Assembly (NCBI GenBank): GCA_019694735.1
Contig: JAIBBJ010000074.1
Location: 1-58,161 of the forward strand
Direction of reading: 5' to 3'
DNA from: Gemmatimonadaceae bacterium
GTDB taxonomy: Bacteria; Gemmatimonadota; Gemmatimonadetes; Gemmatimonadales; Gemmatimonadaceae
Length of the DNA: 58,161 bases
Shown here: positions 1 through 58,161 of the stretch, one piece after another
Layout: each line of letters starts with the position of its first letter
Numbering within the stretch: position 1 is the stretch's first letter
Translations under genes and position numbers: made by a program
Notes under the pieces: model-generated
Databases searched by the model: none
Told to the model about the DNA's origin: nothing
What the model saw: only the letters and a program-made list of their open reading frames with translations

Positions 1-182
1 TCTGGGCGCTCATCGCCGAGGGGCGCACCAACGTGCAGATCGCCTCGCAGCTGGCGCTGTCGGAGAACACGGTGAAGTTCCACGTCCAGCACCTGTTCCA
101 GAAGCTCGGCGTGAAGAACCGCACCGAGGCGGCGCTGCGGCACGGCAAGTCGGGGCGCCCGGGCGGGCCGCCGCCGCGCTGA
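1..182 (+). CDS. LuxR/NarL-type response regulator, C-terminal fragment
   Basis: The gene is cut by the left edge of the window; only about 59 C-terminal residues remain, read from base 3 to the TGA at 180-182. They form a LuxR/FixJ-type helix-turn-helix: a first helix with IAEGRTNVQIA, a second with LALSENTVKFHVQHLFQKLGV, and the usual NRTEAA end. The NTVK(x)HV recognition helix and the KLGVKNR segment are hallmarks of the NarL/LuxR DNA-binding domain. A short Gly/Pro-rich tail follows. Any receiver or sensor domain lies outside the window. It runs toward the end of the Calvin-cycle operon, so it is convergent with prk and not necessarily its regulator. Confidence 0.85.
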   Translation, partial: WALIAEGRTNVQIASQLALSENTVKFHVQHLFQKLGVKNRTEAALRHGKSGRPGGPPPR

Positions 183-207
183 GGGGCGTGTGCGGGGCGT
201 CCCGCGC

Positions 208-1164
208 TCAGGCGAGCGCGGGCTCGCCGACGCCCTCGGTCTGCTCGGCCAGCGCGCTCGCCTGCACGAGATAGTAGGTCAGCAGGAGCTGCGTCAGCGC
301 GAGCGTATGCGATCGCCGCTCGCCCTGCGCGTCCTGGAACCGGCCGAGACGCTCCACGTGCAAGGGCCCGGCCGGGGCGATCTGCCGGTGGAGACCCGCC
401 TCGATCCGCTCGGCGGTACAGGCGTCCAGGGCGCCGTCGATCGCGAGATGGGTCACGCCATCGGAGCGCCGCTCGACGCGCAGCGCGTCCGCGGCCTCCC
501 CGGCGAGGAGCTCCTCGAGGTCCGGGAGCGGCACCGGGTGCGCGATGCGCAGGTGCACGTCGAGCTGCGCATCGTCGCGCAGCCGGCCGTCGGCGGGCGC
601 ACGGAAGGCGATGACGAGGTCGGCGCGATCCCGTTGCGGTGCGATGTACGCCGCCGCGTCGGCACGACGGGCCTCGAGCTCGCGCTCCACGGCGGCGCTG
701 TCGTAGCCGCGGCGCGCGGTGTCGCGGCGGCGCTTCCACGCATCGCGCAGCGCCGGGTCCGGGTCCACGAAGACCGAGACGTCCCACAGCGCGCGGAGTT
801 CCGGCGTGTAGAGCGCGTGCAGTCCCGTGGCGAGTACGATCGGGGCGGGCCGCACGAACTCCGGCGCCCCGAAGGTGCCGTGCGCATGGTCGTAGGTCGG
901 CTTGAAGATCGTCTCGCCCTGCCGCAGCAGGCGGGCGTGCTGTCCCATCAGCGCGAGATGGTTCGCGTCGGGATGCAGGGCGGTGAGCCCCGCGGTCGCC
1001 CGCCCCGCGCGGTCGAGCCGGTGGTAGTCGTCGAGGCACAGGGGCGTCACGCGCGTGGGGCCGAGCAGTTCGGCGCATCCGCGGGCGAGCGTCCGCTTGC
1101 CGGCGCCGGAATCGCCGACGACCGCGAACATGATCGGGCGGCGCGCGCGGAACGGCATCGTCAC
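208..1164 (-). CDS. prk: Phosphoribulokinase, class II-like
   Basis: Phosphorylates ribulose 5-phosphate with ATP to ribulose 1,5-bisphosphate, the RuBisCO substrate. The 318-residue protein has a P-loop GDSGAGKRT (residues 17-25), the [10 protein letters not shown] motif (43-52), LTALHPDAN (60-68) and [11 protein letters not shown] (83-93). These match the cyanobacterial/plant/archaeal class II enzymes better than proteobacterial class I. The plant regulatory Cys16 position is Ala21 while the Cys55 position is Cys43, so plant-type disulfide control is unlikely. The usual EGLHP motif reads ATGLHA (112-117), losing the Glu. The GTG start at 1164 overlaps the cbbX stop (GTGA); ATG at 1158 is an alternative. 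It is the last gene of the cbb operon. A uridine-kinase-like relative is possible, but the context argues for PRK. Confidence 0.86.
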
Positions 1165-2087
1165 TCCTCCCGGAAGACGCGGCTCGCGCGCACGTCGGCG
1201 GCGTCGATCCGCCGCAGCTCGTCCACCGCGACGCGACCGGCCGAGGCGAGGAGCCGGCTCGCCTGCCGCAGCTTGATGCGGTCGATCGCGTTGCGCATGG
1301 ACCGCGCATTGGCGAAGTGGGGCTGGCGCATCCGCCGCGCGATGTACTCGCGGAACGCCGCGCGCGACCCGTCGTCGAAGCGGTACTGCTGCTGGGCCAC
1401 CATCCCTTCGGCGATCGTCATGAGTTCGTCGGCCGAGTAGTCGGGGAACTCGAGGTGGTGCGCGATGCGGGAGTGGAAGCCCGGGTTCGAGCGGAAGAAG
1501 GTGTCCATCCGGTCGCCGTAGCCGGCGAGGATCACCACGAGGTCCTCGCGGTGGTTCTCCATGACCTGGAGGAGCATCTCGATGGCCTCCTGCCCGTAGT
1601 CGCGCTCGTTCTCCGGCCGGTAGAGGTAGTACGCCTCGTCGATGAAGAGCACGCCGCCCATCGCGCGCTTCACGACCTCCTTGGTCTTGGGGGCGGTATG
1701 GCCCACGTACTGACCGACGAGGTCGTCGCGGGTGGCGACGACGAGGTGGCCCTTCCGCACGTAGCCCAGGAGATGGAGGATGCGCGCCATGCGCATCGCG
1801 ACGGTGGTCTTCCCGGTGCCTGGGCGCCCGGTGAAGCTCATGTGCAGCGTGGGCCGCTCGGTCTGGAGGCCGGCGCGCTCGCGGACCTTGCCGAGCAGCA
1901 GCAGGCCGGCGATCTCGCGGACGCGCTCCTTCACGGGCCGCAGGCCGATGAGGTCATCCTCCAGCTGCGCGAGGGCCTCCGCGACCGGGGTCTCGCGGAT
2001 GGCGGCATCGAGGTCCACGTAGAGCGGCGCCTCCGGCGCTGCCGCGCCGGGGCCTCCCTCGGGCGTGGGCCGCTCGGCGGCGGTCAC
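1161..2087 (-). CDS. cbbX: Red-type RuBisCO activase CbbX
   Basis: AAA+ motor that remodels inhibited red-type RuBisCO, pulling on the large-subunit C-terminus to free bound sugar phosphates. The 308 residues show a Walker [10 protein letters not shown] (87-95), the pore-loop segment [10 protein letters not shown] (about 126-135), Walker [12 protein letters not shown] (about 145-155), and later AGYGDRMD and the [11 protein letters not shown] arginine-finger region, all typical of CbbX. The first 35 residues are a variable Pro/Ala-rich tail. The GTG start at 2087 overlaps the cbbS stop by GTGA, and its own stop overlaps the prk start in the same way, so cbbS, cbbX and prk are probably translationally coupled. 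Presence of CbbX supports assignment of the neighbouring RuBisCO to the red lineage. Confidence 0.95.
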
Positions 2088-2512
2088 GTCCGCGGCGCGT
2101 AGCGCTGGCCGGCGGGCTTGTCGGTCGCGTACGCGATCGTGGAATACCGCACCTGGCGATCGGCGCCCTCCTCGCGCACGAGCCGGAAGCCCGGCTCCTC
2201 CGCGGGGCGCTGCACGATGAACGAGATCGCGGTCGTCTGCCGACCGAGCCGGCGGTCATAGCCGCTGACCCGGACGTAGACCTCGGGATGCGCGCGGCGG
2301 CAGGCCGCGAGCTCGAGCATCACCGCGGCGGCGTCCTTCACGTCGAACATCGGGTTGCCCCACATCTCCCAGTAGTAGTTCCGGGGATGCGGGTCGTCGG
2401 TCCATTCGATGGAGATCGGCCAGTCGTGGTCCAGGCAGTACTGCACCTGGGCCCGGATCTCGTCGTCGGTCAGGTCGGGCAGGAAGGAGAAGGTCCCCTG
2501 GGTCACGCGCAT
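2084..2512 (-). CDS. cbbS: RuBisCO small subunit, red type
   Basis: Small subunit of form I RuBisCO, capping the L8 core. At 142 residues it begins with the red-type N-terminus [19 protein letters not shown], followed by the conserved [21 protein letters not shown] segment, the [11 protein letters not shown] motif and VRVSGYD. The longer C-terminal extension (about residues 105-142), which in red-type enzymes forms a beta-hairpin lining the central channel, is present. It lies 15 bp downstream of cbbL and overlaps cbbX. Green-type (IA/IB) small subunits differ in the N-terminal segment and lack this tail. Confidence 0.95.
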
Positions 2513-2527
2513 GCGGTCAGTCCTCGG

Positions 2528-3982
<1,455 letters not shown>

Positions 3983-3988
3983 TCAGGG

Positions 3989-4012
3989 CTCCTTGACCGC
4001 CCGTGGGGCGGT
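3989..4012 (-). promoter_or_regulatory. cbbL ribosome-binding site with an adjacent hairpin
   Basis: On the minus strand AAGGAG (3989-3994) lies just before the cbbL ATG. One base upstream sits a perfect 7-bp hairpin (arms 3996-4002 and 4006-4012, loop of three bases). A stem this close could limit ribosome access or pair alternatively with the GC-rich terminator hairpin further upstream. The pairing is visible; the regulatory role is inference. Confidence 0.5.
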
Positions 4013-4020
4013 GGGGGCAG

Positions 4021-4055
4021 AAAAAAGGCGCGGGCGGACGGGCGCCCCCCGCGCC
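4021..4055 (-). terminator. Intrinsic terminator-like hairpin in the cbbL leader (possible attenuator)
   Basis: On the minus strand GGCGCGGG (4055-4048) pairs perfectly with CCCGCGCC (4034-4027), with a 13-base loop, and is followed at once by six T (4026-4021). This is textbook intrinsic-terminator architecture. It lies 38 bases upstream of the cbbL start and points toward cbbL. No minus-strand gene lies immediately upstream that it could terminate, so transcription attenuation of the cbb operon is the simplest reading. Confidence 0.65.
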
Positions 4056-4114
4056 CGCCGCCGCGCAACTGGTTCCGGTGCCCGATCGCTCAGGTCGTTC
4101 CCCAGCTGGACCAC

Positions 4115-4120
4115 AGTCTA
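4115..4120 (-). promoter_or_regulatory. Candidate -10 element for the cbb operon
   Basis: TAGACT on the minus strand fits the TANNNT pattern seen at other starts in this window. It would give a transcript start near 4108 and a leader of about 126 bases containing the terminator hairpin. A 10-bp palindrome CGCCTAGGCG (4144-4153) lies about 24 bases further upstream, near the expected -35 region, and could be an operator. No convincing -35 hexamer is visible. Confidence 0.35.
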
Positions 4121-4224
4121 GGACCGGCCCTCGCTGCACAGAACGCCTAGGCGGATGGACCAAGGACCACCCTATCGGGTGGCCGGACGTCGGGGCGTAC
4201 CCTAGGGGACCTGCGCCGCCACGA

Positions 4225-4253
4225 TTGTCCGAGGGGCGCCGCGCGACTATCCT
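4225..4253 (+). promoter_or_regulatory. Promoter of the SRP RNA gene
   Basis: A -35 TTGTCC (4225-4230) and a -10 TATCCT (4248-4253) are separated by exactly 17 bp. Six bases after the -10 comes G4260, the first base of the terminal helix of the SRP RNA. Both hexamers match the sigma-70 consensus at four of six positions and the geometry is ideal. Confidence 0.7.
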
Positions 4254-4259
4254 TCCCGT

Positions 4260-4356
4260 GTTCCAGGTCCCGGAGGGCTTCGGCCCGCCAACTCCGCCAG
4301 GGCCGAAAGGCAGCAACGGTACGTGGTGTCCATCGTCGCTCCGTCAGGCCTGGAAC
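4260..4356 (+). ncRNA. ffs: Small bacterial signal recognition particle RNA (4.5S type)
   Basis: RNA component of the signal recognition particle; it binds Ffh and directs nascent membrane proteins to FtsY. The 97-base segment begins GTTCCAGG and ends CCTGGAAC, forming a perfect 8-bp terminal helix. The apical part holds the conserved domain IV pattern: CCAGGGCCGAAAGGCAGCAA (about 4297-4316), with the GGAA/GAAA-type tetraloop and the AGCAA asymmetric internal loop read by the Ffh M domain. Its place directly before dnaX matches the scr-dnaX-ybaB-recR order known in Bacillus and other phyla. The ends are set by the terminal helix and the upstream promoter and could be off by a few bases. Confidence 0.9.
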
Positions 4357-4441
4357 ACTCGCGCGGGTGAGCACCGATCCGGGGCTCCCCGCGCGAGGCA
4401 TTCCGGCCCCGGCGCGCCGAGCGCGGGGCACCGCCGGGCAG

Positions 4442-4447
4442 TAAATT
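4442..4447 (+). promoter_or_regulatory. -10 element for a leaderless dnaX transcript
   Basis: TAAATT lies seven bases before the dnaX ATG, which would place the transcription start at or next to the start codon. No Shine-Dalgarno sequence is present between it and the ATG. Confidence 0.5.
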
Positions 4448-4454
4448 CCCGGCC

Positions 4455-6239
4455 ATGTCCCTCGCGCTCGCCCGGAAGTATCGCCCCCGCCGCTTCGCCG
4501 ACGTCGCCGTCCAGTCCCACGTCGCGAACACGCTGCGGAATGCGATCGCCGGTGACCGCCTCGGCCACGCCTACCTGTTCTGCGGGCCCCGCGGCACCGG
4601 CAAGACCACGCTCGCGCGTGTGCTGGCGATGGCGCTCAACTGCGAGGCCCGCCGCCCTGACCGGGAGCCCTGCGGCGAGTGCGCCTCCTGCACCCGCATC
4701 TGGAGCGGGTCGGCGTCGCTCGACGTCGTCGAGATCGATGCCGCGTCCAATCGTGGCGTGGATGACGCCCGCGAGCTCCGCGAGCGCGCGATGTACGCCC
4801 CGTCCGGCCAGGACCGCTACAAGGTCTACATCGTGGACGAGGCGCACATGCTCACGCGCGAGGCGTGGAATGCGCTCCTGAAGATCCTCGAGGAGCCGCC
4901 CCCGCGCGTGATCTTCGTCTTCGCGACGACCGAGCCCAACAAGATCCAGCAGGCCGCCGCTCCCGTGCTGTCGCGGATGCAGCGCTTCGACCTCAAGCGC
5001 ATCGGTCCCGCCGACGTCCGGGAGCGGCTCGGGACCGTCCTCGCGACCGAGGGCATCACGGCGCAGCCCGACGCGCTGGCGATGCTCGCACGCGCGGCCG
5101 ACGGTTCGATGCGCGACGCGCTCTCGCTCACCGACCAGGTCCTCTCCCTCGGGGGCGGTACGGTGACCGCGGAGCGCGTGCGCGAGGCGCTCGGGCTGGT
5201 GCACGAGGACGAGCATCTCGCGCTGCTCGACGTGATCGCGCAGCGACGCGCGGCCGACGTCTTCGGGGCCGTCGCGCGGCTCGCCGACCACGGGGTGGAC
5301 TTCGCCATCCTCCTCGCCGATTTCGCGGACCTGCTGCGGGCCCAGCTGGCCGCTGTCCTCGGCGGGACGCTGCCGGACCTCTCGGACCGGTTGAAGGAGG
5401 AGCTGCCGAAGCGCGCGGCGCAGTTCACGGCGGGGGACCTCCTCCGGATGCTGCAGATGGTCGTCGAGGTGGAGCCGCACCTGAAGCGGAGCGGACAGCA
5501 GCAGCTGCTCTTCGAGACGCTCCTCGTGCGGTTCGCGCTGCTCGACCGCACGCTCGATCTCGAGGCCGTCCTGAAGGGCGTCGCCGCCGGCTCGGGGGGG
5601 GCATCGGGCGCCGGGGCGTCGACGGCGGCCCGTCCGGTGACCGAGGCGACTTCGCGTCCGGGGAGTGGCGCGCGGCTCGCGGCGCCGGCCGAGGAGCGCC
5701 CGGGGTCGACGGCGCAGGCCGCGCGGGCCGAGCCCATCGCGGCACCGCGCGTCAGCGAACCTCCGCCACCGCCCCCGCGCCGGTCGGCGGCGCCCGCGGC
5801 GAGCGTGGTGGCGGAGGTGGCCGACCGGCCGGCGCCACGCCGCGACCTGCTGCCGCTCGACATCAATCGCGTCGCCGAGCACTGGGATGCGATCGTGGAC
5901 AGCGTGAACGCGGAGCACCGCGCGCTCCTGCTGTCGAGCACGCTCGCGCACGCGACGCCCACGGCCGTGACGGCTGCCGGGGTCGTCACGCTGACCGTCG
6001 AGTCGGACGCCCACGCCGACATCATCGTGGGCGGCGAGGCGGTGATCCTCGGCGCGCTGCGAAGGCGGTTCGACAACGTGCAGAAGCTTGCGGTGCGGAC
6101 CGTCGCGCCCGATGGGCCGCGGGCACCGCAGCGTCTGAACGAGGGCCTGGTGAAGGCGGACCGGATGGCGATGCTCCGGAAGAGCTCGCCGCTGCTCGAT
6201 GCAGCGGTGGAGGCCCTCGACCTGGAGCTCCTCGACTGA
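4455..6239 (+). CDS. dnaX: DNA polymerase III subunit gamma/tau
   Basis: Clamp-loader ATPase of the replicative polymerase. The 594 residues start with MSLALARKYRP and contain Walker A GPRGTGKTT (44-52), a zinc-binding cysteine set (Cys63, 73, 76, 79), the DAASNRGVDDAREL sensor region, Walker B DEAHMLT, and the SRMQRFDL arginine-finger region. Domain III ends near residue 370. A Pro/Ala-rich linker and a shorter tau-specific C-terminal region follow. A run of eight G (5594-5601, codons 380-383) lies at the domain III/linker junction; losing one G would lead to a TGA at 5638-5640 and a gamma-like product of about 394 residues. Start chosen at the only ATG before the conserved N-terminus. Confidence 0.96.
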   Translation: MSLALARKYRPRRFADVAVQSHVANTLRNAIAGDRLGHAYLFCGPRGTGKTTLARVLAMALNCEARRPDREPCGECASCTRIWSGSASLDVVEIDAASNRGVDDARELRERAMYAPSGQDRYKVYIVDEAHMLTREAWNALLKILEEPPPRVIFVFATTEPNKIQQAAAPVLSRMQRFDLKRIGPADVRERLGTVLATEGITAQPDALAMLARAADGSMRDALSLTDQVLSLGGGTVTAERVREALGLVHEDEHLALLDVIAQRRAADVFGAVARLADHGVDFAILLADFADLLRAQLAAVLGGTLPDLSDRLKEELPKRAAQFTAGDLLRMLQMVVEVEPHLKRSGQQQLLFETLLVRFALLDRTLDLEAVLKGVAAGSGGASGAGASTAARPVTEATSRPGSGARLAAPAEERPGSTAQAARAEPIAAPRVSEPPPPPPRRSAAPAASVVAEVADRPAPRRDLLPLDINRVAEHWDAIVDSVNAEHRALLLSSTLAHATPTAVTAAGVVTLTVESDAHADIIVGGEAVILGALRRRFDNVQKLAVRTVAPDGPRAPQRLNEGLVKADRMAMLRKSSPLLDAAVEALDLELLD

Positions 6240-6320
6240 TCGGGACCCGGCCGGTTGCCGGTCGATGGTCCGACGGCGTAACTTCTTTCAGCGACACAAC
6301 TTCGGCTTCGTGGTGACGGC

Positions 6321-6644
6321 GTGGACTTCTTGAAGATGATGCAGCAGGCTCAACAGATGACGGGCAAGCTGCAAGAGGTGCAGGAGGGGCTGGGCCGGCT
6401 GACCGTGACGGGGACCGCTGGCGGCGGTCTGGTGACGGTGGAGGCGGACGGCCGCGGGACCGTGAAGCGGGTGTCGATCGATCCGAAGGTCGTGAACCCC
6501 GCGGACGTCGAGATGCTCGAGGATCTCGTGGCCGTGGCGGTGCAGGAGGCGCAGAAGAAGGCGAAGGATGCCGCCGAGGAGGAGATGAAGAAGCTCACCG
6601 GCGGGCTCGGGCTCGGTGGCCTGCCGTTCAAGCTTCCGTTCTGA
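6321..6644 (+). CDS. ybaB: YbaB/EbfC family nucleoid-associated protein
   Basis: Small DNA-binding protein of the YbaB/EbfC family, usually encoded between dnaX and recR and thought to act in nucleoid organisation or recombination support. The 107 residues contain the Met/Gln-rich N-terminal helix (FLKMMQQAQQM), a central beta region with GTAGGGLVTVEADG and the KRVSIDPKVV strand, and a C-terminal helix rich in Lys/Glu followed by a Gly/Leu tail. The start is GTG at 6321. A TAACTT at 6276-6281 might be a -10 element, which would give a leader of about 33 bases. The stop at 6642-6644 is one base from the recR start. Confidence 0.93.
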   Translation: MDFLKMMQQAQQMTGKLQEVQEGLGRLTVTGTAGGGLVTVEADGRGTVKRVSIDPKVVNPADVEMLEDLVAVAVQEAQKKAKDAAEEEMKKLTGGLGLGGLPFKLPF

Positions 6645-6645
6645 C

Positions 6646-7233
6646 GTGTCGGCCATCGACGATCTGGTCACCGAGCTGTCGCGCCTGCCGACGATCGGGC
6701 GGAAGTCGGCGCTGCGGCTGACGTACCATCTGCTGCGGCAGCCGGTGGAGCAGAGCCGGCGGCTCGCGCAGGCGCTGGTGATGCTCGCGGAGAAGGTCCG
6801 GCCGTGCCCGGAGTGCTACAACCTGTCGGAAGGGGACCGGTGCCCGGTGTGCGCCGATCCCCGGCGGGACCGGACGCTGGTCTGCGTGGTCGAGGAGGCG
6901 TCGGACATTCCGGCGATCGAGAGGACCGGAGAGTTCCGCGGGCTGTACCACGTACTGGGCGGGCGGCTGGCGCCACTGGACGGCGTCGGCCCGTCGGACC
7001 TGACGGTCGCGGCGCTGGTGCGGCGGGTGGAGGCGCTCGGGGTGCAGGAGGTCATCGTGGCCACCAACCCGAAGCTCGAAGGGGAGGCGACGGCGCTGTA
7101 TCTTCAGGAGCAGTTGCGGCCCACCGGGGTGACGGTGAGCCGGCTGGCACGGGGACTCCCGGTGGGAGGCGACCTCGAGTACGCGGATGGCGTGACGATC
7201 GTGCAGGCGCTGGCGGCCCGGCGGGCGATGTGA
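6646..7233 (+). CDS. recR: Recombination mediator protein RecR
   Basis: Acts with RecO (and RecF) to load RecA onto SSB-coated DNA gaps. The 195-residue protein begins at GTG 6646, one base after the ybaB stop; this matches the family N-terminus (SAIDDLVTELSRLPTIGRKSALR, with the helix-hairpin-helix), whereas an earlier in-frame start at 6616 would run through the end of ybaB. A four-cysteine zinc finger (CPECYNLSEGDRCPVC) is followed by a Toprim domain (LVCVVEEASDIPAIE ... VATNPKLEGEATALYL) and the C-terminal GLPVGGDLEYAD motif. All expected elements are present at normal length. Confidence 0.96.
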   Translation: MSAIDDLVTELSRLPTIGRKSALRLTYHLLRQPVEQSRRLAQALVMLAEKVRPCPECYNLSEGDRCPVCADPRRDRTLVCVVEEASDIPAIERTGEFRGLYHVLGGRLAPLDGVGPSDLTVAALVRRVEALGVQEVIVATNPKLEGEATALYLQEQLRPTGVTVSRLARGLPVGGDLEYADGVTIVQALAARRAM

Positions 7234-7277
7234 CGGCGGGCGCGGTGGCGGGACTCACCCTGGGATAGGACGGGCAA

Positions 7278-7763
7278 ATGGCGGTCGGCTCGGGCAGCTG
7301 GTCATTCACGGAAGAGGACTTCGGCGCGATCCAGCGTGCGCTCACGAAGCTCCTCGGGGAGACGAACGCGCGCTGCGCGCTCCTCGTGGACCGCTCGGGG
7401 CAGCTCGTGGCGACGGTGGGCGAGACGCCCAATTTCGACCCGACCGCGTTCGCCACGCTCACCGCGGCCGACTTCTCGGCGAACGACCAGCTCGCGAAGC
7501 TGATCGGGGAGAGCGACTTCAACTCGCTCTTCCATCAGGGCGAGAAGGAATCGATGTACCTCGCCGACATCGCGCGGCGGGTGATCCTGGTCGCGCTGTT
7601 CGACAACCGCACGACCCTCGGGTTGGTCCGCCTCAAGATCAAGGACACCGTGCACGAACTCACGAAGCTCTTCCACGACGTCTTCACGCGCGGCAAGTCG
7701 GCGGCCCAGCAGCCCGGGCTCCTCGCCGGGGCCGATGACGAGATCGACCAGCTCTTCGGCTGA
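7278..7763 (+). CDS. mglB: Roadblock/LC7-domain protein, MglB-like
   Basis: Predicted GTPase-activating partner of the MglA-like GTPase encoded 12 bp downstream. The 161 residues form one Roadblock/LC7 fold: an N-terminal helix (FGAIQRALTKLLGETNARCALLVDRSGQLVATVG split over about residues 15-50), a middle section with NSLFHQGEKESMYL, a strand RRVILVALFDNRTTLGLVRLKI, and a C-terminal helix. MglB proteins of Myxococcus and Thermus have this layout and also lie next to mglA. In Myxococcus the pair sets cell polarity; here the role is not shown. A sequence AGGACGG before the ATG may be a weak ribosome-binding site. Confidence 0.88.
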   Translation: MAVGSGSWSFTEEDFGAIQRALTKLLGETNARCALLVDRSGQLVATVGETPNFDPTAFATLTAADFSANDQLAKLIGESDFNSLFHQGEKESMYLADIARRVILVALFDNRTTLGLVRLKIKDTVHELTKLFHDVFTRGKSAAQQPGLLAGADDEIDQLFG

Positions 7764-7775
7764 GGGGACTGACGC

Positions 7776-8453
7776 ATGTCGATGATCAACTACGCGTCGC
7801 GCGAGATCAACTGCAAGATCGTGTACTACGGTCCCGGTCTCGGCGGCAAGACGACGAATCTCGAGCACGTCTACGGCAAGGTGAAGCCGGACACGCGCGG
7901 CAAGCTCATCTCGCTGGCGACGGAGACCGAGCGCACGCTGTTCTTCGACTTCCTGCCGGTGGACCTGGGCACGATCCGCGGCTTCAAGACGCGGTTCCAC
8001 CTCTACACCGTGCCCGGCCAGGTCTACTACAACGCCTCGCGCAAGCTCATCCTGAAGGGCGTCGACGGCATCGTCTTCGTTGCCGACTCGCAGGTCGAGC
8101 GCATGGAGGCGAACCTCGAGGCCATGCAGAACCTGTACGACAACATGGCCGAGTACGGGTACGACCTGACCAAGATGCCGTTCGTGATCCAGTACAACAA
8201 GCGCGACCTGCCCAATGCGGCGCCGCTCGCGGAGCTGCAGCAGACGCTGAATCCGGGCTGGGAGGTCACCGACCCGGCGAAGCAGAAGGTCACGCCCGAC
8301 CCGTGGCACGCCGGCGAGCACCTCGTCGAGCAGGTCGAGACGGGCGAATGGGTGGAGCGCGCGGTCTACTTCGAGGCCGTCGCCGTCACCGGCGACGGCG
8401 TCTTCGACACCCTCAGGGCGGTGAGCAAGCTGGTGCTCAAGACGCTGGCGTGA
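7776..8453 (+). CDS. mglA: MglA-like small Ras-family GTPase
   Basis: Small GTPase of the MglA family, which switches cell polarity and motility machinery in Myxococcus. The 225 residues have a P-loop [10 protein letters not shown] (about 19-28), the MglA-specific G3 motif TVPGQVYYN in place of the Ras DxxGQ, and the base-recognition motif NKRDLP. The switch region [20 protein letters not shown] is characteristic of bacterial MglA. The C-terminus is slightly longer than in Myxococcus MglA. It is directly downstream of its presumed GAP (mglB-like), supporting a two-gene functional unit. No motility or type IV pilus genes lie nearby, so the process it controls cannot be told from this window. 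Confidence 0.93.
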
Positions 8454-8484
8454 GCCGGCGTCGCCGCCAGGTCCGGCCCGGCGC

Positions 8485-9171
8485 GTGAACCTCCCGAACA
8501 CGATCTCCGCGGCGCGCATCGTCGCATCGCCCTTCCTGGCCCTGCTGCCGTTCGTGCCGTCGGTGCCGGTGCGGGTGTTCGCGTTCGCGCTCTACCTCGT
8601 GACCGCCATCAGCGACCACTGGGACGGCAAGATCGCGCGCGCGCGCGGCCTCATCACCGACCTCGGCAAGGTCCTCGACCCGCTCGCCGACAAGCTCCTC
8701 CTCGTGGGCACCTTCGTGCCGATGTTCCTGCTGCAGGCGCACGGGGACGACCCGATCCTGGCGCTGTTGCCGGCGGTCGATGAGCGCTCGGCCTACCCCT
8801 TCACCACGTGGATCGTCGACGCCGTCCCCTTCCCGTGGTGGGTGCTCGTGCTCATCGTCGGCCGCGAGGCCTTCATGACGTGGTTCCGCGGGTTCGCCCA
8901 GGCGCGAGGCGTGGTCATCGCCGCGCAGCGCCTCGGCAAATGGAAGGCGGGGTTCCAGTACACGTGGATGGGCGCCTCCTACTGCTGGTTCTGGCTCAAG
9001 TTGCTGCTCGACCAGCAGGCCTGGCATGGGCCCGTGGCGATGTTCTGGGCGCGCCTCCTCGGCGGCATCGGCCTCGTGACCATGTACGTCGCCTTCCTGC
9101 TCACGCTCGTCTCACTCGGGGACTACCTCATCCGGCACGGCAGCGTGTTCTCCGCGCCCCGGCGCGCGTAG
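8485..9171 (+). CDS. pgsA: CDP-alcohol phosphatidyltransferase, probably phosphatidylglycerophosphate synthase
   Basis: Integral membrane enzyme transferring a phosphatidyl group from CDP-diacylglycerol to an alcohol, most likely glycerol 3-phosphate in phosphatidylglycerol synthesis. The catalytic signature D(x)2DG(x)2AR(x)8G(x)3D(x)3D is complete (SDHWDGKIARARG ... GKVLDPLADK, about residues 46-73). The N-terminus NTISAARIVASPFLA is that of PgsA, and several membrane segments follow. At 228 residues it is longer than E. coli PgsA (182), with an insert around residues 93-115 between transmembrane segments. GTG start at 8485. Other CDP-alcohol transferases share the motif, so the acceptor is inferred from overall similarity. 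Confidence 0.85.
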   Translation: MNLPNTISAARIVASPFLALLPFVPSVPVRVFAFALYLVTAISDHWDGKIARARGLITDLGKVLDPLADKLLLVGTFVPMFLLQAHGDDPILALLPAVDERSAYPFTTWIVDAVPFPWWVLVLIVGREAFMTWFRGFAQARGVVIAAQRLGKWKAGFQYTWMGASYCWFWLKLLLDQQAWHGPVAMFWARLLGGIGLVTMYVAFLLTLVSLGDYLIRHGSVFSAPRRA

Positions 9172-9177
9172 GTCCCG

Positions 9178-10425
9178 GTGGACGTCGAACTCGTCTCGAT
9201 CGGCGATGAGCTGCTGCTCGGCTTCACCATCGACACCAACGCCGCGTTCTTCGCGCGCGAGGCGGCCGCGCTCGGTATCCGCGTCGTGCGCCGGAGCACG
9301 GTCGGCGACGGCGCCGAGCAGATCGCCGCCGGCGTGCGCGAGGCGCTCGACCGCACCGGCGCGGTCATCACCTCGGGCGGGCTCGGGCCCACCGCCGACG
9401 ACCTGACGAAGCCGAGCATCGCCGCGCTCTTCGGGCGCGGCATGTACCGCGACGAGGCCATCGTCGACTCGCTGCGGGCCCGGTGGAAGGCCCGCGGCTG
9501 GCCGGGGGAGCTTCCCGCGGCGAACACGATGCAGGCGATGATCCCCGAGGGCGCGACGATCCTCGAGAACCGCCATGGCTCCGCACCGGGCATCTGGCTC
9601 GAGGACGCGCGCGGCCGATGGGTCGCGATGCTCCCCGGGGTGCCGCGCGAGTTCCGCGGGATGACCCAGGACACGCTCCTGCCGCGGATCGCCGCGCGCG
9701 GCGCGGCGGGGCGCGTCATCCGCTCGCGTACGCTGCGCACCACAGGCATCGCCGAGTCCGCGATCGCGGATGCGTTGGGGCCGTACGCGAAGGACCCCGC
9801 CGGTGTCGCCCTCGCGTACCTCCCCGGCTGGGAGGGCGTGGACCTGCGCCTCACCGTCCGCGACGTGGATGCGGTGGAGGCCGACGCGCTGCTCGGGGCG
9901 GCCGCGGCCCTCGTGCGCGAGAAGGTCGGACATTGGGTCTACGGCGAGGACGACGCCGACCTCGTGGCCCTCGTCCTCGAGGCGCTCCGCGCACGCGGCA
10001 TGCGCATCGGGGTGGCCGAGAGCTGCACCGGAGGCATGCTCGGCATGCGCCTCACCGCGATCCCGGGCTCGAGCGATGTGGTGGTGGGCGGCCTGATCGC
10101 CTACGACAATGCCGTCAAGGTCGCCCAGCTGGGCGTCCGCGAGTCCACGCTCACCGCCCACGGGGCGGTGAGCGAGGAGACGGCCCGCGAGATGGCCACC
10201 GGCGCGCGGGCCCGTCTGGGCGTGGAGGTCGCGGTCAGCATCACCGGCGTCGCCGGCCCCGGAGGGGGTACCCCTGAGAAGCCGGTCGGGACCTTCTGCG
10301 TGGGCGTGGATGTGCGAGGCGAGGTCCGCTCGCTGCGCACGAGCGGCGTCGGCGACCGCCACGAGGTGCGCCAGCGCGCCACGCAAGCCGCGCTCAACCT
10401 GGTCCGGAAGGCCCTCGAGGGCTGA
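9178..10425 (+). CDS. cinA: CinA family protein (nicotinamide-nucleotide amidase)
   Basis: Two-domain CinA: an N-terminal molybdopterin-binding-like domain (COG1058; ELVSIGDELLLGFTIDTNA, the TSGGLGPTADDLTK motif near residue 60-75, and the LPGVPREFRGM segment) and a C-terminal NMN deamidase domain (GVAESCTGGMLGMRLTAIPGSS; GVAGPGGGTPEKPVGT). Such proteins hydrolyse nicotinamide mononucleotide or ADP-ribose in pyridine nucleotide recycling, and in some bacteria are induced with competence. The 415-residue length is normal. GTG start at 9178, six bases after the pgsA stop, so the two genes are probably co-transcribed. A strong hairpin overlaps the last base of its stop codon and closes the transcription unit. 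Confidence 0.93.
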   Translation: MDVELVSIGDELLLGFTIDTNAAFFAREAAALGIRVVRRSTVGDGAEQIAAGVREALDRTGAVITSGGLGPTADDLTKPSIAALFGRGMYRDEAIVDSLRARWKARGWPGELPAANTMQAMIPEGATILENRHGSAPGIWLEDARGRWVAMLPGVPREFRGMTQDTLLPRIAARGAAGRVIRSRTLRTTGIAESAIADALGPYAKDPAGVALAYLPGWEGVDLRLTVRDVDAVEADALLGAAAALVREKVGHWVYGEDDADLVALVLEALRARGMRIGVAESCTGGMLGMRLTAIPGSSDVVVGGLIAYDNAVKVAQLGVRESTLTAHGAVSEETAREMATGARARLGVEVAVSITGVAGPGGGTPEKPVGTFCVGVDVRGEVRSLRTSGVGDRHEVRQRATQAALNLVRKALEG

Positions 10426-10466
10426 CGGCCCCCCGCCCGCCGAAACGGCGGGTCGCCGGGGGCCGT
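10425..10466 (+). terminator. Stem-loop terminator after cinA
   Basis: ACGGCCCCC (10425-10433) pairs with GGGGGCCGT (10458-10466), and inside it CCCGCCG (10436-10442) pairs with CGGCGGG (10446-10452) around an AAA loop. There is no T tract. It separates the dnaX-to-cinA run from grpE-dnaJ. Confidence 0.6.
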
Positions 10467-10563
10467 AGGAGGAGCTAACCCTGCGCCGGGCCTGCAATTC
10501 CGGCATCTCCGGGGTGGCATGCCGGTTGCCCTGTCCCTCGGTCAACGGCGAACTTTCCTCCCT

Positions 10564-11178
10564 ATGACCGAATCGAACGTGACTCCCGACCCGACCCAGA
10601 CCTCGTCGTTCGAGAACGCGGCCATCGACCCAGCCGCAGCGCATGCGGCCGCCGACGCCTCGGCGGCGGACGAGACCGGCCCCGTCGAGGAGCAGGCGAC
10701 CGAGAACGAGGAGGTCGGGCTCGTCACCGCCGCCCTCGAGAAGGAACTCGCGGAGCAGAAGGACAAGTACCTGCGGCTGATGGCGGAGTTCGACAACTTC
10801 CGGCGCCGCTCGGTGCGGGAGCGTCAGGAGGCCGAGCACAAGGGGATGCAGAACCTGCTCCGCGGCCTGCTCGAGTCCATCGACGACGTCGCGCGCTTCG
10901 CGCACGTGGACCCGGCGACGACGGACGCGCGCACCGTCGTCGAGGGCGTCGCGATGGTCGAGAAGAAGCTGCTCAAGTCGCTTGCCGGCCACGGGCTCGA
11001 GGTCGTGGACCCGAAGGGGAAGCCGTTCGATCCGGCGCTGCACGAGGCGATCACCACCGCGCCCGCGGCCTCGGCGGACGAGGACCACGTCGTGCAGACG
11101 GTGTATCAGGTCGGCTATGTCCTCAACGGTGCGCTCCTCCGCCCCGCCCGCGTCGTGGTCTCGCAGTGGAACGGTTGA
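10564..11178 (+). CDS. grpE: Nucleotide exchange factor GrpE
   Basis: Exchanges ADP for ATP on DnaK. The 204-residue protein has an acidic, low-complexity N-terminus, a long coiled-coil segment (LEKELAEQKDKYLRLMAEFDNFRRRS, about residues 58-83) and the beta-domain signature PKGKPFDPALHEAI followed by VYQVGYVLNGALLRPARVVVSQ. The ATG at 10564 is preferred because the conserved part begins well after it. An in-frame ATG at 10519 would add 15 residues and cannot be excluded. No Shine-Dalgarno sequence precedes 10564. The upstream AACTTT seven bases before the ATG is a poor TANNNT match. No CIRCE operator was seen. dnaJ follows after 17 bp; dnaK is not in this window. Confidence 0.93.
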   Translation: MTESNVTPDPTQTSSFENAAIDPAAAHAAADASAADETGPVEEQATENEEVGLVTAALEKELAEQKDKYLRLMAEFDNFRRRSVRERQEAEHKGMQNLLRGLLESIDDVARFAHVDPATTDARTVVEGVAMVEKKLLKSLAGHGLEVVDPKGKPFDPALHEAITTAPAASADEDHVVQTVYQVGYVLNGALLRPARVVVSQWNG

Positions 11179-11195
11179 GCCGAGGCCGCTGACCC

Positions 11196-12320
11196 ATGGC
11201 CCAGAAGGACTTCTACGCGGTCCTCGGCGTCTCCGCCTCGGCCACCGCCGACGAGATCAAGAAGCAGTACCGGCGCCTCGCCAAGCAGTACCACCCCGAC
11301 ACGAACAAGGGGGATCCCAAGGCCGCCGACCGCTTCAAGGAGATCTCGGAAGCGTACAACGTCCTCGGCGACGCCGAGAAGCGGAAGCAGTACGACGAGA
11401 TGCGCCGGCTGGGCGCGTTCGACCCGTTCACGGCGCGCCGGCCCGGCGCGTCGCGTTCGGGCACCGGCGGGGCGTCGGCAGCGGGGACCCCGGGTCAGGG
11501 CCCGCGCGTCGAGGACTTCGATGTCGGCGGCTTCGGTGGGCTCGGCGATCTCTTCAGTTCGATGTTCGGCGGCGGCCGGGCGCGTCCGAGCGGGCCCGAG
11601 AAGGGCCAGAGCGTCGAGACGACGCTTGAGGTCCCGTTCAAGGTCGCGGCGCTCGGCGGCAAGGTGCCGATCGAGCTCGAGGTCAACGAGGAGTGCGGGA
11701 CCTGCAAGGGCTCCGGCGCGGAGAAGGGCGCGAAGATCCAGACGTGCCCCGAGTGCCAGGGGCGCGGCGAGATCTCGTTCGGTCAGGGCGGTTTCGCCGT
11801 GAACCGCCCGTGCCCGATGTGCCTCGGAAAGGGCACGGTGCCGTCGCAGAAGTGCCACGCCTGCGGTGGCGCGGGCGCGTCGCGCACACACAAGAAGCTG
11901 CTCATCTCGGTGCCGCAGGGCACCGAGAGCGGGTCGAAGATCCGCCTGAAGGGCCAGGGCGGCGCGGGGCTCCGTGGCGGTCCGCCGGGCGACATCGTCA
12001 TCACGTTCCAGGTGAGGGACGATCCGGCCTACGAGCGGGACGGCCTCGATGTCGTCGTGCAGGCGCCGGTGAACATCGCGCAGGCGACGCTCGGCTCGAA
12101 GGTCTCGGTGCAGACGCTCGACGAGAAGCGGGTCACCATCACGCTGCCGCGCGGGACGCCGAGCGGCAAGCGCTTCCGCGTGCGCGGGCAGGGCATCGCG
12201 CGCGACGGCAAGTCGGGCGACCTGCTGGTCGAGATCCAGGTGCAGGTGCCCGACACGCTGACCCCGGAGCAGGAGCGGTTGATGAAGCAGTTCGCCGCCG
12301 CCGGGAAGCTCGAGTACTGA
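11196..12320 (+). CDS. dnaJ: Molecular chaperone DnaJ (type I)
   Basis: Hsp40 co-chaperone that stimulates DnaK and binds unfolded protein. The 374 residues include the J domain with HPDTNKG (about residues 32-38), a short linker that is poorer in Gly/Phe than in E. coli DnaJ, a zinc domain with four CxxCxG repeats (CGTCKGSG, CPECQGRG, CPMCLGKG, CHACGGAG), and C-terminal substrate-binding domains with PPGDIVITFQV and LPRGTPSGKRFRVRGQG. All repeats are intact, so it is a full type I protein. It is 17 bp downstream of grpE and 10 bp upstream of the DUF445 gene, in the same direction. Confidence 0.97.
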   Translation: MAQKDFYAVLGVSASATADEIKKQYRRLAKQYHPDTNKGDPKAADRFKEISEAYNVLGDAEKRKQYDEMRRLGAFDPFTARRPGASRSGTGGASAAGTPGQGPRVEDFDVGGFGGLGDLFSSMFGGGRARPSGPEKGQSVETTLEVPFKVAALGGKVPIELEVNEECGTCKGSGAEKGAKIQTCPECQGRGEISFGQGGFAVNRPCPMCLGKGTVPSQKCHACGGAGASRTHKKLLISVPQGTESGSKIRLKGQGGAGLRGGPPGDIVITFQVRDDPAYERDGLDVVVQAPVNIAQATLGSKVSVQTLDEKRVTITLPRGTPSGKRFRVRGQGIARDGKSGDLLVEIQVQVPDTLTPEQERLMKQFAAAGKLEY

Positions 12321-12330
12321 CGGGCGCGCG

Positions 12331-13446
12331 ATGACGCTCCCGGCGGTGCCCGGCGGGCCCACGACCGCCTCCGAGCGGCCGCGGGGGACGCTCGGCCCGA
12401 AGCCCACGGACGCGCAGCGGCGCGCCGACATCGCGCGCATCCGCGGCTGGGCCACCGGCCTGCTGCTGGTGGCCGCGGTCGTGTACGTGGTCGCGCACCT
12501 GCTCGAGCCGACCTACTGGTGGATGGGCTACATCCGCGCGACGGCCGAGGCGTCGCTCGTCGGCGGGCTCGCAGACTGGTTCGCCGTCACCGCGCTCTTC
12601 CGCCAGCCCCTCGGCCTCCCCATCCCGCACACCGCGATCGTGAAGCGGCAGAAGGATCGCATCGCCCGGATCCTCGGGACCTTCGTCCAGAACCACTTCC
12701 TCACGCGGGAGGTCATCGCGCAGCGGCTACGCGCGCTGGACCTCGCCTCGCGGATCGGGCAATGGCTCGCCGACCCGGAGAACAGCCGGCGGGTCGCCGG
12801 ACAGGTGACGCAGGGGGTCGCGACGGCGGTCGAGAAGCTGCCGCCCGAGAAGTGGCAGGGCGGCCTCGTGGACGAGGGGGTGAAGCTGGTGGCCCGCGCG
12901 GTGCAGTCGAGCGAGGACGCGATCGCGATGACCCTGCGGGAGCAGATCCGGGCGAGCCTGCCGCGTCTGACGCCCGGCGTCGCGATCGACGCCATCCACC
13001 GGCGGGTGATGGCGGCGCTCGAGCGGTTCCTCGCCGACGTGTCCTCGAATCCGGCGCATCCGGCCCGTGCGCGTCTCGAGGGGGCCTTGCGCGAGGCCCT
13101 CGAGCGGCTGCGCCGGTCCGCCGACCGTCCGGAGGACGCCGGGGATGGCACGCCGAACGCGATCGCGAAGCTGCTCACGTCCGTCGGCACGCACCTCGTG
13201 CAGGACGCGGCGGCGCGGGCCGACCTCGAGGCACGCCTGACCGAGATGGCCTCGTCGCTGGTGGAGGAGCACGGCGCCGAGGTCGCGTCGCTCATCGAGC
13301 ACACGGTCGCCGGATGGGACCCGGAGCTCGCCGCCGAGCGGATCGAGCTCGCGGTCGGGCGCGACCTGCAGTACATCCGGCTGAACGGCACCCTCGTGGG
13401 TGGTCTCGCCGGGCTCCTGCTCTACGCGCTGAGCCGGCTCTTCTGA
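12331..13446 (+). CDS. DUF445 family membrane protein
   Basis: 371-residue DUF445 (YjiN-like) protein of unknown function. It has an N-terminal membrane helix (WATGLLLVAAVVYVVAHLL, about residues 47-65), the family signature VGGLADWFAVTALFRQPLGLPIPHTAIV, a long helical middle region with the repeated IAxxL/DLASRIGQWL pattern, and a hydrophobic C-terminal helix (LVGGLAGLLLYALSRLF). It therefore looks anchored at both ends. The gene follows dnaJ by 10 bp. Its last 25 bp overlap the end of the convergent APC permease gene (13422-13446), with no terminator between them. Confidence 0.88.
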   Translation: MTLPAVPGGPTTASERPRGTLGPKPTDAQRRADIARIRGWATGLLLVAAVVYVVAHLLEPTYWWMGYIRATAEASLVGGLADWFAVTALFRQPLGLPIPHTAIVKRQKDRIARILGTFVQNHFLTREVIAQRLRALDLASRIGQWLADPENSRRVAGQVTQGVATAVEKLPPEKWQGGLVDEGVKLVARAVQSSEDAIAMTLREQIRASLPRLTPGVAIDAIHRRVMAALERFLADVSSNPAHPARARLEGALREALERLRRSADRPEDAGDGTPNAIAKLLTSVGTHLVQDAAARADLEARLTEMASSLVEEHGAEVASLIEHTVAGWDPELAAERIELAVGRDLQYIRLNGTLVGGLAGLLLYALSRLF

Positions 13447-14744
13447 GCGCGGGCGCCGCGCGTCGCGATGAAGATGGCGGTCGCGCCGAGCGTCACCCAG
13501 CCGAGCACCGCCCACTCGGCGGCCGTGATGGACGAGAGGAGCGCGAGGATGGCGACGACCGCGAGGAGGGGAACGACCGCGCCGCCGGGCATCGCGAAGG
13601 GCGTCGTGCCGGGCTCCTGCACCCCGCGCCGCCGCAGTTCCCAGGCACCCACGGCGCAGCCGAGGTACGCGAGCAGCGCCGCGACGTTCGAGATGAGGGC
13701 GAGCGGGCCGAAGTCGCTGAGCAGGGCGAGGAGGCAGCAGACCGTGAGCTGGACGATGACGGCGACCCACGGCGTGTGGAACCGCGGATGCACCGCGGCG
13801 ATCGGCCGCGGCAGGAACCCGTCGCGGGCGAGGGCGTAGAGCGCGCGAGGCGAGGCCAGCGCCATCCCGCTCAGGTAGCCGAAGGTCGAGACGACCACGC
13901 CGGCGAGGAGGAGCGCCCGACCGGCGGGCCCGAGCGCGATCCCGGCGGCGTCCGGCAGCGGGGTCGATGACGTGGCGAGGGCCGGCCCGAGGATCCCCTG
14001 CGCGACGAGCTGCACGCCGAGGTACAGCGCGGTCACGCCGCCGAGGCCGAGCAGGATGCCGCGCGGCACGGTGCGCGCCGGGTCGCGGAGCTCACCGCCA
14101 GGCACGATGGCGTACTCGACGCCGGTGAAGGCGAACAGGAGCACGATCGAGGTCCGCGCGACCGCGGACGGCGCCGGCGCCTCGGGGACCGCGAGGTGCG
14201 CGGGGTCCACCGCGATCAGCCCCCCGACGACGAGGATGAGGAGGGGGAGCAGCTTCGCGACTGTGGTGACGGTGCTCAGCCGCGCGCCGTGGCGGACGCC
14301 CAGCACGTTGACCGTCGCGAGTGCGGCGAACGTGCCCACCATGCCGGCGGCCCGGCCGACGGGCGTCGCGAGCACGGGGAGCACGGCCGCGAGGTTGCCG
14401 ATGAAGACGTTGCCGATCGCGCCGATCGCGGTGACGCCGATGAGCCAGGTCATCACGCCGGTGAGGTAGCCGGCAAAGGGGCCGAAGGCGCGCTCGACGT
14501 AGGCGTACGGGCCGCCGGTGGTCGCGAGGCGGCTCCCGGCCTGCGCGAGGCTGAGGCCGATGAGGGCCATGAGCCCGGCACAGACGAGGAAGGCGACCGG
14601 CGCCGCGGGGCCGAGGGCGAGCGCCACCTCGCGCGGGAGGCGGAAGATGCCGCCTCCGATGGTGACGTTCACCACGCCGGCCGCGAGGCCCAGCGTCCCG
14701 ACGGCGCGGACGAGGCCGTGCTCGGAGCGCGCCGTCGGGGTGGT
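13422..14744 (-). CDS. APC-superfamily amino acid permease
   Basis: Predicted proton-coupled amino acid transporter with about 12 membrane helices in 440 residues. The first helix carries the APC hallmark VNVTIGGGIFRLP (compare GxGIF in AdiC/GadC relatives), helix 3 follows YAYVERAFGPFAGYLTG, and the TM6 region has LLFAFTGVEYAIVPGGEL. The start used is TTG at 14744, after the stop of the upstream symporter gene. An ATG at 14798 would add 18 polar residues and overlap that gene. It is probably co-transcribed with the symporter and perhaps the tryptophanase. Substrate is unknown; an aromatic or branched amino acid would fit the context, but this is only inference. Confidence 0.87.
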   Translation of the reverse strand, partial: TTPTARSEHGLVRAVGTLGLAAGVVNVTIGGGIFRLPREVALALGPAAPVAFLVCAGLMALIGLSLAQAGSRLATTGGPYAYVERAFGPFAGYLTGVMTWLIGVTAIGAIGNVFIGNLAAVLPVLATPVGRAAGMVGTFAALATVNVLGVRHGARLSTVTTVAKLLPLLILVVGGLIAVDPAHLAVPEAPAPSAVARTSIVLLFAFTGVEYAIVPGGELRDPARTVPRGILLGLGGVTALYLGVQLVAQGILGPALATSSTPLPDAAGIALGPAGRALLLAGVVVSTFGYLSGMALASPRALYALARDGFLPRPIAAVHPRFHTPWVAVIVQLTVCCLLALLSDFGPLALISNVAALLAYLGCAVGAWELRRRGVQEPGTTPFAMPGGAVVPLLAVVAILALLSSITAAEWAVLGWVTLGATAIFIATRGARAQKSRLSA

Positions 14745-14757
14745 CAAGCGGCGCCGG

Positions 14758-16038
14758 TCAGGCCGCGACGTGTTCGGGCGGGTGCTCCGGGAACTCACCC
14801 TCCCAGCGGGCCATCACGGCGGTGGCGAGGCAGTTGCCGAGCAGGTTCACCGAGGTGCGCGCCATGTCCATGATCGCGTCCACGCCGAGGATGACGGCGA
14901 TGGCCTCGAGCGGGAGCTGGAACATCGCGAGCGCACCGGAGAGGATCACCAGCGAGGCACGCGGCACCGCGGCGACGCCCTTCGACGTGAGCATCAGGGT
15001 GAGCATCATGAGCAGCTGCTGGGAGACCGGCATCTCGATCCCCGCGATCTGCGCCGCGAAGACCGACGCGACGGCCAGGTACAGGGTCGAGCCGTCGAGG
15101 TTGAACGAGTAGCCGGTCGGCAGCACGAACGCGATGATCCGCTTGGGGATGCCGAACTTCTCGAGATTCTCCATCGCCAGCGGCAGCGCCGCCTCCGAGC
15201 TCGCGGTGGAGAAGGCGAGCAGCCACGGCTGCTGCACGTGCCGCCAGAAGCCCCGGAGCGGGATCTTGGCGACCAGCGCCACGGGGAGGAGGACGCACAG
15301 CACGAACACGATGAGGGCGAGATACAGCGTCAGCACGAGCAGGAACAGCCGGGTGAGGACGCCGAGTCCCGATTGGCTGACGGTGATGCCGATGGCGGCC
15401 GCGACGCCGTAGGGCGCGAACGCCATCACGAGCCCCGTGAACTTGAACATCACCTGCGCCAGCGAGTCGCAGAAGTCGAGCATCACCTGCTTGGGCTTCC
15501 CCTGCACACGGGCGACGCCGACCGCGAAGAGGATCGAGAAGACGACGATCTGCAGCACCTCGTTCTTCGCGGCGGCGTCGAAGAAGCTCGCCGGGAACAT
15601 GTGCTCGATGACGCCCGTGAAGGTCACCTTCGTCTGAGAGAACTCGGCGCCGGCCGTCGCGGTGGCGTCGGCGAGGGTCAGGCCGACCCCCGGCTGCAGC
15701 AGGTTCACCGCCACGAGGCCGATCACCAGGGCGAGGGTCGTGACCACCTCGAAGTAGATGATCGAGCGCAGCGCGAGGCGCCCGACCTTCTTCATGTCGT
15801 CCCCGTGCCCCGCGATGCCGATCACCAGGGTGCTGAAGAGCAGCGGCACGATCAAGGTCTTGATGAGGCGCAGGAAGACCGAGGAGGTGGCCTTCAGGGC
15901 CGTCAGCACCTTCGGATACGCGGCGGCGGGGAAGAAGTACCCGATGGCGATGCCGACGATCATCGCGAGGAAGATCTGCGTCGTCGGGGAGATGCCGGAG
16001 CGGGGCGCCTGCGGCGCCGGGGCGGCGTGAGCGGACAT
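14758..16038 (-). CDS. Dicarboxylate/amino acid:cation symporter (DAACS family)
   Basis: 426-residue member of the DctA/GltP/GltT family, importing dicarboxylates or acidic/neutral amino acids with sodium or protons. The fold is recognisable by LIKTLIVPLLFSTLVIGIAG (TM3 region), the re-entrant hairpin 1 with FSTASSEAALPLAMENLEK (a serine-rich SSEAALP in place of SSSxxTLP), TM7 with TGYSFNLDGSTLYLAVASVFAAQ (compare NMDGT in glutamate carriers, here NLDGS), and hairpin 2 with LMLTSKGVAAVPRASLV. TM8 has LGVDAIMDMARTSVNLLGNCLA, with the conserved D and R/N residues. The NLDGS motif and C-terminal MARTSVNLLGN favour a DctA/GltP-like carrier. The substrate cannot be assigned. Confidence 0.9.
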   Translation of the reverse strand: MSAHAAPAPQAPRSGISPTTQIFLAMIVGIAIGYFFPAAAYPKVLTALKATSSVFLRLIKTLIVPLLFSTLVIGIAGHGDDMKKVGRLALRSIIYFEVVTTLALVIGLVAVNLLQPGVGLTLADATATAGAEFSQTKVTFTGVIEHMFPASFFDAAAKNEVLQIVVFSILFAVGVARVQGKPKQVMLDFCDSLAQVMFKFTGLVMAFAPYGVAAAIGITVSQSGLGVLTRLFLLVLTLYLALIVFVLCVLLPVALVAKIPLRGFWRHVQQPWLLAFSTASSEAALPLAMENLEKFGIPKRIIAFVLPTGYSFNLDGSTLYLAVASVFAAQIAGIEMPVSQQLLMMLTLMLTSKGVAAVPRASLVILSGALAMFQLPLEAIAVILGVDAIMDMARTSVNLLGNCLATAVMARWEGEFPEHPPEHVAA

Positions 16039-16126
16039 CAGTCGCGAGTCAGGGGGTGGGGCGGGGGGACGCGGCCAGGGCCGTCTTGGACCCCGGAATC
16101 TACGGTCCGGTCCGGCCGCCCGCTGA

Positions 16127-16144
16127 GCGGGGGGAGTCCCCCGC
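16127..16144 (-). terminator. Hairpin downstream of tryptophanase
   Basis: GCGGGGG (16127-16133) pairs with CCCCCGC (16138-16144) around a four-base loop, 24 bp past the tnaA stop on the minus strand. No T tract follows, so it is at best a weak intrinsic terminator. Confidence 0.4.
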
Positions 16145-16167
16145 GGCCTACGGGCGCCCCCGGCGGC

Positions 16168-17541
16168 TCAGCAGGGGGCGAAGTGGGCGCTGAAGTGCCG
16201 GAGGAACCGCGGTTCGCGCACGATGCGGTAGCCGCGGACCTCGGATGCCCGGGCGGCCACCGCCTCGAAGGTCTCGGCCACGTACTCGATGTGGCTCTGC
16301 GTGTAAACACGCCGCGGGATCGCGAGGCGCACCAGTTCCATCGCCGCCGGGACGAGCGCCCCCGCCGAGTCGTAGGTCCCGAACATCACGGAGCCGATCT
16401 CGACCGACCGGATCCCGCCGAGCGTGTACAACTCGCAGACGAGGGACTGCCCCGGATACTCCGTCACCGGGATGTGCGGGTACAGCGCCTTCGCGTCCAC
16501 GTACACGGCGTGCCCGCCGATCGGGCGCATCAGCGGGATGCCGAGCGCGTGCAGGTGTTCGCCGAGGAAGGTCGTGCTGCGCACGCGGTACTCGAGGTAA
16601 TGCGGGTCGAACACCTCCTCGAGGCCGATCGCGATCGCCTCGAGGTCGCGCCCCGAGAGGCCGCCGTAGGTGGTGAATCCCTCGGTGATGATCAGCAGGT
16701 TGGTGCATGCCTGCGCGAGCGCCTCGTCACGGAGCGCGAGGAAGCCCCCCATGTTCGCGAGCCCGTCCTTCTTGGCGCTCATCACGGCGCCGTCGGCGAG
16801 CGCGAACATCCGCTGCGCGATCTCCCGGTAGGTGAGGTCCTGCATCCCCGGCTCGCGGTGCTTGATGAACCAGCTGTTCTCCGCGATCCGGCAGCAGTCG
16901 AGGAGGAAGGGGATGCCGTGGCGCCGGCAGGCGGCCGAGACCGCGGCCGCGTTCTCGAGGCTCACCGGCTGGCCGCCGCCCGAGTTGTTCGTCACGGTCA
17001 GGATCACCGCACCGACGGCCGTGCCGTGCTGCCGCAGGAGCACCTCCAGCGCCGGCACGTCGAGGTTCCCCTTGAACGGGTGCAGCGCGTCAGGGCGACG
17101 GCCCTCGGCGATCGGGAGGTCGATCGCGGTGGCGCCCGAGAACTCGATGTTGGCGCGGGTGGTATCGAAGTGCGTGTTCGCGAGGAAGACCTTCCCGCGG
17201 CCACCGAGGTGGCCGTAAATGATGCGCTCGGCGGCGCGTCCCTGGTGGGTCGGCAGGACGTGCGCCATCCCGGTGAGGTCGCGCACGGCGCGCTCCATCC
17301 GCGTCCACGACCGGGAGCCGGCGTATGCCTCGTCGCCGCGCATCACGCCGGCCCACTGCTCGACGCTCATCGCCGACGTGCCGCTGTCGGTGAGCAGGTC
17401 GATGATCACCTGCTCGGAGTCGAGCAGGAACGGATTGTAGTGCGCCGCCGCGAGCGCCGCGACCCGCTCCGGCTCGGTGCTCAGGCGGATCGGCTCGACG
17501 CTCTTGATGCGGAAGGGCTCGATGATCGTGCGGTGGCGCAT
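16168..17541 (-). CDS. tnaA: Tryptophanase (beta-eliminating lyase)
   Basis: PLP enzyme splitting tryptophan into indole, pyruvate and ammonia. The 457 residues show the family motifs EPFRIKSVEP, NPFLLDSEQVIIDLLTDSGT, MRGDEAYAGSRS, PTHQGRAAE and the PLP lysine in MSAKKDG (Lys257). Tyrosine phenol-lyase is the close alternative. Two sites decide: TPL has Thr124 and Arg381 (VRSMERG), tryptophanase Asp137 and a hydrophobic residue (IRAVEIG). Here the residues are Asp126 (THFDTTR) and Ile in GIRSVEIG, and RHFSAH keeps the tryptophanase C-terminal His. The ATG at 17541 fits the family start; a GTG at 17616 would add 25 unrelated residues. No tnaC-like leader peptide was found. Transporter genes lie downstream. 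Confidence 0.85.
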   Translation of the reverse strand: MRHRTIIEPFRIKSVEPIRLSTEPERVAALAAAHYNPFLLDSEQVIIDLLTDSGTSAMSVEQWAGVMRGDEAYAGSRSWTRMERAVRDLTGMAHVLPTHQGRAAERIIYGHLGGRGKVFLANTHFDTTRANIEFSGATAIDLPIAEGRRPDALHPFKGNLDVPALEVLLRQHGTAVGAVILTVTNNSGGGQPVSLENAAAVSAACRRHGIPFLLDCCRIAENSWFIKHREPGMQDLTYREIAQRMFALADGAVMSAKKDGLANMGGFLALRDEALAQACTNLLIITEGFTTYGGLSGRDLEAIAIGLEEVFDPHYLEYRVRSTTFLGEHLHALGIPLMRPIGGHAVYVDAKALYPHIPVTEYPGQSLVCELYTLGGIRSVEIGSVMFGTYDSAGALVPAAMELVRLAIPRRVYTQSHIEYVAETFEAVAARASEVRGYRIVREPRFLRHFSAHFAPC

Positions 17542-17584
17542 GGCCGACACGATGCGTCCGCGCCCCGCGGCCCGGGTATCGGGA

Positions 17585-17602
17585 GACCGCCGCCCGGCGG
17601 TC
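17585..17602 (-). terminator. Hairpin downstream of mnmA
   Basis: GACCGCCG (17585-17592) pairs with CGGCGGTC (17595-17602), a nearly loopless 8-bp stem, 46 bp past the mnmA stop and before the tryptophanase start. It could end the iscS-mnmA transcript. No T tract is seen. Confidence 0.4.
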
Positions 17603-17648
17603 GGGGAATCGCCCACGACCGGGACGGCGCCGGGCGGTGACCCGCGGT

Positions 17649-18740
17649 TCAGGCCGCGCGGATGGGCAGCAGGCGGCGGCTCGCGGCGATCACGCCGCCC
17701 CCCAGCACGACATCCCCATCGTAGAACACCACCGACTGCCCCGGCGAGATCGCGGCGGCCGGATCGGCCAGCGCGACCTCGACCTCACCGCCGTCGCGTC
17801 GCACGAGGGTCCCGGGCACGGGCATCGCGCGATGGCGGATGCGGACCGCGAGCGGGGCGCCGATCGCGGGCGGCTCGGGGACGAGCCAATTCACCTCGCG
17901 TGCCACGAGCCCCCGGCCGAGCAGCGCCTCGCGCGGGCCGATGACCACCGCGCGGTCCGCCGGGCGCAGTTCGACCACGAACATCGGCTCGGCCGACCCG
18001 CCCGGGAGGCCGCGGCGCTGGCCCACGGTGAAGCGCGCGAACCCGTCGTGCGTGCCGACCACGCGACCGTCGGTCGTGACGATCGGCCCCGGCGCGAGCG
18101 CGGGCGCATCGGCGGGGAGTTCGCGCTCCAGCACCCGCACGTAGTCGCCGTCGGGGACGAAGCAGATCTCCTGGCTCTCGGGCTTCTCCGCGGTGAGCAG
18201 CCCGAGTTCCCGCGCGACCGCGCGCGTCTCGGCCTTGGTCATCCCGCCCACCGGCAGCAGCAGGCGCGCGAGGACCGGACGGTCGATGCCCCACAGGAAG
18301 TAGGTCTGGTCCTTCCCCTCGTCCACGCCGCGGTGGAGCCGACCGTCCGCGACTCGCGCGTAGTGGCCGGTGGCGATGAACGGGGCGTCGATCGCGTCGG
18401 CCTTGGCGAGCAGGTCGCGGAACTTCGTGAAGGTGTTGCAACGCACGCACGGGATCGGCGTACGCCCCGCCGCATACTCGGCGACGAAGTCCGCGACGAC
18501 GTCATGGCCGAAGCGGTCCTCGAGATTGAGCACGTAGTGCGGGATGCCGAGCGCGTGCGCGACGCGGCGCGCGTCATTCACGCTGTCGAGCGAGCAGCAC
18601 GGGCGGTCGGGGATCTCGCCGCCGTCGTGGAAGAGCTTCATCGTCGCGCCGACGACGTCGTAGCCGGCGCGCACGAGCAAGGCGGCGGCGACCGAGGAGT
18701 CGACGCCGCCCGACATCGCGACGAGCACCCGCTGGGTCAC
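17649..18740 (-). CDS. mnmA: tRNA-specific 2-thiouridylase MnmA
   Basis: Makes 2-thiouridine at the wobble base U34 of Lys, Glu and Gln tRNAs, using persulfide sulfur that originates from a cysteine desulfurase. The 363-residue protein has the PP-loop ATPase motif AMSGGVDSSVAAALL (about residues 8-22), the catalytic cysteine pair in TPIPCVRCN and SQEICFVPDGDY, the substrate loop FIATGHYARV, and the C-terminal domain with FTVGQRRGLPGG and a final beta barrel (SPGQSVVFYDGDVVLGGG). The GTG start at 18740 shares GTGA with the stop of iscS, so the sulfur donor and the thiolase are translationally coupled. A longer reading frame upstream in this phase has no start fitting the family. Confidence 0.95.
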   Translation of the reverse strand: MTQRVLVAMSGGVDSSVAAALLVRAGYDVVGATMKLFHDGGEIPDRPCCSLDSVNDARRVAHALGIPHYVLNLEDRFGHDVVADFVAEYAAGRTPIPCVRCNTFTKFRDLLAKADAIDAPFIATGHYARVADGRLHRGVDEGKDQTYFLWGIDRPVLARLLLPVGGMTKAETRAVARELGLLTAEKPESQEICFVPDGDYVRVLERELPADAPALAPGPIVTTDGRVVGTHDGFARFTVGQRRGLPGGSAEPMFVVELRPADRAVVIGPREALLGRGLVAREVNWLVPEPPAIGAPLAVRIRHRAMPVPGTLVRRDGGEVEVALADPAAAISPGQSVVFYDGDVVLGGGVIAASRRLLPIRAA

Positions 18741-19900
18741 GCGGCCCCGACGTGCCCGCGCGCCCGCTGGATGAGGGCGGGGAAGAGCTCCGAGACGCGC
18801 GCGATGTCGTCCGCGGTCGTGAGCGCGCCCAGCGAGAGGCGGATCGCCGCCGAGGCGAGGTCGGCGCGGACGCCCATCGCGGAGAGGACGTGCGACGGCG
18901 TGATGCTCCCGCTCTGGCAGGCCGAGCCCGCCGAGGCGGCGACGCCCTGCAGGTCGAGGGCCATCAGCAGCGACTCGGAGTCCGTGCCGGGGACGGAGAC
19001 GGAGAGGATGTGCGGCGCGCGCGGGGCGCCGCGGCCGTGCACGACGGCGTCGGGGATGCGCGCGAGGATCGCCGCCTCCAGGGCGTCGCGCAGCGGCTCG
19101 AGTGCGCGCCAATGGGCCTCGCGCTCGGCGATCGCCCGCTCCATCGCGGTGGCGAGGCCGATCGCGTAGGGCACGTTCTCCGTGCCGGGGCGGCGGCCGC
19201 GGTCCTGCGAGCCGCCGAAGAAGAGCGGCTCGAGCGGCGTGCCGCGCCGGATGTAGAAGGCGCCGATGCCCTTCGGGGCGCCGAGCTTGTGCCCGCTGAC
19301 CGACGCGAAGTCGAAGGGGATGGTGCGCGCATCCACGGCCACCTTGCCGAAGGCCTGCACGGCGTCGGTGTGGAAAATGCCGCCCGCGGCCTTCGTCATC
19401 GTCGCGAGCTCGGCGATCGGCTGGACGACGCCGGTCTCGTTGTTCACCCACATGACCGACGTCAGGGCGACATCTCCGTCGATCGTACGGCGGGCCGCCT
19501 CGAGGTCCACCGTCCCGTCAGGACGGATCGGGAGCATCCGCTCCTCGGCGCCCTCCTTCTGCGCCTGATGCACGGCCTGGAGCACCGCCTTGTGCTCGAT
19601 CGGCGTCGAGACGACCGCCGCGCGTCCCCGCGCCTTGAGCACCCGCCAGCCGCCGAGCACGGCGAGGTTGTCGGCCTCCGTCCCGCCGGAGGTGAAGCAG
19701 ACCTCGTCGGCGGAGGCGCCGAGGCAGCGGGCGACGCGCTCGCGGGCCTCGTCGAGCGCGGCGCGGGCCTCACGCCCCCACCGGTGCGTGGAGGACGGGT
19801 TCCCGAACCTCGTATCGAAGTACGGGGCCATCGCCTCCAGAACCTCCCGGCGGACCGGAGTCGTGGCGGCGTGGTCGAGGTAGATCGGGGACGGCGACAT
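18737..19900 (-). CDS. iscS: Cysteine desulfurase, IscS/NifS type
   Basis: PLP enzyme removing sulfur from cysteine as a persulfide for tRNA thiolation and probably Fe-S cluster assembly. The 387 residues begin YLDHAATTPVRREVLEAM and include FTSGGTEADNLAVLG, IEHKAVLQAV, VMWVNNETG, HTDAVQAFGK, the PLP lysine in SVSGHKLGAPKG (Lys205), and the catalytic loop SAGSACQSGSITPSHVL (Cys at about 328), of the short-loop group I type. It is the first gene of a two-gene unit with mnmA. No iscU/iscA is adjacent, so a dedicated role in tRNA thiolation is likely. A TATATT element six bases before the ATG suggests a leaderless transcript. Confidence 0.94.
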   Translation of the reverse strand: MSPSPIYLDHAATTPVRREVLEAMAPYFDTRFGNPSSTHRWGREARAALDEARERVARCLGASADEVCFTSGGTEADNLAVLGGWRVLKARGRAAVVSTPIEHKAVLQAVHQAQKEGAEERMLPIRPDGTVDLEAARRTIDGDVALTSVMWVNNETGVVQPIAELATMTKAAGGIFHTDAVQAFGKVAVDARTIPFDFASVSGHKLGAPKGIGAFYIRRGTPLEPLFFGGSQDRGRRPGTENVPYAIGLATAMERAIAEREAHWRALEPLRDALEAAILARIPDAVVHGRGAPRAPHILSVSVPGTDSESLLMALDLQGVAASAGSACQSGSITPSHVLSAMGVRADLASAAIRLSLGALTTADDIARVSELFPALIQRARGHVGAA

Positions 19901-19906
19901 ACCGGA

Positions 19907-19912
19907 AATATA
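19907..19912 (-). promoter_or_regulatory. -10 element for a leaderless iscS-mnmA transcript
   Basis: TATATT (five of six to TATAAT) lies six bases upstream of the iscS ATG on the minus strand, and no Shine-Dalgarno sequence is present. Confidence 0.6.
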
Positions 19913-19993
19913 GAGGAACCCCTGACACGCCGAGGACGCCGGGACGCCCCTCCGAGGGCGGTGTAGGGGGGAGTCTATCGTGCCTTGCGGGGC

Positions 19994-20776
19994 TCAGGGC
20001 GGCGCGGGCGGTACCCGGCCGCACGGGCGCCCGCCAGCAGGACGCGCGCCGGCCCGCTGCGCGTCCGGCTCGGGCAGGTACTGCCCGCGTGCGGTGTTGC
20101 CGTAGAACGACGAGCCCGGGCAGTGATAGACCTTCGAGGCGGGATTCACCCACACGCGCACGGCGGTCGTGTCGGGCGGATCCGCTCCGATCTCGGCCCG
20201 CAACAGGTCGCTGCGCGTCAGCACCGGTACGAGCCGCAGGACCGGATGGAGCTCAAGGCCGTTCGGCGCGGCCCCGACGACCCCGTGCTCCTCATCCCAG
20301 AAGGCGATGCCCTCGACCTCGAGCTCCAGGCCGTCGGGCAGCCGCGACACGATGCGCGCCGCCTCGGCGAAGTCGGAGGCGTGGCGGCTGCGGACGGCGC
20401 AGGCGGAGTCCGGGAGCTCGGCCACCAGCCGCGCGGCGGGGTGCGCCGGGTCGGCGAGGAGCAGGTGCAGGTCCCCGTCCGCCTGGGTGCGCCGCTCCAC
20501 CAGCACGGCGCGCACGCGGAAGCGGCGTCGTTCGAGCGGCAGCCGCGCGAGATCCGGTGCCGGCCCCTCGGGCGGGGGAAGACCGACGAGCGCCGCGACC
20601 GTCGTGATCTCGGCCGTGCCCGCCACCTGCGCCGCGTCGCCGTCGGTCAGTGTCTTCACCGCCCACCGACGGCTGCCGCAGGCCTGCGCGTGCAGTCGGG
20701 CCGCCGCGGCGTCCGCGGCGAGCAACGCCAGGACGGCCAGCAACGCACGACCGGTCCGTGCCGCGCCCTCACCCAT
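19994..20776 (-). CDS. Secreted protein of unknown function with a C-terminal YHCPG-type domain
   Basis: 260-residue exported protein. Residues 1-31 form a signal peptide (RALLAVLALLAADAAAARLHAQA). The middle part (about 45-200) is mixed beta/alpha without a family I recognise. The end is distinctive: VRVWVNPASKVYHCPGSSFYG followed by GQYLPEPDAQRAGARPAGGRPC, resembling the short domain with a WVN...VYHCP...YG...G.Y..E.EA...GY.PA pattern found in many secreted and nuclease-related proteins. Two cysteines in this domain may pair or bind metal. The ATG at 20776 is preceded by GGGAGGTGGGG on the minus strand, a ribosome-binding site. It lies downstream of the Lrp-type regulator in the same direction, 41 bp apart, so co-transcription is possible. 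Confidence 0.75.
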   Translation of the reverse strand: MGEGAARTGRALLAVLALLAADAAAARLHAQACGSRRWAVKTLTDGDAAQVAGTAEITTVAALVGLPPPEGPAPDLARLPLERRRFRVRAVLVERRTQADGDLHLLLADPAHPAARLVAELPDSACAVRSRHASDFAEAARIVSRLPDGLELEVEGIAFWDEEHGVVGAAPNGLELHPVLRLVPVLTRSDLLRAEIGADPPDTTAVRVWVNPASKVYHCPGSSFYGNTARGQYLPEPDAQRAGARPAGGRPCGRVPPAPP

Positions 20777-20817
20777 GCCCCACCTCCCGACCGCCGGGGA
20801 CCGGCGGCGCGCCCGCC

Positions 20818-21396
20818 TCAGGGCGTGTGCGGGTCCGCGACCGGGCCGTGGTGGGCATGATGCCCGTTCGCGTGCCCGTTGCCCACCATCGCGGGCGCGC
20901 TGAAGTGCGCGTGGGCCTGCGCGCGCTCGCATTCGCCGATCGGGACCGCCGTGGTCTCCTTGCGCGTCATCAGCACGATGCTCGTCCGCGACTCGGTGAC
21001 CTTGCAGGTGTCGCGCAGCTCGCCGGTGATGATGTGCTCGAGCTCGGCGACGCTCGCGCAACGCACCTTGAGCAGGTAGTCCATCTCGCCGGTGACGTGG
21101 TGGCACTCCTGCAGCCACGGGAAGGCGTCCACGCGGGTGAGGAAGCGTTCCCGGCGCGCCGGATCCGAGAAGCGGATCAGCACGAACGCCAGCAGCGAGG
21201 CGTCGACGGCGACGGGGTCGATCCGGGCGGCGTAGCCCTGGATGACCCCCTCGCGCTCGAGACGCCGCACGCGCTGCGCGAGGGCGGCAGGGGACAGGTC
21301 GGTGAGTTCGCCGAGGGCGGCCCAGGTGGCGCGGCCATCATGCATGAGCCGCTCGATGATCGTCCGGTCGGTCGCGTCCAGGGTGCGGGTCTGCAT
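20818..21396 (-). CDS. Lrp/AsnC family transcriptional regulator with a His-rich tail
   Basis: 192-residue leucine-responsive-type regulator. The N-terminal winged helix (DATDRTIIERLMHDGRATWAALGELTDLSPAALAQRVRRLEREG split over about residues 6-50) and the VIQGYAARIDP hinge precede a C-terminal RAM effector-binding domain (SLLAFVLIRFS, ECHHVTGEMDYLLKVRCASVAELEHII, VTESRTSIVLMTRKET). The last 35 residues are an unusual His/Gly/Ala-rich extension with NGHANGHHAHHGP, which may bind metal. It is divergent from the M1 aminopeptidase gene with 108 bp between the starts, and so may control that gene or itself. No clear ribosome-binding site precedes the ATG at 21396. Confidence 0.92.
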   Translation of the reverse strand: MQTRTLDATDRTIIERLMHDGRATWAALGELTDLSPAALAQRVRRLEREGVIQGYAARIDPVAVDASLLAFVLIRFSDPARRERFLTRVDAFPWLQECHHVTGEMDYLLKVRCASVAELEHIITGELRDTCKVTESRTSIVLMTRKETTAVPIGECERAQAHAHFSAPAMVGNGHANGHHAHHGPVADPHTP

Positions 21397-21491
21397 CGCG
21401 GGTGGGGGCGGATCAGCGAGGTGGGGGGTACCGTGCCTCCCAACATACGGCATCGGCTCCCGGGACGCTGGTGGGGTCCGGTCGGCACCCG

Positions 21492-21497
21492 TACGTT
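21492..21497 (+). promoter_or_regulatory. -10 element for a leaderless M1 peptidase transcript
   Basis: TACGTT lies seven bases before the ATG at 21505 with no ribosome-binding site in between. It is in the 108-bp gap shared with the divergent Lrp-type gene. Confidence 0.45.
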
Positions 21498-21504
21498 CCC
21501 CGGC

Positions 21505-24174
21505 ATGCCCTCGTTCCGCCCCGCGCCGCAGACCCGGTGCGCCCGCCCGGTCGCCGGGCCCGTTCGCCCGGCGCTCGCGGTCCTGCTCTGGGCGGTCCTC
21601 GGCTGCCACCCGTCGGGCGGTGGGCGCGAGCCGGGCCCGGGGGTCGCACGTGCGCTCGCCGACGCGCGGGCGCGCACGGTCAGCGGGGTGGCCTACGATG
21701 TGACGCTCGACCTGCCCGCGACCCGCGCCGCGCCGGTGACGGGTCGCGTGGCCATCTCGTTCGACTGGGCGGCGGCGGGCGAGGATCTGGTCCTCGACTT
21801 CCGCGCGCCGGCGGACCTCGTGGGCGCGGTCACGGTGGACGGCGACACGGTCGTGCCGCGTCTCGTGCCCGACCACATCATCGTGCCGGCGCGTGCCCTT
21901 GCGGCCGGCCACCGCACCGTCACCATCGGCTTCACGAGCACCGACGCGGCGCTCAACCGGCAGGACGACTTCCTGTACGCGCTGTTCGTGCCGGACCGTG
22001 CCTCGACGGCGCTGCCTGTCTTCGAGCAGCCGGACCTCAAGGCGCGCGTGTCGCTCGCGCTGACCATCCCGGCGGCGTGGGACGCGGTCGCGAACGGGGC
22101 GCTCGTCTCGCGCGACTCGTCGGCCGGGGACGGGCGGCACCGCCTGCGGTTCGCCGAGACGGCACCGATCAGCACCTACCTCATCACCTTCGCTGCGGGG
22201 CGCCTGCAGCGGCTGACCGCCGAACGCGGCGGGCGCACGTTCACGATGTTCCATCGCGAGACCGACGCACGGCGGGTGGCGCGGAACGCCGATGCGATCT
22301 TCGATCTCCACGCGCAGGCGATCGCGTGGCTCGAACGGTACACGGGCATCCCGTACCCGTTCGCGAAGTACGATCTCGTCGCGGTACCGGCGTTCCAGTT
22401 CGGCGGCATGGAGCATCCCGGGGCGGTGTTCTACCGCGCGGATGCGCTGTTCCTCGAGGAGGCCCCATCCCGGCCGCAGGAACTCGGCCGCGCGAGCCTC
22501 ATCGCGCACGAGACGGCGCACATGTGGTTCGGCGACCTCGTGACGATGCGCTGGTTCGACGATGTGTGGATGAAGGAGGTCTTCGCGAACTTCATGGCGG
22601 CCCGGATCACGCGGCCCGCCTTCCCCGATGTCGACCACGCGCTGCGCTTCTTCCGGGACCACCACGCGACCGCGTACGGCGTGGACCGGACGGCCGGTGC
22701 GAATCCGATCCGGCAGGACCTCGCGAACCTGCGCGACGCCGGGTCGCTGTATGGCGCGATCATCTACCAGAAGGCGCCGGTCGTGATGCAGCAGCTGGAG
22801 ACGGCCGTCGGCGACTCCGTCTTCCGCGATGGCCTGCGGGCCTACCTCGGCGCCCATCGGTTCGGCAACGCCTCGTGGCCGGACCTCGTCGCGGCGCTCG
22901 ATTCGATCGCGCCGCTGGATGTGGCCGCCTGGAGCCGCACGTGGGTGGAGCAGCCTGGTCGCCCGACGGTCACCGTACGCTGGGACGGGGGGCGCGTACT
23001 GCTGCAGCAGACCGACGAGTGGGATGCGTTGCAGGCGGCGTCCGCGGGCTCCCCCGGGCGCGCCGGCGCGCCGGCGACGCGCGCGCTGCGGTGGCCGCAG
23101 GAGCGGATCGACGTCCTCCTCGCCTGGGGCGCGACGACGCGCGTGGTCCACGCGCGCCTGCTCGCGGACTCGGCGTCCGTCGCCGTCGAGGACGCCCCGC
23201 CCGGCGCACCCGACCTCATCCTCGCCGGCGTCGACGGCCAGAGTTACGGGCGCTTCCCGCTCGACGACGCCTCCCGTGCGACGCTGCTCGCCCGCGCGGC
23301 GGCGCTCACGCCGGCCCTGCACCGCGCCGTGGCGTGGCAGACGCTGCACGAGGAGATGCTCGACGGCCGGCTCCCGGCCCGCGCACTGCTCGAGGCCGCG
23401 CTCGCCGCGCTGCCCGGTGAGCCCGACGAGCTCGTCGCGACGCAGCTCGCAGGGCTGGTGCGCGGCACCTATTGGCGCTGGCTTCCGGACGCGACCCGGC
23501 GCGCCGTCGCGCCGCACGTCGAGCGCGGCCTCTGGCGTGCGCTCGATGGTGCCCCCACGCCGGGCCGCAAGGGCGCGCTGTTCGGCACCATCGTGAGCGT
23601 CACGATCACGCCGGACGGGATCGCGCGACTCGAGCGGATCTGGCGTCGGCAGGAGGTCCCGCGCGGATTCCCAGTCACCGAGGCGATGATGCAGGCGATC
23701 GCGGAAGGACTCGCGATCCGAGGCGTCCCGGACGCGGAGGCGATCCTCGACGAGCAGGCGCGGCGGCTCACGAACCCGGACCGCCAGGCGCGGCTGGCCT
23801 TCCTCCGCCCGGCGCTCTCGGCCGACCCGGCGCGCCGCGACTCGCTCTTCCGCAGCTTCGCGCACCTCGAGGGGCGCCGGCGCGAGAGCTGGGTGCTCGA
23901 CGCGGTGGGCGCACTGCAGCATCCGTTGCGCGCCGAGGCCGCCATCGGTCGGCTCGAGCCGAGCCTCGCGCTCGCGGAGGAGATCCAGCGGACGGGCGAC
24001 ATCTTCTTCCCGCTCAACTGGCTGAACGCGGCCCTCGGAGGCTACGCGTCCCCGGCCGCCGACTCGATCGTGCGCCGCTTCGTGCAGGCGCATCCGGACA
24101 TGGACCCGCGCGTGCGCGGGAAGCTGTTGCAGGCATCCGACGAGCTCCGACGCGCGTCGGCGGCCCGGCGCTGA
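21505..24174 (+). CDS. M1 family aminopeptidase lipoprotein
   Basis: 889-residue exported zinc aminopeptidase. The N-terminus has a lipoprotein signal ending LLWAVLGC, so the mature protein starts at a lipidated Cys. A beta-rich N-terminal domain is followed by the M1 exopeptidase motif as GGMEHPG (normally GAMEN), the zinc site HETAH (His335, Glu336, His339) and the third ligand Glu358 in WMKEVFANF, with the right 18-residue spacing. A later YGAIIYQKAPVVMQQLE holds the transition-state Tyr region. The long C-terminal part (about 500-889) is helical, like the ERAP/PepN C-terminal domain. The change of GAMEN to GGMEH is seen in related bacterial proteins. Probably releases amino acids from peptides at the envelope. 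It is the first gene right of the divergent Lrp regulator. Confidence 0.92.
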   Translation: MPSFRPAPQTRCARPVAGPVRPALAVLLWAVLGCHPSGGGREPGPGVARALADARARTVSGVAYDVTLDLPATRAAPVTGRVAISFDWAAAGEDLVLDFRAPADLVGAVTVDGDTVVPRLVPDHIIVPARALAAGHRTVTIGFTSTDAALNRQDDFLYALFVPDRASTALPVFEQPDLKARVSLALTIPAAWDAVANGALVSRDSSAGDGRHRLRFAETAPISTYLITFAAGRLQRLTAERGGRTFTMFHRETDARRVARNADAIFDLHAQAIAWLERYTGIPYPFAKYDLVAVPAFQFGGMEHPGAVFYRADALFLEEAPSRPQELGRASLIAHETAHMWFGDLVTMRWFDDVWMKEVFANFMAARITRPAFPDVDHALRFFRDHHATAYGVDRTAGANPIRQDLANLRDAGSLYGAIIYQKAPVVMQQLETAVGDSVFRDGLRAYLGAHRFGNASWPDLVAALDSIAPLDVAAWSRTWVEQPGRPTVTVRWDGGRVLLQQTDEWDALQAASAGSPGRAGAPATRALRWPQERIDVLLAWGATTRVVHARLLADSASVAVEDAPPGAPDLILAGVDGQSYGRFPLDDASRATLLARAAALTPALHRAVAWQTLHEEMLDGRLPARALLEAALAALPGEPDELVATQLAGLVRGTYWRWLPDATRRAVAPHVERGLWRALDGAPTPGRKGALFGTIVSVTITPDGIARLERIWRRQEVPRGFPVTEAMMQAIAEGLAIRGVPDAEAILDEQARRLTNPDRQARLAFLRPALSADPARRDSLFRSFAHLEGRRRESWVLDAVGALQHPLRAEAAIGRLEPSLALAEEIQRTGDIFFPLNWLNAALGGYASPAADSIVRRFVQAHPDMDPRVRGKLLQASDELRRASAARR

Positions 24175-24191
24175 GCCCCGACGGCGAACGG

Positions 24192-24704
24192 CTACGCCGC
24201 GGGGAAGCGCGGGTTCGCGGTCATCTCCGAGAGGAAGCCGGGGTGTCGCCGCAGCATCACCGTGCCCGCGGCGAGGACGGCGAGCGCGTTGGCCGTGATG
24301 ATGGACCACCACGGGAGTACGGCACGCAGCCCCGTCGTCCACGCGCCGACGAGCCCGATGGTGCCGGCGAAGCCGGCGACGATGAACAGCAGCGCCACCT
24401 GCGCCTGCATCGGGCGGAGCTCGGCCTCGAAGACCAGCCGGCAGACGAGCATGCCGATCGCGAGCGAGGCTCCGAGATGCACGAGGCTGTAGGTGAGCAC
24501 GCCGCCCCAGGCGATCGCCACGGGGGCGTCGGCCGGCGGGACGGCGACGGTCCCGCGGGTGAACGCCAGGCCGAGCGCATTGACGGTGTGGAGCGCCGCG
24601 CGCCCGCCGAGCAGGTCGAGCGCCGCGTAGAACACCGCGACGGTCGCGAAGGCGACGAGCCCGACGACGGTCCCTTCGGGGATCCAGCGGGAGCGGGTGG
24701 GCAT
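24192..24704 (-). CDS. Four-helix integral membrane protein of unknown function
   Basis: 170-residue protein with four hydrophobic segments: TVVGLVAFATVAVFYAALDLL, AIAWGGVLTYSLVHLGASLAIGML, VALLFIVAGFAGTIGLVGAW and IITANALAVLAAGTVML. Charged or polar loops lie between them. It resembles small membrane proteins linked to respiratory or redox loci, but I cannot place it in a named family. The ATG at 24704 is preceded by GGAGGT on the minus strand, a strong ribosome-binding site. It converges on the M1 peptidase gene with only 17 bp between the stops. A large perfect palindrome lies 62 bp upstream of its start. Confidence 0.72.
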   Translation of the reverse strand: MPTRSRWIPEGTVVGLVAFATVAVFYAALDLLGGRAALHTVNALGLAFTRGTVAVPPADAPVAIAWGGVLTYSLVHLGASLAIGMLVCRLVFEAELRPMQAQVALLFIVAGFAGTIGLVGAWTTGLRAVLPWWSIITANALAVLAAGTVMLRRHPGFLSEMTANPRFPAA

Positions 24705-24765
24705 GGTGCACCTCCGGGCACGGGTCCGCATCCCACGCTGGGGGCGGGACCGCGGCCGCACATCG

Positions 24766-24799
24766 GCGGAACGCCCGACAGCGCTGTCGGGCGTTCCGC
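24766..24799. repeat. 34-bp perfect palindrome
   Basis: Each 17-base arm (24766-24782 and 24783-24799) is the exact reverse complement of the other, with the centre at AGC|GCT and no loop. It lies between the beta-propeller gene (stop at 24844) and the membrane-protein gene (start at 24704), both leftward. It could be a terminator that works in both directions, an operator with two-fold symmetry, or one copy of a genome-wide repeat. Nothing in the window settles this. Confidence 0.85.
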
Positions 24800-24814
24800 A
24801 GGCGCGCGGACGGT

Positions 24815-24831
24815 GCGCCCGTCGCGGGCGC
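24815..24831 (-). terminator. Hairpin just after the beta-propeller gene
   Basis: GCGCCCG (24815-24821) pairs with CGGGCGC (24825-24831) around a TCG loop, 12 bp past the stop codon on the minus strand. With the 34-bp palindrome further on it makes a double hairpin, but neither has a T tract. Confidence 0.5.
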
Positions 24832-24843
24832 CCCCAGCCCCGC

Positions 24844-25839
24844 TCAGCGCGGCACGACCACCCGTGAGTACGCGACGCCGTCCGGCGTGTCGCCCGCGGG
24901 CACACTGCCGATGACGCGCCGCGTCGCCAGTTCGATCGCCACCACCCGGGCCTCATTGCTCAACGACAGGAACGCGACGCGCCCGTCGGCCGCCAGCGTG
25001 ATCCCCTGGGGGCCCGCGCCCGGGAAGTCGAGGCGGCCGAGTTCGCGCCGCGTCGCCCGTTCGACGACGCGCACCGCGTCACCACGGTAGTCCGGCAGCA
25101 CCACCAGTGCCGCGTCCGGCGTGAAGAGCACGCGATAGGGCCAGCCGAATCCATCCGCTGCCGTCGCCACGGCCGCGGTCGCGGTGCTGATCGCGCTGAC
25201 GATCCGCTCCGCATTGCTGCCGACCCAGACCTCGGCACCATCGGGCGTGACGTTGATCGCCTCGGGCTGCGCGGGCACCGCGATGGCGCGCAGCGCGCGG
25301 CCGGCGACGAGGTCGAGCTCCGTCACGGTGTTGCTCCCGATGTCGCCGGTCCATGCGCGGCGGCCGTCGGCGGTGACCCCGACCATGTGCGAGCCGGCCT
25401 TCTCGGTGCCGACCGCGCGCAGCACCTCCCCGCGGGTGACGTCCACCAGCAACACCGCCTGCGACGCCTCCACGGTCACCGCGACGACCGAGTCCCCGGG
25501 GAGGAACGCGATGCCGTGCGGCCGCCGGTACGCGCCGAGCGCGATGGTGCGCGCGATGCGCCGACCGGGCACGTCGATCACGGTCAGCGTGCTGCCGGGC
25601 GCGGGGCCGGTGCCGTAGTCGGTGACCACCGCGATGCGGCCATCGCGCGTGGCGACCACCTCGTGCGGGCCGTTGCCGGTGGGGAGCGTGGCGAGCACGG
25701 CGCCGCTCGCGACATCGACGAGTGACGCCGTGGACGGCGCCTTGTTGGTGACCACGAGCGTGCCGGTCATCCCCGGGACCTGTGCGCCGACGGGGAGGGC
25801 GGCGAGGACGAGCGATGCCAGCGCGGTGCGGAGCGGCAC
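24844..25839 (-). CDS. Secreted YncE-like beta-propeller protein
   Basis: 331-residue protein with a signal peptide (LRTALASLVLAALPVGAQ) followed by a seven-bladed propeller of 40-residue YVTN-type repeats. Repeated units such as VDVASGAVLATLPTGNGPHEVVAT, VIDVPGRRIARTIALGAYRRPHGIAF and TRRVIGSVPAGDTPDGVAYS are seen throughout. Such proteins bind other macromolecules or DNA (YncE) or serve as envelope scaffolds; no catalytic motif is visible. The GTG at 25839 gives a clean signal peptide; a longer reading would start inside the upstream gene region at 25962. The upstream S9 peptidase gene ends 56 bp away in the same direction. Confidence 0.82.
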   Translation of the reverse strand: MPLRTALASLVLAALPVGAQVPGMTGTLVVTNKAPSTASLVDVASGAVLATLPTGNGPHEVVATRDGRIAVVTDYGTGPAPGSTLTVIDVPGRRIARTIALGAYRRPHGIAFLPGDSVVAVTVEASQAVLLVDVTRGEVLRAVGTEKAGSHMVGVTADGRRAWTGDIGSNTVTELDLVAGRALRAIAVPAQPEAINVTPDGAEVWVGSNAERIVSAISTATAAVATAADGFGWPYRVLFTPDAALVVLPDYRGDAVRVVERATRRELGRLDFPGAGPQGITLAADGRVAFLSLSNEARVVAIELATRRVIGSVPAGDTPDGVAYSRVVVPR

Positions 25840-25895
25840 GGGGACCTCGAGGCTGGGAGGACCCGGACGCGGCGCCCATGGCCGCGCCCGGTGCA

Positions 25896-28613
25896 TCAGG
25901 GGGTGAACGACGGACGCGCCTGCTTCAGGTGCACGTCGAACCACGCCACCCAGCGCGCCCATTGGTCGAGGTCGCTCTCGTAGGTCATCACCGAGTGGTC
26001 CTCGTACGGATAGAGGTAGAGGGCGGCCTGCTTGCCGAGGCCCTGGAGCGCGTTGAACATCCGGATGGAGCTCTCGGGCGCGGTGCCGGTGTTCTGGTCC
26101 TCGAGGTTGTGGTACATCAGCAGCGCGCCGCTGAGCCGGTCGGCCCGGAGGAACGGTGACATGTCGAGGTAGGTGTCCTGCGCCTCATAGAAGCTCCGCC
26201 GCTCGCTCTGGAACCCGAAGGGGGTGAGCGACCGGTTGTACATGCCGTCGCCCGCGATGCCCGCCTTGAAGTAGGGCACGAGCGTCATGGCGTTGACCGT
26301 CGAGAAGGCCCCGTAGCTGTGGCCGCCGATGCCCACCCGGTCCCGGCGCACGAAGCCGGAGTCCACGATCGCGTCGAGTACGGCGTCGAGGTTCTCCTTG
26401 AGGTCGCGCGTGTAGTTGTCGTTCATGCGGCCCGAGTCGCCGAAGATCGGCACGTCGGGCTCGATGAAGACGTAGCCGGCGGCGACCCAGAGCTCGGTGG
26501 CGGTCGCGGGGCGCGCCGCAGGCACCGCCGGGAACTGGTTGATGTTCGTCGTCCAACGCGAGCGCTGGTACGCCGCGTCGGTCGCGTACTCGCGCGGATA
26601 GAACCAGAGCACGCCCGGCATGTCGCCGCCCGGCTGCCACCCCTTGGGGAGCACGAGGTCCACCCAGAGTCGGGCGCCGTCGCGCGGGCGGTCCACGCGG
26701 ATGCGCTTGCGGGTCGCCTGCGTGACCTCCGGCGCGACGTCGACCGCGTGCGTGAGCTGGCGCTGCGCGCCGGTGCGCGTATCGCGCAGCCATGCGTCCT
26801 CGATCATCGTGGCCGACTGGCGCGTGACGATCACCTCGCGGTGGTCATCGTCCAGCGTCGTGACGACGCGCTCGAAGACATCGGCCGGGCTGTCGATCAC
26901 GCGCGTGCGTTCGGCGCCCTCGATGGTGATGCGGTCGAGCCACGGGCGCGGCGCGCGGGTTGCCCACTGCTCGCCGTAGGTGCGCTGCCCGCTCGCGAAG
27001 ACGGACCGGCCGTCGCCCGAGACGATGACGACGTTGAGGCCGCGCGCCCCACGGCGCATCGCCAGCGCACCGCCGACACCGACCGTATCGGGTGCGGCGG
27101 GGCCCCCGCCGAAGCCCCCGCCACCCCCGCCGAAGCCCCCACCGCCGCCGGGGATGGTCACACCGCGGCCCAAGGGGTGCTTCTTCGCGCGGTCACTGGT
27201 GCGTACCGCCGCGACCTGGCCGCTGTCGTTCACGAACATCCAGGCGCCGTCGGCGCTGAAGGCCACGCTGCTGAACTGCGCGCCACCCTCGAAGACCGTG
27301 GCGGTGTCGGACTCACGGTACGGCGGCGACCAGCGCACGAGCCGGACGCCGGCCACCGTGGACGCGCGCGCGCCGGCCCCGCTGCGCGCCGCCACGCCCG
27401 GGCCGCCGGCTGCCGGGCCACCCGGCGTCCCAGCCGCTCCGCGCGGGCCGCGGGCCTCGCCGCCCGACGTACTCGGCGTGAGCACGATCGACTTGAAGTA
27501 CAGCAGCCCGGGTCGCACCGGGTCCCACTGCAGGTTGCGCCGCCCCGTGTCCGCGCCGGCGCCCGCGCCGCCCACGGCCCCTGGGCCGCCGGGGCCGCCG
27601 CGGCCCTCCTCGCGGAGCGGGGTCCGCTGGAGCGTCGCCACCACCTGGCCGTTCGCGTCCCACAGTTCCTGCACGGAACCGAACGAGGACACCGGCACGA
27701 GGTACGAGAACGGCTCCTCCATGCGGGTGACCCGGAAATGCGAGCCTTCGGGCGCCACCTCCACCGCGCGGATCATCGCCGGCGCGCCGACGCGGCGTTC
27801 CGTGCGGCGCGCGATGTCCACGACCGCCAGCTGCCCGGTCGTATGCCAGCGGAGCAGCGCCTTGTCATGGACGTCGTGGAGCAGGCTCCAGTGCACCGGC
27901 TGCGGCACGCGCCGCCCCTCGGTCAGGCGGACCGCCGGGCCGTCCTCGATGCCACCGGCGCCGTGCGACGGCTCCGTGGCGCGGTCGGGCGGGAGGAGCA
28001 CGACCACCAGCGAACGTCCATCGGCCGTCCATGCGATCTCGGTCACGAGGGTCGCAAGCAACGGGGTGCGCGTCACCTGCACCGAACGCCCCGTCGCCAC
28101 GTCGGCGACGTACGCGTGCGAGGCGGTGGGGAAGTTCGCGATGAAGGCGACGTGGGCGCCGGTCGGCGACCAACGCTCCCCGGAGATCGTCGCGCCGGCG
28201 GGCACCTGCAGCGTCCGCTCGGCGCCCGTGCGCGGATCCACGAGGACGAGGCCGGTGCGCGTGCTCACCGTCAGCTCCCGTGCGCGGTTCGCCCGCGCGT
28301 CGAGCGCCAGCCCACCGAGGTACACATGCGGGGCGCCGTATGCGGCGACACGGCCGCGATCGGCACCGGTCGTGCGCAGGAACCACCGGCGGTCCGGACT
28401 CGGGGCGTCGAACGAGATGTCGGTGCGCGGCGCGAGCACGATGCGCTCGAGGGCCGCCGGCGGCCGGACGTAGTGCTCGGCCTTCAGGATCGCCTGGGGA
28501 TCCCACGCAGCGGGCGCGGCCTGCGCGCGGAGCGCGGGCGCGATCGCGGGTGCGATCGCGGATGCGATCGCGATGGCAAGGGCGAGGGCAGGGGCGGTGC
28601 GATGCAACGACAT
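25896..28613 (-). CDS. Secreted S9 family peptidase (prolyl oligopeptidase fold)
   Basis: 905-residue exported serine peptidase. Residues 1-30 are an Ala/Ile-rich signal peptide. Residues about 60-560 form a beta-propeller; the C-terminal alpha/beta-hydrolase domain has the nucleophile in GIGGHSYGAF, an acidic residue in HNLEDQNTGT and the catalytic His in YPYEDHSVM. The layout matches the glutamyl endopeptidase-like/DPP group of S9 enzymes. Three Gly/Ala/Pro-rich stretches interrupt the propeller, the clearest a GGGGGFGGGGGGFGGG segment near residue 495, probably disordered loops. An ATG at 28613 gives the signal peptide directly; a start at 28640 would add nine residues. It likely degrades exported peptides and acts with the nearby M28 and M1 enzymes. 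Confidence 0.9.
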   Translation of the reverse strand: MSLHRTAPALALAIAIASAIAPAIAPALRAQAAPAAWDPQAILKAEHYVRPPAALERIVLAPRTDISFDAPSPDRRWFLRTTGADRGRVAAYGAPHVYLGGLALDARANRARELTVSTRTGLVLVDPRTGAERTLQVPAGATISGERWSPTGAHVAFIANFPTASHAYVADVATGRSVQVTRTPLLATLVTEIAWTADGRSLVVVLLPPDRATEPSHGAGGIEDGPAVRLTEGRRVPQPVHWSLLHDVHDKALLRWHTTGQLAVVDIARRTERRVGAPAMIRAVEVAPEGSHFRVTRMEEPFSYLVPVSSFGSVQELWDANGQVVATLQRTPLREEGRGGPGGPGAVGGAGAGADTGRRNLQWDPVRPGLLYFKSIVLTPSTSGGEARGPRGAAGTPGGPAAGGPGVAARSGAGARASTVAGVRLVRWSPPYRESDTATVFEGGAQFSSVAFSADGAWMFVNDSGQVAAVRTSDRAKKHPLGRGVTIPGGGGGFGGGGGGFGGGPAAPDTVGVGGALAMRRGARGLNVVIVSGDGRSVFASGQRTYGEQWATRAPRPWLDRITIEGAERTRVIDSPADVFERVVTTLDDDHREVIVTRQSATMIEDAWLRDTRTGAQRQLTHAVDVAPEVTQATRKRIRVDRPRDGARLWVDLVLPKGWQPGGDMPGVLWFYPREYATDAAYQRSRWTTNINQFPAVPAARPATATELWVAAGYVFIEPDVPIFGDSGRMNDNYTRDLKENLDAVLDAIVDSGFVRRDRVGIGGHSYGAFSTVNAMTLVPYFKAGIAGDGMYNRSLTPFGFQSERRSFYEAQDTYLDMSPFLRADRLSGALLMYHNLEDQNTGTAPESSIRMFNALQGLGKQAALYLYPYEDHSVMTYESDLDQWARWVAWFDVHLKQARPSFTP
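28540..28571. repeat. Three GCGATCGC octamers with 12-bp spacing in a signal-peptide coding region
   Basis: The palindrome GCGATCGC occurs at 28540-28547, 28552-28559 and 28564-28571, an exact 12-bp period. It encodes the AIASAIAPAIAPA repeat of the S9 peptidase signal peptide, so it may be a small expanding tandem repeat. Confidence 0.7.
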
Positions 28614-28695
28614 GCGGAGTCCTCGGAGGGGGGCGGGCATCCAACCATACGTCCGGGCGTGCGTGGCCGCTGGCCTGCGCCGCCCGCCATCGGCG

Positions 28696-29268
28696 TCACT
28701 TCTTCCGGGCCGGCGGCGCGGATCGGGTCGAGGCGCTCTTCTTCGTCGTCACCGCCCGCTTCAGGCGCGCGGGCTTCTGTTGCGCCGCGGGCTTCGCCGC
28801 CGATTCGGTCCTCGCCGCGTGGCCGGCGCGCGCCGCCTCATACCGGCGGATCCACTCGCCGCTCGGCAACGCCCGGATGGCGGCCGCGACCACGTCCGGC
28901 ACCAGATCGGCGAACGTCCGGAAGCGCAGGCAACTCTTCCCGAGGTCGATCCGCTTGCCGGCGCGCGCGAACCCATCGCGCAGGATGCGCTCCACGTCCG
29001 GGTACCCTGCCGCCATCAGGTAGAGCGAGCAGCCGTTCTTCTGTGCCGCGAGGCTGATGTACGGCAACGGCACGCCGCGGCCGACGTGATAGCCGGACGG
29101 GTACACGCGGAGCGGGATGTGGAAGCTGATCATCCCATACTGCATCCCTTCCTCGACGTCGGGGTCGATGCTCGCGCGCACCAGCGCGCGCACGGCCTCG
29201 ATCGCCGCGCGCCGGTCCGGGGGGAGCGCCGCGAGGTACTTGGCGACGGTCGGCGCCTTGCTCTGCAT
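28696..29268 (-). CDS. DUF1801 domain protein
   Basis: 190-residue cytosolic protein. Residues 1-135 are a DUF1801 domain (KAPTVAKYLAALPPDRRAAIEAVRALV; MQYGMISFHIP; YISLAAQKNGCSLYLM; KRIDLGKSCLRFR), a YdhG-like fold of unknown biochemical role. The last 55 residues form a basic Ala/Lys/Arg-rich tail ending APPARKK that could bind nucleic acid. A GGAGG precedes the ATG at 29268 on the minus strand. It lies between the M28 and S9 peptidase genes, all leftward, and may share their transcript, but its function gives no obvious link. Confidence 0.85.
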   Translation of the reverse strand: MQSKAPTVAKYLAALPPDRRAAIEAVRALVRASIDPDVEEGMQYGMISFHIPLRVYPSGYHVGRGVPLPYISLAAQKNGCSLYLMAAGYPDVERILRDGFARAGKRIDLGKSCLRFRTFADLVPDVVAAAIRALPSGEWIRRYEAARAGHAARTESAAKPAAQQKPARLKRAVTTKKSASTRSAPPARKK

Positions 29269-29283
29269 CGGGCCTCCGCCGCG

Positions 29284-31179
29284 TCAGCGGCCGCAGCTCG
29301 GATACGTCGGGTCGGGACCGGCGATCGCCGGGCGGTCCGGCCGCTGCGCGATCGCCCACATCACGTCGTGGATGAACCGCGCGAGCCGCGCCGAGTGGTC
29401 GTAGCTGATGTACTGCGGCTCGTCGGTGAGCTGATGGTAGTCCTGCGCGTACCCGAGGGAGAAGTACGTCACCGGGATGTTCTTCGAGACGTAGTTCACC
29501 TGGTCGCTGCGGCAGAACCGATTCATCGGGTTCGCCGTCACGTCCCAGCTGCGATCGATCGCCATCGGCTCGGGGCTCACCGCGTTGACCGAGTCGATGA
29601 TGTCCCCGAACTCGCGCGAGAGGCGCCGCGAGCCGAGCATCTGCACCGAGTTCGGCCCCCCGAACTTGACCTGGTCGGCGCGTCCCTTGCCGAGCATGTC
29701 CATGTTGTGCGCGGCGACGATGTCCTCGAGCTTGACCGTCGGATGCTCGACGAACCAGCGCGAGCCGAGCAGTCCCGCCTCCTCGCCCTGGTGCGAGATG
29801 AAGATGATCGAACGGGCCGGCCGCTCGGCCGCGAAGCGTTCGGCGATCTCGAGGAGCACCGCGGTGCCCGAGCCGTCGTCGTCGGCGCCGTTGAAGATCG
29901 AGTCGAGGCGCGCCGGCCGGATGCGCCGGGCATGGGCGATCAGCGAGTCGATGCGGCGCTGCTGCTCGGCCGTCGGCTGGCACGCCGGGTCGTTGGCGCC
30001 CTGGCGGCGCGTCACCGTGTTCACCGCACGCAGGGAGTCGTGGTCCACCGGTGCGCCGGTTGTGCCGACGTGGTCGTTGTGCGCGCCCACGAGCACGTAC
30101 TCCTTCGCGAGGGCCGGGTCGGACCCGGGGAGGATCGCCACCACGTTGCGCGCCGGCGCCGCCGACGGCCGCCACTCGTAGGTCCACGCGAGGTCCACCT
30201 CGCCGCCCGTCGTGCCCACGGCCAGCCCGTCGAGCCCGCGGCCGAGGATGCGCTCCGCGGCGGCACGGGAGACTTGTGCGCCCGCCACCGTCGCGTCCGT
30301 GCCGGGAATCGCGCCCGGCTGCATCATCGCGCGTGGCGTGAGCGCGCCCGCGCGCGCCGTCTCGCTCATCCCGTCGAGTCCGACGATGAGCACGCCGACC
30401 GCACCGGCCCCCTGGGCCCGGCGATCGCGCGGGGGCTGCGCCGGTGGGACCATCGCCCGTGCCGGCTGCGGGTTCGCGCGCTGGGCGGCCTCGACCGCGG
30501 CGGCGGCGGCGGCGCCGAACTTGTTCGGCACGTCGGCGCAGCTGACGAAGCTCGCCGGGGCGCGGCTCACCGCCGTGCCACCCGCCGCGGCGTCGCTGGT
30601 GAAGACGGCGACGGCGCCACGGAACACTGCAGGGTCCAGCGTCACGCTGGTGTCGCCCCACTTGCCCGCGAACACCGTGCGCGCCCCCCGCAGCGCGACG
30701 CGTGCCGCGAAGCCATTGGCGGCGCTCGGCGCGGTCGGCACGAGTTCGGCGCCGATCGCGAGCGGCGCGCCCCCGGCCGACGCCGCGATCGTGGCGCGGT
30801 CGAAACCGAGTTGGCCGTACGGGAGCACCTGGAACCAGCCGCCTGCGTCGCCGGCGGGCCTGAGGCCGAGCCGCTCGAACTCCCGCGCGATGTACGCCGT
30901 GACCTTGGCGTTCCCCGGCTCGCCGATCCGGCGCCCCTTCATCGAGTCGTCGGCGATCTGGTAGAGCCGGGTCCGGAGGTCGTTGGCCGTGATCGCGCGC
31001 TCCGTCGGCCGGGGCGCCCACGTGCGCGGTCCCTCGTCAGGCCACACCGGTCGGTCGGCGGTGCGCGGCGCGGGACGCGCCGACGTCGGGCGCGGCGCCT
31101 GCTGCGCCGTGAGGAGGGTGGGCATGGCTGCGACCAGTGCGGCGGCCAGGCGGATCGTGCGGGACGCGGCGGACGACAT
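29284..31179 (-). CDS. Secreted M28 family zinc aminopeptidase with PA domain
   Basis: 631-residue exported peptidase. A signal peptide (IRLAAALVAAMPTLLTAQ) is followed by a prodomain-like region, a protease-associated (PA) domain around residues 160-330, and the M28 catalytic domain. Its two-zinc site is visible: VGAHNDHVGT (His), NGADDDGSGTAVLLE (bridging Asp), SHQGEEAGLLGS (general base and ligand Glu pair), NMDMLGKG (Asp) and YHQLTDE (final His). The PA insert contains a Gln/Pro/Ala-rich stretch. Start at ATG 31179, preceded by GAGGTG on the minus strand. It stands 15 bp upstream of the DUF1801 gene. Expected to trim amino acids from peptides outside the cytoplasm. Confidence 0.92.
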   Translation of the reverse strand: MSSAASRTIRLAAALVAAMPTLLTAQQAPRPTSARPAPRTADRPVWPDEGPRTWAPRPTERAITANDLRTRLYQIADDSMKGRRIGEPGNAKVTAYIAREFERLGLRPAGDAGGWFQVLPYGQLGFDRATIAASAGGAPLAIGAELVPTAPSAANGFAARVALRGARTVFAGKWGDTSVTLDPAVFRGAVAVFTSDAAAGGTAVSRAPASFVSCADVPNKFGAAAAAAVEAAQRANPQPARAMVPPAQPPRDRRAQGAGAVGVLIVGLDGMSETARAGALTPRAMMQPGAIPGTDATVAGAQVSRAAAERILGRGLDGLAVGTTGGEVDLAWTYEWRPSAAPARNVVAILPGSDPALAKEYVLVGAHNDHVGTTGAPVDHDSLRAVNTVTRRQGANDPACQPTAEQQRRIDSLIAHARRIRPARLDSIFNGADDDGSGTAVLLEIAERFAAERPARSIIFISHQGEEAGLLGSRWFVEHPTVKLEDIVAAHNMDMLGKGRADQVKFGGPNSVQMLGSRRLSREFGDIIDSVNAVSPEPMAIDRSWDVTANPMNRFCRSDQVNYVSKNIPVTYFSLGYAQDYHQLTDEPQYISYDHSARLARFIHDVMWAIAQRPDRPAIAGPDPTYPSCGR

Positions 31180-31292
31180 CGGGAGCACCTCGGCCGGGAG
31201 CGGCCACGGGTCGGTGGGAAGGAGCGGTGATCGCATACGCACGGCCCGCCCGGAACGCTTCCGTCCGGCAGGTCGGGTGCGCGACGGGCCGC

Positions 31293-32039
31293 TCAGCGGC
31301 GGCCGTAGAGCTTCGAGCGCACGGCCCACAGTTCGGGGAAGAAGCGCTGATGCACGGTCTTGGTCAGGTACTTGGCACCCAGCGTGCCCCCGGTGCCCCC
31401 GGTGTCGGGGCCGATGATCCGCTCGACGAGCTGCACGTGCAGGAACCGCCAGCGCGCGAAGCCCTGCTCGTAGGCGAGGAACGCCTCGGCGAGCATCTGG
31501 AGCATCGCGTGGCCATCCTCGGCGTAGACCTGCTCGAGGGTGCGCCCTTCCTTCGCGAGCAGGGCGAGGAACAGCGCCTGCAGGGTCGGCCGCTCGAGGG
31601 CCCGCGCGACCACCGGCGGGAGCGGGCCGTGCTCCTTGAGCGCCGCCATGAAGTGCGGGTCCCGGAGCCCGCTCGTGGCCTCGATGGCGCGGAACTGCGC
31701 GCTCTGCGAGCCACTCGAGCTGCCGAGATAGCCGCGGAACTGCATGAAGCGCTGCGGGGGCAGCGTGTCGAGCGCCGAGAGCTCGTGCGCGACGAGCTCG
31801 ACGAGCGTGTTGATGCGCTGCATGGTGGTGAGCGCGGCCGCGGCGTCGAAGGCACCGAGGTGGGCGATGAGCTGGTCGAACTCGTGCAGCAGCACCTTGA
31901 ACCAGAGCTCGGAGGCCTGATGGACGACGATGAAGAGGAGCTCGTCGGGGTGCTCGGGCGCCGACTGGGGCCGCTGGAGCCCGAGCAGGGTGTCGAGCTC
32001 GAGGTACGTCGGGTAGGAGATCTCGCGCGGGGCGTTCAA
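31293..32039 (-). CDS. kynA: Tryptophan 2,3-dioxygenase
   Basis: Heme enzyme opening the indole ring of tryptophan to give N-formylkynurenine. The 248 residues match bacterial TDO: SYPTYLELDTLLGLQ, the HPDELLFIVVHQASELWFK segment (distal His region), FRGYLGSSSGSQSAQFR (compare FRDYLG.SSGFQS), the RWRFLHVQLVERIIG helix with the proximal heme His, and the substrate-binding GTGGTLGAKYL. The start is TTG at 32039, which shares TTGA with the stop of bshB1; no ATG or GTG exists before the conserved N-terminus. No kynurenine formamidase or kynureninase lies nearby. The tight coupling to a bacillithiol-type gene is unexpected. Confidence 0.92.
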   Translation of the reverse strand: MNAPREISYPTYLELDTLLGLQRPQSAPEHPDELLFIVVHQASELWFKVLLHEFDQLIAHLGAFDAAAALTTMQRINTLVELVAHELSALDTLPPQRFMQFRGYLGSSSGSQSAQFRAIEATSGLRDPHFMAALKEHGPLPPVVARALERPTLQALFLALLAKEGRTLEQVYAEDGHAMLQMLAEAFLAYEQGFARWRFLHVQLVERIIGPDTGGTGGTLGAKYLTKTVHQRFFPELWAVRSKLYGRR

Positions 32040-32758
32040 AACGTGGCGACCTCGAGCGCGAGGAGGTCGTCCGCGCGCATCGTCTCGAAGGTGAAGAAGG
32101 GCTCGCCGTATCGGCAGCGGATGAGCGAGCCGTAGTGTGCGGCCTGGTGCCGGATGAGGTCGTACAGCGGCTCGCCGTTCGGATAGACCTCGCCGGCCTG
32201 CGTCGCGCCGTCGAACTGCGACGCGTAGCACCGGATGGCCGCGAGCTTGGTCTCGAACTCCTGCGAGATATCCACCACGAAGGTCGGCTTCACGTGGTCC
32301 TCGCGGTACGTGATGCTGTGGAGGACCTTGTGCGGGCGGTGGGGCGGGGTCGCGGGGTCGAGCTTCGCCAGGCCGGCGAGGAAGCACGCGTCCCGCACGA
32401 GCTGGGCGGTGACCCGGTGATCGGGGTGCCGGCCACGTGGCGCCGGCCCGATCACCACGCGCGGGCGGAGGTCGCGCAGCACGCGCGCGAGCCGGCGGCG
32501 CGTCTCCGGCGTGTTCTCGATCCCCGCATCGGGGAGCTCGAGGTTGCGGCGCTCCGATACTCCCAGCACCGCCGCCGCGGCCGCCGCCTCCGCCTCCCGC
32601 AGCGCCGCCGAGCCACGGGTGCCCATCTCGCCCTGCGTGAGGTCCAGGATCGCGGTCCGGACGCCGCGCCGGGCGTGCTTCACGAGCGTACCGCCACAGA
32701 GCAGTTCGACGTCGTCGCGGTGGGGGCCGATGGCGAGGAGGTCCACGGGAGCCGTCAT
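32036..32758 (-). CDS. bshB1: PIG-L family deacetylase, BshB1-like (bacillithiol biosynthesis)
   Basis: Zinc hydrolase predicted to deacetylate GlcNAc-malate in bacillithiol synthesis. The 240 residues have the zinc motif as GPHRDDVELLCGG (HPDD with Pro replaced by Arg, metal ligands kept), the BshB1 signature GEMGTRGSAALREAEA, LPDAGIENT and the second metal motif GRHPDHRVTAQLV. The C-terminal FYTFETM/YGEPFFTFE segment is also BshB1-like. A related LmbE-type deacetylase acting on another substrate cannot be excluded. The ATG at 32758 follows a TAGATT element by six bases, suggesting a leaderless transcript. kynA starts inside its stop codon. It is divergent from the GNAT gene with a 53-bp gap. 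Confidence 0.85.
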   Translation of the reverse strand: MTAPVDLLAIGPHRDDVELLCGGTLVKHARRGVRTAILDLTQGEMGTRGSAALREAEAAAAAAVLGVSERRNLELPDAGIENTPETRRRLARVLRDLRPRVVIGPAPRGRHPDHRVTAQLVRDACFLAGLAKLDPATPPHRPHKVLHSITYREDHVKPTFVVDISQEFETKLAAIRCYASQFDGATQAGEVYPNGEPLYDLIRHQAAHYGSLIRCRYGEPFFTFETMRADDLLALEVATF

Positions 32759-32764
32759 CCCGGG

Positions 32765-32770
32765 AATCTA
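32765..32770 (-). promoter_or_regulatory. -10 element for a leaderless bshB1-kynA transcript
   Basis: TAGATT lies six bases before the bshB1 ATG on the minus strand. On the opposite strand CAGATT sits six bases before the GTG of the GNAT gene, so the 53-bp gap may hold back-to-back leaderless promoters. Confidence 0.55.
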
Positions 32771-32811
32771 CGGCCGTCGCCGCCGGGCCGCGATTTCCGC
32801 AGATTCCGGGC

Positions 32812-33381
32812 GTGACCGATCCCGGACCGCCGTTCGACGCCCCCCTGCCGACGCTCAGGACCGCCCGGCTGGTGCTGCGCGCGTTCGCCACCGCCGATGC
32901 CGGTGCCGTCGCACGCAACCTGGCCGACGGCCGGATCGCGCAGAACACGCTCACGATCCCGCATCCGTACCCGGCAGGGGCGGCCGAGGAGTTCATCGCG
33001 TCGCACGCGCCCGCCTGGTCCGCCGGCAAGCGGGCGACCTGGGCCGTGACCCGCGCCGCCGATGGGGAGCTCGTCGGGGCCATCGGCCTCGCGCTCGCAC
33101 GGGCGCATCGGCGCGCCGAGATCGGCTACTGGATCGCGATCGCGGAGTGGGGCAAGGGGTACGCCACCGAGGCCACGCGCGGCGTCGTCGCCTACGCGTT
33201 CGAGACGCTCGGGCTGCACCGCGTCGAGGCGCACCATTTCCTCGAGAACCCGGCCTCGGGACGCGTGATGCGCAATGCCGGCCTGCAGCCCGAGGGGGTG
33301 CACCGCGGGGCCGTGTGGCGCGAAGGCCGCCCGCGCGACCTCGCGAGCTATGCCATCCTCGCGACCGACCCGCGCGGATGA
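32812..33381 (+). CDS. GNAT family N-acetyltransferase, RimJ/RimL type
   Basis: 189-residue acetyl-CoA-dependent acetyltransferase. The RimJ/RimL group is shown by the N-terminal LRTARLVLRAFATADAGAVAR, the acetyl-CoA motif A WGKGYATEATRGVVAYAFE (about residues 104-122) preceded by AEIGYWIA, and motif B with HRVEAHHFLENPASGRVMRNAGL. Such enzymes modify ribosomal protein N-termini, amines or antibiotics; the substrate is not evident. GTG start at 32812. It is divergent from bshB1 and ends at a strong bidirectional terminator shared with the Spy-like gene. Confidence 0.9.
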   Translation: MTDPGPPFDAPLPTLRTARLVLRAFATADAGAVARNLADGRIAQNTLTIPHPYPAGAAEEFIASHAPAWSAGKRATWAVTRAADGELVGAIGLALARAHRRAEIGYWIAIAEWGKGYATEATRGVVAYAFETLGLHRVEAHHFLENPASGRVMRNAGLQPEGVHRGAVWREGRPRDLASYAILATDPRG

Positions 33382-33383
33382 AC

Positions 33384-33414
33384 GAAGGGGCGCCCCGAGA
33401 GCGGGCGCCCCTTC
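33384..33414. terminator. Bidirectional terminator between the GNAT and Spy-like genes
   Basis: A perfect 12-bp stem (33384-33395 with 33403-33414) has a seven-base loop. It follows the GNAT stop by two bases and precedes the end of the convergent Spy-like gene. On the minus strand it is followed by a T-rich TTCGTTC. Confidence 0.75.
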
Positions 33415-33433
33415 CTGCCGGACGTTCGGATGG

Positions 33434-33850
33434 TCAGCGCGGCGGGCGCTGGCCGCCCCCCGGAGGACCGCCCCCGCCCGGGCCGCGCTGCGGCATCGCG
33501 GCGAGGTTCTTGTCGAACTGCGTCTGCTGCTCCGGCGTCAGGACGGCGCGGATCGCATCGTTCTGCTTCTTGCGCGCGTCCATCATCTTCTCGCGCGCGG
33601 CCGGGTCCTGCATCCCGCCGCCGGCCTGCATCAGCTCGCGCATCGCGGCGCGTCCGGCCGTCTGGATGCTGTCGATCTTCGCCTTCTGCGCATCGGTGAG
33701 CGTGATGTCCTTGAAGAGCATCTCGTTCTGCCGCTGCATCCCGCCCTGCCCACCGCCCGGGCCCATCGCGCCGCCCTGGCCGCCCTGCGCCTGCGCCGTG
33801 GTCGCCACGAGCACCAGCATGCCGGCCGCCAGGATCCGCATCGCCTTCAT
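33434..33850 (-). CDS. Spy/CpxP-like periplasmic protein with LTxxQ motifs
   Basis: 138-residue exported helical protein. A signal peptide (MRILAAGMLVLVATTAQAQ) is followed by a Gly/Gln/Met-rich stretch, an ITLTDAQKAKIDSIQ motif, a Met-rich helix (MRELMQAGGGMQD, KMMDARKKQ), the second LTPEQQTQFD motif, and a Gly/Pro/Arg-rich tail. The two LTxxQ motifs mark the Spy/CpxP family, which acts as periplasmic chaperones or envelope-stress sensors; Met-rich versions may bind copper or other metals. A GGAGGG before the ATG on the minus strand serves as ribosome-binding site. It is a single-gene unit. Confidence 0.82.
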   Translation of the reverse strand: MKAMRILAAGMLVLVATTAQAQGGQGGAMGPGGGQGGMQRQNEMLFKDITLTDAQKAKIDSIQTAGRAAMRELMQAGGGMQDPAAREKMMDARKKQNDAIRAVLTPEQQTQFDKNLAAMPQRGPGGGGPPGGGQRPPR

Positions 33851-33939
33851 CGTTCCCTCCGAGGGTTGACTCGCCGGACGGCGGATGCCGCCCGTGCGTG
33901 TGATACCTACGACCGGCCCCCCGAGTTCGTTAGGGCCGC

Positions 33940-35412
33940 CTAGGGTCGGCCCGGACCGCCGGGTCGGCCGGGCCCCCGGCCGCGACCGCCCCGGCGGCGC
34001 GGGCCCCGGCCGCCGCCGCCCGCGGCCGTGCCCGCCGACCCTGGTCGGGAAGGGCCCGACGCGGCGCCGTGCGATGCGCCCGCGCCGCCGGGGGAGCCCG
34101 CCGCGCCCCTGGCGGGCCCGCCGCGCCCGGTGCCGCGCTTGGCCTGCCGATCCGCCTCCGCCTTGGCGTGCGCGTCACGCCGCTCCTGCTTCGCCTTGGC
34201 GCGGGCGCGCTCCTCCGCCTTCCGCGCCCGGATCGCCGCGATGCGCTCCGCGAGCGGGATCTCGAGCCGCTCCTGCGGCACGTGGCGGTAGTCGAAGCCG
34301 GGCAGGGTGCGGCGGTCGAGCTTGCGTCCGATCGCCTTCTCGATCGCGCGGAGGTCCCCCTCCTCCTCCGGACTCACGAGCGTGAACGCCTCGCCGGTCG
34401 CCTCGGCACGCGCGGTGCGGCCGACGCGGTGGATGTAGTCCTCGGGCAGGTGCGGCACGTCGAAGTTCACGACGTGCTCGAGGGCTTCGACGTCGATCCC
34501 GCGCGCGACGATGTCGGTCGCGACGAGCACCCGCACGCGCCCGGCCTTGAAGTCGGCGAGCGCCTCCGTCCGCTGGTTCTGGCTGCGATTGCCGTGGATC
34601 CTCGCATTCGGGATCCCCGCGTGCGTGAGCACGTCCGCGAGCCGGTTCGCGCGGTGCTTCGTGCGCGTGAAGCAGATGACGTTGCCCACCACGTCCTGCC
34701 GGAGCAGCGCGATGAACAGGTCGGCCTTGAGCGCCTCGCTCACGGGCCACAGCGCCTGCTCGATCCCATGGGCCGGCTTCGCGACGCGCTCGACGTTGAT
34801 CCGGACGGGGTCCTTCAGCAGTTCACGCGAGAGCTCGACGATCGGCTTCGGCATGGTCGCCGAGAAGAAGAGCGTCTGGCGCCGGGTCGGGAGCTGCGCG
34901 AGCACCCGCTTGATGTCGGGCAGGAACCCCATGTCGAGCATCCGGTCCGCCTCGTCGAGGACGAGGACCTCGAGGGCCCGGAAGTCGACGTAACGGCCCG
35001 GCTGCGAGAGATGGTCCAGCAGCCGCCCGGGCGTCGCGATGACCACGTCCACCTGCTGGCGGAAGGCCTGCTCCTGCGGGCCCATGCCGACGCCGCCGAA
35101 GATGGCGGCGCCCCGCAGCGACGTATGCCGCGCGAGATCGACGAGGTCGGCGTGCACCTGCGCCGCGAGCTCGCGCGTCGGTGCCAGCACGAGCGCGCGC
35201 GTCGCGCGCGTGGGCGCGTCGAGCAGCCGATGGAGCACTGGCAGCAGGAAGGCGGCGGTCTTGCCGCTCCCGGTCATCGCGCAGGCGAGGAGGTCGCGGC
35301 CGTCGCGCGCGGCGGGGATCGCATCGCGCTGGATGTCGGTGGGCTTGGGCCAACCGAGGTCCCGGACCGCGCGCAGCAGCGCGGGGTCCAGTCCGAGGGA
35401 TTCGAAGCTCAT
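33940..35412 (-). CDS. DEAD-box RNA helicase, RhlE-like
   Basis: 490-residue ATP-dependent RNA helicase. All the motifs are seen: Q motif PTDIQRDAI, motif I AMTGSGKT, Ia PTRELA, Ib TPGRL, II VLDEADRMLDMGF, III SATMP, then CFTRTKHRA (IV), RVLVATDIVARGID (V) and HRVGRTARA (VI). After residue about 375 the tail is highly basic: a Lys/Arg/Ala helical stretch (ERARAKAKQERRDAHAKAEADRQAK is its core region, about 405-430) followed by a Gly/Arg/Pro-rich run, typical of RhlE-type RNA-binding tails. Such helicases act in ribosome assembly and RNA decay. It is divergent from the Tat-exported protein gene. A TAGCTT element lies 13 bases before the ATG, so any leader is very short. Confidence 0.94.
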   Translation of the reverse strand: MSFESLGLDPALLRAVRDLGWPKPTDIQRDAIPAARDGRDLLACAMTGSGKTAAFLLPVLHRLLDAPTRATRALVLAPTRELAAQVHADLVDLARHTSLRGAAIFGGVGMGPQEQAFRQQVDVVIATPGRLLDHLSQPGRYVDFRALEVLVLDEADRMLDMGFLPDIKRVLAQLPTRRQTLFFSATMPKPIVELSRELLKDPVRINVERVAKPAHGIEQALWPVSEALKADLFIALLRQDVVGNVICFTRTKHRANRLADVLTHAGIPNARIHGNRSQNQRTEALADFKAGRVRVLVATDIVARGIDVEALEHVVNFDVPHLPEDYIHRVGRTARAEATGEAFTLVSPEEEGDLRAIEKAIGRKLDRRTLPGFDYRHVPQERLEIPLAERIAAIRARKAEERARAKAKQERRDAHAKAEADRQAKRGTGRGGPARGAAGSPGGAGASHGAASGPSRPGSAGTAAGGGGRGPRRRGGRGRGPGRPGGPGRP

Positions 35413-35511
35413 GATGGTTGCGCGAAAGCTAGCGGCGGGCGCATCGTCCCCACAGCCCGTCAGCCGCGCCGATGGCGCGTCGCCCCACCACCTCCGGAGG
35501 AGACTCGCCCG

Positions 35512-36144
35512 ATGGCCACCCCCCGCCGCTCCTTCCTCGGCCGCCTCGCCGCGCTCCTCGCCGTCGGCGGCACGCCCGCGACGCTCGCCGCCGCCACCGC
35601 CGACGCCGCCGAGGCCGGGCGCTGGCCCGACGAGACCTGGCTCGAGCTCATCGCGAACCGCGAGCACCGGATCATCATCGAGACCGGCGTCATCAGTGAC
35701 GCGCTCGCCCTCCGGCGGGGCCTCAACTTCCTCGACGTCCTCAACCAGGACTACCAGGTCCCCGACGGCCGCGCCGGCCTCGCGATCGGCGTCCACAGCC
35801 CCGCGCTCGCCTTCGTGCTCAACGACGCGATGTGGGCGAAGTACGAGCTCGGGCGCCGCTGGGGCGTCAACGGGCCGCAGGGGGCGCCAGCCACGGCCAA
35901 CCCGTGGAAGACCGGCGCGCCGTTCTCGCTTGAGGCCCTCGGCCGGCGTGGGGCCGTCTTCCTCGCCTGCAATCGGGCCCTGCGGCGCATCTCCGGCGAG
36001 TTCGCGGGCCCCGGTGGCAACGCGACGGCGGTGCACCAGGAACTCGTCGCGAACCTGCTCCCCGAGGCGCGTGCCGTCCCGGCGATGGTCGTGGCCCTCA
36101 GCCGGGCCCAGGCGCGCGGCATCCCGTACATGGCCGTCGCCTGA
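35512..36144 (+). CDS. Tat-exported protein, DsrE/F-like fold suspected
   Basis: 210-residue protein with a twin-arginine signal (TPRRSFLGRLAALLAVGG, cleavage near residue 34), so it is exported folded. The mature part has no recognised domain by strict motif, but strands such as LAIGVHSPALAFVLND and the end VPAMVVALSRAQARGIPYMAVA recall DsrE/F-type proteins, where a conserved segment near the C-terminus reads VAL.RAQ..G. One conserved-looking Cys lies in GAVFLACNRAL. GGAGGAG precedes the ATG at 35512 as ribosome-binding site. It converges on the exporter locus across a strong terminator. The function is unknown; a small redox or sulfur-carrier role is possible but unproven. Confidence 0.75.
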   Translation: MATPRRSFLGRLAALLAVGGTPATLAAATADAAEAGRWPDETWLELIANREHRIIIETGVISDALALRRGLNFLDVLNQDYQVPDGRAGLAIGVHSPALAFVLNDAMWAKYELGRRWGVNGPQGAPATANPWKTGAPFSLEALGRRGAVFLACNRALRRISGEFAGPGGNATAVHQELVANLLPEARAVPAMVVALSRAQARGIPYMAVA

Positions 36145-36166
36145 GTCGGGCGACCGGGCGGTGCCG

Positions 36167-36195
36167 GGGGGCGCGGCGCGCGGCGCCGCGCCCCC
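36167..36195. terminator. Bidirectional terminator between the Tat protein gene and permease B3
   Basis: A perfect 13-bp stem (36167-36179 with 36183-36195) has a GCG loop. Its right arm touches the B3 stop codon, so it can end the exporter transcript from the right and the Tat-protein transcript from the left. Confidence 0.7.
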
Positions 36196-37457
36196 TATTC
36201 GTACCGGAGCGCCTCGATCGGGTCGAGTCGCGCCGCCCGGCGGGCCGGTAGCACGCCGAACACGATGCCGATCCCGACGCTCACGGCGACCGCGACGAGC
36301 GTGAAGGCGATCGGCGGCGTCGCACTGATCCCCATCAGGCGCGTCACGAGCTGGCCGGCGCCGAGGCCGATGACGATCCCGATCGCCCCGCCGATGCCGG
36401 TGAGCGTCGCCGCCTCGATCAGGAACTGCACCGCGATGTCCCCGCGCGTCGCGCCGAGCGCCTTGCGGATCCCGATCTCGCGCGTCCGGTCCGTGACCGA
36501 CACCATCATGATCGCCATCACGCCGATCCCGCCGACGAGGAGCGCCACGGAGGCGAGGACGAGCATCACGATGAAGAAGACGCTCGTCAGCTGGTTGAAG
36601 ATCTCGAGGATCTGGTCCTGCGTGACGAGGTCGAACGAGTTCTTCTGCGACGGGCGCAGTTGCCGCCGCTCGCGCAGGGCGATCGTGACGGCCTCCTGCG
36701 CCGCCTGCACGGTGACCCCCGTCCGCGGCTTCACGGGGATCCAGAGCGCATTGTTCCGGTCGATGTCGAACTGGGCGTCGAGGAGCCGGTACGGCACGAT
36801 CGCGCCGGTCTCCGAGCCCTGCGGCGCGAAGATGTTCTCCGGCGGCTGGTAGAGCCCGATCACCTCGACCGGTCGCGCCCCCACCTGCATCACCTTGCCG
36901 ATCGGGTCCAGGCGGCCGAAGAGCTGGCGGGCCATCGCATCGTTCACCACGATGACCGCCGCCCCGCCGACCACCTCGGCGCGGGTGAACCAGCGGCCGG
37001 CCGTGAGCTCGCCCCCCTGGATCTCGGGGAAGCCCGCGTCGGCGCCGAAGATCGCCGTCGGCTGCGTGCGCTCCCCCTGGTAGGAGAGGCGCTGCAGCAC
37101 CTGGCCCCAGAGGGCGGCGTATCGGGTCTCCGGCAGGCGCCGGATCAGCGCCGCCTCCTCCTCCGACAGGTCCGGCCGGATGCGGATCCACGCCGGCGGG
37201 TCGCGCGGGTTCACCGGCGTGCTCGAGTACGCCTTCAGCACGTAGAAGGTCGTCGGGCCCGCGATCTCGACCGTGCGGATGATCTGCGACCGCAGCCCGT
37301 CGACGAGGGAGGCCATCGTCATCACCGTCGCGACCCCGATCACCACCCCGAGGATCGTGAGCGCCGACCGCAGCTTCGACACGCGCAGCGTATCCATCGC
37401 GATGCGGAGGTTCTCGCGGTACTGGTCGAGGCCGGGGACGCGAAGGCCCACGGTCAC
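36195..37457 (-). CDS. MacB/FtsX-type ABC permease B3
   Basis: 420-residue permease without ATPase domain: TM1 near residue 25-50 (LRSALTILGVVIGVATVMTMASLV), a large periplasmic domain (about 55-275), then TM2-4 with VGGIGVMAIMMVSVTDRTREIGIRKALGATRGDIAVQFLIEAATLTG and the ending RLDPIEALRYE. These signatures place it in subfamily B with B1 (41345-42601) and B2 (38780-40051). Unlike them it lacks the paired cysteines in the first periplasmic stretch. The GTG start at 37457 shares GTGA with the stop of A3; a second GTG at 37451 is possible. It is the last gene of the exporter locus and presumably pairs with A3. Confidence 0.9.
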   Translation of the reverse strand: MTVGLRVPGLDQYRENLRIAMDTLRVSKLRSALTILGVVIGVATVMTMASLVDGLRSQIIRTVEIAGPTTFYVLKAYSSTPVNPRDPPAWIRIRPDLSEEEAALIRRLPETRYAALWGQVLQRLSYQGERTQPTAIFGADAGFPEIQGGELTAGRWFTRAEVVGGAAVIVVNDAMARQLFGRLDPIGKVMQVGARPVEVIGLYQPPENIFAPQGSETGAIVPYRLLDAQFDIDRNNALWIPVKPRTGVTVQAAQEAVTIALRERRQLRPSQKNSFDLVTQDQILEIFNQLTSVFFIVMLVLASVALLVGGIGVMAIMMVSVTDRTREIGIRKALGATRGDIAVQFLIEAATLTGIGGAIGIVIGLGAGQLVTRLMGISATPPIAFTLVAVAVSVGIGIVFGVLPARRAARLDPIEALRYE

Positions 37458-38695
37458 TCCGCCCGCATCGCGGTGATGGGATCGAGCCGCGCCGCGCGGC
37501 GCGCCGGATAGACGCCGAAGATCACGCCGATCCCCGCGCCCAGGGCGAGCGCCAGGGCCACGGACCACCAGGTGATGCGCGCCGGCAGCGGGGACAGCGC
37601 GGCGATCGTGAACGCGAAGAGCCAGCCGCTCAGGACGCCGAGCAGCCCGCCGAGCGCCGACAGCATGATGGTCTCGGCGAGGAACTGCCGCTCGATGTCC
37701 CGTGAGCGCGCCCCGACCGCCTTGCGGATCCCGATCTCGCGGGTGCGCTCGTTCACGGCCATCAGCATGATGTTCATGATCACGATGCCGCCCACCACGA
37801 CGCCGATCGCGACCACGGCGGGGATCACGGCGAACAGCACCGCGGTGAGCTGCTTCCAGAAGTTCACGAGCGCGTCCGCGGTCTCGATCGAGAAGTCGTT
37901 GACCTCGGTGGGCCGGAGTCCGTGCGCGACGCGCATCGCCTCCTCGGCCCGTGCCATGCCCGCCTGGATGTTCGCGGTGTCGGCGAGCTTCACGGAGACG
38001 GTCGTCGTGAGCCGCCGGCCGTAGCGCATCTCGAACCGGCTGATCGGCATCAGCACGTAGGCGTCGAACGACTGCCCGAGCACCCGCCCCTTCGTCTCGT
38101 TCACGCCGATGACCGTCATCCGCTCCCCGGCGACGCGCACCTCCTGCCCCACCGGATCCACGGTGCCGAAGAGCTTGTCCGCGAGTTCCTGGCCGATCAC
38201 GACCACGGGCATCCGCTGCGACACGTCCACATCCGAGAGCGGTCGCCCCTTGGCGACCCGGTAGTCCTGCACCACCTGGAATTCCGGGGTGATCCCGAAC
38301 ACCATGATCGAGCCGACGCTGTTGCCCCGCCAGAACACCTCGGTCATCGGCGTCGGCCAGCCGCTCTGCCGGGACACCGCGACCGCCTCGGGGAACGTCG
38401 CCCGCACCGTCGCCGCGTCGGCCTCGGAGACCCGCGGCCTGCGGCGGATCCGTTGCATCAGGTCGTCGTCGATCATCCCCACCTGGATGGGCGAACGGCG
38501 CACCTGGAAGGTGTTGGAGCCCACCATCGCGTCGGCGATGTTCTCCTTCACGTACGCGTTCATCCCCTGGATGATCGCGACCACGGCGACGAGGAACGCG
38601 ACCGAGACGATGATCCCGAGCAGCGTGAAGAAGCTCCGCAGCGGATTGCCGCGGATCTGCGCGAAGGCGAGGCCGAGGACGTCGGAGGAGCGCAC
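37454..38695 (-). CDS. MacB/FtsX-type ABC permease A3
   Basis: 413-residue permease with one N-terminal membrane helix (SFFTLLGIIVSVAFLVAVVAII), a periplasmic MacB-like domain carrying RRRPRVSEADA and FWRGNSVGSI, and the C-terminal three helices with VGGIVIMNIMLMAVNERTREIGIRKAVGARSRDIERQFLAE and the ending RLDPITAMRAE. The MNIMLMAVNERTREIGIRKAVGA pattern and the RRPR motif link it to A1 and A2, though it is the most diverged. GTG start at 38695. A TAGTTT element nine bases upstream and a hairpin before it suggest that A3-B3 forms its own transcription unit. B3 overlaps it by four bases. Confidence 0.9.
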   Translation of the reverse strand: MRSSDVLGLAFAQIRGNPLRSFFTLLGIIVSVAFLVAVVAIIQGMNAYVKENIADAMVGSNTFQVRRSPIQVGMIDDDLMQRIRRRPRVSEADAATVRATFPEAVAVSRQSGWPTPMTEVFWRGNSVGSIMVFGITPEFQVVQDYRVAKGRPLSDVDVSQRMPVVVIGQELADKLFGTVDPVGQEVRVAGERMTVIGVNETKGRVLGQSFDAYVLMPISRFEMRYGRRLTTTVSVKLADTANIQAGMARAEEAMRVAHGLRPTEVNDFSIETADALVNFWKQLTAVLFAVIPAVVAIGVVVGGIVIMNIMLMAVNERTREIGIRKAVGARSRDIERQFLAETIMLSALGGLLGVLSGWLFAFTIAALSPLPARITWWSVALALALGAGIGVIFGVYPARRAARLDPITAMRAE

Positions 38696-38704
38696 GGTAC
38701 CCGG

Positions 38705-38710
38705 AAACTA
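38705..38710 (-). promoter_or_regulatory. -10-like element before permease A3
   Basis: TAGTTT on the minus strand lies nine bases before the A3 GTG, giving a leader of only two or three bases. It directly follows the hairpin at 38713-38737, so the same T-rich stretch could serve as the terminator tail of the upstream unit. Confidence 0.4.
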
Positions 38711-38712
38711 AG

Positions 38713-38737
38713 CGGGCGCGGCCATCGGCCGCGCCCG
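38713..38737 (-). terminator. Hairpin after permease B2
   Basis: CGGGCGCGGCC (38713-38723) pairs perfectly with GGCCGCGCCCG (38727-38737) around a three-base loop, 42 bp past the B2 stop. On the minus strand CTTAGTTT follows after the stem. It separates the first four permease genes from A3-B3. Confidence 0.6.
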
Positions 38738-38779
38738 TCCCGCGCCTGACCCCGCGTCGGGCTGTCCCCGACCGGCCGG

Positions 38780-40051
38780 CTACTCGTGCCGGAGGGCCTC
38801 CACCGGGTCGAGTTTCGACGCACGGGTCGCCGGGAGCATCCCGAAGAGGATGCCGGTGAAGGCCGCAGCCCCGATGGAGAGGAACACCGCCGACAGCGGG
38901 ACCGAGGCCGGCACCGACGGGAAGGCCGAGCGGATCCCGAGGGCGGCGAGGGCGCCGAACGAGAGGCCGATCAGCGCGCCGAGCGACGTGAGGGTCGAGG
39001 CCTCGACCAGGAACTGCCACAGGATGGTCGCGCGTGTCGCACCCAGCGCCTTGCGCACGCCGATCTCGCGGGTCCGCTCGGTGACGGAGATCATCATGAT
39101 CGCGACCACGCCGACGCCGCCGACGAGGAGCCCGACCGCCGAGAGGGCCAGGCCGACCATGAAGATCGCACCGAAGAGCTGGTCGAAGACCTCCATCATC
39201 TTGTCCTGGCCGACCAGGAAGAAGGAGTTCGGCTGGCTCGGGCGGAGCCCCCGCATGCCGCGCAGCGTCGCGGTGACGGCGTCCATCGCCGCGTCGCGCG
39301 ACACCTCGGCCCGGGGCTTCACCATCAACATCAGCCCGCGGCGCCAGACGTCCAGCCGGCGCCAGGCGGTCATCATGGGGATGATGAGCCGGGGGGTGTC
39401 CGGCCCACGGCCGTCGAGCGACTTGAGGAAGCCGGCCTTGGTCTCGAACACCCCGATGACCGTGAACCGCGTGCCGTCGAGGTCGATCTCCTTTCCGAGC
39501 GGGTCGGAATCGCCGAAGAGCTCGCCCGCGAGCTTGCGGTTGACGATCGCGACGGTCGCTGCCGCGTCGTGCTCGGTCTCGGTGAACGTCCGCCCCGGCG
39601 CGATGTCCGCCTGGTCGGTGTTGATCCACTCGGTGCTCTGCGCGTCGTAGCCGACGTTCTTCACGATCCGGTCGCGGTAGGTCAATGTCGCGCCGCCTCC
39701 GGGGAGCCAGGCCATCGCCTGGTCGACCTCGGGGAGCCGCTGGATCGCGCGCCATTCGGCCAGCGACACGCCCGGGAACCGGCGTTCCGGGCAGTTGTCC
39801 GTGGTCGGATTGCACGCGTTGAAGCCCGGGTTGCGCCGCCGCACCTGGAAGGTCGCGGTGCCGAACTCGTCCATGTCCTTCTGGAACGACTGGCGGATGC
39901 CGTGCACCGTGGCGCCCATCGCCACGACGACGAAGACGCCGACGGCGACCCCCATGATGGTGAGGGCCGCGCGCACCTTGTTCGCGCGGATCGCGTCGAG
40001 GGCGATCCACACCCCCTCGAAGGCCTGCAGCACCTGGTCACGGGCGCGCAT
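38780..40051 (-). CDS. MacB/FtsX-type ABC permease B2
   Basis: 423-residue stand-alone permease of subfamily B. TM1 has VRAALTIMGVAVGVFVVVAMGATVHGI; the periplasmic domain opens with the cysteine pair NACNPTTDNCPE (about residues 77-85) and contains the FGDSDPLGKEIDLDG and MRGLRPSQPNSF segments shared with B1; the end has VGGVGVVAIMMISVTERTREIGVRKALGATRATILWQFLVEASTLTS and KLDPVEALRHE. The ATG at 40051 matches the N-terminus of B1 by alignment by eye; a longer open frame upstream lies antisense of the A2 gene region and is rejected. It starts two bases after the A2 stop, so the two are coupled. Confidence 0.92.
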   Translation of the reverse strand: MRARDQVLQAFEGVWIALDAIRANKVRAALTIMGVAVGVFVVVAMGATVHGIRQSFQKDMDEFGTATFQVRRRNPGFNACNPTTDNCPERRFPGVSLAEWRAIQRLPEVDQAMAWLPGGGATLTYRDRIVKNVGYDAQSTEWINTDQADIAPGRTFTETEHDAAATVAIVNRKLAGELFGDSDPLGKEIDLDGTRFTVIGVFETKAGFLKSLDGRGPDTPRLIIPMMTAWRRLDVWRRGLMLMVKPRAEVSRDAAMDAVTATLRGMRGLRPSQPNSFFLVGQDKMMEVFDQLFGAIFMVGLALSAVGLLVGGVGVVAIMMISVTERTREIGVRKALGATRATILWQFLVEASTLTSLGALIGLSFGALAALGIRSAFPSVPASVPLSAVFLSIGAAAFTGILFGMLPATRASKLDPVEALRHE

Positions 40052-40053
40052 CG

Positions 40054-41292
40054 CTATTCCTGCCGCAGGGCGGCGATGGGGTCGAGGCGGGACGCCCGTG
40101 ACGCCGGGTAGATCCCCGCGACGATGCCGACGCTCGCCCCGATCAGCAGCGCGCCGAGCAGCCAGGGGACCGAGACCGAGGCCGGCAGCGGCGTGAGCGC
40201 CGCGATGACCTTCGCCAGGCCGACGCCGAGCCCGGCGCCGATCGCTGCGCCGAGCATCGAGAGCGTCGCCGCCTCGACCAGGAACTGCGAGATGATGTCT
40301 CGGCGCCGGGCCCCCAGCGCCTTGCGGACGCCGATCTCGCGGGTCCGCTCGGCCACCGCGACCAGCATGATGTTCATGATGACGATCGCCCCGACCACGA
40401 GCCCGATCGCCGGCAGGGCGGCGCCGAACACGATCAGCTTGCCCTTGAGCTCGTCGAAGAACCCGAGCGCGGCGTCCGAGGTCTCGAGGGCGAAATCGTC
40501 CCCCTCGCCGGCCCGGAGTCGGCGGAAGCCGCGCAGGGCCTCGCGCACCGTCTCCATCCCGTCGTCGAGGATCTCCCGCGTCGCGGCCTGCACCGTGATC
40601 CGGCCGATGTCGCCACGGGGGCGGATCGCCCGCGACATGGGGGAGGTCCACGGCGCGATCGCCATCCGGTCCATCGAGAAGCCGAACACGGAGCCCTGCT
40701 CCTCGATGACACCGATCACGCGGTACGGCTGGCCGGCGACGCGCAACTCGCGCCCCACGGGGTCGAGCCCCGGCCAGTAGTACTCCGCCACCTCGGACCC
40801 CACGACGACCACCTTCGCACCGCTCGAGACCTCCTGGGGCGTGAACGCGCGCCCGGAGGTGATCCCGAACTTCTTGATGTCGAAGTAGCTGGCGTCGGTC
40901 GCGATCGCCTGCACCGACCGCGGCCGCACTCCCGGCACGACGGCGGGGATGAAGGTCTCGTTCACGATCGCGGTCCGGAACTGCGGGCCGAGCACCTCCT
41001 GGATCAGCTCGGCCTCCGGCTTGAAGATCCGCGGGCGGCGCAGGTACGCGCGCCACTCGTCGTCCGACTCGTTCGGCGTGAAGTTCGGGAAGCGCCGGAC
41101 GTCGAACGTGTTCACGCCGATGATCTTGGCCGCGAAGTCGTTCTCGACGTAGTCGCTCATCCCCTCGACGATCGAGACGACGGCGATGAGGAACATCACG
41201 CCGATCATGACGCCGATCAGCGTGAAGAAGCTCTTGAGCTTCTGCACGCGGATGGTCTGCAGGGCGAGGCGGACGGCTTCGAGGAACGGCAC
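40054..41292 (-). CDS. MacB/FtsX-type ABC permease A2
   Basis: 412-residue stand-alone permease of subfamily A. It begins VPFLEAVRLALQTIRVQKLKSFFTLIGVMIGVMFL, nearly the same as A1 (MPLIEAVRLALQTLRVQKLKSFFTL). The GTG at 41292 is chosen because it aligns with the A1 start; an ATG at 41331 would add 13 Pro/Arg-rich residues. The periplasmic domain has YLRRPRIFKPEAE and VEEQGSVFGFSMDRM-like segments shared with A1 (VIGITESRGSAFGISFD). The C-terminus has VGAIVIMNIMLVAVAERTREIGVRKALGARRRDIISQFLVEAATLS and RLDPIAALRQE. It lies between B1 and B2. Confidence 0.92.
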   Translation of the reverse strand: MPFLEAVRLALQTIRVQKLKSFFTLIGVMIGVMFLIAVVSIVEGMSDYVENDFAAKIIGVNTFDVRRFPNFTPNESDDEWRAYLRRPRIFKPEAELIQEVLGPQFRTAIVNETFIPAVVPGVRPRSVQAIATDASYFDIKKFGITSGRAFTPQEVSSGAKVVVVGSEVAEYYWPGLDPVGRELRVAGQPYRVIGVIEEQGSVFGFSMDRMAIAPWTSPMSRAIRPRGDIGRITVQAATREILDDGMETVREALRGFRRLRAGEGDDFALETSDAALGFFDELKGKLIVFGAALPAIGLVVGAIVIMNIMLVAVAERTREIGVRKALGARRRDIISQFLVEAATLSMLGAAIGAGLGVGLAKVIAALTPLPASVSVPWLLGALLIGASVGIVAGIYPASRASRLDPIAALRQE

Positions 41293-41344
41293 GGGAGGGG
41301 GACGGAGGGAGGGGCGCAGGCCCGGGATCAACGCACGGGCGCCG

Positions 41345-42601
41345 TCATTCGTGCCGCAGGGCCTCGACCGGGTCGAGCCGGGCCGCCCGCGCCGCCGGGA
41401 GCATCCCGAAGAGGATGCCGGTGAAGGCGCTCGCGACCAGCGCCGCGGCGACGGCCCAGACCGGCACGCTGGCCTCGATCGGCGTCGTGGTCCGCAGGAG
41501 CAGCGCGAGCAGCCAGCCGCCGACCAGGCCGACCGCCGCGCCGATCCCCGTCAGCGTGACCGCCTCGATCAGGAACTGCCACAGGATGGTCATCCGCGTC
41601 GCGCCGAGCGCCTTGCGCACCCCGATCTCGCGGGTCCGCTCGGTCACCGAGATCATCATGATGGCGACGACGCCCACGCCGCCGACGATCAGCCCGACGG
41701 CCGAGAGGGCGATCATGACGAGGAAGAACATCCCGAAGATCTTGTCGTACGTCTCCATCAGCTTGTCCTGCGTGATGATGGCGAACGTGCTCTCCTGGCT
41801 CGGACGGAGCCCCCGCGCGCCGCGCAGGGCCGCGGTGACGTCGTCCACCATCACGTCCCGCGCGATGCCGGTGCGCGGCTTCACCACGATCCCGAGGTCC
41901 GACCGGCGGACGTTCAGCGCGCGCTGCAACGTCGTCACGGGCATCACGCCCTTCGGCCGGTCGCCGCCGGACAGGAAGCTCGCGTTGTCCTTGTAGACGC
42001 CGATGACCAGGAACGGGTTGCCGTTGATCGTGATCGTCTTGAGCAGCGGGTCCGAGTCGCCGAAGAGGCGCTCGGCCGCCGTCGTGTTGAGCACGACGAC
42101 GCGGGCGGCGCTGCGGACCTCCTGCTCCGTGAAGGCCCGTCCGCCGGGCTGCATGTCGGGGACCGAGAACTGCGTCCAGTTCGCCGAGTAGCCCTCGATC
42201 GGGGCGGCCGCGAGGGCCTTGTCGCGGTACTTGAACGCGCCGCTCCAGTCCATCCGCACGCCGACCGCGGCGGCGTTCTCGAGCCGCTCGAGCCGCGCCA
42301 CCTCGTCCCACGTGATGGGCGGATTGCGCAGCCACTTGCAGGTCTCGTCCGTGCCGTCGCAGGCCTCGAACGTGATCGGGTACCGGGTCACGAAGAACGT
42401 CGAGGGGCCGGTGCTCTCGAAGTCGCGCGCGACGCTGGTGTTGATCCCGTGCACCGCGGCGGCCATCGCGACCACCACGAGCACGCCGACGGCCACCCCG
42501 AGGATGGTGAGTCCGGCGCGCACCTTGTTGCCGACGATCGCCTCGAGCGCGATGCGCACGCCCTCGGACAGGTTGTAGAGCCGGGCGCTCAGGTTGGACA
42601 C
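41345..42601 (-). CDS. MacB/FtsX-type ABC permease B1
   Basis: 418-residue stand-alone permease of subfamily B: N-terminus with NKVRAGLTILGVAVGVLVVVAMAAAVHGI, a periplasmic domain opening with the cysteine pair EACDGTDETCKW and holding FGDSDPLLKTITING and ARGLRPSQESTF, and the C-terminal helices with VGGVGVVAIMMISVTERTREIGVRKALGATRMTILWQFLIEAVTLTG and RLDPVEALRHE. It is closest to B2. The GTG start at 42601 is four bases after the A1 stop, so A1 and B1 are probably translationally coupled, as expected for partners in a heterodimer. Confidence 0.92.
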   Translation of the reverse strand: MSNLSARLYNLSEGVRIALEAIVGNKVRAGLTILGVAVGVLVVVAMAAAVHGINTSVARDFESTGPSTFFVTRYPITFEACDGTDETCKWLRNPPITWDEVARLERLENAAAVGVRMDWSGAFKYRDKALAAAPIEGYSANWTQFSVPDMQPGGRAFTEQEVRSAARVVVLNTTAAERLFGDSDPLLKTITINGNPFLVIGVYKDNASFLSGGDRPKGVMPVTTLQRALNVRRSDLGIVVKPRTGIARDVMVDDVTAALRGARGLRPSQESTFAIITQDKLMETYDKIFGMFFLVMIALSAVGLIVGGVGVVAIMMISVTERTREIGVRKALGATRMTILWQFLIEAVTLTGIGAAVGLVGGWLLALLLRTTTPIEASVPVWAVAAALVASAFTGILFGMLPAARAARLDPVEALRHE

Positions 42602-42605
42602 CGTG

Positions 42606-43850
42606 TCACTCCTGCCGCAGCGCGACGATGGGGTCGAGCCGCGAGGCGCGGCTGGCGGGGTACACGCCGGAGACGATGCCCACCGTGCCGCCGACGAGCA
42701 CGCCGAGCACGATCGACCACGGCGCGACGCTCGCCGGCAGCGGGGTGAGCGCCGCGATCGTCTGCGCGAGGCCGATGCCGAGCCCGATGCCGATCATCGC
42801 GCCGACGGTGCTCAGCGTCGCCGATTCGACCAGGAACTGGGCGAGGATGTCGCGCCGCTTGGCGCCCAGCGCCTTCCGGATGCCGATCTCGCGCGTGCGC
42901 TCGGCCACGGCGACCAGCATGATGTTCATGATGACGATCGCGCCGACCACGAGCCCGATCGCGGGCAGTGCGACGCCCGCCATGACGAGGTAGCCCTCGA
43001 GCTTGTTCCAGAACTCGAGCGCGCTCTCCGACGTCTCCATCGAGAAGTTGTCGGGCTGGTTGGGCCGCAGGGCGCGCCGGGTGCGCATCACCGAGCGGAC
43101 CCGCTCCTTCGCCTCGGTGAGCACCTGCTGGTTGTCCGCCTGCACGACGATCGCATCGATCATCTGCGGTTGCGGGTTCAGCAGCTTCCGGATCGGCGAC
43201 CGCCAGGGGGCGATGATGAAGTTGTCGAACGAGATCCCGAAGGCGGAGCCGCGGGACTCGGTGATGCCGATGACGCGGTACGGCACGCCGCCCACGCGCA
43301 GCTCGCGGCCGATCGGGTCCATCCCGGGGAAGGCGCGCTCGACCATGTCGGGGCCGATGATCGCCACGTTCTCGCCCTGGCGGAGCTCCTGCGCGGTGAA
43401 CTCACGCCCGTCACGCAGGCCGAGCTTCTTGATCGCGAACCAGTCGCCGTCGACGCCGATGGCGGTGGTGGAGCGCGGGCGCGAGTAGCGCGAGACCACC
43501 TGCACGCCGCTCTCCGACTCCTGCGCCCAGCGCGTCCCCTCGGGCAGTGCCTCGACGACCGGCAGGAGGTCGGAGATGTACAGGCGGGGCCGGCGGCGCC
43601 AGCTCTCCCACTCGGCCTGGTCCACGTCGCCGAGGTTGATGTTCGGCTGGCGGCGGAGCTCGAACGAGTTGATCGCGATGATCTTCCCGACGAGGTCGTC
43701 CTTCATGTAGCGCCCCATCCCCTCGATGATCGAGACGACGGTGATGAGGAACATCACGCCGATGCAGACGCCGGCGAGCGTGAAGAAGCTCTTCAGCTTC
43801 TGGACGCGGAGGGTCTGGAGGGCGAGCCGGACGGCTTCGATCAGGGGCAT
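42606..43850 (-). CDS. MacB/FtsX-type ABC permease A1
   Basis: 414-residue stand-alone permease of subfamily A. The first membrane helix follows KLKSFFTLAGVCIGVMFLITVVSII; the periplasmic domain has WRRRPRLYISDLLP, ELRVGGVPYRVIGITESRGSAFG and RALRPNQPDNF; the end has VGAIVIMNIMLVAVAERTREIGIRKALGAKRRDILAQFLVESATLST and RLDPIVALRQE. In MacB proper the ATPase is fused to such a permease; here the ATPase gene is separate, 70 bp upstream, with a hairpin between. ATG start at 43850. Confidence 0.92.
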   Translation of the reverse strand: MPLIEAVRLALQTLRVQKLKSFFTLAGVCIGVMFLITVVSIIEGMGRYMKDDLVGKIIAINSFELRRQPNINLGDVDQAEWESWRRRPRLYISDLLPVVEALPEGTRWAQESESGVQVVSRYSRPRSTTAIGVDGDWFAIKKLGLRDGREFTAQELRQGENVAIIGPDMVERAFPGMDPIGRELRVGGVPYRVIGITESRGSAFGISFDNFIIAPWRSPIRKLLNPQPQMIDAIVVQADNQQVLTEAKERVRSVMRTRRALRPNQPDNFSMETSESALEFWNKLEGYLVMAGVALPAIGLVVGAIVIMNIMLVAVAERTREIGIRKALGAKRRDILAQFLVESATLSTVGAMIGIGLGIGLAQTIAALTPLPASVAPWSIVLGVLVGGTVGIVSGVYPASRASRLDPIVALRQE

Positions 43851-43888
43851 CGAGGGATCGGGGGTGCGAAGTCCGGCGCCGCGGGGCG

Positions 43889-43912
43889 GGGGCGGCCCGG
43901 AGGGGCCGCCCC
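43889..43912 (-). terminator. Intra-operon hairpin between the ATPase gene and permease A1
   Basis: GGGGCGGCCC (43889-43898) pairs perfectly with GGGCCGCCCC (43903-43912) around a GGAG loop, eight bases after the ATPase stop. It has no T tract, so partial termination, mRNA end protection or a stability element are all possible. Confidence 0.5.
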
Positions 43913-43920
43913 GCCGCCGG

Positions 43921-44726
<806 letters not shown>

Positions 44727-44730
<4 letters not shown>

Positions 44731-46010
44731 GGGGTCCTCGCGGCCTTGGTGGCGGCCGAATCCTGGGGTTGCTCACGCACGAGCTGCCCATCGCGCAGCT
44801 CGCGGATCGCCTGGTAGGTCCCTGCCACGATGCGCTCGCCGGGCTTCAGCCCGTCCAGCACCTCGAAGTACTTCTCCCCCGCGATCCCCACCCTTACGGG
44901 CCGGAAGGCCACTTTGTTGTCCGTCCCGACCACGAACACCCCTTCCACGTCCTTCTTGCCCACCTCGACGGCCGGGTTCGCCGGCGCATTCGGGGCCTGG
45001 TCCGTCGGCGGGAGCGCCTCGTTCTCGCGCACCGTCAGCGCGATGATCGGGATCGCCAGCGCCTGGGTCCGCGTGTCGGTGATGATCTTGGCGGTCGACG
45101 AGAAGTCCGGCCGCGTCTCCGACGGCGGATTCAGGATCCGGACCGTGACCTCGTAGTCGATCGCCTGGTCCGTGGTGCTCGCCGCCGCGGTCGCGCCGCG
45201 GACCGAGCTGTTCGAGATCTCGGTCACCCGGCCGATGAACGTCGTGTCGGGGAAGGCGTCGATCTGGATCACCGCCGAGTCGCCGAGGCTGATCCGGCTC
45301 ACGTCCGTCTCATCCACCTTCACCTTCGTCTCCAGCACGCTCATGTCGGAGATCGTGAGCAGCGTCGCGGCGTCCTTGTTCAGGGTGCCCATGATCGCCG
45401 TCTCGCCGAGCTCGACGTTGAGCCGGGTCACCCGGCCCGACATCGGGGCGTAGATGGTCGTGCGCGAGAGCTGGAACCGCGCGTCCTTCAGCGACGCCTC
45501 GGCCTGCTTCACGTTCTCCTCCGCCGCCTCGACGAGCGCCGCGTTCACCTCGAGCTGCGTCTGGAGCTGCTCGACCTCCTGCGCCGAGACCAGCGCCTGG
45601 TTCGTCCGGCGGATCTCCTGCTGGCGCTCCAGGTTCCGCTGGGCCTGCATCTGGTTCGCGCGCGACTGGGCGAGGCTCGCCTTGGCGTTCGCCAGCGCCG
45701 CCTCCGCGCGCTGCACCTGGGCCTCGTACTGCTGCGGGTCGATCTGCAGCAGGAACTGCCCCTCGCGGACCACGTCGCCGTCCTTCACCGCGAGGCGCGT
45801 GATGCGCCCGGTGATGTCCGCCGAGAGGTCGACCTTGCGCTGCGCGCTCACCTGGCCGCTCGCGGTCACCGACGCGACGAGGTCCTGCTTGCCCACCGCC
45901 TCGACGCGCACCTCGGTGCCCTTGTCCTTCTTGGCGGCCGAGACCGCGACCAGGGCGATGATCGCGACGGCGATCGTCGCCGCCACGCCGTACTTCACGC
46001 CTTTGCTCAT
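44727..46010 (-). CDS. MacA-like periplasmic adaptor (membrane fusion protein)
   Basis: 427-residue HlyD/MacA-type adaptor joining the inner-membrane transporter to a TolC-like channel. It has one N-terminal membrane helix ([20 protein letters not shown]), a lipoyl-type half ([26 protein letters not shown]), a long alpha-helical hairpin (about residues 75-165, rich in Ala/Gln/Glu, heptad-like), the second lipoyl half ([19 protein letters not shown]), a beta-barrel with [14 protein letters not shown], and a membrane-proximal domain ending [31 protein letters not shown] start at 46010. It lies 15 bp after the tolC-like stop and overlaps the ATPase gene. Confidence 0.94.
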
Positions 46011-46025
46011 AGTACCCGCCGTCCT

Positions 46026-47489
46026 CTAGCGAAGGGTGCGCCCGACGGCCGCTTCCAGCGCCGCGAACGCCCGGTGGAATTCATAGACCGCGTCGATGCG
46101 GTCGGTCTCGGCCCGCTCGTACTCCGCCCGCGCCGTGGTGAGGTCGACGAACGTGTTCGCCCCCACCCGGTACCGCTCCTCGGCGAGCTGCAGGGCCTCG
46201 CGCGCCGTCGCCGCGTTCCGGGACTGCAGTTCGACCGCCTCGAACGCGGCCTGCAGCGTCACCCGCGCCGACGTGACGTCGGCGGTCATCGCCAGCTCCT
46301 GCCGGCGCACGTTGTAGCGCGCGTCGGCCCGGCTCGCGGTGGCCTCCTGCACCCGCTGTTCGCGGCCGAAGCCGTCGAAGATCGGCAGCGAGATCCCCAT
46401 CGACAACGTGTACGGGTTCCGGGTGAACCCGAACGGGAACTTGTCGTTCGCGTCGCGGATCGCCTGTTCCTGCGCCGGCGTCCAGGCGATCGCGTTGCAC
46501 GTCGCGGAGATGCTCGGCATCCCCGCGCCCACGCGGAGCGAGTCCGTCGTGAAGCAGCTCGCGCGCGAGTTCTCCACGCTGCGCTGCTGCTGGGCGATCG
46601 AGATCGAGACGTCCTGCTGCTGCTGGGCGACCCCGCCCACCGACGCGGAGAACGAGAGGCTCGGCGTGTACTCGCCGCGGGCGGAGCGCACGCCGGCCTC
46701 CGCGACCCGCTCGCGCGCCTGCAGCGCACGCAGGGCCGGGTTGGCCTGCTTCGCCATCGCGAGCAGGTCCGCCACGCTCGAGGTCGGCGCGGTGACCGGG
46801 AGGTCGGCCACGAGCTGGACATCGTCCGGCATCGGGACGCCGAGCTGCCCGAAGAGCTGCAGCTTCGCCACCGCGGCGGTGTTGCGGGCCCGGAGTGCCG
46901 CGACCTGCTGCGTCCCCAGCCCCACCTCGGCGCGCTTGACATCGAGCGACGTCGCGGAGCCCACGCCCGCCCGCGCCTGCGCGAGCTCAAGCTGGAGGCG
47001 CTGCTGGACGACCAGCGTGTCCTGCAGCGCCGCGCGAGCCTGCGTCTGCAGCGCCAGCAGGAACTGCGCGGTCACGCCGTTGCGGAGCTGATACAAGGCG
47101 TTCTCGACGTCCGCCTCGGCGGCGTCCATCGAGGCGTTCGCGCGGCGGATCGCCTCGATGGTCCGGAGGCTGAGTTGCGCGCTCGCCTGCAGGTTCCAGC
47201 TGGACGAGACGATGTCGGAGGTCGCACCGAAGGCGACGCCGCCGAAGAACTGTGGGCGCCCTTCACGGTAGCTCGCCCCGAAGCTCGCGTCGGCACTCGG
47301 CAGCAGCTGGCCGTACGCCGAGCGGAGCGCTGCCGCCGCCCGGGTCCGTCCCGTCACGGACTGCAGGTACGACGGGTTGTTCTGCTTCGCGATGTCCAGC
47401 GCCTGGGCGAGCGTCAGCGTCGGCCGGGACTGGGCCGCCGCCGGCACCGCCAGCGCAAGGAGCAGGGTCGTACGCCACAACGCACGCAT
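46026..47489 (-). CDS. TolC-like outer membrane efflux protein
   Basis: 487-residue outer-membrane factor with a signal peptide (LWRTTLLLALAVPAAAQ) and the two tandem OEP repeats: LTLAQALDIAKQNNPSYLQS ... LQLELAQARAGVGSATSLDVKRAEVGLG in the first half and LLAMAKQANPALRALQARERVAEAGVRSARGEYTPSLSFSAS ... ALQLAEERYRVGANTFVDLTTARAEYERAETD in the second. These form the alpha-barrel tunnel. A loop insert near residues 300-345 has two cysteines. The ATG at 47489 overlaps the upstream stop (TGATG), so it is coupled to the secreted protein gene. A TTG one codon earlier is possible but less likely. Confidence 0.92.
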   Translation of the reverse strand: MRALWRTTLLLALAVPAAAQSRPTLTLAQALDIAKQNNPSYLQSVTGRTRAAAALRSAYGQLLPSADASFGASYREGRPQFFGGVAFGATSDIVSSSWNLQASAQLSLRTIEAIRRANASMDAAEADVENALYQLRNGVTAQFLLALQTQARAALQDTLVVQQRLQLELAQARAGVGSATSLDVKRAEVGLGTQQVAALRARNTAAVAKLQLFGQLGVPMPDDVQLVADLPVTAPTSSVADLLAMAKQANPALRALQARERVAEAGVRSARGEYTPSLSFSASVGGVAQQQQDVSISIAQQQRSVENSRASCFTTDSLRVGAGMPSISATCNAIAWTPAQEQAIRDANDKFPFGFTRNPYTLSMGISLPIFDGFGREQRVQEATASRADARYNVRRQELAMTADVTSARVTLQAAFEAVELQSRNAATAREALQLAEERYRVGANTFVDLTTARAEYERAETDRIDAVYEFHRAFAALEAAVGRTLR

Positions 47490-48256
47490 CAATTCCGATT
47501 CCTGTTGGGATTGGGTTCCGACGCCCCGTACGCCGGGCCCGACGGCGGGGTTTCAGGCGGGGGATCGTCGCGGGTGGCGACGAGGTCCTCAGCCGGGACC
47601 AGCACCTTCAGGAGGCGACCACCCGGGTCCACCCAGACCTCCCGCACCACTGTCCCGCCCGGGGCCTCGCGGATCGCCCAGCGCACCGCGTCCAGCCGGT
47701 CCATCCCCAAGCGTACCGTGTCCGAGCCGATCCGCTCCACCACCACGGACCGGACGGTCAGCGCGCGCGGATCGAGGCGCGGGGTCGTCCCCTCGTGCCC
47801 GAAGGTCAGCAAGAACCACGCGTGATGGACCACCCCGTCATCGGCGACCGTCACGGGGTCCGGAAGCCGGAACTCGCGCCCCGACTCGCTGCCAGGTCGC
47901 ACGGCCCGCCCCGACCAGAGGCCTCCCCGCCGGAACTCGCCGGAGACCGCCAACAGCGGCCGTCCGAGTTCCACCAGCTCCACCTGGAAGCGGAGGGGGG
48001 TCCCGAGCGAGTCCGTCGTCAGCGCCACGGTCGAACGCGTGTCCCTGCGAAGGACGTTCCCCTGCGCGGTCACGCTGCCGTCGGACAGCGTCCGCCGGAT
48101 CGAGAAGTCCTCCCGGCCGACACGCTGACCGCCGACCGTGAGGCTGAAGATCCCCTGGTCGAGAACGGCGACCTGCGCGCGCGCCGCACCGGCGGCGAGA
48201 GCGAGGGCGCCGAGCGCGCGGAAGAGGTGGCGGATCGGAGAGCCGACCGAAGGCAT
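47489..48256 (-). CDS. Secreted protein of unknown function at the head of the exporter locus
   Basis: 255-residue exported protein. A signal peptide (RALGALALAAGAARAQ) is followed by a mostly beta-strand domain with repeated G/T/R patterns (GQRVGREDFSIRRTLSDGSVTAQGNV; VVVERIGSDTVRLGMDRLDAVRWAIREAPGGTVVREVWVDPGGRLLKVLVPAEDLVATR). This recalls DUF3108-like or LolA-like half-barrels, but I cannot name the family. The C-terminus is a Pro/Asn tail that ends PNPNRNRN. It is the first gene of the TolC-MacA-MacB-permease locus, coupled to tolC, so it probably acts with the exporter in the periplasm. A TACATT element six bases before the ATG suggests a leaderless transcript. Confidence 0.75.
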   Translation of the reverse strand: MPSVGSPIRHLFRALGALALAAGAARAQVAVLDQGIFSLTVGGQRVGREDFSIRRTLSDGSVTAQGNVLRRDTRSTVALTTDSLGTPLRFQVELVELGRPLLAVSGEFRRGGLWSGRAVRPGSESGREFRLPDPVTVADDGVVHHAWFLLTFGHEGTTPRLDPRALTVRSVVVERIGSDTVRLGMDRLDAVRWAIREAPGGTVVREVWVDPGGRLLKVLVPAEDLVATRDDPPPETPPSGPAYGASEPNPNRNRN

Positions 48257-48262
48257 CCTAGT

Positions 48263-48268
48263 AATGTA
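48263..48268 (-). promoter_or_regulatory. -10 element for the exporter locus
   Basis: TACATT on the minus strand lies six bases before the ATG at 48256, consistent with a leaderless transcript of the whole exporter locus. It is 42 bp from the divergent -10 element of the histidine kinase gene. Confidence 0.5.
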
Positions 48269-48310
48269 CCCAAGGCCCCGTCTCGGTCGCGTGGGGCCCC
48301 TCGGCGCGGA

Positions 48311-48316
48311 TATTTT
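48311..48316 (+). promoter_or_regulatory. -10 element for a leaderless histidine kinase transcript
   Basis: TATTTT lies six bases before the GTG at 48323. No ribosome-binding site is present. Confidence 0.5.
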
Positions 48317-48322
48317 CCCGAC

Positions 48323-51300
48323 GTGCTGCCGCCCTCCGGTCCACCCGTCCCGCTCCGCCCCCGTTCGGGCCGGCGGTGGGACGCGTGGTTGGCGGTCGCG
48401 GCGGCGAGCGTGCTCGCGGCGGCCTGGTGCTTGCGGTCAGCCGGCGTGGCCGGTACGGCCGCTTCCGGCCTCACCCTCATCGCGCTGGCGGTCCAGACGT
48501 GGCGATCGCGCGCGACCGCCGTGCGGCGTCGCGTGGCCTTCACGATCGTCGGGGCGGCGTTCACCGTGAATGCCGTCGGCGCCACTCTCGGTGAGGCCCG
48601 TCTGGTCCGCGACGCCGAGGCCGTCCGCGCCCGCCGCGAATCGGACGCCGCGGCGGCGCTCGCGGCGCGCGTCCGCGCCGAGGGGGAGGCCCTGCAGGGG
48701 ATCGCCGCCGCCGCAGTCGGGGTCCGCGGCGGCGGCGCGGCCGCCTTCTCGGCGCTCGAGCTCCTGGTCGCCGGCGAGGTGGACCGTGCCGTCATCCTCG
48801 CGGATTCCGGGCGGCCGGTGGCCTGGGCGGGGAAGCTTTCCGTCGCGATCGACTCCCTGCCGGGCCCGGTCGGGGTGGTCGCAACGCCCTTCCATGTCGT
48901 GGCCTACGCGATCGGCATCGCGGGCTCCCGGAGCGCGATCGCAACGACGCTCCTCCACGCGGCACGACCGGCGGATCGCATCGGCCGGCCACTCGATGCC
49001 GTCGTCGCACGGTCCACCGGGGTGACGGGATTCGCGTACGGCGGTGCGGGGGCGGCGGCGTCCGTGCCTCGGGCGGTGGTCCTCACCCTCGGTGACGAGG
49101 CGATGCTGGCGGCGCGCGCGGTCGTGCCGTCGGCGGATGTGTTGCGGCACGATGCGCGGGAGCGGGCCGATGGGCGAGGCGCCCTCTTGCTCGCGGTCCA
49201 GCTGCTGCTCCTCCTCGGCGTGGCCTGGCGGCGCGACCTGGGGCTCGGCGGCCGCTTCGCGGTGCTCGGGGTCGCCTTCGGTGTCCTCGCGGTGGTCCCG
49301 CTGTCGAAGTTCTCCGCGAAGTGGTCGCTCTTCGACCCGACATTCTACTTCGCGCCGATGGGCGGGCGGTTCACGGCGAACGCGGGGGCCCTCGCGCTGA
49401 CCAGCGCGATGCTGCTCCTCGGGCTGCTCTCGGCGTTGCGGGCCGGGCTGCGCCCCCGGTCCCGCACCCAGGCCCTCGCGGCCGCACTCCTCGTCGCCCT
49501 CGTGGGCCCGTTCGTGCTCCGCGACCTCGCGCGTGGCGTGCGGATGCCGGCGATCGGCGCCTCCGTGGGGCTGTGGCTCTCGTGGGAGGTCACGCTCTTC
49601 CTCGCCGCGGTGACCGTCCTCCTCCTCGGGGTGACGGCGGGGCAGGCGGCGCTCGCGGGGACCCGCCGCGGGCTGGCGCCGTGGGTCGCGCCGGCGATCG
49701 CGGCCATCGCCGCGCTCTCGACGCCGTTCGTGCTGGAGGCCCCGGGCCGGCTCCCGGCGCTGCATCCCGTGCTGTGGGTGCTCGCCATCGGCGCACTCGC
49801 GTTCACGCGCCGCGCCCGGACGCTGGTCGCGACCGTGGCGATCGTCGCCGCGTGCGGCGCGGTGACGCTCACCTGGTTCTCCACCGTGCGCGAGCGCGTG
49901 CAGCTCGCGGTCGCCGACGTGCGTGGGCTCAGCAGCCCGGATCCCTCGGCGCCGACGCTGCTCGCCCGCTTCGCGGAGGTGCTCGATGCCGCCAGCGCCC
50001 CGCGCTCGCGGGTCGAACTGCTGTCGCGGTTCTCGGCCACCGAGCTCGCCGGTGCGGAACTCCCCACGGAGATCGTCACGTGGGCTCCCGACGGTTCGGT
50101 GATGGCGGAGCTGACGGTCGGGCGCGGTCCGAGCGTGACCGCGGCGGTCAACGTGATCGCGGCCGAGGCGGCGCGGACGGGCACGCGCATCCTGCGCGAG
50201 CAGCCGGGCGTCGCCGCGACCACGATGGTGCTCGCGCAGCCGCACCTCGACGGCAGCGTGACGACGGTCGCCCTCGCCCCGCGCACCGCGCTCGTCGCGG
50301 CCGATGCCTTCGGCTCGCTGCTCGGCGCGGCCGCACCGCCGGCCCCCGAGCCGCCGTACGCGCTCTTCCTCGGCGATGTGCTCGAGCCCGGGGCCGAGGT
50401 GACACCGACGCAGGGGCGGTGGTCGCGCGACGGGAGTGCGCTGCACGGGGATTGGTCGCTGGCGGCCCTCGGTGGCGCGCCGCGCCGCATCCACGCGATC
50501 GTGGAACTGCGCGGCTACGACGCCCTGGTCACGCGCGGTGCCCTCCTCGTGCTCGTGGATCTCGCCGTGATGGGGGCCGTCTGGCTGCTCATCGTCGCCG
50601 CCGACGGCGCAGCCCGGCGCTGGTGGCGGATGCGCCGGCGCGACCTGCTGCACAGCTTCCGCGTGCGGCTCTCGGTCGCGCTCTTCGCCGCGTTCGTCGT
50701 GCCCTCGGCGTTGCTCGGCGCCTGGTCGTTCCAGCGGGTACGCGCCGACGACCGCGAGTCGCGCGACCTGCTGGTGCGCGAGACGCTGCGCGGGGTGGCG
50801 GCGTCCACCGATTCCGTCCAGCTCGCGCAGGCGGCGCAGCGGTTCGACACGCCGCTCTTCCTGTACGCGAACGGCCTGCTCGTCGGCGTGAGCGACCCGT
50901 TGCTGGACGCCCTCGCGCCGGTCGGACGGCTGCTGCCGCCGGACGTCGTGCGGACCCTGCTCGAGGGCAACGACCCCACGACGGGCCACGAGGAAGCGCT
51001 CGGGGACGGGACCGTCCGCCTCGGGTACCGCGCCGTCGTGGACGGGAACGGCACGCAGTGGGTGCTCGCCGCGCCGGCGCGGCTGGACGAGCGCGCGCTC
51101 GACCGTCGTCGCAACGATCTGGCGGTGTTCCTGCTGTTCGCGCTCGCGCTCGGTGGCATCGCGGCGCTCTGGGCGAGCGGCGCCGGGGCGCGCCAGCTCT
51201 CGCAGCCCATCGGGGCGCTGCGCGCGAATGCGCTCGCCCTCGCGCGCGGCGGCGCGCCGCCGGCGCTCGATGCCGACCCGCCGGTCGAGTTCGCCCCCGT

Positions 51301-52360
51301 GTTCAGCGCGTTCCGCACGATGACCGGCGACCTCGCCGAGAGCCGCGCGGCGCTGGAGACGGCGGAGCGCCGCCTCGCCGCCACCCTCCGCAACGTCGCG
51401 AGCGGCGTGATCGCCGTGGACGATGCGGGGCGCGTCACCTTCGCCAACCCGCGCGCCGAGTCGATCCTCGGGGAGCCCCTCCCCGCCGGGCGGCCGCTGG
51501 CGCCGGCCCTGGGTGCCGAGATCGTCGGGGCGCTCGCGGAGTTCCTGGACGGCCCGGAGGATGAGGCGGGCATCGAGCTGGAGCGCGAGGGACGGCGCCT
51601 GCAGGTCCGGGCCGCGCGGCTGGCCGCCGGGGCGCGGCGCGCGGTCATCACGCTCGATGACGTGACGGACGTCGCGCGCGCCGAGCGCGTGCTGGCGTGG
51701 GGGGAGATGGCGCGCCAGGTCGCCCACGAGATCAAGAACCCGCTGACGCCGATCCGGCTCGGCATGCAGCATCTCCTGCGCGCGCGGCGCGACGGGCGGG
51801 TCGACTTCGACCGCGTGCTGGATGAGAACGTGCGGCGCGTGCTGGAGGAGATCGACCGTCTCGATGAGATCGCGCGCGCGTTCAGCCGCTACGGGACCGC
51901 ACCGCTCGCCGCCGCACCGGCCGAGTCGACCGACGTGGCGCAGGTCGCGCGCGACGTGCTCGAGCTCGAGCGCATGGGACAGGAGGGCATCCTCTGGGAT
52001 GCACAGGTGCCGGCGACCCCGGTGCTGGCGTCGGCGACCGCGCGCGAACTGCGCGAGGTGCTGCTGAACCTGCTCGAGAACGCCCGACAGGCCCGGGCGC
52101 GCCGCATCGCGCTCGTGGTCACCGCCGTGCCCGGCGGTGGCGCGGAGGTGACGGTGCGCGATGACGGGGATGGCATCGCGCCGGAGCTCCTCGAGCGCGT
52201 CTTCGAGCCGCACTTCTCCACGCGGACGAGCGGCAGCGGGTTGGGGCTCGCGGTGAGCCGCCGTGTCGTCGAGCGCTGGGGTGGCGCGCTCGCGGCGGAG
52301 AGCACCCGCGGTGAAGGGACCACGCTGCGCCTGACGCTGGCTCCGCCGCCGTCGGCGTGA
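48323..52360 (+). CDS. Large polytopic sensor histidine kinase, NtrY-like
   Basis: 1345-residue membrane histidine kinase, about twice the length of typical NtrY. Roughly the first 800 residues hold some 13 hydrophobic segments with two large non-membrane loops (about 90-280 and 530-745); two further helices frame a third extracytoplasmic loop (about 810-930). Then come a HAMP-like segment (RQLSQPIGALRANALALARG), a PAS domain (TLRNVASGVIAVDDAGRVTFANPRAESILG), a dimerisation helix with the phospho-acceptor QVAHEIKNPLTPIRLGM (His1135), and an HATPase domain (NLLENARQA, DDGDGIAPELLERVFEPHFSTRTSGSGLGLAV). H-box and HATPase resemble NtrY. No response regulator lies next to it. GTG start at 48323. 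Confidence 0.88.
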   Translation: MLPPSGPPVPLRPRSGRRWDAWLAVAAASVLAAAWCLRSAGVAGTAASGLTLIALAVQTWRSRATAVRRRVAFTIVGAAFTVNAVGATLGEARLVRDAEAVRARRESDAAAALAARVRAEGEALQGIAAAAVGVRGGGAAAFSALELLVAGEVDRAVILADSGRPVAWAGKLSVAIDSLPGPVGVVATPFHVVAYAIGIAGSRSAIATTLLHAARPADRIGRPLDAVVARSTGVTGFAYGGAGAAASVPRAVVLTLGDEAMLAARAVVPSADVLRHDARERADGRGALLLAVQLLLLLGVAWRRDLGLGGRFAVLGVAFGVLAVVPLSKFSAKWSLFDPTFYFAPMGGRFTANAGALALTSAMLLLGLLSALRAGLRPRSRTQALAAALLVALVGPFVLRDLARGVRMPAIGASVGLWLSWEVTLFLAAVTVLLLGVTAGQAALAGTRRGLAPWVAPAIAAIAALSTPFVLEAPGRLPALHPVLWVLAIGALAFTRRARTLVATVAIVAACGAVTLTWFSTVRERVQLAVADVRGLSSPDPSAPTLLARFAEVLDAASAPRSRVELLSRFSATELAGAELPTEIVTWAPDGSVMAELTVGRGPSVTAAVNVIAAEAARTGTRILREQPGVAATTMVLAQPHLDGSVTTVALAPRTALVAADAFGSLLGAAAPPAPEPPYALFLGDVLEPGAEVTPTQGRWSRDGSALHGDWSLAALGGAPRRIHAIVELRGYDALVTRGALLVLVDLAVMGAVWLLIVAADGAARRWWRMRRRDLLHSFRVRLSVALFAAFVVPSALLGAWSFQRVRADDRESRDLLVRETLRGVAASTDSVQLAQAAQRFDTPLFLYANGLLVGVSDPLLDALAPVGRLLPPDVVRTLLEGNDPTTGHEEALGDGTVRLGYRAVVDGNGTQWVLAAPARLDERALDRRRNDLAVFLLFALALGGIAALWASGAGARQLSQPIGALRANALALARGGAPPALDADPPVEFAPVFSAFRTMTGDLAESRAALETAERRLAATLRNVASGVIAVDDAGRVTFANPRAESILGEPLPAGRPLAPALGAEIVGALAEFLDGPEDEAGIELEREGRRLQVRAARLAAGARRAVITLDDVTDVARAERVLAWGEMARQVAHEIKNPLTPIRLGMQHLLRARRDGRVDFDRVLDENVRRVLEEIDRLDEIARAFSRYGTAPLAAAPAESTDVAQVARDVLELERMGQEGILWDAQVPATPVLASATARELREVLLNLLENARQARARRIALVVTAVPGGGAEVTVRDDGDGIAPELLERVFEPHFSTRTSGSGLGLAVSRRVVERWGGALAAESTRGEGTTLRLTLAPPPSA

Positions 52361-52361
52361 C

Positions 52362-52367
52362 TAGCTT
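52362..52367 (+). promoter_or_regulatory. Possible -10 element before the Ser/Thr kinase
   Basis: TAGCTT lies nine bases before the ATG at 52377, just after the histidine kinase stop. It matches TANNNT but the spacing is two to three bases longer than at the best leaderless starts. Confidence 0.25.
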
Positions 52368-52376
52368 TCGGCGCTG

Positions 52377-54149
52377 ATGCAGAGCCCCGAGCCGACCGGC
52401 CCCAACCGCCCCTCCAGCGGCATCCCGCCGCACCTGGACGGATGGCTGCTCCCGCCGGACTGGCGGTGGGGCAGCAGCGGCGTGTTCACGCCGTACCGTC
52501 ACGCGCAGGAGATCCGCGACGCGCTGGGCCGCTCGCTCGCGCTCGTGACCGCACCGGATCCCGCGCACCACGCGTGGCTCTTCCGCGAGGCCCGCCACCT
52601 CGCGCACCGGAGCCATCCGATGGTCCCGACCACCTACCACTTCTGGCAGCAGCACGCGGGGAGTCGCCGCGGCCCGGGGTATCTGCGCCGCTGGATCACG
52701 GGCGAGACCATCGGCGAGCGGCTGCGCCGCAGCGGGGCGGAGACGATCCCGTTCACCCTGCGGATGATCCGCTCGGTGGGCTCCGCGCTCGCCTACCTCC
52801 ACGATTCGGGGAGCGTGCACGGGGCGATCGCCCCCGACACCACGTACTTCACCCCCACCGGCCGCGTGTGGATGCTGGGGTGGCAGTGGGCGGTGCCACG
52901 CGACGAGATCCCGCCGGGCGTGACGCCCGATCTCCGCTGGACGCCGCAGCCGCCGGAGTGGAACGGTGGATGGGCCCCGTCCCCGGCCTCCGACCAGTGG
53001 CAGCTCGGGGCCATCGCATTCGCCCTGCTGACGGGCGAGGTGCCGTCGCCCGGCGCGGTGCCGCCGATCCGGCTCGCGCGCCCCGACTGCCCGGCCACCG
53101 TCGCCGAGCTCGTCGATCAGATGCTCGCGACCGCCCCGGCCGAGCGCTTCTCCAGCATCGCCGGCATGCTGCGCCGCATCGAGCGCATCTCGGGGACCTC
53201 GGCCCTCTCGTTCCCGGGCACCGAGCAGGCCAGCGGCGAGCACACGGCCCTGTCGGAGGAGGATCGCCTCCGGTGGGCCACCGGCGACGACTATGAGGTG
53301 CTCGCGCCGCTCGGCGCGGGCGCCTACGGGTCGGTCTGGCGCGTGCGCGACCTGTCGCTCGAACGCGAGGTCGCGCTCAAGATGCTCCACCCCGCCGTGG
53401 CCCGGAACGCGACGGCCGTCGCGCGCTTCCGGCGCGAGGCGCAGCTCGCGGCCCAGCTGCAGCACCCGGCGATCGTGCCGATCTTCGCGTGGGACTCGAA
53501 GGGCGACGTGAACTGGTACATCATGGAGCTCGAGGAGGAGGGTTCGGTCGCCGATCTCGTCAAGCGCTCGGGGCCGCTCACGTTCGGCGAACTCGCGTCG
53601 CAGGTGGATGCCATCCTGGACGGCCTCGCCGTGGCGCACGCGAACGGCATCATCCACCGCGACCTGAAGCCGGAGAACATCCTGATCGACCGCTATCGGC
53701 GCTGGCGGATCGCCGATTTCGGCATCGCGCACGCGATGGGCGCTCGGATGGCCGGGGCCTCCGGCACGCCGGCGTTCGCCGCGCCGGAGCAGCTCCTCGG
53801 TGAGGAGCAGGGGGTCGGCACCGACCTCTTCGCGATCGGCGGCATCGTGCACTTCGCGCTCTCGGGGCGCCAGCCGTTCGAGGGCGGGGACGGGCGGGCG
53901 ATCCTCGCGAACCAGCTCGCCGGCAAGCTCCAGCTCGACGAGTTCCCCGAGGCGCTCGCTCGGTGGCTCGAGCGCGCCCTCGCGGCGGACCCCGAGGACC
54001 GGTTCCACGATGCGGAGTCGATGCGCGCCGCATGGCGGCAGGTGGTGAAGGTGACGCAGCGCGCCGAGCGGAGCGCGGGGAACCGGCTCGGCCGGCTCGT
54101 GAAGCGGGTGGCGACCGCGATGAAGCGCCCCCCGGCCGGCGGCGCGTGA
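52377..54149 (+). CDS. Tandem pseudokinase-Ser/Thr protein kinase
   Basis: 590-residue protein with two kinase-like domains and no membrane helix. The C-terminal one (about residues 305-555) is canonical: GAGAYGSVWRV glycine loop, VALKML lysine, HRDLKPENILI catalytic loop (about 426-436), IADFGIAHA and the GTPAFAAPEQ activation end. The N-terminal one (about 30-290) keeps kinase-like order but is degenerate: the catalytic loop reads HGAIAPDTTYF with no HRD, DFG is replaced by MLGWQWA, and no glycine loop is clear; its C-lobe (DQWQLGAIAFALLTGEVPS) is well preserved. It is therefore probably a pseudokinase that controls the second domain. It lies 16 bp after the histidine kinase and overlaps the TonB receptor gene by GTGA. 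Confidence 0.92.
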   Translation: MQSPEPTGPNRPSSGIPPHLDGWLLPPDWRWGSSGVFTPYRHAQEIRDALGRSLALVTAPDPAHHAWLFREARHLAHRSHPMVPTTYHFWQQHAGSRRGPGYLRRWITGETIGERLRRSGAETIPFTLRMIRSVGSALAYLHDSGSVHGAIAPDTTYFTPTGRVWMLGWQWAVPRDEIPPGVTPDLRWTPQPPEWNGGWAPSPASDQWQLGAIAFALLTGEVPSPGAVPPIRLARPDCPATVAELVDQMLATAPAERFSSIAGMLRRIERISGTSALSFPGTEQASGEHTALSEEDRLRWATGDDYEVLAPLGAGAYGSVWRVRDLSLEREVALKMLHPAVARNATAVARFRREAQLAAQLQHPAIVPIFAWDSKGDVNWYIMELEEEGSVADLVKRSGPLTFGELASQVDAILDGLAVAHANGIIHRDLKPENILIDRYRRWRIADFGIAHAMGARMAGASGTPAFAAPEQLLGEEQGVGTDLFAIGGIVHFALSGRQPFEGGDGRAILANQLAGKLQLDEFPEALARWLERALAADPEDRFHDAESMRAAWRQVVKVTQRAERSAGNRLGRLVKRVATAMKRPPAGGA

Positions 54150-56350
54150 GCCGCGCCGCGCGCGCGCTCGCGGCGCTGGCGTTCGTGGGGCTCGTGCCGG
54201 CCGTGGCGCGCCCGCAGTCGCGCCCGCAGGCGCGCCCGATACCTCGGGAGCCAGCCGCGATGGACTCCGTGCGCGCGGACTCGGCGCGTCGGGCTCAGGC
54301 GCTGGCAGCGATGCGCGTGGAGGTGACGCGCACCCCGGCCGCCCCGGACCGCGTGCCCTGGGCCGTGGCGACGCAGGACGCGCGCGCGCTGCGACGGGGC
54401 CAGGCCACCGTCGGCGTCGACGAGGCGCTCGGGAACGTGCCGGGCGTGATCGTCTCGAATCGGTACAACTACGCGCTCGACCAACGCCTCGCGATCCGGG
54501 GGGCGGGCAGCCGCGCGAACTTCGGATTGCGCGGCGTGAAGGTGCTGCTCGACGGGGTGCCGCAGTCGCTGCCCGACGGCCAGAGCCAGCTGACGAACAT
54601 CGACCTCGCCGCGATGGGGCGCGTGGAGGTGCTGCGCGGCGCCGCATCATCGCTGTACGGCAACGGCTCCGGTGGCGTGCTCGCGTTCTCGACCGATCTC
54701 AGCGCGCCCGATCCCCTCGGGGCGAGCGTGCGCGCGACGGGCGGATCGTTCGGCCTGGCGAAGCTGCAGGCGCGCGTCAGCGGTCGGGCGGGCGCGACGG
54801 TCGGCGCCGCCTCCGCGTCGCGGACGACGGTGGACGGCTTCCGTCAGTACAGCCGCGCGGACCTCCGGCAGCTCTCCGGCGCCGTGGATCACCTGGCGGC
54901 CGGGATCACCTGGCAGGCACGGGCCGGGGTGGCCGAGACGCCGACTGCGCTCAATCCAGGGGCGCTGACGCCGGCGGAGTTCGCGGTGCGGCCGGAATCG
55001 GCCGCGGCGAACAACGTGCGGCGCGGCGCCCGGCGTTCGGTGTCGCAGCGCTTCGCGTCCCTGCGCGCCGCCCACGACGACGGCACCACGCAATGGAGCG
55101 CGGCGGTGTTCGGTCAGCGTCGCTTCGTGGACAACCCGCTCGCGACGGCCCCGCCGGCGCCGGCCGCGCCGACCAACGGCACGCGGGGGCTCATCGATCG
55201 GCGCGTCACCGGGATGCGGCTCGACGCGGCGCGGTCCCTTGGCGGGGCGTGGGCGGCGCAGCTCGCGGTCGGGCTGGACGTGCAGCGGGCGCACGACGTG
55301 CGGACCAACCAGCGGACGACCGCGGGGCGGACCGACCTCCCCAGCGACACCGTCTTCGTGCGCCAGGCGGAGACGGTCACGAGCATCGGGCCGTCGGCGC
55401 AGCTGCGCCTCGCGCCGACCCCCCGGCTCACCGTCAGCCTCGGGGCGCGCGGCGACCGCATCGGGTTCCGGGTGGACGACGCGTTCCTCGCGGACGGTGA
55501 CGACGACTCGGGGGCGCGGACGATGTCCGCCGCGAGCGGGCACCTCGGGGCCGTCTGGGCCCTCCACGTCGCGTTCGCCCCGTACGCGAACGTCGCGACG
55601 GCGTTCGAGACGCCGACGACGACCGAGCTGAACGCGCGCGAGGATGGCGCCGGCGGCTTCAACGGGACACTGGGGCCGCAGCGCATCCGGTCCGTGGAGG
55701 TGGGGGCGCGCGGGCGCGCCGGGACGCGGGTCGCCTACGAGGTCGCCGTCTTCGACTCGCGGGCCTCGGATGCGATCGTGCAGTTCCTCGAGAGCGGCGG
55801 CCGTGCGTTCTTCCGCAACGCGGGGCGCACCCGCACGCGGGGCGCCGAGATCGGCGTGACGGCGGCCCTCACCGGCTGGCTCACCATGCGCGGTGCGTAC
55901 ACGCGCACCGACGCGACGTTCACCGACTACGCCGTGCCCGCGGCGGCGCTGCCGGCGCCGGCGCTCGACACGCTGAGCGGCAACCGGCTGGCCGGCATCC
56001 CCGACCGCGCGTGGCGCGTGGCGCTGCAGCTGGCACGGGGTGGCGCCTCGCTCGACGTCGAGCACTCGTGGCAGGGGGCGGCGTGGGGGGATGACCGCAA
56101 CTCGGTCCGCGTCGCGGACTGGGGACGGGGGCAGCTCAATGTCCGGGCCGTCTGGAGCACCCGGCTCGGCGGCTGGCGCCTCGAGCCGTTCGCGGCGCTG
56201 CAGAACGCGCTCGACGAGCGCTATGTGGGCGCCGTCACGCTGAACGGGTTCGGCGGGCGCGTGCTCGAGCCCGCGCCGGGCCGCAACTGGTACGTCGGCG
56301 TCGAGCTGGCCCACGCGCTCGTGCGCAGCCCCCTTGCGACGGGCCGTTAG
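54146..56350 (+). CDS. TonB-dependent outer membrane receptor
   Basis: 734-residue outer-membrane transporter. A signal peptide (ALAALAFVGLVPAVARPQ) is followed by a plug domain (VGVDEALGNVPGVIVSNRYN; AIRGAGSRANFGLRGVKVLLDGVPQSLPDGQ; MGRVEVLRGAASSLYGNGSGGVLAFST) and a 22-strand barrel with many alternating strands. The N-terminal extension (about residues 20-55) has no clear TonB box. It resembles FecA-like or general siderophore/cobalamin-type receptors, but the substrate is unknown. GTG start at 54146 lies within the kinase stop codon (GTGA), so the receptor is translated with the Ser/Thr kinase. That link is unusual. Confidence 0.9.
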   Translation: MSRAARALAALAFVGLVPAVARPQSRPQARPIPREPAAMDSVRADSARRAQALAAMRVEVTRTPAAPDRVPWAVATQDARALRRGQATVGVDEALGNVPGVIVSNRYNYALDQRLAIRGAGSRANFGLRGVKVLLDGVPQSLPDGQSQLTNIDLAAMGRVEVLRGAASSLYGNGSGGVLAFSTDLSAPDPLGASVRATGGSFGLAKLQARVSGRAGATVGAASASRTTVDGFRQYSRADLRQLSGAVDHLAAGITWQARAGVAETPTALNPGALTPAEFAVRPESAAANNVRRGARRSVSQRFASLRAAHDDGTTQWSAAVFGQRRFVDNPLATAPPAPAAPTNGTRGLIDRRVTGMRLDAARSLGGAWAAQLAVGLDVQRAHDVRTNQRTTAGRTDLPSDTVFVRQAETVTSIGPSAQLRLAPTPRLTVSLGARGDRIGFRVDDAFLADGDDDSGARTMSAASGHLGAVWALHVAFAPYANVATAFETPTTTELNAREDGAGGFNGTLGPQRIRSVEVGARGRAGTRVAYEVAVFDSRASDAIVQFLESGGRAFFRNAGRTRTRGAEIGVTAALTGWLTMRGAYTRTDATFTDYAVPAAALPAPALDTLSGNRLAGIPDRAWRVALQLARGGASLDVEHSWQGAAWGDDRNSVRVADWGRGQLNVRAVWSTRLGGWRLEPFAALQNALDERYVGAVTLNGFGGRVLEPAPGRNWYVGVELAHALVRSPLATGR

Positions 56351-56353
56351 AAT
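56348..56353 (+). promoter_or_regulatory. -10 element for a leaderless SET-gene transcript
   Basis: TAGAAT (five of six to TATAAT) begins with the TAG stop codon of the TonB receptor gene and lies six bases before the ATG at 56360. Confidence 0.55.
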
Positions 56354-56359
56354 ACGGGC

Positions 56360-56929
56360 ATGACGAACACGGGACATCCGTTCGAGATCCGCGAGTCGCC
56401 GGTGGCGGGGAAGGGGGCGTTCGCCACGCGCCCCATCCGCAAGGGCGAGCGCATCATCGAGTACACCGGCGAGCGCATCACGCACGCCGAGGCCGACGCG
56501 CGCTACGACGACGATTCGATGGAGGAGCACCACACCTTCCTCTTCACCGTCTCGAGCCGCACGGTGATCGATGCGACGCGCGAGGGCAACGACGCGCGGT
56601 TCATCAACCACTCCTGCGACCCGAACTGCGAGTCGGAGATCGAGCGCGGCCGCGTGTTCATCTTCGCGCTGCGGGACATCCGGCCGGGCGAGGAGCTCGC
56701 GTACGACTACGCGTACGAGCGGAGCGGGGACGAGACCGAGAAGGAGGAGCGCCAGTACCGCTGTCTCTGCGGCACGCGGGCGTGCCGCGGCTCGATCATG
56801 GAGCCGCGCGAGACGTACGAGGCCCGACAGCGGGCGCAGGCGCGCAAGAAGGCCGCGGCGCGCCGCCAGCGCGAGCGCGCGAAGGCGCAGTACGGCTCGC
56901 AGAGCCGCGGCAAGCGTCCCGCGCGCTGA
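56360..56929 (+). CDS. SET-domain protein-lysine methyltransferase
   Basis: 189-residue protein with a complete SET domain: the N-terminal ESPVAGKGAFATRPIRKGERIIEYTGE (residues 12-38), RFINHSCDPNCE (the SAM-binding NHS and the NHSCxPN motif), GEELAYDYAY (catalytic Tyr) and a post-SET zinc motif YRCLCGTRACRG. The post-SET cysteines with the Cys of NHSC form a zinc site as in eukaryotic SET enzymes. The last 45 residues form a strongly basic helix (ARQRAQARKKAAARRQRERAKAQ) that could bind DNA or acidic substrates. Bacterial SET proteins methylate DNA-binding or ribosomal proteins; the target here is unknown. Confidence 0.92.
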   Translation: MTNTGHPFEIRESPVAGKGAFATRPIRKGERIIEYTGERITHAEADARYDDDSMEEHHTFLFTVSSRTVIDATREGNDARFINHSCDPNCESEIERGRVFIFALRDIRPGEELAYDYAYERSGDETEKEERQYRCLCGTRACRGSIMEPRETYEARQRAQARKKAAARRQRERAKAQYGSQSRGKRPAR

Positions 56930-56954
56930 TCCCCGCCGCCGCGAGGCGGGATCA
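56927..56954. terminator. Imperfect bidirectional hairpin between the SET and cyclophilin genes
   Basis: TGATCCCCGCC (56927-56937) pairs with GGCGGGATCA (56945-56954) with one bulged C and a seven-base loop. It begins in the SET stop codon and lies just before the convergent cyclophilin stop. Confidence 0.55.
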
Positions 56955-56962
56955 GCGCGGCG

Positions 56963-57661
56963 TCAGTCGCCGGCGGGTGCCGCGGGACCGTAGACGCGCA
57001 CGATGCGCGCACGCACGATCCGGTCGAGCAACGGGAAGTCCCTGGCGAGATACGTCTCGCCTTCGGCGCCGATGCGGCCCTGCGTGGGCCCCGTGCCGGC
57101 GGGTGCCCCCTCGCCGTAGCCGGTGTACAGCGAGTCCACCGCGTCCATGCCCCGCACCACCTCGCCCACCGGGGCGAAGCCGAGGGCGTCGAGGCGGGGG
57201 TTGTCGCGCAGGTTCACGAACAACTGCGCGGTCCGGGTGTTGGGGCCGCCGGCGGCGAAGGTGACGGTCCCGCGCCGATTGCTCTGCCGGACGGTGTCGT
57301 CGGGCAGCGGCTGCGCCCAGCGGCGGCGCAGTGCGGTGTCGGCGGGGATCCCCCACTGCACGACGAAGCCGCGCAGTGCCCGGAAGAAGCGCGCGCCGTC
57401 GTAATAGCCGCTCGCGACGACCTGGGCCACACGCGGCGCGCCGCGTGCCGCCCAGTCCCGGTGCAGCAGGATGTCGATCTCCCCGCGCGAAGTCACCAGC
57501 CGTACGAGCACGGAGTCGGCCGCGGCCAGCGTCGCCGAGTCGGGCGGCACCGCGAGTTCGGGGAGCGGTGCCGGCGGCAGGTCGACGGTGCGGCTGGTCG
57601 CGGCACATGCCGCGGCCAGGAGCGCCGCGCTCAGGGCGCCGAGCGAACGGAGGCGCGTCAC
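56963..57661 (-). CDS. Cyclophilin-type peptidyl-prolyl isomerase lipoprotein
   Basis: 232-residue exported protein. A lipoprotein signal (LGALSAALLAAACAA) implies an anchored periplasmic protein. Residues about 55-225 resemble a cyclophilin domain: TSRGEIDILLHRDWAARGAPRVAQVVASGYYDGARFFRALRGFVVQWG (split over about 62-110), a QLFVNLRDNPRLDALGFAPVGEVVRGMDAVD segment with the family QFFI.L..N..LD..F.PFG.V pattern. The usual catalytic FHR is FFRAL here; the Arg is kept. Prolines in extracytoplasmic proteins are the expected substrates. GTG start at 57661 shares GTGA with the upstream gene; an ATG at 57679 would overlap it by 22 bp. Confidence 0.85.
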   Translation of the reverse strand: MTRLRSLGALSAALLAAACAATSRTVDLPPAPLPELAVPPDSATLAAADSVLVRLVTSRGEIDILLHRDWAARGAPRVAQVVASGYYDGARFFRALRGFVVQWGIPADTALRRRWAQPLPDDTVRQSNRRGTVTFAAGGPNTRTAQLFVNLRDNPRLDALGFAPVGEVVRGMDAVDSLYTGYGEGAPAGTGPTQGRIGAEGETYLARDFPLLDRIVRARIVRVYGPAAPAGD

Positions 57662-58146
57662 AGGATGTCCCCGCGCCACTCGAGGCGCAGCACGCGGCGC
57701 CGTTCGACGGCGCCGTTCCGGTAGTCGAAGGGCACGGCGATGCGGCGCGGGCCCTCGATGGCACCGTCGAGCATCCGGACGCCCTGCAGGTCCTTCGACT
57801 CGTCGGCGATGAAGCGGATCGCCTTGCCGGTCACCTCATACCGCCCCGTGACGGTCATGGACTGGATCGGGGCCTGCCGCTGGCCGGCGCGTCCATCTCC
57901 CGTGGTCAGGGTGCGGCGGAACCGGACCGCGGCGCGGAAGCGGTTCCCGGAGCGCAGCGAGAGCACCATCCGGTCGAACTGCACGAGGTAGGTCGTGCCG
58001 TCGCCATCGGTGACGCGGTCGGCGAGCGGCAGCGCCGCCTCGTCGATCCGGAGCGCGAGGTACGATCCCGCCTCCTGGGCCCGCAGTGCGGCCCGGCAAG
58101 GCGAGGCGAGGCCGAGACAGAGCGCGGCTACGGCGAGGCGTCGCAT
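57658..58146 (-). CDS. Secreted protein of unknown function
   Basis: 162-residue exported protein. A signal peptide (RRLAVAALCLGLASPCRAALRAQ) is followed by a small beta-rich domain with regular strands (YLALRIDEAALPLADRVTDGDG, YLVQFDRMVLSLRSGNRFRAAVRFRR, MTVTGRYEVTGKAIRFIADES, RIAVPFDYRNGAVERRRVLRLEWRG), suggesting a lipocalin-like or META-like barrel; no family is recognised with confidence. It is coupled to the cyclophilin gene by GTGA. TACCTT lies six bases before the ATG, indicating a leaderless transcript. Confidence 0.75.
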   Translation of the reverse strand: MRRLAVAALCLGLASPCRAALRAQEAGSYLALRIDEAALPLADRVTDGDGTTYLVQFDRMVLSLRSGNRFRAAVRFRRTLTTGDGRAGQRQAPIQSMTVTGRYEVTGKAIRFIADESKDLQGVRMLDGAIEGPRRIAVPFDYRNGAVERRRVLRLEWRGDIL

Positions 58147-58152
58147 GCGTCG

Positions 58153-58158
58153 AAGGTA
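58153..58158 (-). promoter_or_regulatory. -10 element for a leaderless transcript of the last operon
   Basis: TACCTT on the minus strand lies six bases before the ATG at 58146, at the edge of the window; any -35 element is outside. Confidence 0.45.
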
Positions 58159-58161
58159 CCG

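Follow-up and report, generated by a model that had tools for sequence, protein, structure and literature searches.

Knowledge of how RuBisCO operons are controlled comes mainly from Proteobacteria, where CbbR exerts this control, and in CbbR-controlled operons cbbR usually lies divergent to cbbL. In Cupriavidus necator, transcription of the CbbR-controlled cbb operon is reportedly also terminated prematurely inside the operon, after the RuBisCO genes. Among leader attenuators, that of the Corynebacterium glutamicum ilvBNC operon is presented as a three-hairpin model with several interacting hairpins (PMC11857589). In Gemmatimonadota, RuBisCO of form IC/ID has been described (PMC10581226).

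The window, the whole 58,161-nt stretch of DNA analyzed here, belongs to a Gemmatimonadaceae assembly of 3.52 Mb in 226 contigs (97% complete, 72.7% GC). Its initial annotation placed a transcription attenuator in the leader of a Calvin-cycle operon, in which a second hairpin could compete with the first, and found no CbbR. The comparisons below support a conserved leader hairpin with the form of a terminator, and point to the promoter as the more plausible site of the main switch.

The cbb Operon and Its Leader

The operon cbbLSX-prk lies on the minus strand, and its upstream neighbors are divergent. The features of the locus are as follows.

3..182, plus strand: C-terminal end of a NarL/LuxR-type response regulator (stop at 180-182), convergent with prk and cut by the contig end
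208..1164, minus strand: prk, phosphoribulokinase (PF00485, NF005655)
1161..2087, minus strand: cbbX (TIGR02880)
2084..2512, minus strand: cbbS (PF00101)
2528..3982, minus strand: cbbL, form I RuBisCO large subunit
3989..3994, minus strand: Shine-Dalgarno AAGGAG of cbbL
3996..4012, minus strand: second small hairpin ACCGCCC-CAC-GGGCGGT, adjoining the Shine-Dalgarno
4021..4026, minus strand: T6 tract, the U-run of the terminator-like element
4027..4066, minus strand: GC-only leader hairpin of 16 bp with a GGGGG loop (fold and covariation with SJ530)
4115..4120, minus strand: predicted -10 TAGACT of the cbb promoter
4139..4144, minus strand: predicted -35 region GTTCTG, common to SJ530 (weak, position inferred)
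4167..4182, minus strand: CCACCC-N4-GGGTGG dyad, candidate operator
4262..4357, plus strand: small SRP RNA (RF00169), divergent neighbor
4455, plus strand: dnaX, divergent, the upstream neighbor beyond the SRP RNA

Two further RuBisCO-family proteins (514 and 428 residues) are encoded in the same genome, at G000:C212:4512-5771 (L002, L020) and G000:C93:68887-69783 (L003, L021).

Ahead of cbbL the minus strand reads GCGCGGCGGCGGGCGC-GGGGG-GCGCCCGTCCGCCCGCGC-C-TTTTTT-CTGCCCCC-ACCGCCCCACGGGCGGT-C-AAGGAG-CCCTGA-ATG. In its compact form the hairpin is an 8-bp GC-only stem (GGCGCGGG, 4055-4048, paired with CCCGCGCC, 4034-4027, minus strand). The six T (4026-4021) follow directly 3' of this stem, 38 nt from the cbbL ATG at 3982, and the re-check reproduced the coordinates first assigned to both. 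The minimum-energy hairpin has 16 pairs (4066-4051 with 4045-4028), two bulges, and an energy of -34.7 kcal/mol; in the fold computation its core has a pair probability of 0.99, and it is predicted to form once the 3' arm has been made. In a simple terminator scan, this hairpin and T6 site was scored in a variant form with 5 pairs. The element has the form of an intrinsic terminator, with a GC-rich stem of at least 5 bp, a T-rich tract directly after it, and an orientation that is sense to cbbL, as originally described. It was also correctly noted that no minus-strand gene lies upstream for it to serve, the SRP RNA and dnaX both being on the plus strand.

The best candidate for a -10 element is the predicted YCTAGACT, which precedes cbbL in four Gemmatimonadota (the window, L022, L036, and L043). 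It lies upstream of the hairpin, so that transcripts from it would run through the hairpin. The cbb transcript would start near 4108, giving a leader of ~125 nt and a terminated RNA of ~90 nt. The hairpin would therefore fall within the leader, in agreement with the initial annotation, on the strength of a conserved -10 and a start that are both predicted.

Conservation of the Leader Hairpin

A cbbL search over 288 genomes of the order identified five that carry this cbbL. SJ530 (G426, locus L022) is the only same-genus genome among those five, with a cbbL identity of 93% and the same arrangement as the window, SRP/dnaX followed by cbbLSX-prk, with no same-strand gene upstream. In the alignment of the two leaders, three of the 14 consensus pairs show compensatory changes (G-C to A-U), one changes from G-C to G-U, and none is broken; the six-G run (GGGGGG) that holds the hairpin loop is identical. 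Column shuffles folded as well as the hairpin alignment in 9 of 2000 cases, a covariation result drawn from two sequences only, the window genome and SJ530. Covariation with no broken pair indicates that selection has probably maintained the leader hairpin as an RNA structure. The window genome and SJ530 each contain a single exact copy of the hairpin core, located at cbb, and an origin from a dispersed repeat was rejected on this ground.

The conservation does not extend to the adjoining elements. At the position of the T6, SJ530 has CTCCCCTCTCC, and the leader alignment contains no SJ530 counterpart of the second hairpin (4012-3996). Of the paired segments and T tract whose conservation in relatives was initially proposed as a check, the hairpin is thus kept, with covariation, and the T tract is not, in the one relative compared. 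More distant relatives have no comparable terminator-like cbbL leader. Terminator-like leaders account for 3 of the 69 cbbL leaders examined, and a strong hairpin before a T run is present only in the window; such a leader was therefore rejected as a general feature of cbb operons. The distance from YCTAGACT to the ATG is 138-140 nt in the window genus and 39-53 nt in L036 and L043, which places the hairpin within extra leader sequence observed in the window genus alone.

Another hairpin of the locus, directly after the SRP RNA (window ~4358-4400; genus loci L114-L124), keeps its stem across the genus with a T tail that ranges from TTTTTT to GCATTCC.

Rarity of the Hairpin and T Tract

Rarity was assessed over 356 kb (the window and 298 kb more, L138-L152), corresponding to 712 kb of strand. 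Both strands together contain four runs of at least five T, two of them T6, and the T6 of the cbbL leader is the only one behind a hairpin below -30 kcal/mol. Random positions of the window genome end a hairpin of -30 kcal/mol or better in 0.8% of cases. Across 94 leaders the best hairpin has a median energy of -24.6 kcal/mol, with about one in ten reaching -34. The leader folds taken by themselves give modest dinucleotide-shuffle z-scores (-0.9 to -2.1), as expected at such a high GC content. In the window genome, neither energy nor T content sets the hairpins near 3' ends apart from those in leaders, and a hairpin by itself is therefore no mark of a terminator. The genome seems nearly devoid of U-tract terminators; with canonical ones almost absent, their use in this organism is unproven. 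What distinguishes the cbbL leader is the combination of hairpin, T6, and hairpin conservation, not fold energy alone.

Terminator, Attenuator, or Other Element

The reading we tentatively prefer, at a little under an even chance, is that this species carries a leader terminator or brake whose foundation is a conserved hairpin specific to the genus. The strong terminator-like hairpin would stop a fraction of the transcripts from the cbb promoter ~90 nt after their start, before cbbL. Its base would be a hairpin kept by the genus as RNA structure, which the species-specific U6 would turn into a canonical terminator. Such a hairpin would most likely set a ceiling on operon expression, and the promoter would be where the operon is turned on or off, probably through action of the neighboring NarL-type two-component system on the CCACCC-N4-GGGTGG dyad. 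The sequence features, their rarity, the covariation, and the repeated occurrence of dyad and regulator are observed, whereas we infer transcription start, termination, and any regulation of termination from sequence.

The folding results bear on whether such a brake would be regulated. When the terminator hairpin is forbidden, the best alternative fold of the leader is 9.8 kcal/mol worse, and the fold computation gave no mutually exclusive antiterminator within that range. This penalty gives no support to classical attenuation through a competing antiterminator and supports a simple partial terminator. An Rfam search of the leader returned no known RNA family or riboswitch, a match to ncS01 being far below the cut-off. 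A leader peptide was considered in the frame from a GTG near 4114 to the TGA at 3983, which abuts cbbL, and was rejected; SJ530 has no counterpart. As SJ530 shares neither the T tract nor the second hairpin, and as evidence for an antiterminator, a ligand, or a leader peptide was not found, it is unproven that the element acts as a regulated attenuator. The attenuator initially proposed thus survives as a sense, terminator-like leader hairpin, and the suggested competition by the second hairpin is unsupported, that hairpin being energetically uncompetitive as well as absent from SJ530. The SJ530 stem, having no U-run, must act otherwise or terminate less canonically.

The main rival, somewhat doubtful but a serious contender, makes the conserved hairpin a 5'-UTR element that serves mRNA stability or translation, and the T6 an incidental variant of a pyrimidine tract. 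Retention of the hairpin but not of the T6 in SJ530 is consistent with this, as is a ~25-nt G-poor, pyrimidine-rich stretch that runs from the hairpin to the Shine-Dalgarno in both species (CTTTTTTCTGCCCCCACC / CTCCCCTCTCCTTCCCCTCC). However, T runs of five or more are so rare (4 in 712 kb of strand) that a T6 at the foot of the stem would be an odd accident, and a stem of this kind followed by U6 should cost transcripts. It is unlikely that the hairpin is instead a terminator with a degenerate tail, ending transcripts in both species with or without factors such as Rho. The variable tail after the SRP RNA would provide a precedent at that RNA's 3' end, and Rho is encoded in the genome, but the likeness of leader and 3'-end hairpins in energy and T content counts against this explanation. 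Slightly less probable still is chance, a well-folding GC-rich sequence next to a chance T run: strong hairpins are common at 72.7% GC and the single-sequence shuffle z-scores are weak, but the SJ530 covariation (9/2000 column shuffles) and the uniqueness of the hairpin with T6 argue against it. An insulating terminator against read-through from upstream minus-strand transcription, which the orientation would fit, is very improbable, with upstream neighbors on the plus strand and a predicted promoter upstream of the hairpin that would expose the operon's own transcripts as well.

A NarL-Type Regulator and a Promoter Dyad

The partial terminator or brake that we prefer would leave the main switch to the promoter. 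CbbR was not found in the window genome; its two LysR-type proteins match NhaR and BsrA best and fall far below the CbbR cut-off, though at 97% completeness a cbbR gene may have been missed. The earlier statement on CbbR accordingly holds, neither LysR protein being CbbR-like, but the lack of a regulator that it implied is misleading, as a NarL-type gene adjoins prk. The end of this gene sits 25 nt from prk, and contig C61 of the same genome matches the first 127 nt of the window exactly and carries the remainder of the regulator.

Related regulators (GerE domain) with a HisKA_3 kinase lie beside cbb in SJ530, in G303 from another family, in G160, and in an Anaerolineales locus (L051); G101 has a more distantly related regulator and a kinase fragment there. 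Genus members that lack cbb still have the regulator next to the SRP RNA. It may therefore be an old neighbor within the genus, which weakens its link to cbb there. That it is merely an old neighbor of the SRP RNA was rejected, since other families have it next to cbb as well, at loci that showed no SRP RNA neighbor. Pairs of a NarL-type regulator and a HisKA_3 kinase occur ~6 kb or less from cbbL at many Chloroflexota and Actinomycetota loci (L027, L033, L034, L040, L050, L053, and L067-L088).

The dyad at 4167..4182 is the only exact copy in the window genome. Elsewhere it precedes cbbL in exact form at L022 (4119-4134) and L109/L159 (L159 6987-7002), with one mismatch at L043 (127 nt before cbbL), and with two at L051 (5840-5855). 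G303 has one exact copy and SJ530 two. About 2.6 copies per genome are expected from base composition alone, so it is the location of the dyad that counts, not its number. The dyad is present at five of the six loci that have a subfamily member as regulator versus two of the 63 others (Fisher p = 1e-5, uncorrected for relatedness and for a motif chosen after some of the loci had been seen). This ties the regulator to the dyad by association and makes the dyad a candidate operator. The NarL-type two-component system acting at the dyad is probably the more plausible main switch.

The second SJ530 copy (L160 6231-6246) immediately precedes a gene for cytochrome c oxidase subunit II, which suggests a shared respiratory/redox regulon. 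In the cbb promoters of Oscillochloris and Kouleothrix (L027, L033, L034, and L023), a GGTGATTTCCATCAC-like dyad unlike that of Gemmatimonadota lies ~80-110 nt before cbbL.

It is tempting to speculate that in a Gemmatimonadota lineage and at least one member of the Anaerolineales a NarL-type system at CYACCC-N4-GGGTRG, not CbbR, controls the Calvin operon, and that one genus added a leader terminator hairpin as an RNA-level brake. We regard this wider scenario as possible but rather unlikely as a whole.

Comparison with Known Systems

A terminator in the leader of a Calvin operon, together with a conserved two-component system and promoter dyad standing in for CbbR, would provide a concrete, testable model for the switching of CO2 fixation in Gemmatimonadota and some Chloroflexota. 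The case also illustrates a genome nearly without U-tract terminators. Titles and abstracts, with few subscription papers among them and hence as weak evidence, yielded no paper evidently describing such an operon with a terminator in its leader or under NarL-type control.

The cbbL leader resembles intrinsic (Rho-independent) terminators in its GC-rich stem with a U-run directly after it, placed in the 5' leader before the Shine-Dalgarno. It differs from intrinsic and attenuator terminators in that it yielded neither an antiterminator nor a leader peptide nor a ligand domain, and in the absence of the U-run from the SJ530 counterpart. Hairpins precede a biosynthetic operon here as in C. glutamicum ilvBNC; in contrast to the interacting hairpins of that model, the second hairpin here is neither conserved nor competing. 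With the terminator that is said to act in the C. necator cbb operon, the element shares a terminator-like structure limiting cbb transcripts, but the former is intra-operonic and combined with CbbR, whereas the latter lies in the leader. CbbR (LysR-type) control has the same target operon. In place of CbbR, which was not found in the window genome, a NarL-type regulator stands beside the operon, with a different dyad at the promoter.
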